DNA of 42,743 nucleotides from a virus, in the IMG/VR virus record IMGVR_UViG_3300048837_002248, positions 1 to 42,743 of that record, one strand, 5' to 3'. Each line of letters begins with the position of its first letter. Positions within the stretch are counted from its first letter, which is position 1. Shown piece by piece: positions 1 through 42,743 of this stretch. The notes under the pieces were generated by a model. The model was not told the DNA's origin, searched no databases, and was given only the letters and a program-made list of their open reading frames with translations. The position numbers and the translations under genes are program-made.

Positions 1-1011
1 TTGAGGAACCGCCCGCGCGTCCCCGTGACCATCGCCCTGGTGATCGGCCTCATGGCCGTCGCCCTGTCGCAGGCCTCCGCCGCTCAGCCGCCCCGCCCCG
101 TCGGGCTCGTGACCGCCATCCCCGCCGCCGGCGCAGGCGGCAACCCGCTGGCGCGGCTGCCGCTTTTCGTTGACACCGAAAGCCGTCCGCGCGCGCAGGC
201 CGAGCGTTGGCGCGCCACCCGGCCCGCCGACGCCGCGCTGCTGGACCGCATCGCGCGGGAGCCGCAGGCGATGTGGGTGGGCAGCTGGTACCCGGATGTG
301 AGGGCGACGGTGGCCGGAGTGATGCGCAGGGCGCGCGCGGCCCGGCAGATGCCGGTGTTCGTCGCATACAACATCCCCCACCGCGACTGCTTCGGCGCGA
401 ACAGCGGGGGGGCGATGTCGCCGCGCGAGTACCGGGCCTGGATCGCCCGCCTGGCGGCGGGCATCGGCGGGGGCCCTGCCGCGGTGGTGCTGGAACCGGA
501 TGCGCTGGCCGCGGTGACATGCCTCCCTCCCCGCCTGCGGCGGGAGCGCATCGCGATGCTGCGCTGGGCGACCGCGCGCCTGGCGCGCCAGCCCGGGACG
601 GCGGTCTACATCGACGCCGGTCACGCCACGTGGATCCCCGTCGGCCAGATGGCGCGGCGGCTGAGGGCGGTCGGCGTGAAGCGCGCCCGCGGCTTCGCCC
701 TGAACGTGTCGAACTTCCACACCACGAAGGCGAACGTCCGCTACGGCGCGCGTCTCTCACGCGCGGTCGGCGGCGCGCGCTTCGTGGTGGACACCGGCCG
801 CAACGGCGCGGGGCCGAAGGCCGGCGACTGGTGCAACCCGCCGGGCCGCGCGCTCGGCGCCGCGCCGACCACCGCGACCGGCCACCCGCTGATGGACGCC
901 GGCCTGTGGATCAAGGCGCCCGGGGAGTCGGACGGCACCTGCAACGGTGGCCCGGGGGGTGGCGCCTTCTGGCCGGAATACGCGCTGCGCCTCGTGCGGG
1001 CCGCCCGCTGA
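1..1011 (+). CDS. Secreted glycoside hydrolase family 6 (cellulase-like)
   Basis: This is a 336-aa secreted enzyme predicted to hydrolyse beta-1,4-glucans outside the cell. The start is a TTG at the first base of the window. It is followed by an Arg-rich n-region, a hydrophobic stretch and an Ala-x-Ala site near residue 28, which together form a signal peptide. GH6 motifs appear in order: YNIPHRDC, with the conserved Arg-Asp; VVLEPDAL, carrying the probable catalytic acid Asp; YIDAGHATW; GFALNVSNFHT; WCNPPGRALG; and WIKAPGESDG near the C-terminus. Length and motif order match a single GH6 catalytic domain with no binding module. It belongs to the host chromosome, outside the prophage. The start cannot be checked further because nothing upstream is visible. 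Confidence 0.9.
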   Translation: MRNRPRVPVTIALVIGLMAVALSQASAAQPPRPVGLVTAIPAAGAGGNPLARLPLFVDTESRPRAQAERWRATRPADAALLDRIAREPQAMWVGSWYPDVRATVAGVMRRARAARQMPVFVAYNIPHRDCFGANSGGAMSPREYRAWIARLAAGIGGGPAAVVLEPDALAAVTCLPPRLRRERIAMLRWATARLARQPGTAVYIDAGHATWIPVGQMARRLRAVGVKRARGFALNVSNFHTTKANVRYGARLSRAVGGARFVVDTGRNGAGPKAGDWCNPPGRALGAAPTTATGHPLMDAGLWIKAPGESDGTCNGGPGGGAFWPEYALRLVRAAR

Positions 1012-1056
1012 TCGGGGGAGTGACAGGAACGACGCACCGCCTATAGCATCGCCGGC

Positions 1057-2795
1057 ATGTGGAGCCGATGCGTGATCGCGCTGTCCCTCATCGCCCTCGC
1101 GTTGGCCCTGGGCGCGCCCATGGCAGCCGGGGTGCAGTTCACGGTCAACTCCACGGCCGACGGCGGCGATCTGAACACGGCCGACGGTGTCTGCGCCGCG
1201 ACGGGCGGGGCGTGCACGCTGCGCGCCGCGATCCAGCAGGCGAACGCCGCGGCCGGTGCCGATGTCGTCGTCGTGCCGCCGGGCACGTACGCGGTCTCGT
1301 CACCTCTGTCGGTCACCTCGCTGATGACGATCACGGGGACCGGGGGCGCCCGGGCGACGCTGATCGCCGGGGCACCGTCCGCGTCTGTGGTCACGATCGC
1401 CAGTTCAGGCGTCACGGTTCGGGGGGTCACCGTCACCGGCGGCAGGCGGGGCATCGACGTTCAAACCGGCAGCGACATCCTCCTCGACCAGGTCGTCGTG
1501 CGCGACAACGGCCTGACCTCGCCGGCCAACCTGTCCGGCGGGGGCATCTATGTCGCCGCGAACGGCGCCGTGACCCTCAGCCGCAGCCTGGTGGCGGAGA
1601 ACACCCTGATCTCGACATCCGGCACCGCTTTGGGCGCCGGGATCTACGTCGCGAGCGGAGGCGTGCTGACTGCCGTCGCAACGACGATCGTCCGTAACGT
1701 GGCGAACTCGCAGAGCGGCTCGGGTGCGTACGGGGGCGGTGTCAACGTTGGGCTCGGCGGCCAGGCGGTGCTCCGGCACGTCACGATGGCCGGCAACAGC
1801 AGCCCGAGCGGATCGGCGGCCAGCTATGGCGGAAACCTCTACAGCTCGGGCCAGACCGTCGTCGCAGACTCGGTCGTCGCATCGGGTCAGGCCACCTTCG
1901 GAGCGAACTGCTCGGGTTCGATCACCGCTCAGGGGCGCAACATCGACTCGGGCACGACGTGCGCTTTCGGCGCCGGGCACCTGAACAGCACCGACCCGCA
2001 GCTCCTGCCGCTGGCCGATCACGGCGGGCCGACCGACAGCCGGGCACTCTCCACGACCAGCCCGGCGCGCGACGCGGCGCTCGCCTGCCCGGCGGGCGGG
2101 CTCGACCAGCGCGGCGCGGCGGCTCCCTCCGGGTCCGCGTGCGACATCGGCGCGGTCGAGCTCTCCGCCGAACTCGGTCTCGCGGTTCAGGCCGCGCAGT
2201 CGGAGGCGGCTCCCGGCGCGGATGTGACCTACATCGTCCGGGTCACCAACGGCGGCCCCGATCCCGCCCCCGGCACGGTGCTCGATCTCGGCACCGGCGG
2301 CGCCACCCCCACACTCGCGAGCCCCTCGGCGGGAACCTGCACCCTGCAGGTGCGCTGCGAGCTCGGGACGCTCGCCCGCGGCCAGGAGGTGACGGTGACC
2401 GTCGTCGCGCGCGCCGGAGCGACTCCCATCGCATTCACGGCGAACGTCGCCTCGGGGCTGCCCGACCCGGTCGCGGCGAACAACACGGCACAGATCACGA
2501 CCCCGGTGACGACGACCGCGCCACCGTCGACCACCCCTCCGCCTCCGCCGCCCCCGGCGGTGGCGCCGGCGGCCGTTGCCGCATCGGGGTGCGCACCGGC
2601 GCCCGCTGCACCCTCCTGCGCCGGGTCGGCGTCCTGCGTCAGCGGGCGGCCACGCGAGCCGTGACTCTGCGCATCCCCGCGATGGTGCGCGGGCGCGCCC
2701 TGGTGCCCGGTCGCTACCGCATACGCGCCGTCGCCGCGGGCCTCGCAGGCGGGCGGTCCGCGGCGCGGCTGCTGACGATCCGGGTCACCCGGTAG
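1057..2795 (+). pseudogene. CSLREA-type beta-helix / DUF11 surface protein, frameshifted
   Basis: This is a secreted host protein with a signal peptide (residues 1-25). A CSLREA-like segment follows (CTLRAAIQQANA near residue 53), then Gly/Ser/Thr-rich right-handed beta-helix repeats to about residue 370. A DUF11 domain and a Thr/Pro linker come next. The first frame stops at 2664 after an unconvincing Ala/Cys-rich tail. From about 2556 the next frame encodes a coherent C-terminal domain (GRYRIRAVAAG...) ending at 2795. Restoring one C in the C5 run at 2551-2555 joins the two frames as Pro-rich linker to Gly-rich linker to the domain. It is therefore either a recent 1-nt frameshift, a phase-variable tract or a sequencing error. 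The function is probably cell-surface adhesion or display. Confidence 0.75.
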
Positions 2796-2819
2796 GCCTT
2801 CGGCGCCGGTCCGGTGACG

Positions 2820-2848
2820 ACGAAGGCCCCGCGATGCGGGGCCTTCGT
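2820..2848. terminator. Perfect 13-bp hairpin abutting attL
   Basis: A 13-bp perfect inverted repeat (arms 2820-2832 and 2836-2848, 3-nt loop, stem GC-rich) ends one base before the attL core. No strong T-run follows on either strand. Before integration it would have lain directly downstream of the minus-strand tRNA-Ala gene, so it probably terminated that tRNA transcript, and possibly also the host gene ending at 2795. Confidence 0.7.
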
Positions 2849-2872
2849 GAAGTGGAGGATACCGGGATCGAA
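2849..2872. repeat. attL core (24-bp direct repeat)
   Basis: The 24 bases at 2849-2872 are identical to 42673-42696. Flanks diverge immediately on both sides: t versus c before the core, g versus c after it. The repeat corresponds to the 3' acceptor strand and the 3' half of the T-arm of tRNA-Ala, a usual target of tyrosine integrases. This is the copy on the host side of the left prophage end. Confidence 0.92.
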
Positions 2873-2912
2873 GCGATGCCCCGGTAGCTGATCCCGCTGC
2901 GCATCGGGTTTC

Positions 2913-2929
2913 CCCTGCTCTGAGCAGGG
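2913..2929. repeat. 17-bp dyad upstream of first phage gene
   Basis: Two perfect 8-nt arms (2913-2920 and 2922-2929) flank a single T. The dyad sits seven bases before the ATG at 2936 and overlaps its ribosome-binding purines. It could be an operator or a translation-blocking hairpin, but no partner site was seen elsewhere in the phage. Confidence 0.35.
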
Positions 2930-2935
2930 AGACCG

Positions 2936-3736
2936 ATGCACCGATCAAGCCCTGATTCACCCCGTTGGACGTGTGGGCGTGGGACCCCGGTGGGACCGCG
3001 TCCTGCCCGCGGCGAGGCCCGTCGAGTCGGGTGGGCGAGCGTCGCTGTCCTGGTCGCTCTCACACTGCCAGCTGGTGCCGCGTCCGCGCAGGACCGGTCA
3101 GGGCCGGTCAGCGCCGATACCCATCCGGCGCTGGTCGGGTTGTCGAACATCGCCTACGCGCATGCCGCGTCGCATGTCGGCGGCCCGCGGGCCCTCATGG
3201 GCACCCCGACCGTGGCTCTGATCGCGCCGAACCGGTACACGCAGACCGGCGCCGTTGCGCTCGCCTGGCACCGCGAGAGACGCATCGACGTCCTCGCCAG
3301 CTACGCACCGCGGATCGCCGCAGCCGCCGTAGCCGCCCGTTGGCGCCCATCGCACGAGGGCGCGGTGGCCCTGCTGATCCACGAGCACCTTCACCTGCTC
3401 GGACCAGAAGCCCACAGCGAGCTCGCCGACCGTGGCGTGGATGAGGGCCTCGCGGCGACCGTCGCCATCGACGTGCTCCCGCGCATCGCGTTCGCGCTCA
3501 CGGGCCGACGGTCGGCGATCTGGACGTCCGGTGGCATCGGCGGCCCGAACAAGGCGTGCGTGAAACGCGTCCGGGTCGCCTCAACCGTCGCCACCGGGTC
3601 ACGTAACTGGCGTGCGAAAGCCGCCCGCGGATGGCGCACCCACGCCGTCCGCGCAACCAGCGCCGAGAGGAGAGCGATGTTCGCAGCCGTGGGGATGAAC
3701 CCCGCCGACGTGTGCCCGGAGGGGGTGTTGTTCTGA
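2936..3736 (+). CDS. Secreted HExxH (zincin-like) protein
   Basis: This is a 266-aa predicted exported protein of unknown substrate. A long basic n-region of about 30 residues leads into a hydrophobic segment and an Ala-x-Ala-type site near residue 52. An HEHLH motif at residues 149-153 fits the HExxH zinc-binding and catalytic signature. Glu170 lies 17 residues further on within DEGLAAT and could be the third ligand of a gluzincin-like site. A purine-rich RBS (agggag) precedes ATG 2936. It is the first phage gene after attL, away from the late operon, a position where lysogenic-conversion (moron) genes often lie. The fold call rests on the motif only, so a non-proteolytic metal protein is possible. 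Confidence 0.65.
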   Translation: MHRSSPDSPRWTCGRGTPVGPRPARGEARRVGWASVAVLVALTLPAGAASAQDRSGPVSADTHPALVGLSNIAYAHAASHVGGPRALMGTPTVALIAPNRYTQTGAVALAWHRERRIDVLASYAPRIAAAAVAARWRPSHEGAVALLIHEHLHLLGPEAHSELADRGVDEGLAATVAIDVLPRIAFALTGRRSAIWTSGGIGGPNKACVKRVRVASTVATGSRNWRAKAARGWRTHAVRATSAERRAMFAAVGMNPADVCPEGVLF

Positions 3737-3801
3737 TGCCCCTCACAATCACATGAAATCAGGCGGTCGCAGCAGACGCCTGCCGAGGGGGCCTCGACGC
3801 G

Positions 3802-4398
3802 ATGGACGCGGCCCTCGGCGGGATCGACAACCACGGCCGCGACACTCCGGTGCCGTTGACCAACATCCTCGCTGAGCGCGGCCTCGACGACACGTTGTGG
3901 GCGTTGTGCGCGATCGGCGCTGTGCGCGTGCAGAGGTTGTTCGCCGCTGACTGCGCTGAGCGCGTGCTGCACCTGTTCGAGGCCGCGTGTCCGGGGGACC
4001 TGCGGCCCCGTGAGGCGATCCGCGTCGCGCGGCTGTACGCGCGTGGGCTCGCGTCGTACGGGGAACTCGACGCCGCACGGGCCGCAGCATGGGCCGCCGC
4101 ATGGGCTGCCGCACGCGGACAGGACGCCGCATGGGCCGCCTCATGGGCTGCCACACGCGGACAGGACGCCGCATGGGCCGCCGCATGGGCCGCCGCACAT
4201 GACGCCGCATGGGACGCATGGGCCGCCGCGCAGGCCGCCGCACGGGCCGCCGCATGGGACGCCGCACGGGCCGCCACACATGACGCCGCATCGGACGCAT
4301 ATGACGCCGCATCGGACGCATATGACGCCGCATCGGACGCGGAGCGTGCATGGCAAACCGCGCGGCTCCGGGAACTCATCGACCAGGAGGAGACCTGA
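3802..4398 (+). CDS. Ala-rich repeat protein with immunity-like N-terminal domain
   Basis: The product is a 198-aa protein. Residues 30-90 (CAERVLHLFEA...DLRPREAIRVARLYARG) resemble the conserved core of the 'putative immunity protein' (Imm-5-like) family that is widespread in actinobacteria and their phages. From about residue 92 it becomes a low-complexity tract of Ala-Ala-Trp, Ala-Ala-Arg and Ala-Ala-Ser-Asp-Ala-Tyr-Asp units, then a short charged tail. The tail probably folds as one long amphipathic helix with aromatic residues at regular spacing. The stop overlaps the next start (TGATG). The biochemical role is unknown; the family name does not prove toxin neutralisation. Because the repeats are periodic, several other frames are open here, and these are taken as shadows. 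Confidence 0.75.
   Translation: MDAALGGIDNHGRDTPVPLTNILAERGLDDTLWALCAIGAVRVQRLFAADCAERVLHLFEAACPGDLRPREAIRVARLYARGLASYGELDAARAAAWAAAWAAARGQDAAWAASWAATRGQDAAWAAAWAAAHDAAWDAWAAAQAAARAAAWDAARAATHDAASDAYDAASDAYDAASDAERAWQTARLRELIDQEET
4080..4340 (+). repeat. In-frame tandem repeats coding Ala/Trp and Ala/Asp helices
   Basis: Short units built on gccgcatgg recur from about 4080. A 42-nt unit containing cacgcggacaggac occurs twice (around 4100 and 4142). A 21-nt unit starts at 4282, 4303 and (partial) 4324. All unit lengths are multiples of three, so copy-number change would keep the reading frame. Confidence 0.8.
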
Positions 4399-4619
4399 TG
4401 GGCGCCTCACCGCGCACACAGCAGCGCCATGCCGCCGAGCGTGCCCGCCGGGTCGTCCAAGAGCCGACCGCCGAAGTGGAGCCACCAGCGCGAGACAGGT
4501 ACTGGTCGCTGCTGAACCAGGTCTGGGCGATCCTCAGCGACCTCGACCGACCGGTCAGCCAGTACGGCTTCGATGCCTACGAGCTCATGCACCGGAACGG
4601 ATTCAGGAGGGACGGCTGA
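4398..4619 (+). CDS. Hypothetical 73-aa phage protein
   Basis: This is a small, basic-then-acidic protein with no recognised domain. The N-terminus is Arg/Gln-rich (PRTQQRHAAERARR). The C-terminus has an aromatic helix (RYWSLLNQVWAIL) and ends with LMHRNGF. The start at 4398 is chosen because an aggagga ribosome-binding site lies just upstream and the ATG overlaps the preceding stop. The gene is coupled at its end to the next gene by another TGATG. An upstream in-frame ATG at 4350 would overlap the Ala-repeat gene deeply and is not preferred. Confidence 0.7.
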   Translation: MGASPRTQQRHAAERARRVVQEPTAEVEPPARDRYWSLLNQVWAILSDLDRPVSQYGFDAYELMHRNGFRRDG

Positions 4620-5470
4620 TGGGCGCCCAGCCACGGGTCAGCAACCGCGACCTCATCGCCGCCTACGAAGACCTCGGAAGTGTCCACAAGGTCGGGGAGC
4701 GGTTCGGAATCCACGGGTCGTCCGTCCACGAACGCCTCGTGAAGCTCGGCGCCGCGAAGAGCATGAACACGTTCACCGACGCCGAACGGGAACGGCTGCG
4801 CGTCGAATACCGCATCTACCGCGACGCCGGCCGACTCGGGGAACTCGCCGAGTCGATGGGGCGCACCAAGCAGTTCCTGTCCCGCAAGGCCGGGGAGATG
4901 GGGCTCACTGACCGCAACGCGCCGCGGCTCACCGCGCGCGTGTGGAAGGGCATGAGCGAAGAGACCGCCGAGGTGATCTGGGAGGACTTCAAGCGGTCAT
5001 CTCTCGGGCTCGGCGCGTACTGCGCGAAGAAAGGCTACGACGACCTCGGCTTCTCGAAGACGATGCGCGAGCACTTCGGCGACGAGTGGGAGCACGTCAT
5101 CGAGTCGAAGGCCCCCCGCCAGTCTCTCTACCGGCTGGGGCGCGCGCTGGAGTACCGCTGTCGCGACCGGTTGAAAGCCCTCGGCTACTTCGCGTTGCGC
5201 TCCCCCGCGAGCAGGTCGCCGATCGACATCCTCGCGATCCGCCCAGGCCTGGTGCTGTTCGTGCAGTGCAAGCGCAGCGGCGCTCTTCCGGTAGGAGAGT
5301 GGAACGCTCTGATGGATGCCGCCGAGAGCTGCGGCGCGCTGCCGGTGATGTGCGAGCAGCCATCGGGGCGCGGCTCGATGCGCTGGTGGCTGCTCAACGA
5401 GCGCAAGGACGGCTCCAAGCGGCGCCAGCCGATGAGCCCGTTCGACCCCGAGTCGGGCGGTGCCTCGTGA
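4619..5470 (+). CDS. HTH plus Hjc/VRR-type PD-(D/E)xK nuclease
   Basis: This 283-aa protein is likely a DNA-structure-specific nuclease. Residues 1-95 contain two helix-turn-helix-like segments (DLIAAYEDLGSVHKVGERFG and GELAESMGRTKQFLSRKAG) that resemble homeodomain/recombinase-type HTHs. The C-terminal part has a Holliday-junction-resolvase-like core: E in RALEYRCRDRL, then SPIDILAI and LFVQCKRSG, giving the E...D...QxK pattern of PD-(D/E)xK enzymes. It lies upstream of primase and helicase genes, which suggests a role in resolving replication or recombination intermediates, or in debranching before packaging. The start overlaps the previous stop (TGATG). A restriction-like or DNA-end nuclease is the main alternative. 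Confidence 0.75.
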   Translation: MGAQPRVSNRDLIAAYEDLGSVHKVGERFGIHGSSVHERLVKLGAAKSMNTFTDAERERLRVEYRIYRDAGRLGELAESMGRTKQFLSRKAGEMGLTDRNAPRLTARVWKGMSEETAEVIWEDFKRSSLGLGAYCAKKGYDDLGFSKTMREHFGDEWEHVIESKAPRQSLYRLGRALEYRCRDRLKALGYFALRSPASRSPIDILAIRPGLVLFVQCKRSGALPVGEWNALMDAAESCGALPVMCEQPSGRGSMRWWLLNERKDGSKRRQPMSPFDPESGGAS

Positions 5471-5691
5471 CCCGCGCCGTGGTGTGGCAGCAGCTGCATG
5501 ACGAAGCCCGCCTGCGCGGCCTGAAAGTCGCCGTGGAACGCATCGACCGCGGCGACGGCACCGTGCTGCGCATCCGCTTGCGCGACAGGACCGCGAACCG
5601 GTGGTCATCGAGCGTCGCCGCGCCCGCCGGACCCGGGCTGGACCAGCAAGCCGAGTTGATGATCGACGCGTTGAGGAGGAGCCCCAGGTGA
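5467..5691 (+). CDS. Hypothetical 74-aa phage protein
   Basis: This is a small protein with a charged N-terminal helix (WQQLHDEARLRGL), a beta-like segment (TVLRIRLRDRTANRW) and a C-terminal helix (QQAELMIDAL). No family is recognised. It begins at a GTG that overlaps the stop of the nuclease gene (GTGA) and is coupled by GTGA to the following gene, so it belongs to the same operon as the primase. The pattern of a short beta segment ending in a helix is compatible with a small nucleic-acid-binding protein, but nothing in the sequence proves this. Confidence 0.65.
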   Translation: MTRAVVWQQLHDEARLRGLKVAVERIDRGDGTVLRIRLRDRTANRWSSSVAAPAGPGLDQQAELMIDALRRSPR

Positions 5692-6176
5692 GCCTCGCAT
5701 CGTGCAAGCAGTGGGCGGCAGAGCATGGCCTCACCGTCCTCGTCAAGAAGCACAACGCCAGCGACTACACGTGGGCGGTCCGCCTCGACGATACGGCCAC
5801 CATCGACTGGGGCCGCGCCGACAGCGAAGCGCACGCATGGGCCGCCATGTGGCTCCACATCGACAGCGCATGCGACGCATACCTCGACCGCGCCGCGCAC
5901 CTACGCGCCCTCCCCCCGATCCACCAGGCGCCCGCATCCGCCGACCTCGCCGACCAGATCGTGCTCAACACGATCCGCGACATCCACGCCACCGGGAAAC
6001 CGATCCGCGTCACCGACGTCACCCATCGCACCAGCATCGGCCCCGTCGCGATCTGGCGGAACCTCGAACGGCTCGAAGCGCGCGGCCTCATCCACATCAC
6101 CGCGACCGGCGAGCCCCTCGTGAGCGTCCCCGAGGCGCCGCCGGCACGTCAACTCACGATCACCGAGGGCACATGA
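5688..6176 (+). CDS. Winged-helix phage protein
   Basis: This is a 162-aa protein beginning at GTG 5688 (GTGA overlap). The N-terminal half has no recognised domain (CKQWAAEHGLTVLVKK, then WAVRLDD). Residues 90-145 form a likely winged helix: ADQIVLNTIRDIH, then VTDVTHRTSIGPVAIWRNLERLEARGLIHI, ending in a beta wing. It may act as a DNA-binding accessory factor for the adjacent PrimPol and helicase, or as a regulator. Ribosome-binding purines (gaggaggagcccc) lie just upstream. The stop overlaps the next ATG by four bases. Confidence 0.68.
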   Translation: MSLASCKQWAAEHGLTVLVKKHNASDYTWAVRLDDTATIDWGRADSEAHAWAAMWLHIDSACDAYLDRAAHLRALPPIHQAPASADLADQIVLNTIRDIHATGKPIRVTDVTHRTSIGPVAIWRNLERLEARGLIHITATGEPLVSVPEAPPARQLTITEGT

Positions 6177-6301
6177 GCCTCCCGTCCCCCGTCGCCGCGT
6201 TCGGCGAACGCATCACCCAAAAAGCCCGCGGGCGTCAACTCGACGCCACCGCGGATGTCTGCTGGATCCGCTCCGAGAGACGCCGGGCAGGTGAGCGATG
6301 A
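6173..6301 (+). CDS. Small 42-aa phage protein
   Basis: A short ORF fits exactly between two coupled genes, with ATGA overlaps at both ends, which argues that it is translated. The product is basic (AAFGERITQKARGRQ and SERRRAGER) and has no recognised domain. It may serve mainly to couple translation into the primase gene. Confidence 0.5.
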   Translation: MSLPSPVAAFGERITQKARGRQLDATADVCWIRSERRRAGER

Positions 6302-7194
6302 TCGACGCCGCCCTCGCGTACGCGGCCCGCGGATGGCATGTGTTCCCGTGCAGACCACGGGGGAAGACGCCGCTGACCGCGCACGGCGTGAAAGACGCCA
6401 CCGACGACCTCGAACAGGTGAGCGCCTGGTGGACGGCGACACCCGACGCGAACATCGGGATCGCCACCGGACAGAAATCCGGTCTGGTGGTCATCGACCT
6501 CGACGGCGAGCACGCCGAGGACGCCTATGGGCTGCTGGTCGCCGAGCACGGGCCGCCGGGTGGCGGATGGCAGCACCGCCGCCGCCGCGGAACGCTCACC
6601 CGCGTCCAACTGGACGGCGTGGGACCGACCGACGGCGCGACGGTGCGCACCGGCAGCGGATGGCACCTGTACCTCGCCGTCACCACCGACCGGTTGACGG
6701 TCCGCAACAGCGCCTCGAAGCTCGCCCCCGGTATCGACATCCGCGGCGACGGCGGCTACGTCATCGCCCCGCCCAGCGTCCACCCCTCAGGTCGGCGCTA
6801 CGTGTGGCGAGACCCGGTCCCCCCCGATGGCGGCCTCCCGGTCCTCGCTCCAGCATGGGTGCGGCTGCTCATGCCGAACCCCGCGGTCGCCACGAAACGC
6901 CGCCAGGCGGCCGCCGACGCGGCTGGCGGCGGCACACCGTATGGCCTCGCCGCCCTCAACGGGGAATGCGACGCGGTGCGAACCACCGGGGAGGGCGGCC
7001 GGAACCATCGCCTCAACGAGGCTGCGTTCGCCGCCGGCACCCTCATCGCCTCCGGCGACCTCGAACAAGACCACGCCATCGACCAGCTCACCGCCGCCGC
7101 CGAAGACGCGGGTCTCCCCCAGCGCGAAGCCGACAAGACCATCGCCTCCGGGCTGAAAGCCGGCCGCAGACATCCACGCGACCGGGCGACATGA
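6298..7194 (+). CDS. Bifunctional primase/polymerase (PrimPol)
   Basis: This 298-aa archaeo-eukaryotic-type primase is expected to synthesise primers for phage replication. The prim-pol N-terminal domain is recognisable from ALAYAARGWHVFPCRPRGKTP at the start. It also has the metal-binding motif VVIDLDGEH (Asp67 and Asp69) and the GSGWHLYL motif with His123, which fits the sxH nucleotide-binding motif. A GIDIRGDGGYVIAPPSVHPSG segment is typical of the family. The C-terminal 100 residues form a helical region (NHRLNEAAFAAGTLIASG...) like the primase C-terminal helix bundle. Start ATG 6298 overlaps the previous stop. The gene directly precedes a RecA-fold helicase, so primase and helicase are separate polypeptides here. 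Confidence 0.9.
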   Translation: MIDAALAYAARGWHVFPCRPRGKTPLTAHGVKDATDDLEQVSAWWTATPDANIGIATGQKSGLVVIDLDGEHAEDAYGLLVAEHGPPGGGWQHRRRRGTLTRVQLDGVGPTDGATVRTGSGWHLYLAVTTDRLTVRNSASKLAPGIDIRGDGGYVIAPPSVHPSGRRYVWRDPVPPDGGLPVLAPAWVRLLMPNPAVATKRRQAAADAAGGGTPYGLAALNGECDAVRTTGEGGRNHRLNEAAFAAGTLIASGDLEQDHAIDQLTAAAEDAGLPQREADKTIASGLKAGRRHPRDRAT

Positions 7195-8294
7195 GGATGG
7201 CCACAGAACCAGACGAAGCGCGCCGACTGCGCATCGCTGCGATGGTCGAAACCGACGACGACCCCGAACCACCCCACCAGGCGCCCCGCTTCCACTCCGG
7301 GCAAGAGCTCTACGAGACCGCGCCCGCCGAGGTGCCGTGGGTGTGGCACGGGTACCTCGCCCAAGGCATCGTCACCCTGTTCGCCGGCCGCCACAAAGGC
7401 GGGAAGTCCACGTTCCTGTTCTGCCTCATGCGCGCCATCTGCGACCGGCACACCGCCTACCTCGACCACGAACTCGACACCAGCGGCCCCGTCGTCCTCC
7501 TCACCGAAGAAGGCCCCGAGACCCTCCGGGCGAAGCTCGAACCGATCAGCGAAGACGGCCGCGAACGCCTCCGGGTCATGTGCCGCAACGACATCACCCC
7601 GCGCGGCGCCTTCGGGTGGGAGCACGCGGTGCGGGAAGCCGGCATGGAGGCCATCGCCCACCGGTCGAAAGTCGTCATCGTCGACACGTTCGCGTTCTGG
7701 GCCCAGGTCCGCGACGAGAACGACAACGCGCTCATGCAGCAGGTCGTGTCCGTGCTCGGTGAGCTCACTGCCCAGGGGCTCGCCGTGCTCATCGTCCACC
7801 ACCACCGCAAGAGCGGTGGCGAGGACGGAGACGCGATCCGCGGCGGCACCGCCCTCCAAGGGGCCGTCGACCTCATCGTCGAGATGGTGCGCCCCGCCGA
7901 TGCCGGCGAAGACGACGAATCCACCGAACGGGAGCTGCGCGCCATCGGACGGTTCCCCGACATCCCCGAAGCGATGCGCGTCCGCCTCGAGGGCGACGGC
8001 TGGTACCGGAAGATCGGTGAAGGCACCCGCGGGCAGATGCGCAACCTGTCAGCTGAGGGGAAGATCCGCGGCTACCTGCGAGAGCAATACCCCGGCACGC
8101 CGACGCGTCGCGACATCGAAGACGCGACTGGTGTGAGCACCCCGACATGCAACCGCGTGCTGCGCTCGATGGAGGGCATCGGCGACATCGAATCGTTCGC
8201 CGACGGGCCAGGTAAGACCGCCGCGAAACGGTACCGGTGGGCCGCCGACACAGGCGCCGACGACTACCCGAAAGGACCGCTGAATGGCGCCTGA
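7191..8294 (+). CDS. RepA/DnaB-like replicative helicase (RecA-fold AAA ATPase)
   Basis: This is a 367-aa helicase-loader or helicase-type ATPase. The Walker A is GRHKGGKS (residues 66-73) after a TLFAG strand. A conserved Glu follows in LLTEEGPETL. Walker B is VVIVDTFAFW with Asp165, and the VLIVHHHRKSGG strand matches the RepA-like sensor (HxR-like) region. The C-terminus carries a winged helix (TRRDIEDATGVSTPTCNRVLRSME). The organisation matches phage RepA-type hexameric helicases. It overlaps the PrimPol gene (ATGA), and the two probably form the replisome core. The TTGCTCAC iteron cluster lies directly downstream. The start at 7191 is preferred; ATG 7197 is possible. Confidence 0.88.
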   Translation: MRMATEPDEARRLRIAAMVETDDDPEPPHQAPRFHSGQELYETAPAEVPWVWHGYLAQGIVTLFAGRHKGGKSTFLFCLMRAICDRHTAYLDHELDTSGPVVLLTEEGPETLRAKLEPISEDGRERLRVMCRNDITPRGAFGWEHAVREAGMEAIAHRSKVVIVDTFAFWAQVRDENDNALMQQVVSVLGELTAQGLAVLIVHHHRKSGGEDGDAIRGGTALQGAVDLIVEMVRPADAGEDDESTERELRAIGRFPDIPEAMRVRLEGDGWYRKIGEGTRGQMRNLSAEGKIRGYLREQYPGTPTRRDIEDATGVSTPTCNRVLRSMEGIGDIESFADGPGKTAAKRYRWAADTGADDYPKGPLNGA

Positions 8295-8298
8295 AGCC

Positions 8299-8444
8299 AC
8301 TTGCTCACCATGCTTGCTCACTGCTTGCTCACTGCTTGCTCACCAGGGGTATCGCAAGGCCCCGCGAGCTTGCTCACACGCCCTCTCCGTTAGGAGGGGC
8401 GTGAGCAAGCGGGAAGCGGGGAGCCTGCTCACGAGCAAGCAAGC
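8299..8444. repeat. TTGCTCAC iteron cluster, candidate phage replication origin or operator
   Basis: Five exact direct copies of TTGCTCAC start at 8301, 8314, 8325, 8336 and 8370. The first four are spaced 13, 11 and 11 bp, so they lie on about the same helix face. An inverted copy (GTGAGCAAG) is at 8401-8409, and variants occur at 8425-8432 and 8433-8444. Copies at 8368-8383 and 8397-8410 form a long imperfect hairpin with a 2-nt bulge. The array lies in the 171-bp gap between the helicase gene and an HTH gene. It resembles iteron origins, or binding sites for the adjacent HTH protein. Confidence 0.7.
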
Positions 8445-8465
8445 AACGCCGGGAAGGGAAGCGGC

Positions 8466-8732
8466 ATGACCCACACACGCATCCCGACACCCAAGATGGA
8501 CAACCACGCACGACGCATCATCGAACACATCAAGCAACACGGTCCCCACACCATCACCGCCCTCGCCCACGACCTCGGAATCCCGCGGCGGTCAGTGGCC
8601 AACATCATGTCCCGTGAGCCATGGCGTGAACTCTTCCGCGTCGTCGACCGTGCAGGCCACGGCGCCGAACGGATCTGGCGCGAACAGGGCATGCCCGCCG
8701 CCCCCGCACCGACCGAACTGGTGACCGCATGA
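8466..8732 (+). CDS. Small helix-turn-helix DNA-binding protein
   Basis: This is an 88-aa protein with a central winged-helix-like unit (residues 13-50: ARRIIEHIKQHG, then ITALAHDLGIPRRSVANIM, then a wing). The short Pro/Ala-rich C-terminus has no recognised motif. It starts directly after the iteron array and could bind it, either as an origin-binding factor or as an autoregulator. The stop overlaps the next start (ATGA). No closer family is recognised. Confidence 0.72.
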   Translation: MTHTRIPTPKMDNHARRIIEHIKQHGPHTITALAHDLGIPRRSVANIMSREPWRELFRVVDRAGHGAERIWREQGMPAAPAPTELVTA

Positions 8733-9013
8733 CCGAGTGGGCGACGCTCCCGCCAGAAGTACGAGAAGCGATGCACGCCGTCTGCACCCCAGACGAAATC
8801 GACACCCTCAAGCTCTACGCCGGAGGCATGGGCTACCGGCGCATCGCATCCGCCCTCGGCATCACCAGAGACACCGCACGCAACCGCGTCGACCGGGCAC
8901 TGAACAAGATCAGGCGACACCTGGAGGCCGAACATGGACAGGATCCACCGCAAGATGAAGCGGGACGCGATCCGAGCGGAGATCGACCGAGCGGTGGCCA
9001 AAGCCCTCGGTGA
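8729..9013 (+). CDS. Sigma-70 region 4-like HTH protein
   Basis: This is a 94-aa protein. Residues 18-65 (TPDEIDTLKLYAGGMGYRRIASALGITRDTARNRVDRALNKIRRHL) have the spacing of sigma-70 region 4 or LuxR-type HTHs. Phages place such proteins shortly before late genes, where they act as late-transcription regulators. That role fits here, because the HNH-terminase-structural cluster follows. There is no region 2, so it is not a full sigma factor. The last 25 residues are Pro/Asp/Gly-rich and overlap another plausible gene in a different frame. Confidence 0.72.
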   Translation: MTEWATLPPEVREAMHAVCTPDEIDTLKLYAGGMGYRRIASALGITRDTARNRVDRALNKIRRHLEAEHGQDPPQDEAGRDPSGDRPSGGQSPR

Positions 9014-9167
9014 GTCCGTCGGCAAACACCAGGTGTTCATCGCCGGAACAGGAGCCGACCACGCACGCCTCCGCGGCATCCCAGCCATCGGCCGCGGCGT
9101 CACCGGAGCCATCCGCGGCACCGACCCAGAACGCGCTGTTCTCGATAGAATCCCCGAAGACAAATGA
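8934..9167 (+). CDS. Hypothetical 77-aa protein overlapping the sigma-like gene
   Basis: This ORF begins at ATG 8934, preceded by a ggagg ribosome-binding site, and overlaps the previous gene by 80 nt. The product has an amphipathic basic helix (KMKRDAIRAEIDRAVAKAL) followed by a Gly/Ala-rich segment. Amino-acid composition in the overlap looks more natural in this frame than in the upstream one. No family is recognised. Confidence 0.5.
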   Translation: MDRIHRKMKRDAIRAEIDRAVAKALGESVGKHQVFIAGTGADHARLRGIPAIGRGVTGAIRGTDPERAVLDRIPEDK

Positions 9168-9218
9168 GCCCCCGCGCCGCGACAACGGCCGAGGGCATGG
9201 CGACAACGGAGGTCACCC

Positions 9219-9698
9219 GTGCCGCTCACTGAGGATACGCGCCGACAGTACGACGCGATCGCCGCAGCCCTCTTCGCCCTGGTGGACGAACCACCGAAAG
9301 ACGAGCCTGCGTTCTTCCGTCGCGTCATCACAGACGAGGCGGAGATCGACCAGCTCATCGACCCGTTCACCGTCGACGGTCCCATGCGCATCCCCGAACA
9401 CCTACGAGCGCCGGCTCTCAAATCAGGGCTCAAGTCCGACCGCATCCTCATGGAGACCGTCATCAGCAGGGATTACCGAACCTGCTACCTCTGCGGCCAC
9501 CGGGCGAAAGCCGAAGAGACGGTCACTATCGACCACATCGTCCCGCGCTCACTCGGTGGGCAGAACACGCTCGACAACCTCGGCGTCCTCTGCCCACCAT
9601 GCAACATGCGCAAAGGTGAACGGCTCACCCGTCGCAGACCGTCCGCACTCGGTGCTACCTTCACAGTTGAGGAGGCCATCGCGGCCGCCAGCAGGTAG
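9219..9698 (+). CDS. HNH endonuclease (first copy)
   Basis: This 159-aa protein has a C-terminal HNH domain. CYLCGHRA and CPPCN provide the paired zinc-binding cysteines, and TIDHIVPRSLGG carries the catalytic His and metal-binding Asp-His. The N-terminal 85 residues are acidic and unrecognised. The start is a GTG with an upstream ggagg site. HNH proteins beside terminase genes stimulate cos cleavage in HK97-like phages, but the immediately terminase-adjacent HNH is the next gene. This one could be the packaging nuclease or a free-standing homing endonuclease. Confidence 0.85.
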   Translation: MPLTEDTRRQYDAIAAALFALVDEPPKDEPAFFRRVITDEAEIDQLIDPFTVDGPMRIPEHLRAPALKSGLKSDRILMETVISRDYRTCYLCGHRAKAEETVTIDHIVPRSLGGQNTLDNLGVLCPPCNMRKGERLTRRRPSALGATFTVEEAIAAASR

Positions 9699-9774
9699 CA
9701 GGGTTTACCTCCCTCACCAGTACCACAGGTGTCTCTACGAGACGCCCAGCACCACGCGCTAGCTGTCACTTCAC

Positions 9775-9799
9775 ACGGCCCGCCCACCCGGCGGGCCGT
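9775..9799 (+). terminator. Hairpin terminator between the two HNH genes
   Basis: Perfect 10-bp GC-rich arms (9775-9784 and 9790-9799) enclose a 5-nt loop, followed by cgtcgttcc, a weak T-containing tract. It would end or attenuate the rightward transcript of the replication block before the late operon. A weaker dyad (9729-9746) lies just upstream. Confidence 0.6.
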
Positions 9800-9808
9800 C
9801 GTCGTTCC

Positions 9809-10207
9809 ATGCCGCAACTCCGCCTCCACCACCACGACGGGCTCACACCCGCCGACACCCCACGCCGCGACACACGCCGCGGCCGACACCGCGAACCCGG
9901 ACGCGCCTGGCGGTCCACCCACCGCTGGCAGACACTCCGCCGCCAAGTCCTCGCCGAACAACCCCACTGCACCACCTGCCACACAACAACCGACCTCACC
10001 GTCGACCACATCACCCCCGTCTCCCGCGGCGGCGACCCCTACGACCGCGCCAACTGCCGCACCCTCTGCCGCTCCTGCAACTCACGACGCGGCAGCGCAC
10101 GACCACCACAGGGAGGGGGGTCAGAAAATCTCTCGACGCCCCCCGAGCTACACCCCGGTCATCGGAGTTACGCAGTGCGTACGGGATCCGAGGTGAGAGG
10201 CTCCTGA
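9809..10207 (+). CDS. HNH endonuclease, probable packaging HNH next to terminase
   Basis: This is a 132-aa protein with an Arg-rich N-terminus and the HNH core CTTCHTTTDLTVDHITPVSRGG...CRTLCRSCN at residues 54-95. These are the two CxxC-type zinc pairs and the DH catalytic pair. It overlaps the small terminase start (TGATG). This synteny is the arrangement in which HNH proteins assist TerL in cos-end cleavage. The last 35 residues are encoded by a G-run/C-run segment that may itself be the cos region, so the true C-terminus is uncertain. Confidence 0.85.
   Translation: MPQLRLHHHDGLTPADTPRRDTRRGRHREPGRAWRSTHRWQTLRRQVLAEQPHCTTCHTTTDLTVDHITPVSRGGDPYDRANCRTLCRSCNSRRGSARPPQGGGSENLSTPPELHPGHRSYAVRTGSEVRGS
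10115..10144. other. G6-N18-C6 element, candidate cos region
   Basis: A run of six G (10115-10120) and a run of six C (10139-10144) are separated by an 18-nt AT-containing core. It lies between the HNH catalytic core and the small terminase gene, the usual place of cos in HNH-type siphophages. No cleavage overhang can be assigned from the sequence alone. A strong RNA hairpin is the alternative reading. Confidence 0.4.
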
Positions 10208-10731
10208 TGCCGGGCCCGCCTCCGAAGCACCCGTCCCAGCGGCGCCGACGTAACGCTGAGGCTGTCGGCACCACAACGCTGCCGGCGGCGAAGGAACGCA
10301 CGCGCACTCCTGCCCTTCCGGGTGCCGCGCAGCTGCTCGCCTCGACGCGCGCCTGGTGGAAGACGGCGTGGGAGAGCCCGATGGCGGCGGTGTGGATCGA
10401 CGCGGACGTGCCGGCGTTGGTTCGCCTCGCGCGGCTGGTTGATCTCACGACCCGCCAGTTCCAGGTCGTCGCTGACGGCCCCGTCCCGCATCTGTCCGTG
10501 GACGACCTTCCTGACGGGGTGAAGGTGACGGTGACCTTCGATTCCCCGGTGACCGCGGCGCTGCTGGCGGAGATGCGTCAGCTGGAGGACCGCCTTGGGT
10601 TGTCTCCCCTGTCGCGCCGGCGTCTGCAGTGGGAGATCGAGCAGGCGGAGGGCGCCGACGGTGCCCGGGCTCGCAGCGATGAGTTGGCGGCGAAGCGTCG
10701 TGCGCGGTTCGAGCAGGCGGTCGGCCAGTGA
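10207..10731 (+). CDS. Terminase small subunit
   Basis: This 174-aa protein should recognise the packaging site and regulate the large terminase. The N-terminal PGPPPKHPSQRRRRN resembles the basic start of P27/HK97-type small terminases. A helical core (WWKTAWESPMAAVWIDADVPALVRLARLVD), a beta segment and a long C-terminal helix rich in Arg/Glu (LAEMRQLEDRLGL, RRRLQWEIEQAEG) follow. It lies between HNH and TerL with 3-4-nt overlaps on both sides. The call rests on position and general features more than on a sharp motif. Confidence 0.8.
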   Translation: MPGPPPKHPSQRRRRNAEAVGTTTLPAAKERTRTPALPGAAQLLASTRAWWKTAWESPMAAVWIDADVPALVRLARLVDLTTRQFQVVADGPVPHLSVDDLPDGVKVTVTFDSPVTAALLAEMRQLEDRLGLSPLSRRRLQWEIEQAEGADGARARSDELAAKRRARFEQAVGQ

Positions 10732-13322
10732 GCGCCACGATGGTCGCCCCGCGCATCGACCTGCGCCGCACGTTGGGCCCGTTGGTGGTCGAGTGGATCG
10801 AGGCGAACCTGTGCCACGGCCCGGGAGACGTGCAGGGCCGCCCGGTGGAGTTGGACGACGAGCAGGTGCGGTTTCTGTGCGCCGCGTATGCGATCGACGA
10901 CGCTGGCCGGCGTGTCGTGAACCGGGCGGTGTACTCCCGCCCGAAGGGGCGCGCGAAGAGCGAGCTGGCGGCGATGATCGTGTGCGCGGAGGCCCTCGGC
11001 CCGGTGCGGTTCTCGCATTGGGATGACGACGGCTACCCGGTCGGCCGGCGCGTGCAGACGCCGATCATCGTGTGCGCCGCCACGGAGGGGGGCCAGGCCG
11101 ACAACACGTACGGCGCGGTGCACGTGATGCTCACGGAGGGCGCTGTCGCTGACACTCCGGGACTGGATGTGGGGTTGACGCGGACGTTCCTGCCGGGCGG
11201 AGGGAAGATCCATTCGATAAGTGCCCGCGCGTCGTCGAAGGATGGCGGCAAGGAGACGTTCGTCAACTTCGACGAGCCTCTGGCCCTGGACACGCCTGTT
11301 CCAACGCCTGGTGGCTGGGCGACGATGGGTGACCTGGTTGAAGGCGACCAGGTCATCGGCGTAGACGGATTGCCTGCCCGGGTGCTCGGTGTTTCTGAGG
11401 TCCACACGGGCAGACCCTGTTACCGGGTGACCTTCGCGGACGGGTCGAGCGTCGTCGCCGATGCTTCTCACCGATGGATGACGTGCGTCAGCGGATCGTC
11501 CGCACACCCGAGGGTACGTACGACAGAGGAGATCCGCACCGACGGTCGCCGCATCCGCGTTCCACTCCCGGAGCCGATTGATCTTCCCGAGGCGGATCTG
11601 CCGGTCGATCCGTACATCGTCGGGTACTTCTTGGCGAACGGATCACGGGGATCTAGCTATCTGACCGCGCACGACCAGGACGCCGACGAGGTTGTTGGTC
11701 TGCTTGCGCAAGCCGGCGCCGCTCTCGCGCGCCGCAACGGCCGCGACCGGGGACTGGCTGCGGGGATCACGATCGGTGCGCCGGGGTCAGGCAGGAAGGT
11801 CGGCTCGCTCCGGCAGTCTCTTCGCGAAATGGGCGTGCTGGATGAACGTCGCGTGCCCGTCGCCTACCTACGAGGATCGCTCGCCCAGCGGCACGCGCTC
11901 CTGTGCGGGCTGATGGACGCCGACGGGCACGCCCGCACCAAGACGGCATGGGTGGAGTTCGTCTCGGCCAGCCCGCTGTTGGCCGACGCGGTTGTGGAGC
12001 TCGTCAGGTCATTTGGGTGCGTCCCACGGCGCCGTCCGCGCAAAGACGGCACGGAGGTCGTGGGATGGGTCCCGCGCATCGAGCACGTCCCATTCCGCGT
12101 TGAACGGAAGCGGAAAGCCTGCATCGAGCGGCTAGAGGGAACTAGCCGCCGCGGGGAGTCACACGGGCGTCACTGGATTAGCGTCACCTCCGTCGAGCCG
12201 GTCGCGTCGGTCCCTGTGCGATGCATCGCGGTAGATAGCTCAGATCACCTGTTTCTCGCGGGCGAGGCGATGGTCGCAACGCACAACACGCACCTGTTCA
12301 TCTCCCCGGAGCTGCACAACCTCGCCGCGACGCTGCGCCGGAACCTCGCCAAGCGCCGCGAGGCGCAGGCCTGGTCGCTGGAGACCTCCACCATGTACGC
12401 GCCCGGGCAGAACTCGGTGGCGGAGTCCTCGCACCGGTTCGCGCGGGACATCGCCGCCGGGAAGACCCGCGACCCCGGGAACTTCCTGTTCGATCACATG
12501 GAGGGCCCGGACCCGAAGTCGATCGACTGGGACGACGACGACCAGCTGCGCTCGGCTCTGCGGATGGCGTACGGGGATGCCGCCGAGTGGATGGACCTGG
12601 AGCGGCTGATCGCCGATGCCCGCGACCCGTCGACGCGGCGCGCGGACTTCGTCCGGTACTTCCTGAACCGGCCGTCGCGTGACGAGGCGCTGCGGTGGGT
12701 GACCTCCGAGCAGTGGGATGCGCTGGCCATCGACGGCGCCCGGATCCCGGCCGGTGCGCGGATCGTCGCCGCGGTCGATGTCGGGATCTCCAATGACTCG
12801 ACCGCGGTGGTCATCGCCGGTGAGGGACCCGACGGGCGGGAGCTGCACGAGTGCCATGTGTGGGCGAGCCGGCGTGATGCGACCGCCCACCAGCATGTGG
12901 CGGGGCGGGTGCGGCTCGCGGAGATCGAGGACCACCTGCGGGACCTCGCGGGACGGTACGAGCTGCTGGGTGTCGCCTACGACAAGATGTTTTTCGAGGC
13001 GCCGGCGCAGACGTTGAGCGATGAGGGCTTGACGATGGTGGAGATCGTCCAGGGCTCGAAGGCGATGCGTGAAGCCGAGCAGGGCTGGTATCAGGCGGTC
13101 ACCGCGGACCGGTCGCTGGCACACAACGGTGACCCGGTGTTCGCGGCGCATGTCGCGGCGACCGTCGCAACGAAAACCGACCGCGGCTGGAAGCTCCGGA
13201 AGATGCGCTCGGAGGAGGGCGGTGTCGCTGCGAAGATCGACGCGACTGTCGCGTCGATCATGGCGATGGCTGTGTGGCGGGTCCTGTCGCGCCCGTCGAA
13301 GCGTTCGTGGAGGCCGGCCTGA
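10728..13322 (+). CDS. terL: Terminase large subunit with class 3 intein
   Basis: This is the DNA-packaging ATPase and nuclease of the phage, an 864-aa precursor that becomes 527 aa after splicing. The ATPase has an arginine-rich Walker A-like motif RPKGRAKS (residues 71-78) and Walker B VNFDE (Asp182, Glu183). An intein of 337 residues (184-520) follows Glu183 directly; the joined extein reads NFDE-THLF. The RNase H-like nuclease domain begins at VDVGISNDST (Asp684) with a further conserved acidic residue in AYDKMFFE. The C-terminus carries EGGVAAKIDATVASIMA, like the D-containing helix of other TerL nucleases. Because the catalytic Walker B is split from the next residues, packaging must await protein splicing. 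The start overlaps the TerS stop. Confidence 0.93.
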   Translation: MSATMVAPRIDLRRTLGPLVVEWIEANLCHGPGDVQGRPVELDDEQVRFLCAAYAIDDAGRRVVNRAVYSRPKGRAKSELAAMIVCAEALGPVRFSHWDDDGYPVGRRVQTPIIVCAATEGGQADNTYGAVHVMLTEGAVADTPGLDVGLTRTFLPGGGKIHSISARASSKDGGKETFVNFDEPLALDTPVPTPGGWATMGDLVEGDQVIGVDGLPARVLGVSEVHTGRPCYRVTFADGSSVVADASHRWMTCVSGSSAHPRVRTTEEIRTDGRRIRVPLPEPIDLPEADLPVDPYIVGYFLANGSRGSSYLTAHDQDADEVVGLLAQAGAALARRNGRDRGLAAGITIGAPGSGRKVGSLRQSLREMGVLDERRVPVAYLRGSLAQRHALLCGLMDADGHARTKTAWVEFVSASPLLADAVVELVRSFGCVPRRRPRKDGTEVVGWVPRIEHVPFRVERKRKACIERLEGTSRRGESHGRHWISVTSVEPVASVPVRCIAVDSSDHLFLAGEAMVATHNTHLFISPELHNLAATLRRNLAKRREAQAWSLETSTMYAPGQNSVAESSHRFARDIAAGKTRDPGNFLFDHMEGPDPKSIDWDDDDQLRSALRMAYGDAAEWMDLERLIADARDPSTRRADFVRYFLNRPSRDEALRWVTSEQWDALAIDGARIPAGARIVAAVDVGISNDSTAVVIAGEGPDGRELHECHVWASRRDATAHQHVAGRVRLAEIEDHLRDLAGRYELLGVAYDKMFFEAPAQTLSDEGLTMVEIVQGSKAMREAEQGWYQAVTADRSLAHNGDPVFAAHVAATVATKTDRGWKLRKMRSEEGGVAAKIDATVASIMAMAVWRVLSRPSKRSWRPA
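11277..12287 (+). other. Class 3 intein with LAGLIDADG domain inside terL
   Basis: The 337-aa insert begins with Pro (PLALDTPVPTPGG), not Cys or Ser, and ends in ATHN before extein Thr. It has the noncontiguous W-C-T signature known from class 3 inteins: Trp two residues after the block B His (SHRW), Cys in block F (VRCIAVD), and Thr just before the penultimate His (THN). Class 3 inteins start splicing with the block F Cys. LAGLIDADG motifs are YIVGYFLANGS and LLCGLMDADG; the first has Asn where the catalytic Asp is expected. The segment shows visibly less GC-biased codons than its exteins. Confidence 0.92.
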
Positions 13323-15808
13323 TGGCTGTCCTCGACCCGATCCGCCGCCTGCGGGCGATGTTCTTCTCCGGTGGGCGCACCGCGCCGTGGCAGGCGATCA
13401 TGATGCCGCGCAGCCAGGTCGACTTCCGGCGGGAGGTCGGCGACGGCATGGGCTCGGCGACGGTGATGGCGCCGCTGCTGTGGATCATGCGGTCGTTCCC
13501 GGAGGCGCCGCCGATCGTTCACCGCGTCCTCGACGACGGCCAGCTGCAGCACGCGGTCGGCCATCCGCTGGTGTCGCTGTTGCGCCGGCCGAACCGGCAC
13601 CTGTCGGGTTCGCTGCAGTGGATGGCGACGATGGCGAGCTTCTTCGTCGCCGGGAACGCCTACTGGATCAAGGTCCGCGACGCGCAGGGGCGTGTGGTGG
13701 AGCTGTGGTGGGCGCCGGACTGGACGATGACCCCCGTCGGCTCCGATGACGGCAGCGAGTTCCTCACCCACTACGAGTACCGGCCCGGCCCGCAGCGGGT
13801 GAACCTGCACCCGGACGATGTCGTGCACTTCCGCCACGGCCTCGACCCCCGCAACCCGCGCCTGGGCCTCTCCCCTCTCGCGTCGGTGCTGCGGGAGGTG
13901 TTCACCGACGACGAGGCCGCGAACTTCACCGCAGCGCTGCTGCGGAACATGGGCGTCCCGGGTCTCTTGGTCGCCCCGGAGCAGGGCGACTACTCGCCGT
14001 CCTCGGATGAGGTCGACGAGACCAAGACGTACATGCGTCAGATGTTCACCGGCGATCGCCGCGGCGAGCCGCTGGTGATGACCGGACCGACGAAGGTCAC
14101 CCAGTTCGGGTTCTCCCCCGAGCAGCTGAACCTGAAGGAGCTGCGCCGCATCCCGGAGGAGCGTGTGACCGCGGTGCTCGGCGTGCCGGCGATCGTCGCC
14201 GGGTTGGGTGCGGGCCTGGACCGTTCGACGTTCTGCCTCCCCGCGGATTCGCGTGTGTGGACGCTCGCCGGGCCGAAGCCGATCGCCGATGTGCGCGAAG
14301 GGGAGACCGTCTGGTCGTTTGACGACGGCGACCTAGTGCCCCGCCGTGTCCGGTATGCGGGCTGCACCGGCGAGAAGCCGCTGGTGGAGTTGCGCACCAA
14401 GAACCGTTCGATCCGCGCGAGCGCGAACCACCCGGTGCTCGTGCGTGTCCCCGGGTCGATGACGACCGGCGCGAACCATGAGCGGGCGCCACGCTACGAG
14501 TGGCGCCCAGCCGGTGAGGTCGCGGTCGGCGAGTACGTCACCCAGGTGAAGTCGCTGCCGGATCTCGGCGGCACGACCCTCCCCGACGGGTCACCAGCGA
14601 CCGTCGAGTTCCTCCAGTTCTGCGGCGCGGTGGTCGGCGACGGGACTGTGAGCCCCGGCGTGGGTGTGCGGATGGCGATGCCCCCAGAGGACCGATGCGT
14701 CGCGGCGTACCGCGGGATGGCGGAGAGCCTGTTCACCAAGCGCGGCGGCGGCGCGGTGGTCATGCAGGAACGGGAGCGCGACTTCGGGTTCTCATCCGCC
14801 GCGGCGTCCCGCATGCTCGGAGATCTCGGCTTCGCGTTGCGGGCCCGCACCAAGCGCGTCCCGGCATGGATCTGGGGGCTGTCGCGTGAACTGCGACTCG
14901 CGTTCCTCGCCGGCGTGGTGGACACCGACGGCCACATCGACAAGCGCGGCGCGTTGACGTTCTGGTTCGCCAGCGAGGCGCTGGTGCACGACCTGCGTGA
15001 CCTGATGCAGTCGGTCGGAATCCCGACGTGCCGCGTCGCCCACAAGCGGATCAGCAAGGACCGCCTGCCGAACCCCGGACGCCAAGACTTCTACGACGCG
15101 TGGGGGTTCACGGCATCGTCCGCGGACCTGGTCGCGCAGATCCCGTTCGTCGACCCCATGTACCGCGAGCGGGTGGAGGAGAACGCGGGCCGGTTCAAGC
15201 GGGAGGGCTTCGACGCCCACAAGGCGGGCCTCTCGGATGACCTCGGTTTCTTCATGGTGAAGGAGATCCGCCAGCTGCCCGCCGAGCCGATCTACGACCT
15301 GGAAATCGAGGAGAGCCACTCGTTCATCGCTGACGGCCTGGTCGTGCACAACACGAACACGGGTGAGGCCAGGGAGATGGCGTACGAGTCGTGCATCATC
15401 CCCGCGCAGCGGCTCATCGGGGAGGAGCTGCGCCACCAGCTCGCACCGGACTTCGAGCCGGATGTGGAGCGCGTCGAGGTCGGCTTCGACCTGACGAAGG
15501 TGCGCGTCCTCGCAGAGGACGAGGAGCGGATGGCGCGCCGCTGGGATCTCATGGTGAAGGGCGGCTGGGTGACCGTCGGCGAGGGCCGGCGCGCTGTCGG
15601 CCTGCCGGTCGATGAGACCCACGACGTGTTCCTGCGCCCGCTGAACACGACCGAGCTGGCGGCCGACCCGGCGAAGCGGCCGCCGCCGGCGCCCGGCGAC
15701 GAGCAGGTCCGCAAGCTGATGGCCGGCGTCCTCGCCTCGACACGCGAGCTTGACGACGCGCTCGCCGCCGGCACGTCTCGCAACGGCAACGGCCACGCGG
15801 CCGGATAA
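13322..15808 (+). CDS. Portal protein with class 1 intein
   Basis: This is an 828-aa precursor (455 aa mature) forming the dodecameric DNA channel of the capsid vertex. The HK97-type portal features are SLQWMATMASFFVAGNAYW, DVVHFRHGLDPRNPRLGLSPL, TDDEAANFTAALLRNMGVPG and the joined AGLDRSTF-TNTGEAREMAYE. A 373-aa intein occupies residues 305-677. The C-terminal tail is Pro/Ala-rich and ends in an Asn/Gly-rich stretch. The start at ATG 13322 overlaps the TerL stop. An in-frame ATG 48 nt upstream would lie inside terL and is rejected. Confidence 0.93.
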   Translation: MAVLDPIRRLRAMFFSGGRTAPWQAIMMPRSQVDFRREVGDGMGSATVMAPLLWIMRSFPEAPPIVHRVLDDGQLQHAVGHPLVSLLRRPNRHLSGSLQWMATMASFFVAGNAYWIKVRDAQGRVVELWWAPDWTMTPVGSDDGSEFLTHYEYRPGPQRVNLHPDDVVHFRHGLDPRNPRLGLSPLASVLREVFTDDEAANFTAALLRNMGVPGLLVAPEQGDYSPSSDEVDETKTYMRQMFTGDRRGEPLVMTGPTKVTQFGFSPEQLNLKELRRIPEERVTAVLGVPAIVAGLGAGLDRSTFCLPADSRVWTLAGPKPIADVREGETVWSFDDGDLVPRRVRYAGCTGEKPLVELRTKNRSIRASANHPVLVRVPGSMTTGANHERAPRYEWRPAGEVAVGEYVTQVKSLPDLGGTTLPDGSPATVEFLQFCGAVVGDGTVSPGVGVRMAMPPEDRCVAAYRGMAESLFTKRGGGAVVMQERERDFGFSSAAASRMLGDLGFALRARTKRVPAWIWGLSRELRLAFLAGVVDTDGHIDKRGALTFWFASEALVHDLRDLMQSVGIPTCRVAHKRISKDRLPNPGRQDFYDAWGFTASSADLVAQIPFVDPMYRERVEENAGRFKREGFDAHKAGLSDDLGFFMVKEIRQLPAEPIYDLEIEESHSFIADGLVVHNTNTGEAREMAYESCIIPAQRLIGEELRHQLAPDFEPDVERVEVGFDLTKVRVLAEDEERMARRWDLMVKGGWVTVGEGRRAVGLPVDETHDVFLRPLNTTELAADPAKRPPPAPGDEQVRKLMAGVLASTRELDDALAAGTSRNGNGHAAG
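14234..15352 (+). other. Class 1 intein with LAGLIDADG homing endonuclease in portal gene
   Basis: The insert starts with Cys (CLPADSRVWTLAGP) and ends with VVHN before extein Thr, which is a standard class 1 layout. Block B contains SANHPVLV with the conserved His. Block F is IYDLEIEESHSFIADG. The homing endonuclease carries FCGAVVGDGTV and FLAGVVDTDGHID, both with the catalytic Asp present, so it may still be active. Extein residues around the site are highly conserved in portals. Confidence 0.93.
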
Positions 15809-15819
15809 GGAGGGCTGCG

Positions 15820-16452
15820 ATGGAACTCAAGAGCGGTGGCCGTGTCGAGGTCAAGGACGCCGAACAAGGCCTCGTGAGGGCCGTGTTCTCCACGTTCAAC
15901 GTGGTCGACCTGCACGGCGATGTCACCGAGCCCGGGGCGTTCGAGGACGGCGCCGAGGTCGTCATCTCGGCGTGGAACCACGGATCGTGGGGCGACAAGC
16001 ACACCGCGGGCAAGGGAACCATCCACACGTCGGACACCGAGGCGTGGCTTGAAGGCCGCTACGACCTCGCCACGGAGCAGGGGCGCAAGGAGTTCGAGCA
16101 TGTGAGATCTCTCGGCTCCAGCGCCGAGTGGTCGTACGGCTTCGACGTGAACGAAGCCGAGGAGGGCGAGCGTGACGGCAAGCGCGTGCGGGTGCTGCGC
16201 AAGCTGCACGTCATCGAGGTCTCACCGGTTCTGCGGGGGGCGGGGATCGACACCCGCACCCTCGCGGTGAAGGCCACCGGCGGCGCCGTGTGCGCCGACG
16301 AGGTGGCCGCAGCGGTCGTCGCCGAGATGGCGAAGGCCGCCGAGCAGGACGCCGCCCAGCGGCGCGAACAGCAGAAGGCGCAGCGCGACCGCGAGATCCT
16401 GCGGGTCGTCGCCGCCTGCCATGGCATCGACACCACAGGAGGAGACCGATGA
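15820..16452 (+). CDS. HK97-family prohead protease
   Basis: This is a 210-aa maturation protease (peptidase family U35) that processes capsid and scaffold regions during head assembly. Family features are AVFSTFNVVDLHGDVTEPGAF, the catalytic His in SAWNHGSWGD, and the catalytic Ser region SLGSSAEWSYGF. A conserved KLHVIEVSPVLRGAG strand follows. The C-terminal 60 residues are a charged Ala/Gln/Arg helix, probably a scaffolding extension. A taaggaggg site precedes ATG 15820. The gene sits between portal and capsid, as expected. Confidence 0.92.
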   Translation: MELKSGGRVEVKDAEQGLVRAVFSTFNVVDLHGDVTEPGAFEDGAEVVISAWNHGSWGDKHTAGKGTIHTSDTEAWLEGRYDLATEQGRKEFEHVRSLGSSAEWSYGFDVNEAEEGERDGKRVRVLRKLHVIEVSPVLRGAGIDTRTLAVKATGGAVCADEVAAAVVAEMAKAAEQDAAQRREQQKAQRDREILRVVAACHGIDTTGGDR

Positions 16453-17690
16453 CGGTCATCACGCGGGAACTCACCGAGAAGCGCAACGAGCTCGACGCGA
16501 AGCGCGCGAAGCTCGCCGAAGTGTTCAAAGAAGCCGGCTCGGACCTCGACATGAGCCTCGTGAAGGCCATCGACGGGGACTCGGCCGCGAAGGTCGAGTG
16601 GATCCGCAAGTCGCATGAGGAGATCAACGACCTCGGCGCCGAAGTGGAGAAGCTCGCCTCGGTCGCCGCGGCCGCGAAGGCCGCCCAGGTGCCCGCCGGT
16701 GAGGCCGGCCAGGGCCCCGGCATCGTCCACCCGACGATCGGCCAGCAGCCCAAGGGTGCCCCGGCGCAGACCAAGACGCTCGGTGAGCTGTTCATCGAGT
16801 CCCCCGCGGTGAAGGTGTCTGGCGGCCAGGGCCCGATGGCGACCCTCGATGTGGAGGTGAAGACCCTCTTCGCGACGTCCGCCGGCTGGGCGCCGGAGAC
16901 GACCCGCACCGGGATGATGGTGCCGTTCGCGACCCGACCGATCCAGGTCACCGACACGATCCCCTCCACCACCACCGGTCAGGCCGCGGTGAAGTACATG
17001 GAGGAGACCACCTTCACGAACGCCGCGGTGGAGACCGACGAGGCCGGCACTTACCAGGAGTCGGCGCTCGCTCTCACCGAGCGGACCAGCCCCGTCGAGA
17101 AGATCGCGACGTGGCTGCCGGTCACCGACGAGCAGCTCGAAGACGTCTCACAGGTGTCGGGCTACATCGACAACCGCCTCAGCTTCATGCTCCGCCAGCG
17201 CCTCGACGCGCAGATCCTCGTCGGCGACGGGACCGCCCCGAACCTGTCGGGGATCCTCGACCGGGTCGGTCTGCAGACGCAGGCGAAGGGCGCCGACCCG
17301 ACCCCGGATGCGGTCTACAAGGCGATGATGCTGGTGCGTGTCACCGGCCGGGCGATCCCGAACGTCGTGTACGCCCACCCGACCGACTGGCAGGACGTGC
17401 GCCTGCTGCGGACCACGGACGGCATCTACATCTGGGGTTCGCCGGCCGACCCGGGCCCTGACCGGATCTGGGGTCTGCCGGTCGTCCTGACCGACGCGAT
17501 CACCCTGAACACGATGCTGGTCGGTGACACGACCTTCGCGGAGCTCGCGTACCGGCGTGGCATCGACATTCAGGTGTCGAACTCCCACTCGGACTTCTTC
17601 ATCAACGGCAAGCAGGCGATCCGCGCGGACGTGCGTGTCGCCCTGCAGGTCTACCGTCCCTCGGCGTTCGCCCAGGTCACCGGTGTGTGA
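16449..17690 (+). CDS. HK97-fold major capsid protein
   Basis: This 413-aa protein forms the head shell. Residues 1-80 are a coiled-coil scaffold-like (delta) region with ELTEKRNELDAKRAKL and EEINDLGAEVEKL. A Gly/Pro linker leads to the coat domain starting near residue 110 (TKTLGELF). Typical coat motifs are EETTFTNAAV...E, IATWLPVTDEQLEDV, YIDNRLSFMLRQRLDAQILVGDGT and the P-domain/loop segment GIYIWGSPADPG. The C-terminus ends QVYRPSAFAQVTGV. Start ATG 16449 overlaps the protease stop (ATGA). Confidence 0.95.
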   Translation: MTVITRELTEKRNELDAKRAKLAEVFKEAGSDLDMSLVKAIDGDSAAKVEWIRKSHEEINDLGAEVEKLASVAAAAKAAQVPAGEAGQGPGIVHPTIGQQPKGAPAQTKTLGELFIESPAVKVSGGQGPMATLDVEVKTLFATSAGWAPETTRTGMMVPFATRPIQVTDTIPSTTTGQAAVKYMEETTFTNAAVETDEAGTYQESALALTERTSPVEKIATWLPVTDEQLEDVSQVSGYIDNRLSFMLRQRLDAQILVGDGTAPNLSGILDRVGLQTQAKGADPTPDAVYKAMMLVRVTGRAIPNVVYAHPTDWQDVRLLRTTDGIYIWGSPADPGPDRIWGLPVVLTDAITLNTMLVGDTTFAELAYRRGIDIQVSNSHSDFFINGKQAIRADVRVALQVYRPSAFAQVTGV

Positions 17691-17721
17691 CCGGGCTGAC
17701 GCCTGACATCGACGTGACGTG

Positions 17722-17742
17722 GGGGCCGCCGTGTGCGGCCCC
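17722..17742 (+). terminator. Hairpin after the capsid gene
   Basis: Perfect 8-bp GC arms (17722-17729 and 17735-17742) with a 5-nt loop are followed by tcgtcgtt. The position directly downstream of the capsid gene suggests partial termination or mRNA 3'-end protection that boosts capsid over distal tail genes. Confidence 0.6.
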
Positions 17743-17768
17743 TCGTCGTTGAGGAGGAGAACACCATC

Positions 17769-18344
17769 ATGGGAATCATCCAGGGCGGCACGATCATCCC
17801 CGGAGGGAGGCGTGTGCGCAGCTGCGCGCTCGGCGCCCCCGCGGTCGGATCGACCACAGCGGTGCATGCCGCGGTCACCGACACCGGCTCGCAGCAGGTC
17901 ATCACCACCGGGATCACGAACCCTGCGGTGCCGCGGAACATCACCGCGACCGCCGGCGGCACCGCCGGCGACATCAAGGCGATCCAGGTGACCGTCGCCG
18001 GCACCGACATCGAGGGCAACCCGATCACCGAGACCCTCCCGGCGTTCACGGTGGACACCCCCGGCACGGTGATCGGCAGTAAGGCGTTCGCGACGGTCAC
18101 TTCGATCACGATCCCCGCGCATGACGGCACCGGGGCGACCACCGCGATCGGCACGGGCGCGAAGCTCGGCCTGCCGGTGCGCCTGTCACGGAACACGGTG
18201 CTCGCCGCGTTCCTCAACGGGGTCCGGGAGGGCACCGCGCCGACGGTCGCCTTCAGCGGCACGGCGGTCGACTCGAACACGGTGCAGCTGTCGAGCGCCC
18301 TGAACGGCTCGGCGGTGATCGTCGACCTCTACGAGACCGACTGA
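17769..18344 (+). CDS. Putative head decoration/fiber-like structural protein
   Basis: This is a 191-aa beta-rich, Thr/Ala/Gly-rich protein with two repeating segments around IKAIQVTVAGTDIEGNPITETLPAF and VTSITIPAHDGTGATTAIG. It ends in a strand-rich domain (LSSALNGSAVIVDLYE). The position after capsid and the composition suggest a virion surface or decoration protein, but no family motif was identified with certainty. ATG 17769 is chosen because a strong gaggaggag ribosome-binding site precedes it; an upstream in-frame ATG at 17733 lies inside the terminator hairpin. Confidence 0.7.
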   Translation: MGIIQGGTIIPGGRRVRSCALGAPAVGSTTAVHAAVTDTGSQQVITTGITNPAVPRNITATAGGTAGDIKAIQVTVAGTDIEGNPITETLPAFTVDTPGTVIGSKAFATVTSITIPAHDGTGATTAIGTGAKLGLPVRLSRNTVLAAFLNGVREGTAPTVAFSGTAVDSNTVQLSSALNGSAVIVDLYETD

Positions 18345-18625
18345 TGGGCGTCGCCATCAACACCGCCCCCTCCGGCGGCGAGTACGTCACTGCCGCCGAG
18401 CGGCTGTATCTCACCGGCGACGGTGAGCGCCTGGTCGGCCACGGAGACCCCGCGGCCCGGTCGCTGTTCTGCACGCCCGGCAAGCGCGTCCCGCTCGACC
18501 AGGCGCGGCGGTTCGGCCTGATCCCGGGGCCGGAGCTGGCGGAGGACCGCCAGGGCCCGGAGGCGGAGCTCGCTGTCGAGCCGCCGGCCGAGAAGAAGCC
18601 GGCCACCCGGACGCGACGCAAGTAG
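18344..18625 (+). CDS. Hypothetical 93-aa head-region protein
   Basis: This is a small protein with a folded N-terminal half (TAAERLYLTGDGERLVGHGDPAARSLF, RVPLDQARRFGLIPG) and a disordered acidic-then-basic tail ending in TRTRRK. It lies between the decoration-like and connector genes and starts by TGATG overlap. Short proteins with this N-terminal pattern are common between capsid and connector genes of actinophages. Its function is unknown. Confidence 0.7.
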   Translation: MGVAINTAPSGGEYVTAAERLYLTGDGERLVGHGDPAARSLFCTPGKRVPLDQARRFGLIPGPELAEDRQGPEAELAVEPPAEKKPATRTRRK

Positions 18626-18631
18626 CCGCCG

Positions 18632-19213
18632 ATGGCCGCCGGGGATCTCTGCACCGTCGAACAGGTCGCCTCGTGGCGCCGGGATGTGACCGGCGGCGCA
18701 CGAGACGCGCTGATCGCGCGCGCCATCACCGCGGCCTCTGCGGTCATCGCCCGCCACACCGGCCGCCATTTCGCGATCGACCTCGCACCGAGTGCCCGAC
18801 GCTACGCCGTGGCGGGCCCCGACGTGCCGATCGGGGACCTGTCGGCAGCACCGACCCTGGTGCGTCTCGTGGCCGACGTCGGCGACCTGGTGGGTGACGT
18901 GACCAACGATGTGGTCGCCCTGCCGTTGAACCGCGACGGCACACCGGTCACCGGCCTGCGTGTCCCCGGCTACGGCGGACCGCGTGACGGGTCCCGGCTG
19001 CTGGAGGTCACAGGGATCTGGGGGTGGCCGTCGGTGCCCGCTGACGTGCAGGAGGCATGCGTCGATGTCGTCTGCAGCTGGCTCGACATCGGCGCGGGCT
19101 TGAGCGATGCGTCGGGGGAGCGGTTCGAGCCGGGCCTGCCCGTCGGCCGGGCGTTGACGCTGCGGGCGAAGGAACTGCTGCGCCCCTACCGGCGCCGGAT
19201 GGGGCTCACCTGA
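18632..19213 (+). CDS. Head-tail connector (gp6-like)
   Basis: This 193-aa protein is likely the adaptor ring that docks under the portal. Helices at residues 8-45 (VEQVASWRRDV, ALIARAITAASAVIARHTGRHF) resemble the gp6/gp15-type connector start, in which a short helical pair is followed by a beta region. The motif GIWGWPSVPADVQEACVDVVCSWL is characteristic of this family. The C-terminal helix is basic. It is followed with a 1-nt overlap by the neck protein gene. Confidence 0.8.
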   Translation: MAAGDLCTVEQVASWRRDVTGGARDALIARAITAASAVIARHTGRHFAIDLAPSARRYAVAGPDVPIGDLSAAPTLVRLVADVGDLVGDVTNDVVALPLNRDGTPVTGLRVPGYGGPRDGSRLLEVTGIWGWPSVPADVQEACVDVVCSWLDIGAGLSDASGERFEPGLPVGRALTLRAKELLRPYRRRMGLT

Positions 19214-19737
19214 TGGGCACCAACGCGACCGCCGGCGCGTCCCGCACGCTGGTGCGGATCCAGGTGCGTGACGAGGCCGCCAAAGCCGGGCTGCGTGCCG
19301 CCCGCAAGGAGCTCAATGAGGACACCAAGGAGGTGATGCTGGAGCTCGCGACCCGGCGGGTCGTGCCGCGCGCACGCCGCTCAGCTCCGAGCATCGTCGC
19401 CGGCAGCATCATCGCCCGGGCCACCGCCCGCTCGGTCTACCTCACCACGAAATCGCGTGGCATGAACCGGCGCATCTTCGGTCTGTTGGAGTTCGGCGGC
19501 CAGGTCCGCGGGGTGATCACCCACGGTCCCGGCCACCAGGCGATCCACTTCACCACCGGCGGGCGGTCGGTGTTCGTGCGGTACGTGAAGGGCCCGCGGA
19601 ACTACAAGCCCAAAGCGTTCCTGCGTAAGGCCGTCGACCGGGAGCGGCGTGGGTTCATGCGCGAGCTGAACCGGACCCTGCCGAACGTCATTCAGCGGCG
19701 CCTCGACACGGCGACCGCCCGCTCCGCCCTCACCTAA
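19213..19737 (+). CDS. Neck/tail completion protein (HK97 gp10-like)
   Basis: This is a 174-aa basic protein. The helix LRAARKELNEDTKEVMLELATRRVVPRARRSAP, followed by a beta region (GLLEFGGQVRGVITHGPG) and YKPKAFLRKAVDRERRGFMREL, matches the general shape of HK97-gp10-type neck proteins. These bridge head and tail. The assignment is by order and shape, between connector and tail terminator. The start overlaps the connector stop (TGATG). Confidence 0.72.
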   Translation: MGTNATAGASRTLVRIQVRDEAAKAGLRAARKELNEDTKEVMLELATRRVVPRARRSAPSIVAGSIIARATARSVYLTTKSRGMNRRIFGLLEFGGQVRGVITHGPGHQAIHFTTGGRSVFVRYVKGPRNYKPKAFLRKAVDRERRGFMRELNRTLPNVIQRRLDTATARSALT

Positions 19738-19748
19738 CCCGAGGCCAG

Positions 19749-20198
19749 ATGCCCACCACGCTCATCCCGCCGCAGAAGCTCGGGGCGGTCGCCGCTGCCC
19801 TGAAGGCCGCGTTCGACACCATCGACGGGGTCACCGTCTTCGACTATGAGCCGGTCGGCTCCGAGCTGCCGCTGCCGTGTATCACCATCGGCACCCCCGA
19901 GCTGCAACGCACCGAGATCGACGAGGCGGAACGTCAACTGGGCGCTGAGGACTGGCGCCAGTCGTGGGCGGTGACCCTCATGGTCGCGATGCATGAGCCG
20001 GCCGACGCGCAGGGCCTGGTGCGTCGGTTGGTCGGCGAGATGGTCGAGGCGATCGACCTCGACCACACGCTGACCGGTGAGGCCCACGAGGCGCGCCTGG
20101 TGTCCGCACGCGTCGGCTATGGCGAGGCGGACCGGTCGCCGCGTCTGATCGTCGCTGAGTGCGATGTGCAGGTCCTGTCCCTGATGCCCCGCAACTGA
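19749..20198 (+). CDS. Tail terminator-like protein
   Basis: This is a 149-aa alpha/beta protein. The initial helix (KLGAVAAALKAAFDTI) is followed by strands with Pro-containing loops (ELPLPCITIG), a long helix (AQGLVRRLVGEMVEAI) and a final strand (IVAECDVQVLSL). This pattern is that of the tail-terminator/minor-tail U family that caps the tube and binds the neck. The position just before the tail tube gene supports this. Sequence motifs are weak. Confidence 0.7.
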   Translation: MPTTLIPPQKLGAVAAALKAAFDTIDGVTVFDYEPVGSELPLPCITIGTPELQRTEIDEAERQLGAEDWRQSWAVTLMVAMHEPADAQGLVRRLVGEMVEAIDLDHTLTGEAHEARLVSARVGYGEADRSPRLIVAECDVQVLSLMPRN

Positions 20199-20209
20199 GG
20201 AGGCCCCTG

Positions 20210-20407
20210 ATGGCCGCCACCCACAACACGGAGCGCATGGTGGTCGGCGAGGCCGACCTGCGCCGCGTCGCCGACCAGGCGCCTGTGGCCGACCCCGATG
20301 TGCGTGCCCCGCGGCCGGCGAAGCGCCGGGCCACCGAACCGCCCCCCGAGCCGAAGCCCGCGAAGGCGGCCGAGGCCCCCGCTGAGTCCAAGGAGGACCC
20401 ATCGTGA
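20210..20407 (+). CDS. Small Ala/Pro/Lys-rich protein before the tail tube gene
   Basis: This 65-aa protein is mostly disordered, with an N-terminal helix (MVVGEADLRRVADQ) and a Pro/Lys/Glu tail. ATG 20210 has ribosome-binding purines (gaggcccc) and a position consistent with the operon. The stop overlaps the tail tube GTG start. No family is recognised. Confidence 0.6.
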   Translation: MAATHNTERMVVGEADLRRVADQAPVADPDVRAPRPAKRRATEPPPEPKPAKAAEAPAESKEDPS

Positions 20408-21771
20408 GCGACTACATCAAGGTGATCATGGAGGAGGCGCCCCGCTACTACGGGGCCCCCGCCACCACCCCATACCGCAAGTCCAGCGTCGCGCATTACT
20501 TCCCGGTGACCAGCGCGAACCTGCGCCCTGGTCCGGCGTTGATGGACCGCTCCGATGAGGTCCGCGGGCACCTGTCCCCCACCTCGCAGCTGGTGGACAC
20601 CTATGCCCCCTCGGGGGCCGTGTCGCTGCGCGGCTACGGCCCGTATGACGTCGCCCTGCTGCATCTGGCGGGGTTCACGATGAGCGTGCAGGCGGGTGAC
20701 GGCACCAACGAGGTGCAGCAGCTGGCGATCACCGGCTCCCCGACCGGCGGCACGTTCACGATCACCACCCCCGCCGGGATGGGCGCCCAGACCACCATCC
20801 CGATCCCCTACAACGCGACCCCGGCGCAGGTGCAGAAGGCGCTGCAGCGCCTGCCCGGCATCGGCCGCGACGGGGCCGTGTGCGCGGGCACGGCGCTGCC
20901 GGCGGGGACCGTGTCGATCACCTTCCAGGGCCGCCACGCCGCGACGAACGTCGACGCGCTCACCACGACCGCCAGCTTCACCGGCGGCACCGGACCCGCG
21001 TCGGCGATCACCACCACCACGCCCGGCGCGACCGGGTCGGTTCTCACCCCCGCCGGCACGGGTGTCGCCACCGGCGCATACCTGTGGACGTCCACGAAGC
21101 GCACCGGGAACCAGGCGAAAACCGCGGAGGTGACCGCCGCCTACGAGGGCAACGGCGTGTGGAAGCGCCAGCAGGGCGTCGGCATCAGCCAGCTGTCGAT
21201 CGACGCGATGGGCGCGATGCAGGCGACGCTGCTGGGCCTCACCCATGAGGAGCTCGGCGCGGACCCCGCCGACACGCCCTCGTATCTGACCAACGCGGTC
21301 GCCCCGTTCCTGTCCCGTGACCTGCTGGTCGCCTGGCAGTCGGGGTCGGGGAACGTCTCCGACTTCTCGATGCAGGTCAGCAACCCGATCGTCGCGGTCC
21401 GTGACTACGGGAAACGCTCCGCGTTCCCGGGCACCATGCGCTACGACCAAGGGTACGTCACGGCGACCGGCTCGGTATCGACCGACGCCCTCGACCCCGA
21501 CGACGAGGACGCACTGCTCACCGCCGGCCTGTTCGCGGCCTCCGCGCATTGGCGGTCCGAGTCGAAGGTCGCATCATCCGGGCACCCGTACGAGATGTTC
21601 GTGCAGATGCCGGCGTGTCAGCTGGTGGGCGGGCAGGGCGCCGAGGACCTCACCGCGCGCCGCAACCACGGCGGCAGCTACGAGTTCATGGCCGCCTACG
21701 ACGAGTCCGCCGGCTATGACGTGCGCTTCAGCGTCGTGTGCGCCCTGTCGGCGATCGAGGCGTACTCGTGA
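20404..21771 (+). CDS. Major tail tube protein with inserted beta domain
   Basis: This 455-aa protein should polymerise into the tail tube. The N-terminal 95 and C-terminal 260 residues form the tube-like parts (SGAVSLRGYGPYDVALLHLAGF, AFPGTMRYDQGYVTATGSV, YDVRFSVVCALSAIEAY). Residues about 105-205 are an inserted beta domain with the signature GGTFTITT, IPYNATPAQVQKALQRLPGIG and GTVSITFQG. This module is frequent in actinophage virion proteins and probably sits on the tube exterior. The start is GTG 20404, overlapping the previous stop. It is longer than usual for tail tubes because of the insert. Confidence 0.8.
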   Translation: MSDYIKVIMEEAPRYYGAPATTPYRKSSVAHYFPVTSANLRPGPALMDRSDEVRGHLSPTSQLVDTYAPSGAVSLRGYGPYDVALLHLAGFTMSVQAGDGTNEVQQLAITGSPTGGTFTITTPAGMGAQTTIPIPYNATPAQVQKALQRLPGIGRDGAVCAGTALPAGTVSITFQGRHAATNVDALTTTASFTGGTGPASAITTTTPGATGSVLTPAGTGVATGAYLWTSTKRTGNQAKTAEVTAAYEGNGVWKRQQGVGISQLSIDAMGAMQATLLGLTHEELGADPADTPSYLTNAVAPFLSRDLLVAWQSGSGNVSDFSMQVSNPIVAVRDYGKRSAFPGTMRYDQGYVTATGSVSTDALDPDDEDALLTAGLFAASAHWRSESKVASSGHPYEMFVQMPACQLVGGQGAEDLTARRNHGGSYEFMAAYDESAGYDVRFSVVCALSAIEAYS

Positions 21772-22193
21772 GCCGGGTGATCACCGCCGGCGAGTCGACG
21801 TTCACCCCGCGCAAGGAGACCTACTCGGTGCTCCTCGCGCGGGAGGAACTCGCCGAGCGCGAAGACGAGCTGCGGGACCGCGTGAACGGGCTGGCGATCA
21901 GGATCACGCACGCCGAGCAGGCGATGCAGGGGCTGGCTGATGAGGACGGCCCGTTCCGCCAGGACGCCCTAGAGGGACTGCAGCGTGAGCTGAAGGGGCT
22001 GCGCGCCGAGTACCGGGCGGCATCCAGTGAGCTGTTCGTGTTCCGGCTGGAGGTCATCGCGCAGCGGCTGGACCCGACCCCCGACGTGCAGGTCCTGCTC
22101 GACCATTGGGACGACGGGGACTACGAGCGGGCTCTGGAGGTGCTGGATGAGCGCCCTACCAGCGGGACCCCGATGGGCGCGCCGGGGTCCTGA
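21768..22193 (+). CDS. Tail assembly chaperone (G-like)
   Basis: This is a 141-aa Glu/Arg-rich helical protein preceding the tape measure gene, the place of lambda G-type chaperones. A long charged coiled coil (REELAEREDELRDRVNGL, LQRELKGLRAEYRAA) is followed by the acidic segment DVQVLLDHWDDGDYERALEVLDE, which is similar to chaperone G proteins. It starts at GTG 21768 (GTGA overlap with the tube gene). A -1 frame extends beyond its end (see next entry). Confidence 0.75.
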   Translation: MSRVITAGESTFTPRKETYSVLLAREELAEREDELRDRVNGLAIRITHAEQAMQGLADEDGPFRQDALEGLQRELKGLRAEYRAASSELFVFRLEVIAQRLDPTPDVQVLLDHWDDGDYERALEVLDERPTSGTPMGAPGS

Positions 22194-22345
22194 GGGAACT
22201 CGGGATGCTGGTCCACGCCGGGATACCGCTGTCGGATGCGCGCGGCCTGACGCGTGAGGAGGCCGCGCACATCGTGGACGGCATCTCGCGGGCCCGTGAA
22301 CGTGAGGCTCGTGCCGCGCAGTCGATGATCGAGGCGGGCCGGTAG
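22151..22345 (+). CDS. -1 frame extension of tail chaperone (T-like)
   Basis: In the frame one base behind the G-like gene, a 64-codon open segment runs from after a TGA at 22148-22150 to TAG 22343-22345. It lacks a good start of its own; ATG 22205 is late and has no clear ribosome-binding site. Its sequence (VLRELGMLVHAGIPLSDARGLTREEAAHI) looks coding and ends one base before the tape measure GTG. It is probably made as a G-T fusion by -1 slippage within 22151-22193; G4 (22187-22190) and C4 (22168-22171) are candidate slip sites. Confidence 0.55.
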   Translation, partial: APYQRDPDGRAGVLRELGMLVHAGIPLSDARGLTREEAAHIVDGISRAREREARAAQSMIEAGR

Positions 22346-25300
22346 GTGGCGCGCACCGGCGGCGTGAAGGTCTACATCGACGGCGACACGACCGGCCTGT
22401 CGCGGGCGCTGCGCACCGGGGAGCAACGCATCGGCCGGTTCGGGGATGCCGGCACCCGCGCCCTGCGGGGCATGACCGTCGCGGCGGTCGCGTTGGGGAC
22501 GGCGGGTGTCGCCGGTATCGGCTACTCGGTGAAAGCCGCGACCGACCTCGGGGAGGAGCTCTCCAAGACCCAGGTCGTGTTCCGCAGCTCGGGTAAGGAG
22601 GTCGCCGCGTGGTCGAAGACGACCGCGTCAGCGTTGGGGATCAGCCGCCGGGAGGCGCTCGCCGCGGCGGGCGTGTTCGGGAACATGCTGGTGCCGATGG
22701 GCGTCGCCCGCGCCCGTGCGGCGGACATGTCGCAGGCGATGGTCGACCTGGCCGGCGACATGGCCAGCTTCAACAACGCGTCCCCCACCGAGACCCTCGA
22801 CGCCCTGCGCGCGGGTCTCGCCGGCGAGACCGAGCCGTTGCGCCGGTTCGGTGTGTTCCTCGACGCCGCCCGCGTGAAGCAGGAGGCCGTGAACCTCGGC
22901 CTGTCCAACGGCACCGAGAACCTGACGGCGGCAGCGAAAGCGCAGGCGACCTACTCGCTGATCCTGAAAGACACCAAGGACGCGCAGGGGGATGCGTCAC
23001 GCACCGGGGATGAGCTCGCCGGCGGGATGCGGCGCCTGAAGGCGCAGGCTGATGATGTGTCCTCGTCGCTGGGGACGATGTTCATCCCGCCGCTGCGCTC
23101 GGGGCTCGCGTTCGTGAACAACGAGGTGGTGCCGCAGCTGCAGGTCGTGGCGGACCAGCTGGCGGGCGTGTGGGAGCGCGAGGACCTGACCCCGGAGGCG
23201 AAGTTCGAGGAGTCGTGGAAGCGCATCGAGGCGACCGGCTTCCCGGATGCCGCCAAGAACGCGATCTATCAGGGGATCACGGCGGTCGCGACGAACGCCC
23301 CGAAGGTGTTCGTTCAGGGCATGCGGGAGGCGCCGTGGCCCGCGAAGGCCGTGCTGGCGGGGATCTTCCTCGCGAAGTTCGGGCCGGCGATCACGATGGC
23401 CGGCACCGGGCTGGGGAAGGTGCTCGGCACCTCGATGGCCGGCGGCACGGCGATGGGCGCCCGCGGCCTGGCGGCGGCGTCCCCTGTTCCGGTGGTGGTC
23501 ACGAACCCGGGGTTCGGTGGCGGTGCGGTCCCGGGTGGTGTGGTGACGACCGCGGCGGGCCGCAGGATCCCGATGGTCGGTGGCGTGCCGGGTGGCGGCC
23601 TGATCCCGACGACGGTGCCCGTGGGCGCCCCGGGGATGTTCCGCCCGGGTGTCGGCGCGGCGGCGGGCCGGTTCATGCCGGGCGCGGCGGTCGGCATCGG
23701 CGCCGGGTCGCTCGCCTACATGGGGTTGAACGCGGCGGGTGTTCCGGGCGCCGGTGACCTGTCGATGGTGTTGGGCTCGGCAGCCGCCGGGGCGACCATG
23801 GGCGCCCCGGCGGGCCCGCCGGGGATGATCGTCGGCGCGCTCGCGGGCGCGACGTTCGGCGGCCTGGTGGCAGGGTTCAAGCGGTTCCAGGGCTCGGGTG
23901 AGGTCGAGTCGCTGGAGAAACGCGTGCAGGCCTCCACGGACCGGCTGGCGGCCGGGTTGACCGACCAGGCCCGCGGGCGGATCGAGCGGGCGACACGGGA
24001 CCTTGAGGCCGTGCAGGCGCGGGTGCTGCGCGCCCGCGGGGTGACGGGGACGGTGCAGACGGGCGTGAACCCGCTGACCGGTGTCCGGATCGGGCCGAAC
24101 CAGGCGGAGAACACCGGGCAGCGCCAGATCGCGGGGCTCGCCCGCACCCAGGGCTTGGCGGTCGCACAAGAGTTCACCCGCGGCCTGAACGCCGGCGCGC
24201 GGAACATCACCCAAGCGGACCTGTGGAAGGCGACCACCAAGCGCTTCGACGCCCTGTCCGCGGAGGGCCGTGTCGCCGGCGCGCGGACGCTGATCAAGTG
24301 GGCCCAAGGTGCAGAAGAAGCGGGCCGTGTGCCGAAGGGCACCGCTGATCGCCTCGTCGCGGACCTGCGCCGCAAGTACGGCGAGCTGGAGGCCGACCTC
24401 CCCAAGAGCGCCCGGAAGGCGGTGCAGCAGTTCAACGCCGAGCTCGCCTCGAAGAAGGCGACCGCCGGCTTCCAGTCGGTCGCCGACGGGCTGAAGGATG
24501 CGTTCTCGGATGCGCCGCGGTTCACGAAGACGACGATGGACAACGTCGGCCGCCAGTACGCCCGCGCGATCGACTTCCTCACCGACAAGACCAAGACCGG
24601 CACCGCGCAGCAGCGAAAGGACGCCCGCGAGGCGCTGGTGAGAGTGAAGGCGGCGTGGGAGCAGGTCGGCGACGCGAACCGCAAGCTCGGCCGCTCCTAT
24701 GACGCGCCGCGGACGGCGGTCGGTCGGCTCCGGTTGGCGATGGAGGGCGCATCGGCGGCGACGATCCGCGTGTGGTCGAACACCGCCGCCGCGGTCGAGC
24801 GCTCCACGAACGCACTCGCCAAGAACATCGAGGACGCCGCCGACCGGATCACGCGCGCCGGGCGGCGCACACGCGGGCCCGCGGCGCCGGGCGCCGCGGG
24901 CGGCGGGTTCACGGGGGTCACGCCGGGCCGCTACACGGGCCGTGACCCGTACATGCTGCGCGTCGACGGCGACGAGGCGATCCTGAACCCGCGCCAGCAG
25001 GAGATGGTCCCCGGCGGCCGGGCGACGTTGACCCGGATCTTCGCGGCGACCGGAGGGCAGATCGCCGCGTACGCCCGCGGCGGCTATGTGAACCCGCTGC
25101 CGGGCGGATCATGGTCCGGCGGCCCGGACGCACACCGGGCCCGCGCCATGGGGAACTGGCAATCCGATGATGCCTGGGACATCTTTCCGCGCGGCGACGA
25201 TCGCGTGTACGCGGCGTTCCCGGGGACGATCCCCCGGATCTCTCCGTTCTCCAGCAACGGCCAGACCTGGGGTTACGGGGTCTACCTCTCAGGCGCGCCC

Positions 25301-26875
25301 GGTCAGCTCTACTACAAGCACCTCAAATCGGTGTCGGTACGCGCCGGTCAGTCGGTCTCAGCGGGGACCGTCCTCGGTGTGCTCGGGGACGGCGTGAACG
25401 GCGGCAAGCACCTGCATCTGGGCGCGAGCCCGGTGGGGCTCCTGTCGATGGTCCGCGGTGGCGGGTCACCGGGAACCGCCGGAGCCCCAGACGATGCGTC
25501 TCAGAACGGCCCGGGCCGCGGCGAGCCGAACCTCACACCCAGCCAGGAGCTCAAGAAGGCGCTGGGCGCCGCCGGCATCACCGGGAAGGCGGCCACCGGC
25601 ATCGTGAACCGTGTCGGTCAGGCCGGCGCTGATGTCGCCGGGTCAGTGACCGCACGCACCGGCGGCGGGGACCTCGCCGGCCAGCGCGCGGGTCTGTCCG
25701 CCGCCGGCGGCTACCTGCGGCCCGGCGCCGGTTCGCGTGTCTCACCCGAAGACGAGGATGCCGCGATCGAGCAGGCGACGATCGCCGCCGAGAAGCGACA
25801 CCTGGAACGCGACCTGCGCCTCGTGGAGGCCGCCCTGCGCAAGATCACCGGGCGGATCACCGCTCTGCGCCGCGACGAGAAACGCCTCGTGAAGATCAAG
25901 AAGAAGACCGCCGGGCGCACCCGCGCGCTCGCCGCCGTCCGCAAGGGGCTGAAGTCGCTGCGCGACAACCAGCGCGCCCTCCTGGAAGCCCACACCCACA
26001 TCCGGGCGCGGCTCGCGGAGATCGGCGAAACGCAGGCCGCGTTCGACGCCGAGGGCCTCCTCGGCACCATCGATGTCGGCGGGGAATCGCTCAGCGTCGT
26101 CGATGCCGCCGAGGCGATCGGCGATGTGATCTCCGACGCCGGACGCGACGACTCCCTCCAGGACAAGCAAGCCGCGAAAGCCGGTGTCGAAGAGGCCCGG
26201 GCCGCGGGGATCACCAACCCGGAAGAGATCCAGGCCCGCTCCGAGCGGGCCGTGCTGATCCGCCGCAAGAACGAAGTGGAAGCCCTGGCCGCCCAGGTGA
26301 AAGCGATCCTCGACCAGCTGCTCGCCGACCGCGCCCGGCTGATGCGCGCCTGGCAGTCGAACTACCAGCAGCTCGGGAAGATCAACAAGCGCAAGCGGCC
26401 GGCGGCGTGGGCGAAACGCCGCGACGCGATCCTCCGGATCAACGCCGCCCTCGAGCTGCTCGACTCGCGTGAGGACGCCCTGCGCTCCCAGCACGCCGAC
26501 CTGCAGGCCCAAGCGAACGAACTCGGATTCGACATCGGCGAGCTCGACGCCCGGATCGAGGAGCTCCCCGACCAGGTCGCAGACACCCCCGACCAGGCTG
26601 GCGCCGACCCGGGCACAAGCCCAGCGGACGCCGCCGCGCTCGCCGCCGCCCAACGCGACGCGGGCCTCGCGAACGCGTTCATCCGGGCCGCGTTCTCCCC
26701 CGGCGACATCGGCTCGGGTGGGTTCTTCGCGATGGGCGCCGCCGGCGGGGTGATCAACATCAACACGCTGATGCCCGGCGACCCGCGTGTCCTTGAGGAG
26801 CTCGGGCGGGCGGTGTCCGCCGCCGGCTGGGCCTCCGGGCCGATCCTGTCCAAGTCGACGCTCACGGGGCTCTAG
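22346..26875 (+). CDS. Tape measure protein with internal M23-like domain
   Basis: This 1509-aa protein is threaded in the tail tube and sets its length. It begins at GTG 22346. The N-terminal 400 residues (ALRTGEQRIGRFGDAG, KAATDLGEELSKTQVVF, MASFNNASPTETLDALRAGLAGE) are typical of tape measures. Hydrophobic Gly/Ala segments lie around residues 330-520. After about residue 930, an M23-peptidase-like module appears: DAWDIFPRGDDRVYAAFPG, YYKHLKSVSVRAGQSV and GGKHLHLGASP, with the HLH zinc motif. From residue 1130 on it is charged coiled coil (ERDLRLVEAALRK, LQAQANELGFDIGEL). The peptidase probably opens peptidoglycan during DNA entry. Confidence 0.92.
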   Translation: MARTGGVKVYIDGDTTGLSRALRTGEQRIGRFGDAGTRALRGMTVAAVALGTAGVAGIGYSVKAATDLGEELSKTQVVFRSSGKEVAAWSKTTASALGISRREALAAAGVFGNMLVPMGVARARAADMSQAMVDLAGDMASFNNASPTETLDALRAGLAGETEPLRRFGVFLDAARVKQEAVNLGLSNGTENLTAAAKAQATYSLILKDTKDAQGDASRTGDELAGGMRRLKAQADDVSSSLGTMFIPPLRSGLAFVNNEVVPQLQVVADQLAGVWEREDLTPEAKFEESWKRIEATGFPDAAKNAIYQGITAVATNAPKVFVQGMREAPWPAKAVLAGIFLAKFGPAITMAGTGLGKVLGTSMAGGTAMGARGLAAASPVPVVVTNPGFGGGAVPGGVVTTAAGRRIPMVGGVPGGGLIPTTVPVGAPGMFRPGVGAAAGRFMPGAAVGIGAGSLAYMGLNAAGVPGAGDLSMVLGSAAAGATMGAPAGPPGMIVGALAGATFGGLVAGFKRFQGSGEVESLEKRVQASTDRLAAGLTDQARGRIERATRDLEAVQARVLRARGVTGTVQTGVNPLTGVRIGPNQAENTGQRQIAGLARTQGLAVAQEFTRGLNAGARNITQADLWKATTKRFDALSAEGRVAGARTLIKWAQGAEEAGRVPKGTADRLVADLRRKYGELEADLPKSARKAVQQFNAELASKKATAGFQSVADGLKDAFSDAPRFTKTTMDNVGRQYARAIDFLTDKTKTGTAQQRKDAREALVRVKAAWEQVGDANRKLGRSYDAPRTAVGRLRLAMEGASAATIRVWSNTAAAVERSTNALAKNIEDAADRITRAGRRTRGPAAPGAAGGGFTGVTPGRYTGRDPYMLRVDGDEAILNPRQQEMVPGGRATLTRIFAATGGQIAAYARGGYVNPLPGGSWSGGPDAHRARAMGNWQSDDAWDIFPRGDDRVYAAFPGTIPRISPFSSNGQTWGYGVYLSGAPGQLYYKHLKSVSVRAGQSVSAGTVLGVLGDGVNGGKHLHLGASPVGLLSMVRGGGSPGTAGAPDDASQNGPGRGEPNLTPSQELKKALGAAGITGKAATGIVNRVGQAGADVAGSVTARTGGGDLAGQRAGLSAAGGYLRPGAGSRVSPEDEDAAIEQATIAAEKRHLERDLRLVEAALRKITGRITALRRDEKRLVKIKKKTAGRTRALAAVRKGLKSLRDNQRALLEAHTHIRARLAEIGETQAAFDAEGLLGTIDVGGESLSVVDAAEAIGDVISDAGRDDSLQDKQAAKAGVEEARAAGITNPEEIQARSERAVLIRRKNEVEALAAQVKAILDQLLADRARLMRAWQSNYQQLGKINKRKRPAAWAKRRDAILRINAALELLDSREDALRSQHADLQAQANELGFDIGELDARIEELPDQVADTPDQAGADPGTSPADAAALAAAQRDAGLANAFIRAAFSPGDIGSGGFFAMGAAGGVININTLMPGDPRVLEELGRAVSAAGWASGPILSKSTLTGL

Positions 26876-29455
26876 GTGCTGATCACTCTCACGCCGCTCG
26901 GAGGCACTGAATACATTCTCATCGCCGAGGATCACTCGACCCCGTTCGTGTTGCAGGCCCAGGACTGGGGGAACGCCGCCTGGGAGCACACCTATGCCGG
27001 TTCGCGCGGCACCCAAGGCGCTCGGCCCGCCCAGGGGACGCTGCCCAACCGCACCGTCCGTCTGCAGCTGCGCCTCTACGGGCAGTCCACGGATGACATG
27101 GCCGCCAAACAGGCCGAAGTCGAGGCGGTGATGGACGCGCTGCGCCGCCGCGGCGGGTGGATCACACGCCGCGCCCACGGACAGACCCACCGCCAGCACA
27201 TGGAGGTCCTCACCACCGCCGGCCTGAACGCCGGCGAGTGGACGACGCTCACCGACACCCGCTACCTGCTGTCCCCGATCCTGGAGTTCGTCTGCGCGCC
27301 GTACGCGCTCGGCGAGCCGATGGCGTGGACGGAGACCGCCGCGACGCTGCTCCCGCGTCTGGTCGCAGAGGTCGGCTCCCTCACGAACGTGTCGGTGTCC
27401 GGCGAGGTGCTGCGCATCACCTCGACCGACGTTCACCTGCTGCTCGACCAGCGGGGCGGCTACGAGTTCGGCGACGTGCAGATGTCCGCGCGCATCTACC
27501 CCGGGTCCACGTCGGCTGGTGATCGCCGGTGGGGGCTGATCCTGCGCTACATCGACGACGACAACTGGTTGGCGGTCACCCTGGAGCAGGTGTCGGGCAC
27601 CGGCTACGCGCGCATCCGCTCGTGCATCGGCGGCGCGCAGACGGTCCTCGGCGGCGCGACCCTCACGAGTTCGCTCACGGTGCATGCCGTGGAGGGCGGC
27701 TGGCTGGTCGGCCGACTGGACGCGGAGCGTGTCCAGGTGCAGTTCCTGGCGGGTGCGAATCCCCCGGCATCTCCGTGGGTGACCTCGGAAGGCGCGACCG
27801 TGACGCTCACCGGCACGGAGCTCACAACCTGGGGCCCCGGCACCGAGGGCCGCGTCGGCGTCTACGCGGACCCTCAGGACGCGAACGGTGTCGGCGGCTG
27901 GCACACGGTGCGCTGCCAGCCGCTGGTCACGATCGGGACCGGCGCAAGCCCACTGCACAAGCAGGCGTTCCCACTGCGCATGAACATCCCCGGGACCGCG
28001 CCTGCGCTCGCCGAGGTCGCGGTCACCCGCGACAACGCGTCGACCGGCGGCGCGCCGACCTTCGGCCTCATCGGTTGGGCGAGCCGGCGCGGAGGGTGGA
28101 ACCGCTGCGGCATGGGTGACTTCGGCGGGTCGCTCGGGACGGGGCTCACCACCGGATGGGTCGTGTCGGCGGTCACCGGCATCACGGCGGCCGCCACGTC
28201 GCTCACAGCCGCGGCGGCCGGTGAACGGGCGACCCTCGTGCTCACCACCACCACGAGCAGCGGCGCGGCGTATGCCCTCGCCGACGAGTTCCGCGTCGGG
28301 CGCACCTACCGGGCCCGCTGCGAGGTGCTCCTGTCGGCCGGCTCCCCCGTCGTGCGGCTCGCCCTCGGCAGGAACGGCGACCTCGCTACCTCCGGGGCGA
28401 TCACCGCGACCTCCGCCTGGCAGGAGGTCACCGTCGACTGGACACCCGCCGCAGATGCCTACGGCGGCGCGGACTTCCCGCACGTCGCGATCCGGTCGAA
28501 CTCGACCGCGGGCGGCACGGTCAGCGTCCGCCGCGTGCGCGTCTACGAGCTCGACGACCCGCCGACACTCGCCACCCAGACCGAGGGACGCCACGGACGC
28601 CCGCCGCTCGGTGTCGTGCCCTACGGCGGCGGCGGCTGGCTGGTCGAATCATCCAGCGGCGGGACCCTCGGCTACACGACCTCCGGTGTCAGCGCCCTCC
28701 TGCCGGCGTCCGCGAACATGACCGCGATCAGCGGCGCCGGGAGCCTGGCCGTCTCGTGTCTGATCGACCCGGCGCTCGCAGGCCCCGACGACTACGCGGC
28801 CGGATCGATCGATGTGGACGTGTGGCTGCGTGCCGCGATCGCCTCCACCGTGGTCTCACCGCGGGCCGCGGTCTGGGCGATGCACCCCCGTGGATCGGTG
28901 TCGTCAGACGCGCTCGGCATGCGCCGCATGGTCGCGTCGTGGGGGGCCGCCGGTAAGCCGCTAGCGGCGAACACCCACTACAGGTTGTCGCGGGTCGGGC
29001 CGGTGAGCGTGGACATCGACCCGGGGGACCCCGCCCCGTGGCGTCTGGTTGCCACGCTGTCGTGGGCGGCGGGCTCATCGGGCACCGTGAACCTGAACGG
29101 CTTGATCCTCGTCCCCGCCCGAGCGCGTGCCCTCACCCCCACGGGGCTCACGTTGAGCGCGGGCGGCTATCCCGCGTTCATCGGCGCGGCAGGCGGCGAC
29201 GGGCGCACCATCACAAAGCGGGTCCGCTCGGACCTGTCGGGGGCCGTGGTGGCGCCACCGTCACGTGGCGCCTACGGCGATTCGGGGCTGGGCGGGTCGC
29301 TGATCGAGTTGCCGACAGGCGCGGTCGATCTGCTGGTCATCACCGGAGACCAAGTCCCCGATGATCCCGCGCCGGCGGCCGCGAACGTCGGCCACCCGAC
29401 GCATCTGGCGGTGGCGGTGTCCCCCACCCCCCGCTGGGGGCACCTGCGTGACTGA
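26876..29455 (+). CDS. Distal tail / tail-tip protein
   Basis: This is an 859-aa beta-rich protein directly after the tape measure, the place of distal-tail (Dit-like) proteins. The N-terminal 150 residues have a Dit-like fold pattern (TEYILIAEDHSTPFVLQAQDWG, RTVRLQLRLYGQS, LSPILEFVCAPY). Two carbohydrate-binding/LamG-like jelly-roll regions then follow (around residues 185-340: WGLILRYIDDDNWLAVTLEQ; and around 440-560: YRARCEVLLSAGSPVVRLAL). They suggest receptor or glycan contact. The start is GTG 26876, one base after the previous stop. The exact family is uncertain. Confidence 0.75.
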   Translation: MLITLTPLGGTEYILIAEDHSTPFVLQAQDWGNAAWEHTYAGSRGTQGARPAQGTLPNRTVRLQLRLYGQSTDDMAAKQAEVEAVMDALRRRGGWITRRAHGQTHRQHMEVLTTAGLNAGEWTTLTDTRYLLSPILEFVCAPYALGEPMAWTETAATLLPRLVAEVGSLTNVSVSGEVLRITSTDVHLLLDQRGGYEFGDVQMSARIYPGSTSAGDRRWGLILRYIDDDNWLAVTLEQVSGTGYARIRSCIGGAQTVLGGATLTSSLTVHAVEGGWLVGRLDAERVQVQFLAGANPPASPWVTSEGATVTLTGTELTTWGPGTEGRVGVYADPQDANGVGGWHTVRCQPLVTIGTGASPLHKQAFPLRMNIPGTAPALAEVAVTRDNASTGGAPTFGLIGWASRRGGWNRCGMGDFGGSLGTGLTTGWVVSAVTGITAAATSLTAAAAGERATLVLTTTTSSGAAYALADEFRVGRTYRARCEVLLSAGSPVVRLALGRNGDLATSGAITATSAWQEVTVDWTPAADAYGGADFPHVAIRSNSTAGGTVSVRRVRVYELDDPPTLATQTEGRHGRPPLGVVPYGGGGWLVESSSGGTLGYTTSGVSALLPASANMTAISGAGSLAVSCLIDPALAGPDDYAAGSIDVDVWLRAAIASTVVSPRAAVWAMHPRGSVSSDALGMRRMVASWGAAGKPLAANTHYRLSRVGPVSVDIDPGDPAPWRLVATLSWAAGSSGTVNLNGLILVPARARALTPTGLTLSAGGYPAFIGAAGGDGRTITKRVRSDLSGAVVAPPSRGAYGDSGLGGSLIELPTGAVDLLVITGDQVPDDPAPAAANVGHPTHLAVAVSPTPRWGHLRD

Positions 29456-31544
29456 CCCGGCGATCAGCTACCCGGCGCACGCGGTCACACCGCGGCCGGT
29501 CGAGGAAACCGTGATCCTCCGCGGCGAGGGCGGCCAATGGATGCACGTCGGCACCGACGCCGCCCGCGGTATCTGGCATGAGGGCTTGTCGCTGTCCGCG
29601 GACCGCGCGGGCCCCTCTACGTGCAGCTTCACGCTGCGCCGCGACCCGCGCGTCTCCTGGCCGGACCTCGCCCCGTTCAACGAGTGCATCGCCGAGATCG
29701 GCGGGGTGCGGGTGTGGTCGGGGCGCATGCGTGAAGCGCCTGGACAGTCGGGGGCGTCGAACACGATCGCGTTCACCGGGTCGGGCTGGCAGTCGCACCT
29801 CGACGACGACCTTATGGCGTACGGGTGGGTGCATTCGCGCCTCGGTGACTGGCGGGACTGGAACTCGTTCCCGCAGATCGTCTACGGCACCCGCGCCCCG
29901 TACGGCCTCGTCGCGGGCAGTGACGGCGGCGAACTGCGCGCCGGATGGTCACTGAGTCAGGTCATCAAGAACGACAGCGGGGTCGGCTTCATGATCGACT
30001 TGGGGCAGCATCACCCGCCCGCGAAATACATCGTGGCGCAGGTAAGCATGGATGCCCCGAACCCGTGGACCAACATCTACCTCCGTGGCACGACGGGCGG
30101 GCTCATGCTCACCGCGCCGGTGTACGACGCTGTCATCTACGGCACCGGATCGCTGACCGCCAGAGTGAAGACAACACTGACCGGGACGTTCTCCACCGCC
30201 TGCCGCTACGTCTCGCTGTTCGTCTACCGGCCGGGTGGACTCGGCGACCAGACTGCAACGACCGAACACGTCCTGCGCATCCACCGGATCACGCTGTTCA
30301 GCGACCCCGCCGACGTTTCGGCCGGGGAGTCCGTCCTGAAGGCGTCCACCGTGATCGGCGAGGTTGTCGGCTCCGGGCGCCTGCCGCAGCTGTCCACCGA
30401 CACGAGCCGCATCGAGGCGACGAGCTTCAACATCCCCGACTACTGGCCGACAGGGCACCGCTCACCACGCGAACTGATCGAACCGGTGAACGCCTTCCAC
30501 GACTACGACCTCGGCGTCGATGTTGACCGGCGGGTGTTCTTCAGGGCCCCGGCGTCGGCGGCTTCGCTGGAGGTGGGTGCCTGGTCGGGCGCCGAGTTCA
30601 CTGATGCCTCGGCGGGGTCCGGCGAGGACGTGTTCAACAAGGTGATCGTGTCGGCCACCGACGCGACCGGGCAGCAGGTCGAGGTGGTGCGCACCGCCGC
30701 GACCGCGGTACCGGAGCTGGCGTCGGCGGTGATCGTCCCGGGCTTCCCAGACGGCGGCTTCGAGACCGGATCGACCGGCTGGACCCTGAGCAACGTGGTG
30801 CGAAGCAACTCGTTCGGGGCACACAGCGGCTCGTGGGCTCTCATCAACAGCACCAACGTCTCACCGACCGCCACGGTCACCGCGACCGGCCTCATCCCCG
30901 GGATGCGTTACGCGCTGCGCTTCTGGTGGCTGCGCAGGCTCGCGGCCGGTGGCGGAGCAATCGGCGCAGCGACGGTCACCATCGGCGGGGTCGTCTACAC
31001 CATCCCGAACCATTCCGCGTTCGATGTGTGGGACCCGGTGGAGATCGCCTTCGACGCGCCGTCGCCGTCAACCTCGATCGTGTTCAGTCTCCCCCACACC
31101 GCGGCGAACGGGCGGATGGTCGACGGGGTGCGCCTTGAACGGCTCCAGGTGAACGTCGTCGACCGCCAGGGCTTCGCTCGCGCCCAGCGCCTACCGATCT
31201 CCGCGCCGCTCACCGTCGCCGCCGCCGAAGTCCTCGGGGATGTGTGGCTGCGTAACCACATCCGCACCCCCCTCAAAGGCAGCGTCACCGTCACCGGCCA
31301 AGGCGGCGTGCGGGAAGCCCTCGGAGGGGCACCCGTGCACCCGGCTCATCTCCTGCTGCGCGTCGGGGAGGTGATGCGGCACACGGGAATGGCGGACCCC
31401 GACACAGGCGCATGGGGCCGCAACGGGCGTATCGCGTCGGTGTCCTACAGCGCCGGCCGGGCGACCGTCGAACTCGACAACGAACGCCACCGCCTCGAAG
31501 CGCTCATCGCCCGCTACGCGGCCCTCGCCGGGCAGGTCGGATAG
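29448..31544 (+). CDS. Minor tail / tail-hub protein
   Basis: This is a 698-aa minor tail protein. The N-terminus (ILRGEGGQWMHVGTDAARG, LRRDPRVSWPDLAPF, ECIAEIGGVRVWSGRM) resembles the tail-hub or Tal-like proteins of actinophages. A galactose-binding-like beta module (residues about 430-590: GFETGSTGWTLSNVV, GMRYALRFWWLRRL) is embedded near the end. The C-terminus (VRVGEVMRHTGMADPDTG, GRIASVSYSAGRATVELDN) is typical of hub proteins. The start is GTG 29448, with an 8-nt overlap with the preceding gene. Confidence 0.75.
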   Translation: MTDPAISYPAHAVTPRPVEETVILRGEGGQWMHVGTDAARGIWHEGLSLSADRAGPSTCSFTLRRDPRVSWPDLAPFNECIAEIGGVRVWSGRMREAPGQSGASNTIAFTGSGWQSHLDDDLMAYGWVHSRLGDWRDWNSFPQIVYGTRAPYGLVAGSDGGELRAGWSLSQVIKNDSGVGFMIDLGQHHPPAKYIVAQVSMDAPNPWTNIYLRGTTGGLMLTAPVYDAVIYGTGSLTARVKTTLTGTFSTACRYVSLFVYRPGGLGDQTATTEHVLRIHRITLFSDPADVSAGESVLKASTVIGEVVGSGRLPQLSTDTSRIEATSFNIPDYWPTGHRSPRELIEPVNAFHDYDLGVDVDRRVFFRAPASAASLEVGAWSGAEFTDASAGSGEDVFNKVIVSATDATGQQVEVVRTAATAVPELASAVIVPGFPDGGFETGSTGWTLSNVVRSNSFGAHSGSWALINSTNVSPTATVTATGLIPGMRYALRFWWLRRLAAGGGAIGAATVTIGGVVYTIPNHSAFDVWDPVEIAFDAPSPSTSIVFSLPHTAANGRMVDGVRLERLQVNVVDRQGFARAQRLPISAPLTVAAAEVLGDVWLRNHIRTPLKGSVTVTGQGGVREALGGAPVHPAHLLLRVGEVMRHTGMADPDTGAWGRNGRIASVSYSAGRATVELDNERHRLEALIARYAALAGQVG

Positions 31545-31867
31545 TGAGCGGACTCCCCCCGCCCATGGACCCCGCCATCGGCGTCGCGGTCCTGATGGAG
31601 CAGCTGCGCGGCATCGACCGACGCCTGGGCGGCATCGAAGCCGACGTCGCCGAGGTGAAGACCCAGGCGAAGCTCACCAACGGCCGCGTCAGCGCCCACG
31701 ACATCGCCCTCGCCGAACAACGCGGCGCCTCAGAGGCCCTGGCGAAGGCGACCGCCGCGAACCGGGACCGCGCCGACCGGCGCTTCACCCGCGCCGCCTG
31801 GGCGGTCTCCCTCACCTTCACCGTGCTGATCGCAGTCGTCGGCTGGCTGCTCGCACACCTCACCTAA
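31544..31867 (+). CDS. XhlA-like membrane protein upstream of endolysin
   Basis: This is a 107-aa protein. An amphipathic coiled coil (residues 15-75: MEQLRGIDRRLGGIEADVAEVKTQ) leads to one C-terminal transmembrane helix (WAVSLTFTVLIAVVGWLLAHL). This layout matches XhlA-type lysis accessory proteins rather than a pore-forming holin. The start is GTG, overlapping the previous stop. It lies just before the CHAP endolysin and holin, which supports a role in lysis or in membrane anchoring of the tail. Confidence 0.7.
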   Translation: MSGLPPPMDPAIGVAVLMEQLRGIDRRLGGIEADVAEVKTQAKLTNGRVSAHDIALAEQRGASEALAKATAANRDRADRRFTRAAWAVSLTFTVLIAVVGWLLAHLT

Positions 31868-31920
31868 CCGCCGCCCGCCCCTCTCCTCTCACACCCACCC
31901 GAACCTCGGGAGGCCCACCC

Positions 31921-32724
31921 ATGCGCATCAACGCCACAACCATCATCACCATCGCCGAACAGGACATCGGCCAGGAAGAGACCGCCGGGGCGAATCGTTC
32001 CCCCTGGCTCGACCCGATCCAACGCCGCGTCTCCGAAGCCCACGGCTGGGCCGAGGACTTCCTCATCGGACAGCCCTGGTGCGGCACCTGGCTCTGGAAC
32101 GTCTACCGGCGCGCCGGCTTCCCCGCGTCCGACAACCCCGGCCACCCGTCCACCGAGACCATGTGGGCCCGCGCCACCGCCGCCGGGACGCTGACCGACA
32201 CGCCAGTCCCCGGTGCCGCGATCGTGTGGCGCGGCGTCCACACGGGGCTCGTCGTCGCCGTCGACGCCGCGGCGGGGGTGGTGCACACGATCGAAGGAAA
32301 CAGCAGCGACGGTGTCCGCCGCCGCGTGCGCGCGCTGCGCGGCAACCACCGCTACATCGTCCCGAAGGGCCTCACCCAGGCGCCACCGACCCGCATCGAA
32401 TACTGGCTGGAGGACCTGCGGGCCCAGTACCGCGTCGTCGGGCCGTGGCGAACGAAGGTGATGCGCGACCGCCAGCTGAAGGCCCTCGCCCCCGCGGTGC
32501 GCCGCGACGCGAGCCCCGTCACGACCGGCGACGGCCGCTACGCGATCCGCATCGGCCAGGCCCGCCACATCGGCCCCTGGTCCAGCGAGGCCGCCCGCAA
32601 GAAGGCGCAGCCGATCTGGGAGGCCCGCCGCGGCCGCCGCCTGCGCGCCTGGAACAAGACCCGCCGCGTCCCCGCGGCAACCCGCCCCGCCGGCGCCCCC
32701 GAGGCGCTCGGCCGCACCCAGTAG
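31921..32724 (+). CDS. CHAP-domain endolysin
   Basis: This 267-aa phage lysin should cleave peptidoglycan cross-links. The CHAP amidase/peptidase domain covers residues 5-145, with catalytic Cys54 (QPWCGTWLWNVYRRAG), His107 (HTGLVVAV) and a polar partner in HTIEGNSS. A linker and a basic C-terminal region (about 165-267, with RYAIRIGQARHIGPW) may bind the wall. No signal peptide is seen, so release needs the holin. An aggcccacccATG context provides a modest ribosome-binding site. Confidence 0.88.
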   Translation: MRINATTIITIAEQDIGQEETAGANRSPWLDPIQRRVSEAHGWAEDFLIGQPWCGTWLWNVYRRAGFPASDNPGHPSTETMWARATAAGTLTDTPVPGAAIVWRGVHTGLVVAVDAAAGVVHTIEGNSSDGVRRRVRALRGNHRYIVPKGLTQAPPTRIEYWLEDLRAQYRVVGPWRTKVMRDRQLKALAPAVRRDASPVTTGDGRYAIRIGQARHIGPWSSEAARKKAQPIWEARRGRRLRAWNKTRRVPAATRPAGAPEALGRTQ

Positions 32725-32735
32725 AGGAGCACACC

Positions 32736-33026
32736 ATGAGTCAGCGCATCACCATCGGATTCGGAACCATCCTCGGAACCATCGGCGCCCTCGCCGGCGT
32801 CCTCATCCCCATCCTCGGCCAGCTCGCCGACGCCGCCGAGCCGCTCGGCGTCCCCGGCAGCGTGTGGGTCATCGCGTCCGCAATCCTCGCCACCGCCGTC
32901 GTGATCGGGCGAATGGGCCAGGCGATGGCTCAGACGATGGCCGGCGTCCCTGCGATCGACGACGCCGACCCGGCGCTCCTCGTCGACGAAGAGCCTGTGG
33001 AGCCGACCGACGTGCCGCCGCGGTGA
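32736..33026 (+). CDS. Holin-like two-TM protein
   Basis: This is a 96-aa protein with two predicted transmembrane helices (ILGTIGALAGVLIPILGQLA and SVWVIASAILATAVVIGRMG) and an acidic hydrophilic tail (DDADPALLVDEEPVEPTD). Small size, two membrane spans and the place right after the endolysin fit a phage holin. A gaggag ribosome-binding site precedes ATG 32736. Holin families are poorly conserved, so the call rests on topology and context. Confidence 0.75.
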   Translation: MSQRITIGFGTILGTIGALAGVLIPILGQLADAAEPLGVPGSVWVIASAILATAVVIGRMGQAMAQTMAGVPAIDDADPALLVDEEPVEPTDVPPR

Positions 33027-33283
33027 ACCCCGACCCGCAGTTCCGGGCCTGGTTCGACCGGATCAGGCCCGAACTGGAAGCCGCCCGCGATCAGCTTGCC
33101 GCCGAGCTCGCGGCGTTGCCGATCGACGCGGGCTTCCTGTGGGCGGCGTACACGAAGGCGCGTGTCGGCTGGGCGGAGCATGACGGCGGGATCGTGCACA
33201 TGAACGACGCGCAGCTCGCCCTGGAGGAACGCGGCGAGCTGCTGGACTTGGTCGTCTACCGGGCGGCGCGGCTCAGCGCGTAG
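33023..33283 (+). CDS. Hypothetical 86-aa protein at the end of the late operon
   Basis: This is a small helical protein (FDRIRPELEAARDQLAAELAALP, AQLALEERGELLDLVVYRAARL) starting at GTG 33023 with a GTGA overlap. It is the last rightward late gene and converges with leftward genes, overlapping by 28 nt at its 3' end. No conserved domain was recognised. Similar short proteins close the lysis cassette in other actinophages, but no function can be assigned. Confidence 0.6.
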   Translation: MNPDPQFRAWFDRIRPELEAARDQLAAELAALPIDAGFLWAAYTKARVGWAEHDGGIVHMNDAQLALEERGELLDLVVYRAARLSA

Positions 33284-33537
33284 ACCGTCTGCCTGGACAC
33301 GCCGGACAGGCGGGCGATCTCTGTGATCGCCAGCCCGGCGTCTCGGGCGGCCGGGAGCCACGCGGCCAGGTCGACCATCGCCTCCGCCCGGATCGACTCT
33401 CCCGCCTCGCGGCGCTGGCGGATGCCGTCCAGCGCGCCGACCACCGACTCCGGGTGGACCGGAACGCCCTCCTTCGGGCGTCCGGTCGGGTCGGCGTTCC
33501 GGGCGACCGCCGTGAGCTCATCCCGGATGGTGGTCAT
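33256..33537 (-). CDS. Small HTH protein, leftward operon
   Basis: This is a 93-aa protein. The C-terminal AGLAITEIARLSGVSRQTVYALSRAAR is a clear helix-turn-helix of the sigma/resolvase-like type. The N-terminus (IRDELTAVARNADPTG...SVVGALDGIRQRREAG) is helical and may mediate dimerisation. It is coupled by an ATGA overlap to the gene upstream on the same strand and is expressed from the promoter near 33870. Its place in the lysogeny block suggests a regulator. Confidence 0.72.
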   Translation of the reverse strand: MTTIRDELTAVARNADPTGRPKEGVPVHPESVVGALDGIRQRREAGESIRAEAMVDLAAWLPAARDAGLAITEIARLSGVSRQTVYALSRAAR

Positions 33538-33800
33538 GACGAGTAGAGCGCGCCGCGCTTGGCTGCCGCCGCGGTCGCGTATGGGCCGTGGACGCGAATC
33601 CGCATCGCCGCGATCGCGGAGCCAGCCTCGGAGCCGGTCCTCTGAATCCAGGCGCGGAGCGCTTTCCGCGCGGCGTCCTCGCCATGCCACGGGCCGACGG
33701 GCGGCGACGGCGCGTCGCCGTACAAGCCGAAGCGCTGAATGGTGAACCAGTCGTTGCTGCCAGACATCGCGATTTCGGTGGTAGCGTGGTCTGCGGTCAT
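33534..33800 (-). CDS. Hypothetical 88-aa protein, leftward operon
   Basis: This is a small protein of unknown family. A Trp/Phe-containing strand region (NDWFTIQRFGLYG) precedes a helix (EDAARKALRAWIQRTG) and a final segment with HGPYATAAAAKRGAL. The start at 33800 is preferred over the longer frame because an aggaggaacccc ribosome-binding site lies upstream. It is the first gene after the TTGACA-N18-TATGGT promoter and shares an operon with the HTH gene. It may act in lysogeny control, but nothing in the sequence proves this. Confidence 0.6.
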   Translation of the reverse strand: MTADHATTEIAMSGSNDWFTIQRFGLYGDAPSPPVGPWHGEDAARKALRAWIQRTGSEAGSAIAAMRIRVHGPYATAAAAKRGALYSS

Positions 33801-33855
33801 CAGGGGTTCCTCCTGGTGTCTCGTGGGGGCGGCCGTTGCGAGCGGCGCGCCCCCT

Positions 33856-33917
33856 CTCTCTGTGTCTAGGACCATACACGCTCGCCGGGAGTCGTGTCAA
33901 GCGCTAGACACAGAGAG
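33856..33917. promoter_or_regulatory. Paired CTAGACAC operator flanking the leftward promoter
   Basis: The 14-nt arms at 33856-33869 and 33904-33917 are perfect inverted repeats and place GTGTCTAG and CTAGACAC on either side of the promoter, 34 bp apart. The same half-site with an added G (CTAGGACAC) flanks the promoter of the Cro-like gene. One arm lies in the end of the neighbouring coding region. Confidence 0.7.
33871..33900 (-). promoter_or_regulatory. Leftward promoter TTGACA-N18-TATGGT
   Basis: On the minus strand, a consensus -35 TTGACA (33895-33900) and a -10 TATGGT (33871-33876) are 18 bp apart and would start transcription near 33864. The promoter lies within a perfect 14-bp inverted repeat (33856-33869 and 33904-33917) that carries the phage operator motif, which suggests repression by the phage repressor. 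Confidence 0.75.
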
Positions 33918-34163
33918 GGCGCGGCGACGGATGAGACCGGCTAGGGCCGTCCACTCGTACTTGCACGCACCGCACCGGTAGAACCGGATGATCTGCTTGC
34001 GGCCGGCGATGGCGCGCAGCAGCGCCCACAGTCCGAGGGTGAGGATCGTCGCGAGCCAGAAGCCGGCGCCGTGGCGTTTGGTGGCCTTGCGTTTCTCTTG
34101 CGGCTCGAGGCCGGGGTTGATGGTGTGGCAGTTCGGGCATTCGATGCCCTGTTGTGTGGTCAC
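33897..34163 (-). CDS. Zinc-ribbon membrane protein
   Basis: This is an 88-aa protein. An N-terminal CPNC motif (residues 9-12) pairs with a C-terminal CGAC (near residue 66), consistent with a zinc ribbon interrupted by a transmembrane segment (GFWLATILTLGLWALLRAIA). It begins at GTG 34163. It lies in the leftward lysogeny block between the lipoprotein gene and the operator/promoter region; its last codons contain one operator arm. Proteins with this layout occur as accessory genes in actinobacteria. A role in superinfection exclusion is possible but unproven. Confidence 0.65.
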   Translation of the reverse strand: MTTQQGIECPNCHTINPGLEPQEKRKATKRHGAGFWLATILTLGLWALLRAIAGRKQIIRFYRCGACKYEWTALAGLIRRRALSVSSA

Positions 34164-34236
34164 CGTGTCTCCATCGTCGTGTCCCAGGGGGATGGTCTCA
34201 TGCGCCCCGGGTGTCTCTCCCCGGTGAATCCGCTTT

Positions 34237-34644
34237 CTACGTGGTGCAAACCAGACTGATGGGCGTGCCCTCGATGAACCGCTTTGCCTCCGGGCACGGC
34301 CCGTAGACCGTGGAGTAGTCCGCCAAGTCGCCGACCGGCTCCGCGGCGCGCGTGTAGATGCCCGGCGCCCACTCGATCGCCTTGCGCGGGAACGGGGAGC
34401 CAGCCTGCATCTGCTCTATCGCCCACGCCGGGAGGCCTACTTGCGCGGTCGTCACGACACGCGGGAACGGCCCGGACGCCGGCTCAACAGGGCGGTTCTC
34501 GGCTGCGGGTGCGGGCTCGACCACTGTCTCTTCAATCACCTCAACCGTCTCAGTGACGGTGGCGGTGCGTTCTGCGCTGTTCCCGCTGCATCCGGCGGCG
34601 GCCATCACCGCGATGACGGCGAGCCCCGCTATCCATGCGCGCAT
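34237..34644 (-). CDS. Lipoprotein of the lysogeny region
   Basis: This is a 135-aa predicted lipoprotein. The signal peptide (residues 1-19) ends in a lipobox AAGC, so Cys19 would be lipidated on the outer face of the membrane. A Thr/Glu/Val-rich linker follows (TATVTETVEVIEETVVEPAPA), then a small domain with two cysteines (YGPCPEAKRF and SLVC). The start at 34644 is chosen for its ggagggg ribosome-binding site. Leftward expression next to the repressor suggests expression in the lysogen, for example for superinfection exclusion at the cell surface. Confidence 0.72.
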   Translation of the reverse strand: MRAWIAGLAVIAVMAAAGCSGNSAERTATVTETVEVIEETVVEPAPAAENRPVEPASGPFPRVVTTAQVGLPAWAIEQMQAGSPFPRKAIEWAPGIYTRAAEPVGDLADYSTVYGPCPEAKRFIEGTPISLVCTT

Positions 34645-34735
34645 CCGTGTGCCCCTCCGGGTGGTGTGGTGTGGTGAGCGGACGTTCTCACGCGCCGCGG
34701 ACGTGTGCGTGGTGGGGACCGTCCGGGGCGGGCGG

Positions 34736-34756
34736 CATAATCGAACGCCCGTTCGA
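34736..34756 (+). promoter_or_regulatory. Perfect SOS (LexA) box overlapping a -10 element
   Basis: TCGAACGCCCGTTCGA at 34741-34756 is an exact 16-bp palindrome of the form TCGAAC-N4-GTTCGA, the known actinobacterial/Gram-positive LexA consensus. A CATAAT -10 (34736-34741) abuts it, so LexA binding would cover the start site. No clear -35 is seen. The box lies 18 bp before ATG 34774, with a ggaggcgg ribosome-binding site in between. Confidence 0.85.
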
Positions 34757-34773
34757 CGGAGAGGGAGGCGGAG

Positions 34774-35037
34774 ATGGAGCAGGAAGCGACTGCCGGGCTC
34801 GCGAGCGACGACCAAGACGAGCGCCGCCGCGCCGCGCTCGGCATGCTCGGGCATGTGTGCGCGGCGCTCGCGGAGATCATCGGGCCCGGCGACCCGGCGT
34901 GCGAGCGTCTCCAGCGCGCCGCGGCTGACCTTCTCCCTCATCGCGAGCGAGGCCTTGAACCTCTCCCAAGCCCCGCGACTGCTTCGCGTCGGTCCACTCG
35001 CCTGAAGGACCGCCCGCTGATGCGGCGGGTGAAGTAG
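34774..35037 (+). CDS. SOS-box-driven 87-aa protein, antisense to repressor tail
   Basis: This small protein starts at ATG 34774 after a strong RBS and a consensus LexA box. The N-terminal part is acidic (DDQDERRRA), then helical (ALGMLGHVCAALAEII, CERLQRAAADLL), and the tail is basic (STRLKDRPLMRR). No family is recognised. Its last 161 nt are antisense to the 3' end of the XRE repressor gene, stopping close to where the repressor's HTH domain ends. Inference: on DNA damage it could act as an antirepressor, or its mRNA could impair repressor expression, causing induction. It is the only rightward gene inside the leftward lysogeny block. Confidence 0.65.
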   Translation: MEQEATAGLASDDQDERRRAALGMLGHVCAALAEIIGPGDPACERLQRAAADLLPHRERGLEPLPSPATASRRSTRLKDRPLMRRVK

Positions 35038-35242
35038 CCGGCTCGGAGAGCAAGTCGGCGACGCTCACCCCGAGACCGTCGGCGATACGGGCGAGGGTCT
35101 TGCGGGTCGGGTTGGTCTGGCGGTTCTTCACGCGCCGGAGCTGGCTGGGATCCATCTCGATGCGCTCGGCGAGCTGAAGGAGGCTCAACCCCTGCTGCTC
35201 CATGAGCTCGCCGATGCGTGCCCCATGAGTGGTTTCAGCCAT
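34877..35242 (-). CDS. XRE-family phage repressor
   Basis: This is a 121-aa protein. Residues 10-66 form an XRE/Cro-CI type HTH (RIGELMEQQGLSLLQLAERI, MDPSQLRRVKNRQTNPTRKTLARIADGLGVSVADLL). No peptidase (CI-type self-cleavage) domain is visible in the C-terminal 55 residues, which are Gly/Arg/Glu-rich and unstructured-looking. This fits repressors removed by an antirepressor rather than RecA-stimulated cleavage. ATG 35242 is preferred; GTG 35251 lies nine bases upstream. It is transcribed divergently from the Cro-like gene across a shared operator region and is the likely lysogeny master repressor. Confidence 0.75.
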   Translation of the reverse strand: MAETTHGARIGELMEQQGLSLLQLAERIEMDPSQLRRVKNRQTNPTRKTLARIADGLGVSVADLLSEPATSPAASAGGPSGEWTDAKQSRGLGEVQGLARDEGEGQPRRAGDARTPGRRAR

Positions 35243-35261
35243 GTCTAGCACGGTCTCACAC

Positions 35262-35329
35262 GTCCTAGGGCAGCGCTAGGACACAGAAGTACGCCGGACC
35301 TCTTGACCCTAGGTATTAGGTGTCCTAGG
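35262..35329. promoter_or_regulatory. Operator cluster between repressor and Cro-like gene
   Basis: Several related half-sites occur: GTCCTAG (35262-35268), CTAGGACAC (35276-35284) and GTGTCCTAG (35320-35328), with CCTAGG palindromes at 35309-35314 and 35324-35329. A further TGTCTAG overlaps the repressor start (35242-35248). The CTAGGACAC/GTGTCCTAG pair is spaced 35 bp apart and brackets the -35 of the Cro-like gene's promoter, as in the other operator at 33856-33917. Confidence 0.72.
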
Positions 35330-35331
35330 AT
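35303..35331 (+). promoter_or_regulatory. Rightward early promoter TTGACC-N17-TAGGAT (leaderless)
   Basis: A -35 TTGACC (35303-35308) and a -10 TAGGAT (35326-35331) with 17-bp spacing precede ATG 35338 by six bases. Transcription would start at or near the A of the ATG, so the mRNA is probably leaderless, and no ribosome-binding site is present. The -10 overlaps the operator half-site at 35320-35328. Confidence 0.75.
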
Positions 35332-35337
35332 GCGCGC

Positions 35338-35628
35338 ATGTTGAACGGCGAGAAGGTCAAAACGCTCCGCAAGCAGGCCGGCTACTCGGCCGCAACACTC
35401 GGAGCCAGGGTCGGGGTCACCGGCCGACAGATCCGCCGCTACGAGGCAGAGGCCAGCCAGCCAAGCGTGGGTGTCGCCCAGCGGATCGCTGAGGCGGTCG
35501 GCGTCCCTGTCTCCCATCTGCTCCATGTCCCGGAGGCTGCCATGCCTTCCACGGGCCGTGGAGAAACCCACGCCGACCGAACCGCTGCTGTGGAAGGCAG
35601 CCCGGTCGGCGCTCACCAAGGAGTGTAG
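35338..35628 (+). CDS. Cro-like XRE regulator
   Basis: This is a 96-aa protein with an XRE HTH (residues 5-60: KVKTLRKQAGYSAATLGARVGVTGRQIRRYEAEASQPSVGVAQRIAEAVGVPVSHLL). The C-terminal third is Gly/Thr/Glu-rich and disordered. It opens the rightward early operon and faces the repressor gene, as Cro does in lambda-like switches. The transcript is probably leaderless. Confidence 0.8.
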   Translation: MLNGEKVKTLRKQAGYSAATLGARVGVTGRQIRRYEAEASQPSVGVAQRIAEAVGVPVSHLLHVPEAAMPSTGRGETHADRTAAVEGSPVGAHQGV

Positions 35629-35631
35629 ATC

Positions 35632-35913
35632 ATGGCCGCACAGAACCGCGGGGGACGACCGAAAGGCGCCGTCAACCCGCACGGCGTGCACGACCTCGGC
35701 ATCCTCGACCTCGTCGAGGCGGCCGCCGAGCAGCGCGCCGCCGCCCGCGCCCTCGCGCACGCGATCCGCCGCATGGCTCGCGCGAACGCCTACATGGCAC
35801 GCGCCCACGCTCGCATCACCACCGGCTGGGCGCGCGACCACGGCGACGACCTCGACCCCACCCCTCTCGCCGAGATCGTCCCGTTCACCCGCGACCACCT
35901 CGCCGCGGCATGA
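35632..35913 (+). CDS. Hypothetical 93-aa early protein
   Basis: This protein has a basic Gly/Arg start (NRGGRPKGAVNPHG) followed by Ala/Arg-rich helices (LVEAAAEQRAAARALAHAIRRM, YMARAHARITTGW). No family is recognised. It is the second gene of the early operon and overlaps the next ATG by four bases. The composition is compatible with a small DNA- or RNA-binding protein. Confidence 0.65.
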   Translation: MAAQNRGGRPKGAVNPHGVHDLGILDLVEAAAEQRAAARALAHAIRRMARANAYMARAHARITTGWARDHGDDLDPTPLAEIVPFTRDHLAAA

Positions 35914-36119
35914 GCGGGGTCCGCTACATCACCGAGCGGGAACTCATCGCGCAGATCGAAGCCGCGCACGCCGGCTTCGACGACGCCACCGATGCCGACG
36001 ACGCCTACTTCGGCGACGACCGCGAGTGGGACGCCGTCGACGAACTCGAAGCGCGAGAGATCGAAGAGGACCGCGAGTACGCCGACCACCTCGCCGACGT
36101 GCGGGAGGGACGGGCATGA
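35910..36119 (+). CDS. Hypothetical acidic 69-aa early protein
   Basis: This is a very acidic protein (DDATDADDAYFGDDREWDAVDELEAREIEEDREYADHL) with an N-terminal helix (YITERELIAQIEAAHAG). The charge and size recall DNA-mimic inhibitors of phages, but no homology is seen and the idea is only compositional. It is coupled on both sides by ATGA overlaps. Confidence 0.6.
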   Translation: MSGVRYITERELIAQIEAAHAGFDDATDADDAYFGDDREWDAVDELEAREIEEDREYADHLADVREGRA

Positions 36120-36283
36120 GCGACCAGCCCAAGACCCCCGTCGAGCGGTGGCAGGCGAAGGTCGACGCCGAGACGGCGGCGCTGCGCGCCGAGTTCGAGC
36201 AGCGGTACGCCGGGAACACCGACCAGGAGATCGCCGAGCGCGCCGCGCAGGCCATCGCGAAGTTCGGGAGGCCGCAGTCATGA
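36116..36283 (+). CDS. Hypothetical 55-aa early protein
   Basis: This small protein is mostly one amphipathic helix (VERWQAKVDAETAALRAEFEQRY) followed by a second (DQEIAERAAQAIAKFG). No family is recognised. It overlaps its neighbours by four bases on either side (ATGA), indicating it is translated in the operon. Confidence 0.55.
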   Translation: MSDQPKTPVERWQAKVDAETAALRAEFEQRYAGNTDQEIAERAAQAIAKFGRPQS

Positions 36284-36453
36284 GCGCCCTCGGCTACGAC
36301 CCCCACGGGACGTTCGCGGCGCTCGACGAAGAGCTGGAGCGCCTCGACGCCAAGCTGCCGACCACCATGGGCCAGGACTGCTCCTGGTATCGCGCCCTGG
36401 TCGGGAAGCCGTGCGGTGAATGCCCGCGCTGCGAACGGGAGGGACTGTCGTGA
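36280..36453 (+). CDS. Hypothetical 57-aa Cys-containing early protein
   Basis: This protein has an N-terminal charged helix (LDEELERLDAKL) and a C-terminal CGECPRC knuckle preceded by another cysteine (QDCSWYRALVGKPC), which could bind one zinc ion. No family is recognised. It is coupled by an ATGA overlap at its start and a GTGA overlap at its end. Confidence 0.58.
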   Translation: MSALGYDPHGTFAALDEELERLDAKLPTTMGQDCSWYRALVGKPCGECPRCEREGLS

Positions 36454-36812
36454 GCGCGGACATTCAGACGCTGACCGCGGCGGTCGAGAAGCTCGCGAAG
36501 CTGGAACTGCTCGCGAAGCAGCTCCCGGACCAGCTGCAGCAGGCGCGTGACGCCGTGCAGGACGCCTACCAGCAGCTCGGCATCACCCCACCCGGGGTGA
36601 ACGGCGGCGGCGGGAAGAGGCGCCCACCGGGTGAGACCACCGCGGCGATCCTCGACGCGCTGCCCGCCACCGCCGCCGAGTTACGCGTACGGCTCCCGCA
36701 CATCCCCGCGTCGAGCATCCACACGACGCTGAACAACCTCGTGAAGCGCGGGGAAGTCGTGAGGTCCGGCGAGATCGGGTCCAGGCGCTACGAGCAGGCT
36801 GGTGAGTCGTGA
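36450..36812 (+). CDS. Coiled-coil winged-helix protein
   Basis: This is a 120-aa protein starting at GTG 36450. Residues 1-45 form a coiled coil (LTAAVEKLAKLELLAKQLPDQLQQ). A Gly/Pro linker leads to a winged helix (residues 65-110: AAILDALPATAAELRVRLPHIPASSIHTTLNNLVKRGEVVRSG). It is likely a dimeric DNA-binding protein of the early operon, with regulation or recombination as possible roles. Confidence 0.65.
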   Translation: MSADIQTLTAAVEKLAKLELLAKQLPDQLQQARDAVQDAYQQLGITPPGVNGGGGKRRPPGETTAAILDALPATAAELRVRLPHIPASSIHTTLNNLVKRGEVVRSGEIGSRRYEQAGES

Positions 36813-37054
36813 TGGACGCCCCCCTGCAGAACTGGCATCACGCCCCCGAGTCGCTGGCGGTGTCCCCCCCGGCGCCGCCGGCGCCCCCCGCCACCATCGT
36901 GTGGATGCGGGAGGCCCCCACCTACCGGCACCCCAACCAGCCGGCCGTGGAGCACTCGCCCGCGTTCCGGGTCGTCGCCACCGCGTTCGCGTTCGTGGCG
37001 ACGCTCGCGATCGTCCCCGGCGTCGCGGCATGGTTGGCGGGAGGCATGTCGTGA
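36809..37054 (+). CDS. Single-TM early membrane protein
   Basis: This is an 81-aa protein with a Pro/Ala-rich N-terminal half and one C-terminal transmembrane segment (VVATAFAFVATLAIVPGVAAWLAGG). The start may be GTG 36809 (GTGA overlap, matching the operon habit) or ATG 36812. It is coupled to the Cas4-like gene. The function is unknown; early phage membrane peptides often modify host physiology or block superinfection. Confidence 0.55.
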   Translation: MMDAPLQNWHHAPESLAVSPPAPPAPPATIVWMREAPTYRHPNQPAVEHSPAFRVVATAFAFVATLAIVPGVAAWLAGGMS

Positions 37055-38067
37055 CCCGCACCATCTCCCACACGGAGCTGCGGGCCCTCGCGATCTGCGA
37101 AGCGCAGTGGGACTACCGGTACGGCGGGACGCTCGCAGGTGACGCCCTCAAACCCCGTTCGGCGACACCAAGGATGCGTGAAGGCCGCGCGTGGGGCCGT
37201 GCCGTCGCCGCATGGCACGCCTCCGACCGGGACGTCAACGGCGCGAAGACAGCCGCCCGCCACGCACTCATGGACGCCTTGCAGGACGACGCCGACGAGC
37301 AGCGCGCAGCCGGCGTCTACGACATCGACGCCCACGACGCGATGAGCGAACACCTGCTCTCGATCCTCGACCACTACACGTACACGTCCACGCGGCTGCC
37401 GATCGACCGCGCCGAACACGAACTCGTCGCCGCCGTCCCCTCACGTGGCGGCCGGCGCGCCTCCACCCGCTACCGGTACTCAGGGTTCGTCGACGGCATC
37501 CACACCGACGCCGACGGCCGCCATTGGATCGTCGAGTTCAAGCTCCGCGCCACGCTCTCCCCGCTCGACCAGCTCGCCCTTGACCGCCAGGGCCGACGGT
37601 ATGCGTGGGCATGGCAGCAGACGACCGGGACACCGGTCGCCGGGGTGATCTACGACGAACGGCTCAACGACGCCCCCAAGCCCGCACGCGTCCTCGCATC
37701 CGGGAAGGTGTCCGCCGACAAGAGCCAGCGCACCACCGCGCAGCTCTACGCCTCCGCATGTGCGACCGCCGGCCATGACCCGGACCCTGACACGCTCGCC
37801 GCGTTGAAGGCTCGCGTGTGGCAGCAACGGCACCGCATCATCTTCCGGCCCGGCGAGCTCGCCGAAACCGGTGCCGAGTTGACGGCCCTCGCGCGCCGTG
37901 TCGGCGAGCTCGACGCCGGCCGCATGCCGATCCGCACGCCGCATCCCGCGCACTGCCGCGGCTGCCCGTACCGCGACATCTGCCCGAACCCCTCTGACAG
38001 CTCGCTGGTCGACGCCCTCTTCGAGCGCGTCCCCGCGAAACGAGACCGAATCTTGGAGCCCGCATGA
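37051..38067 (+). CDS. Cas4/RecB-like PD-(D/E)xK nuclease with Fe-S cysteines
   Basis: This is a 338-aa nuclease. An early Cys in AICEAQWDYRYGG and a C-terminal cluster HCRGCPYRDICP form the four-Cys pattern of Cas4/AddB-type iron-sulfur nucleases. The catalytic core is RYSGFVDGIHTD followed by WIVEFKLRATLSPLDQLALDRQGRRYAWAW, supplying the D...ExK and the motif-IV Q/Y of the RecB nuclease family. It starts at GTG (GTGA overlap) and precedes a Sak4-like ATPase and an SSB-like gene. It thus probably acts as the 5'-end-resecting exonuclease of the phage recombination module. A role in CRISPR spacer acquisition is unlikely, because no cas genes are near. Confidence 0.82.
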   Translation: MTRTISHTELRALAICEAQWDYRYGGTLAGDALKPRSATPRMREGRAWGRAVAAWHASDRDVNGAKTAARHALMDALQDDADEQRAAGVYDIDAHDAMSEHLLSILDHYTYTSTRLPIDRAEHELVAAVPSRGGRRASTRYRYSGFVDGIHTDADGRHWIVEFKLRATLSPLDQLALDRQGRRYAWAWQQTTGTPVAGVIYDERLNDAPKPARVLASGKVSADKSQRTTAQLYASACATAGHDPDPDTLAALKARVWQQRHRIIFRPGELAETGAELTALARRVGELDAGRMPIRTPHPAHCRGCPYRDICPNPSDSSLVDALFERVPAKRDRILEPA

Positions 38068-38801
38068 CCCCGCCCGTTTTCGTCGAGCCCACCAGCGTGG
38101 ACCCGACCCTCAACATCCTCCTCTACGGCCCCCCCGGGTCCGGGAAAACCGTCGGCGCCCTCTCAGCGCCCGGCCCCGTCCTCGTGTTGAACGCGGAAGG
38201 CCCCGGGGGCTTGCGTAAGTCCCGGGAGATCTACGGCGACGGCAAGGTCCGTGAGATCGCCGTCACCGGCCAGCAGACCATCGACGACGCCTACCTGTGG
38301 CTGCGCGACGGCGGCGAAGGCACCAAGACCGTCGTGATCGACACCGTCGGCGAGCTCTACCGCATCCTCCTGGAGGAGCAGGGCGGGGACGCCCCTCAGA
38401 TCCAGCATCACGGCAACGTGAAGACGATCATCGAACGGTTGGTGCGGGCGTTCCGCGACCTCCCGGTGAACTTCGTGCTGGTGTGCCATGAGGAGATCGT
38501 CACCGACGCGACCACGGGGGAGGCGATCCACCAGCCGTTGACCGGCGGGAAGAAGCTGCCGCCGATCGTGACCGCCCAGGTCGATGTCATCGGCTACTGC
38601 GGTGTGCGGATCCCCGAGAACGGCGACCCCGAGTACCTCGCGCAGCTGGTGTCCGCCGCTGGGCGTATCGGGAAGGACCGCTCCGGCCGGCTCGGCACGA
38701 CACGCCGACTGAACCTCACCGAGTGGGTGTCCGCTGCGACACAGCCGACGGCCGCGAAGGCCACCGACACGGCCAAGAACTCCGAGCGGAAGGCGGCCTG
38801 A
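38064..38801 (+). CDS. Sak4-like RecA-fold ATPase (recombinase)
   Basis: This is a 245-aa protein. Walker A is LLYGPPGSGKT (residues 19-29) and Walker B is TVVIDTVGELY. An NFVLVCHEE sensor strand and a Q-rich loop (GDAPQIQHHG) match the phage nucleotide-binding AAA_24/Sak4 family, which promotes annealing and strand exchange of single-stranded DNA. A Lys/Ala-rich tail ends the protein. It overlaps the nuclease gene by four bases and is followed by an SSB-like gene, so the three form an exonuclease-recombinase-SSB unit. Confidence 0.82.
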   Translation: MTPPVFVEPTSVDPTLNILLYGPPGSGKTVGALSAPGPVLVLNAEGPGGLRKSREIYGDGKVREIAVTGQQTIDDAYLWLRDGGEGTKTVVIDTVGELYRILLEEQGGDAPQIQHHGNVKTIIERLVRAFRDLPVNFVLVCHEEIVTDATTGEAIHQPLTGGKKLPPIVTAQVDVIGYCGVRIPENGDPEYLAQLVSAAGRIGKDRSGRLGTTRRLNLTEWVSAATQPTAAKATDTAKNSERKAA

Positions 38802-38803
38802 GG

Positions 38804-39286
38804 ATGGGCGTGAGACTGAACATGCAGGGTGTGGAACCCCAGCAGGGAGGCGGCGGCCCGCTGCCCGACGGCGACTACATCGTCCGCATCACCGCCGCCG
38901 CCGAGCGGCGCGCGAACAGCGGCACTCAGGGGTTCGAGTTCGAGATGGAAGTGCTCGTCGGCGAACACCAGGGCCGCAAGGTGTGGGACCGGCTGTGGTT
39001 CACCGACAAGACCAAGGGGATGGTGCTGTGGCGGATGGAGTGCGCCGGCATCAAGGTCCCCGACGGCGACTTCACCCTCGAGCCGGACCACTTCATGGGG
39101 AAACGCGTCCAGATCACGACGCGCCTGGAGGACTACCCGGCGAATGACGGGTCGACCAAGCAGCGGGCGGAGGTGAAGGGCTGGAGTCCGCCGCCGTCCG
39201 GGAGTAACGGGATGGCGGGTGACCCGTTGGCGGCAGACCCTGGTAGTGCGGCTCCGCCGCCCGGCGACGACGACATCCCGTTCTGA
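38804..39286 (+). CDS. DUF669-like single-strand DNA-binding protein
   Basis: This is a 160-aa protein. The core (GDYIVRITAAAERRANSG, QGFEFEMEVLVGEHQGRKVWDRLWFTD, FMGKRVQITTRLEDY) resembles the DUF669/OB-like phage family found beside Sak4-type ATPases. It ends in a disordered stretch and the acidic tip DDDIPF, the signature of bacterial SSB tails that recruit partner proteins. Residue composition fits an SSB that cooperates with the Sak4-like protein. The start at 38804 is chosen because it follows gatgggcg after the previous stop; a longer frame upstream overlaps the ATPase gene. Confidence 0.8.
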   Translation: MGVRLNMQGVEPQQGGGGPLPDGDYIVRITAAAERRANSGTQGFEFEMEVLVGEHQGRKVWDRLWFTDKTKGMVLWRMECAGIKVPDGDFTLEPDHFMGKRVQITTRLEDYPANDGSTKQRAEVKGWSPPPSGSNGMAGDPLAADPGSAAPPPGDDDIPF

Positions 39287-39675
39287 TGGCTGGCGGCGAT
39301 CAGGCCCGGGAGGCGCTCACGGGCGCGCCTCGCACCGTGGTGCCACACGGTGAGGGCCCGTCGAGCGCCGGGGGTCGCCCTCTCCAGACCCCCAACGCTC
39401 CGGACACACCCACACCGCCCCGCTACGCCACCGAAGCCGACATCCCCTCCCTCCTCGCCGAGGTCGAACGGGAACGCGAGCTGCGCACCGACTGGTTCGA
39501 GCGGTGCCGCAACGCTGAGGCGGAGCGCAACGTCCAGCGGATTCGCGCCGAGAAGGCCGAGGCGCTGCTTTCAGCCGTCAGAGGGTGGGCCTGCTCGTGC
39601 CCGCGCCTCGCCTGCGGATGCGTGCGAGAGGTGATGGAGATCACGAGGCCGTCTGCCGCGAGGGAGGAAGGGTGA
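39286..39675 (+). CDS. Coiled-coil protein with CxC motifs
   Basis: This is a 129-aa protein. A disordered Pro/Thr-rich start is followed by a charged helix (LLAEVERERELRTDW, NVQRIRAEKAEALL) and the Cys-rich CSCPRLACGC, which could bind zinc. No family is recognised. It begins with a TGATG overlap and is coupled to the next gene by GTGA. Confidence 0.6.
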   Translation: MAGGDQAREALTGAPRTVVPHGEGPSSAGGRPLQTPNAPDTPTPPRYATEADIPSLLAEVERERELRTDWFERCRNAEAERNVQRIRAEKAEALLSAVRGWACSCPRLACGCVREVMEITRPSAAREEG

Positions 39676-40364
39676 CCACCCAGGCGTCCCTCTACCGCGG
39701 CGACATGTTCAGGATCGGCGACGACTCCGCCCTCGCCGCGGATGTCGCCAAGCATGGCTGCCGCTGGTTCGCATTCATCGGCAGCGTTAGATGCGACGAA
39801 TGCGGCAGGTCCATCCGGGAGCACGAAGGCGATCTGCGCACCGACCCCGCGGCCGACATGTTCAGCGGCGACTGGGTCGGGATGCTGTTCACCTGGTCGT
39901 CGCTGCCCGACCGCCTCACCGACGCTGAGGCGCCAACCGCGCTTGGACCGGGTGGCGGCGACCCAAGTCAGGACGGCCGCGGCTTGCATCGCCCCGCAGA
40001 CGACGACGATCTGCGCGTCGTTGAGGAGACGAACGTTCCCGCCACCTACCAGCGGGACTGGAACAACGAGTTCGTGCACCGCATCGTCCTCAGGGTGCGC
40101 CAGGAGCAGGCCCGCGCCGCGAAAGCCGAGCGTGAGGCCGAGGTGTGGACCCAGATGCATAACGACCAAGAGGACGACCGTTATGCCGCCGTGGACGACC
40201 GCGACAAGTGGAAGGCCCGCGCCGAGAAAGCCGAAGCGGCGCTGGCGGGTGTGCGTCGGGCCATCGACGAGCACCTGAGCACGCCTGCCTTCGCATCGTG
40301 CAGCGGGTGGACCGAATACCTCATCGCTGTCCTCGACAAGCACGGCTACGGGGCTGCCGAGTGA
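39672..40364 (+). CDS. Hypothetical 230-aa protein with Cys pair and coiled coil
   Basis: This is a GTG-initiated protein. The N-terminal quarter has CRWFAFIGSVRCDECGRSIREHEG, a likely zinc knuckle. The middle is acidic, and the C-terminal half is coiled coil (QEQARAAKAEREAEVW, RDKWKARAEKAEAAL) with a final Cys-containing helix. Similar 'zinc knuckle plus coiled coil' early proteins occur in actinophages without known function. An upstream extension of the frame overlaps the preceding gene and is not used. Confidence 0.6.
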   Translation: MTTQASLYRGDMFRIGDDSALAADVAKHGCRWFAFIGSVRCDECGRSIREHEGDLRTDPAADMFSGDWVGMLFTWSSLPDRLTDAEAPTALGPGGGDPSQDGRGLHRPADDDDLRVVEETNVPATYQRDWNNEFVHRIVLRVRQEQARAAKAEREAEVWTQMHNDQEDDRYAAVDDRDKWKARAEKAEAALAGVRRAIDEHLSTPAFASCSGWTEYLIAVLDKHGYGAAE

Positions 40365-40702
40365 GCGAGAACCTGCCGCGCCCGGGACAACTCTGGATTT
40401 CGTGCGGGGAGATCATCCGCACGAAACACGAGATCAGGCCCGGCGTCTGGGCTATCGAGTGGCTATCCACCGCGCCCGCAGGGACGATCAGGGACTTCGA
40501 TCCGCAGACGTGGATCGAGGGGCCATACGTGGGATGGCGGTACTCGATCTGCGGTCTGCCCGTTGAAGTGATGGGCGTCTATCACGACGGCATCGACCTC
40601 AACGTGGTCGTCAACGGGGAGCCCCATGGTGACCTCGGCTTCGAGTTGAGCCCCCAGAATTACGAACTCCTGCGGCCGCTCGACATGGGAGGGGAGCGAT
40701 GA
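40361..40702 (+). CDS. Hypothetical 113-aa early protein
   Basis: This is a beta-rich protein (PGQLWISCGEIIRTKHEIRPG, GWRYSICGLPVEVMGVYHDGIDLNVVV) that looks globular and cytosolic. The start is GTG 40361 (GTGA). Its first residues, SENLP, are repeated at the start of the next gene, and the nucleotides around the two starts are also alike. No family is recognised. Confidence 0.6.
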   Translation: MSENLPRPGQLWISCGEIIRTKHEIRPGVWAIEWLSTAPAGTIRDFDPQTWIEGPYVGWRYSICGLPVEVMGVYHDGIDLNVVVNGEPHGDLGFELSPQNYELLRPLDMGGER

Positions 40703-40902
40703 GCGAGAACCTCCCCCCGTGGGTCGAAGAAGCCCGTCAGGCGTGGCGCGTGGCCAATGACAACGCAACCCGTGATGGGCGCGTCGCCATCGAGATACTC
40801 GTGCGCCTGCATGACGCCGCCGTGGCCCGCGCCGAGAAGGCCAAGGCCGAACGTGACGAGATGATCGACCGGTACCAGGCCGCGATCAGGGAGGCGACGT
40901 GA
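40699..40902 (+). CDS. Small helical 67-aa early protein
   Basis: A short protein made of charged helices (WVEEARQAWRVANDN, LHDAAVARAEKAKAERDEMIDRYQAAI). It shares its N-terminal SENLP with the gene before it, which suggests a local duplication of the ribosome-binding/start region. It is coupled to the following gene by GTGA. The function is unknown. Confidence 0.58.
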   Translation: MSENLPPWVEEARQAWRVANDNATRDGRVAIEILVRLHDAAVARAEKAKAERDEMIDRYQAAIREAT

Positions 40903-41120
40903 CCGTGTGCGCGCCGCGCCCCATCGGATGGCAGGCCGACCACACCGCCACCGCCGCGAACGAACGCACCACCCGCTGGCTCACCTGGACCCGACCCTGC
41001 CCAACCTGCTGGGAGCAAGGACGCATCGTCGAATACCTGCCCGACGGCGGCGGCATGTTCCTCGCGCCCTGCCCCCGCTGCGATGGCGACGGCCGCGTCG
41101 CGAAGGAGGCCCCGCGATGA
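40899..41120 (+). CDS. Small CxxC zinc-knuckle protein
   Basis: This is a 73-aa protein with CPTCWEQGRI and CPRCDGDGRV, two CxxC knuckles like half of a DnaJ cysteine-rich domain. It probably binds zinc. It starts at GTG 40899, overlapping the preceding stop, and is coupled to the next gene. Its function in the phage is unknown. Confidence 0.65.
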   Translation: MTVCAPRPIGWQADHTATAANERTTRWLTWTRPCPTCWEQGRIVEYLPDGGGMFLAPCPRCDGDGRVAKEAPR

Positions 41121-41317
41121 ACAACTCACAGAGCGTCCGGGAGCTCTCACAGGCGCTCGCCGACGAGCTCTACTGCTGCGGGCACGAGATCTCCAGCCTG
41201 GACATCCTCGACGCACTCGCCTCCACCGGTCTGTCGCTCACGCGCGATCGCAGCGGTGCGGCATCGACCGCCTACTTCACCGAGCTCATGCCGGAAGGGG
41301 ATGACGTTCCGCGATGA
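41117..41317 (+). CDS. Hypothetical 66-aa early protein
   Basis: This small protein is coupled on both sides by ATGA overlaps. A helix (SVRELSQALADELYCC) and a second helical segment (SSLDILDALASTGLSL) suggest a compact fold. No domain is recognised; its place just before excisionase and integrase does not assign a function. Confidence 0.58.
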   Translation: MNNSQSVRELSQALADELYCCGHEISSLDILDALASTGLSLTRDRSGAASTAYFTELMPEGDDVPR

Positions 41318-41532
41318 GCGACGCCCCGACCACGGAGCTGCCGATGCTCCTCGACTCGCGCACCCTGCGCGACCACTACGGCCTCTCCGACGCGGAGATC
41401 GCCAAAGCGTGGCGGCACCTCGACACCTACCGGATCGCCGACGGGCGGCGCATCAAGGTCCGCCGCGACGACCTGGAGGCATGGCTCGAAACGTTCCGCC
41501 AGCCCGCCCACTCGCCGATGCACGCCGCATGA
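41314..41532 (+). CDS. Excisionase-like HTH protein
   Basis: This is a 72-aa protein with a helix-turn-helix of the excisionase/MerR-like (HTH_17) type. LLDSRTLRDHYGLSDAEIAKAWRHLDTYRIADGRRIKVRRDDLEAWL ends in the wing and helix that insert into DNA. Its position immediately before the integrase (ATGA overlap) makes it the likely Xis that directs excision. Confidence 0.82.
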   Translation: MSDAPTTELPMLLDSRTLRDHYGLSDAEIAKAWRHLDTYRIADGRRIKVRRDDLEAWLETFRQPAHSPMHAA

Positions 41533-42743
41533 GCCCCTCATCGAACATCCGCGCCCGCCTCACCAAGACGCGGGGCACCACCTACCAGGTCCGCTACCGC
41601 CCCGGCGGCCGCGAGACCGACTGGGTCAGCGTCGGCACGTTCACGACGATGAAGGAGGCCCGCGCCTGCAAGCAGTGGGCCGACGGTGAGATCGCCGCCG
41701 GCCGCCGGCCGAACCTGCGCGCCCACCTCGCCGCCCAAGAGCCGACGACCGTCGGACGGATCGTCGCCGACTACGGCCGCACCCAGACCGAGGCCGCCCA
41801 AGCGAAACGCCAGCGGAACATGGTGAAGCGGCTCGGCCGGCTCGCGCACATGCCCGCCGACGAGGTCACCGGGCGCGACATCCAAGCGTGGATCGACCGC
41901 CAAGCGGCCGGTGAGCGGCCCCTGGCGGCGTCGAGCATCAGCCAGTACCTCGGCCAGCTGCGCCGCGCGTTCGCGTGGTTCGAGATCACCCCGAACCCGT
42001 GCGACTGGGCGCACCTGCGCATCCCCCGCCCCGAGCGCACCGACGACGACACCCATGCCGTCGACCCGCCCGAGCTCGCCGACGTGCAGGCGATGATCGC
42101 GTGCGTCACCCCCGCCGCCCATCGCCGCGTCGTGATCCTGGTGGAGGGCACCGGGATGCGGATCTCGGAGGCCCTGCGCCTCACGTGGGGCGACATCGAC
42201 TGGCGCCGCCAGCGCATCCGTGTCCCCGGCACGAAGACCGGCGCGGCACGCCGCTGGGTGCCCCTATGGGGCGACGCCCAGGCGATGCTGCAGATGACCC
42301 CCGTCGAAGACCGCGTCGCGACCCAGCGAATCTTCCCGGGGTCCACCGACAACGCCGTCAGGAACGCGATGGCGCGCGCGTGCAAGGCCGCCGGTGTCCG
42401 TCACCTGCACCCGCATGATCTGCGTGACCGGTGGATCAGCCTGTGCGGGCTCGCCGGTGTGCCGCTGCCGTTGATCCGGGAGATGGCGGGGCATCGCGAC
42501 AACACGACGACCCTCGACATCTACACGGGCCTCATCGTCGCCGAGCCGGCCGAGCGTCTCGCGGCGCTCCGTGACGCGGTCGCGGCGATGAGTGGCCTGA
42601 GCGGTGGGACCCCCGTGGGACCTGACACGCCTGCGCGTCCCACGGATTCCGTTGATAGCAGGGCGAACCTGCGAAGTGGAGGATACCGGGATCGAACCGG
42701 TGACCTCTACGCTGCCAGCGTAGCGCTCTCCCAGCTGAGCTAA
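41529..42743 (+). CDS. int: Tyrosine integrase running through attR
   Basis: This is a 404-aa site-specific recombinase in the integrated frame. The N-terminal AP2-like arm-binding region (TTYQVRYRPGG, VSVGTFTTMKEARACKQW) and SAM-like core domain (residues 75-150) are followed by the catalytic domain. Catalytic residues seen are Arg in GTGMRISEAL, Lys in PGTKTGAA, His and Arg in HPHDLRDRW, His in EMAGHRDN and Tyr in LDIYTG. The start at 41529 overlaps the Xis stop. The last 24 codons cross the att core and the antisense of tRNA-Ala, ending in a TAA at the window edge. In the circular phage the same frame would read from the core into 2873-2955 and end at TGA 2953-2955 with a different tail. 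Confidence 0.92.
   Translation: MSPSSNIRARLTKTRGTTYQVRYRPGGRETDWVSVGTFTTMKEARACKQWADGEIAAGRRPNLRAHLAAQEPTTVGRIVADYGRTQTEAAQAKRQRNMVKRLGRLAHMPADEVTGRDIQAWIDRQAAGERPLAASSISQYLGQLRRAFAWFEITPNPCDWAHLRIPRPERTDDDTHAVDPPELADVQAMIACVTPAAHRRVVILVEGTGMRISEALRLTWGDIDWRRQRIRVPGTKTGAARRWVPLWGDAQAMLQMTPVEDRVATQRIFPGSTDNAVRNAMARACKAAGVRHLHPHDLRDRWISLCGLAGVPLPLIREMAGHRDNTTTLDIYTGLIVAEPAERLAALRDAVAAMSGLSGGTPVGPDTPARPTDSVDSRANLRSGGYRDRTGDLYAASVALSQLS
42673..42696. repeat. attR core (24-bp direct repeat)
   Basis: Identical to 2849-2872; it overlaps the tRNA-Ala 3' end (acceptor 3' strand and part of the T-arm) and the integrase coding sequence. It reconstitutes the 3' part of the tRNA after integration. Confidence 0.93.
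42677..42743 (-). tRNA. tRNA-Ala (GGC), 5' end cut by the window
   Basis: Read on the minus strand, the sequence gives a D-arm starting TTAGCTC, an anticodon stem-loop CTACG-CTGGCAG-CGTAG with anticodon GGC, a T-arm with the TTCGATC loop, the acceptor 3' strand ATCCTCC and discriminator A at 42677. CCA is not encoded. About six 5' acceptor bases lie beyond the window. The gene is the attachment site of the prophage and stays functional because the core restores its 3' end. Confidence 0.93.

Follow-up and report, generated by a model that had tools for sequence, protein, structure and literature searches.

In the Gifsy prophages, the repressors of which remain uncleaved, induction is lost when LexA is made non-cleavable, and the repressors are bound by small antirepressors under LexA control (PMC3121763), while the Tum protein of phage 186 and AntC of phage N15 are cited as earlier LexA-controlled antirepressors (PMC3121763). 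Host LexA also helps prophage quiescence in Bacillus phage GIL01 (with gp7) and in CTXphi (with RstR), where, according to PMC4551915 and PMC3121763, it acts together with phage proteins at the phage's own lysogeny promoters.

In the current work, a stretch of 42,743 nucleotides (named the window; IMG/VR record IMGVR_UViG_3300048837_002248) was analysed; it represents a temperate, high-GC phage, the host of which is probably actinobacterial to judge from the GC content (70.6%) and the type of LexA box. To our knowledge, the DNA-damage induction of actinobacterial prophages without self-cleaving repressors seems little described. The 3' end of the integrase gene overlaps a tRNA-like sequence (42677-42743; Rfam tRNA, its 5' end being cut by the window edge), as expected of an attachment site; a scan of genome contigs for the integrase was negative. 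Furthermore, a 6.8-kb metagenome contig (L002, IMGVR_UViG_3300048836_000430) encodes a protein that is 100% identical to that of window positions 13274-15805, so that more than one record contains this phage or one very closely related to it.

The locus of interest is a small open reading frame (ORF) of the immunity region, which we read, with moderate confidence, as a gene repressed by host LexA whose product most likely disables a non-cleavable XRE repressor, thereby inducing the prophage. Such a gene would resemble GfoA/GftA of Salmonella Gifsy-1/2/3, in which a LexA-controlled small protein, an uncleaved repressor and SOS induction are combined (PMC3121763), a combination that is predicted here. 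The LexA-controlled unit of Gifsy is located outside the immunity region, in the dinI operon (PMC3121763), whereas that of the window is located inside it and is convergent with the repressor; the ORF is set apart from GfoA/GftA by this location and by the absence of a Pfam or PHROG match. Tum of coliphage 186 (with relatives in Fels-2/PSP3) is likewise a LexA-controlled protein disabling an uncleaved repressor, the activity predicted for the ORF product, but Tum is longer (146 aa) and one half of it is DinI-like (PMC3121763), whereas the ORF specifies 87 aa, about 54 of which appear structured, and returned no DinI match. AntC of N15, cited beside Tum as a LexA-controlled antirepressor (PMC3121763), is a further counterpart. 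In contrast to GIL01 and CTXphi, the predicted target of LexA in the window is a small gene of its own. What would be new relative to the known LexA-controlled antirepressors, as judged from the sequence, is the position within the immunity region, in which the gene runs towards that of the repressor, together with the recurrence of this arrangement.

The LexA box, the small ORF and the repressor

Positions 34741-34756 of the window constitute a LexA box, TCGAACGCCCGTTCGA, an exact palindrome of the form TCGAAC-N4-GTTCGA (0 mismatches). This is the only exact match in the 42,743 b of the window, while none was obtained in any of 100 dinucleotide-preserving shuffles. The LexA of Streptomyces venezuelae binds tCGAAC-N4-GNNCGa, with several prophage genes among its most-induced targets (PMC9380542), which makes such a box credible in a high-GC phage. 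The last T of the -10 hexamer CATAAT (34736-34741, + strand) is at the same time the first base of the box, and a transcription start near 34748 would therefore be located inside the operator, to which LexA is predicted to bind. A Shine-Dalgarno sequence, GGGAGG (34763-34768, + strand), is present 5 nt upstream of the ATG at 34774, from which the ORF of 87 codons extends to 35037 on the + strand. No CTAG operator-like site was found at this SOS promoter when the CTAG sites of the window were mapped, and this absence of phage operators suggests control by LexA alone.

The first part of the ORF resembles a gene. Scored with a model built from the genes of this phage, codons 1-48 reach 0.38 bits/codon, close to the median of true in-frame windows and matched by 2% of off-frame open windows, while codons 55-87 score -0.33 bits/codon. 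The AlphaFold2 model has block pLDDT values of 83-90 across residues 11-50 and a disordered tail, as obtained with single-sequence input, for which Ala-rich helices readily receive confident predictions. Codon usage and the single-sequence model thus support a real protein over residues 1 to about 54 (34774-34935, + strand), with helices at 7-36 and 41-53, whereas the tail of 34 aa, which makes up the bulk of the antisense part, looks non-coding and disordered in the same analyses. A frameshift near 34920, which may link the ORF to frame +2, was considered.

The ORF is without database relatives. A comparison with Pfam and PHROGs returned 0 families at E <= 1, hence no match to a known antirepressor family, and tblastn against phage records returned 0 records. 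Homologues of the ORF were not found in phage records, viral contigs or genome contigs, and exact-peptide scans of the viral and genome contigs for homologues of the ORF or of the repressor were equally negative. In blastn/tblastn searches of phage records the ORF was unmatched, generic XRE domains alone being returned, and Foldseek of the ORF model against the PDB yielded no match at E <= 0.001, the weaker hits being generic helical hairpins only. A weak match in the record of locus L046 (E=1.3e-4 for the one genome, E=0.003 against all loci) was gapped and placed within a 351-aa frame, and was judged to be due to chance.

The ORF faces an XRE repressor gene on the opposite strand. The repressor ORF spans 34877-35251 (- strand) with a likely start at the ATG at 35242 (34877-35242), and an HTH_3 domain was assigned by Pfam to its residues 12-64 (E=1e-11). 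Residues 1-66, the HTH part, score 0.41, while residues 67-121, a C-terminal tail without coding signal, score -0.18. The two genes converge in a 3' overlap of 161 nt (34877-35037) that ends about 8 nt before the HTH domain of the repressor. Because coding scores are high there, the first parts of both ORF and repressor look real; their crossing tails exhibit little coding signal on either strand. Peptidase_S24 (PF00717) is absent from the whole window, and the repressor, being HTH only by Pfam, thus does not qualify as a CI/LexA-type self-cleaving protein. Two properties of LexA-controlled prophage antirepressors as a functional class are therefore found at this locus: an exact box that shares a base with the -10 hexamer, and a repressor in which Pfam detects no RecA-stimulated self-cleavage domain. 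The earlier note had described a perfect LexA box overlapping CATAAT, an 87-aa ORF behind it, a 161-nt antisense overlap with the repressor tail, a stop near the end of the HTH domain and a repressor devoid of a visible self-cleavage domain, all of which were confirmed.

Operator-like sites of the immunity region

Divergent from the repressor gene, a second, Cro-like XRE protein is encoded at 35338-35628 (+ strand; HTH_3, E=4.9e-11). The region preceding it harbours operator-like CTAG palindromes (35262-35330), namely GTCCTAGGGCAGCGCTAGGAC at 35262-35282, CCTAGG at 35308 and GTGTCCTAGGA at 35320-35330, as well as a promoter-like sequence, TTGACC-17-TAGGAT (35303-35331, + strand), which was retrieved by a promoter scan and is a candidate for the early lytic promoter. 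A second operator-like pair, GTGTCTAG...CTAGACAC, is located around a leftward promoter of sequence TTGACA-18-TATGGT (33862-33911); its CTAG pair (33871-33900) flanks this promoter and resembles the sites between the repressor and the second XRE gene. Since CTAG occurs in only 16 places in the window, the intergenic sites and those at the leftward promoter are good operator candidates.

The earlier note had placed the ORF inside a leftward lysogeny block. Leftward genes are indeed present, yet those at 33256-33875 are located downstream of the operator-flanked promoter, so that not all of the block is necessarily lysogenic, and the part at 33875-33256 is probably repressed in the lysogen, to judge from these sites.

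Recurrence of the arrangement in other phage contigs

As homologues of the ORF were not found, the promoter register alone was used to search IMG/VR viral contigs, which were scanned for a -10 whose last T opens a perfect LexA box, repressors not being a criterion. Among the matches listed, the high-GC phage contigs L061, L063 and L122/L159 (the latter two being identical across the module) contain the box, a small ORF, a convergent XRE gene and a divergent second XRE gene, while L066 contains the box and a convergent XRE gene without a convincing small ORF. The relatives found with TANNNT in the -10/box register of the window have TAGTAT. Among the matches listed for contigs with a GC content of at least 0.6, a convergent XRE gene 20-300 bp away was present for 4 of 22 boxes where 0.22 was expected, the latter being the mean of random box placement in the same contigs and the range having been chosen after the cases had been seen. 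Peptidase_S24 was absent from the records of L061, L063, L122, L159 and L066.

The small ORFs of L061, L063 and L122 are 53-56 aa long, begin with MGQ and start at +75/+76, and their overlap with the XRE gene is 27 nt (L061), 81 nt (L063) or 30 nt (L122). Between L061 and L122, the small proteins share 50% identity (z = 11); differences between their ORFs are distributed as 18/21/29 over codon positions 1/2/3, and 16 of the 25 identical residues are encoded by different codons, which amounts to conservation at the protein level. A model of the L122 protein, based on an alignment of three sequences, is all helical with a mean pLDDT of 73. Alignment of the window ORF with the MGQ-type ORFs of L061/L122 gave no detectable similarity (z 0.3 to 1.1), and what the window ORF has in common with the small ORFs of its relatives is limited to the layout and the helical models. 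The leader of L063 resembles that of L061/L122 (74% over 99 nt), and L061 is a homologue of L122, so that these recurrences cannot count as fully independent. No match was obtained by blastn for the module of L063 against phages or for that of L122 against plasmids, and no exact LexA box was found in the immunity regions of the actinophages Thermobifida P1312, Rhodococcus ReT1v-1 and Streptomyces mu1/6.

Predicted induction route and competing explanations

The ORF could be incidental, with antisense RNA or convergent transcription from the SOS promoter silencing the repressor, and read-through supplying the lytic operon. The promoter faces the repressor gene and then the early operon, across a 161-nt overlap and without any + strand terminator-like site from the SOS promoter (34741) to the second XRE gene (35338), although the terminator scan covers intrinsic sites only; moreover, the convergent layout is found in all relatives, including L066 with its box and convergent XRE gene but no convincing ORF. 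Nevertheless, in L061/L122 the overlap amounts to just 27-30 nt while the ORF is conserved as a protein, and codons 1-48 of the window ORF are coding-like and preceded by a good ribosome site, for which reasons we deem this explanation unlikely. The earlier note had left the choice between an antirepressor and an antisense transcript undecided; a protein is now favoured, as codon usage is normal in the N-terminal ~50 codons and the equivalent ORF of L061 and L122 is conserved as a protein, and antisense is ranked second because coding signal is weakest in the antisense part and the overlap is short in relatives. Antisense RNA or interference may act as an accessory.

Somewhat less probable again is an SOS-induced protein with another job (a cell division block, RecA/LexA modulation or prophage cargo) placed beside the repressor by chance. 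Elsewhere in phage contigs, LexA boxes are followed by many small genes that are unrelated, and no fold or family match indicates repressor binding; against this, the repressor-facing position recurs among different neighbours above random placement. It is very improbable that the box is non-functional or serves the leftward genes, these being a lipoprotein gene (34237-34644) and that of a zinc-ribbon protein. A symmetric palindrome and a lipoprotein start about 95 nt to its left speak for such a role, but a leftward register lacks a -10-like hexamer while CATAAT fits the rightward one, an exact box is found where 0 are expected, and the rightward register recurs in relatives.

According to the favoured reading of a LexA-repressed antirepressor gene, LexA would occupy the box covering the start site during lysogeny, keeping the ORF off, while the XRE repressor would block the early lytic promoter (35303-35331) by means of the CTAG operators. 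Upon DNA damage, RecA would trigger the self-cleavage of LexA, whereupon the small helical protein would be made as part of the predicted SOS induction; this protein would most likely bind and disable the uncleavable XRE repressor, allowing lytic growth, and rightward transcription into the repressor gene may help by collision with repressor transcription. The antirepressor activity and the contact with the repressor are predictions. A perfect box, a window devoid of S24 and a cassette that recurs support the suggestion of the earlier note that host LexA controls an induction product beside a repressor without a cleavage domain, and because the layout recurs in other phages this is probably how DNA damage wakes prophages with uncleavable repressors.

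More tentatively, and with considerable doubt, the LexA box, the small protein, the convergent repressor that cannot be cleaved and the divergent Cro-like gene may together form a mobile cassette for the induction of temperate phages of high GC content, probably actinobacterial ones, in which an SOS promoter drives a fast-evolving antirepressor as well as transcription against the repressor and into the lytic operon. The cassette provides a specific, testable answer, with short and defined parts, to the question of how prophages with uncleavable repressors are induced. If true, prophages that are SOS-inducible could be recognised in high-GC genomes by a LexA box that faces a small XRE gene, while the small ORFs of the cassette would represent a set of candidate antirepressors.

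Two further arrangements were observed around LexA boxes. In many high-GC phage contigs an ATG is located within the box (..CATGTTCGA), about 8 nt past the -10, as in L051, L057, L053, L046, L082 and L154, whose ORFs start with MFDK, MFDD, MFEK etc.; from their sequence, these could be leaderless SOS-controlled mRNAs. In L014 and L024 (GC 69%, from one metagenome), CATAAT-LexA boxes precede similar short ORFs containing WYVLVPDLD and FYVLVPDFE, possibly a second family of SOS-controlled small genes.
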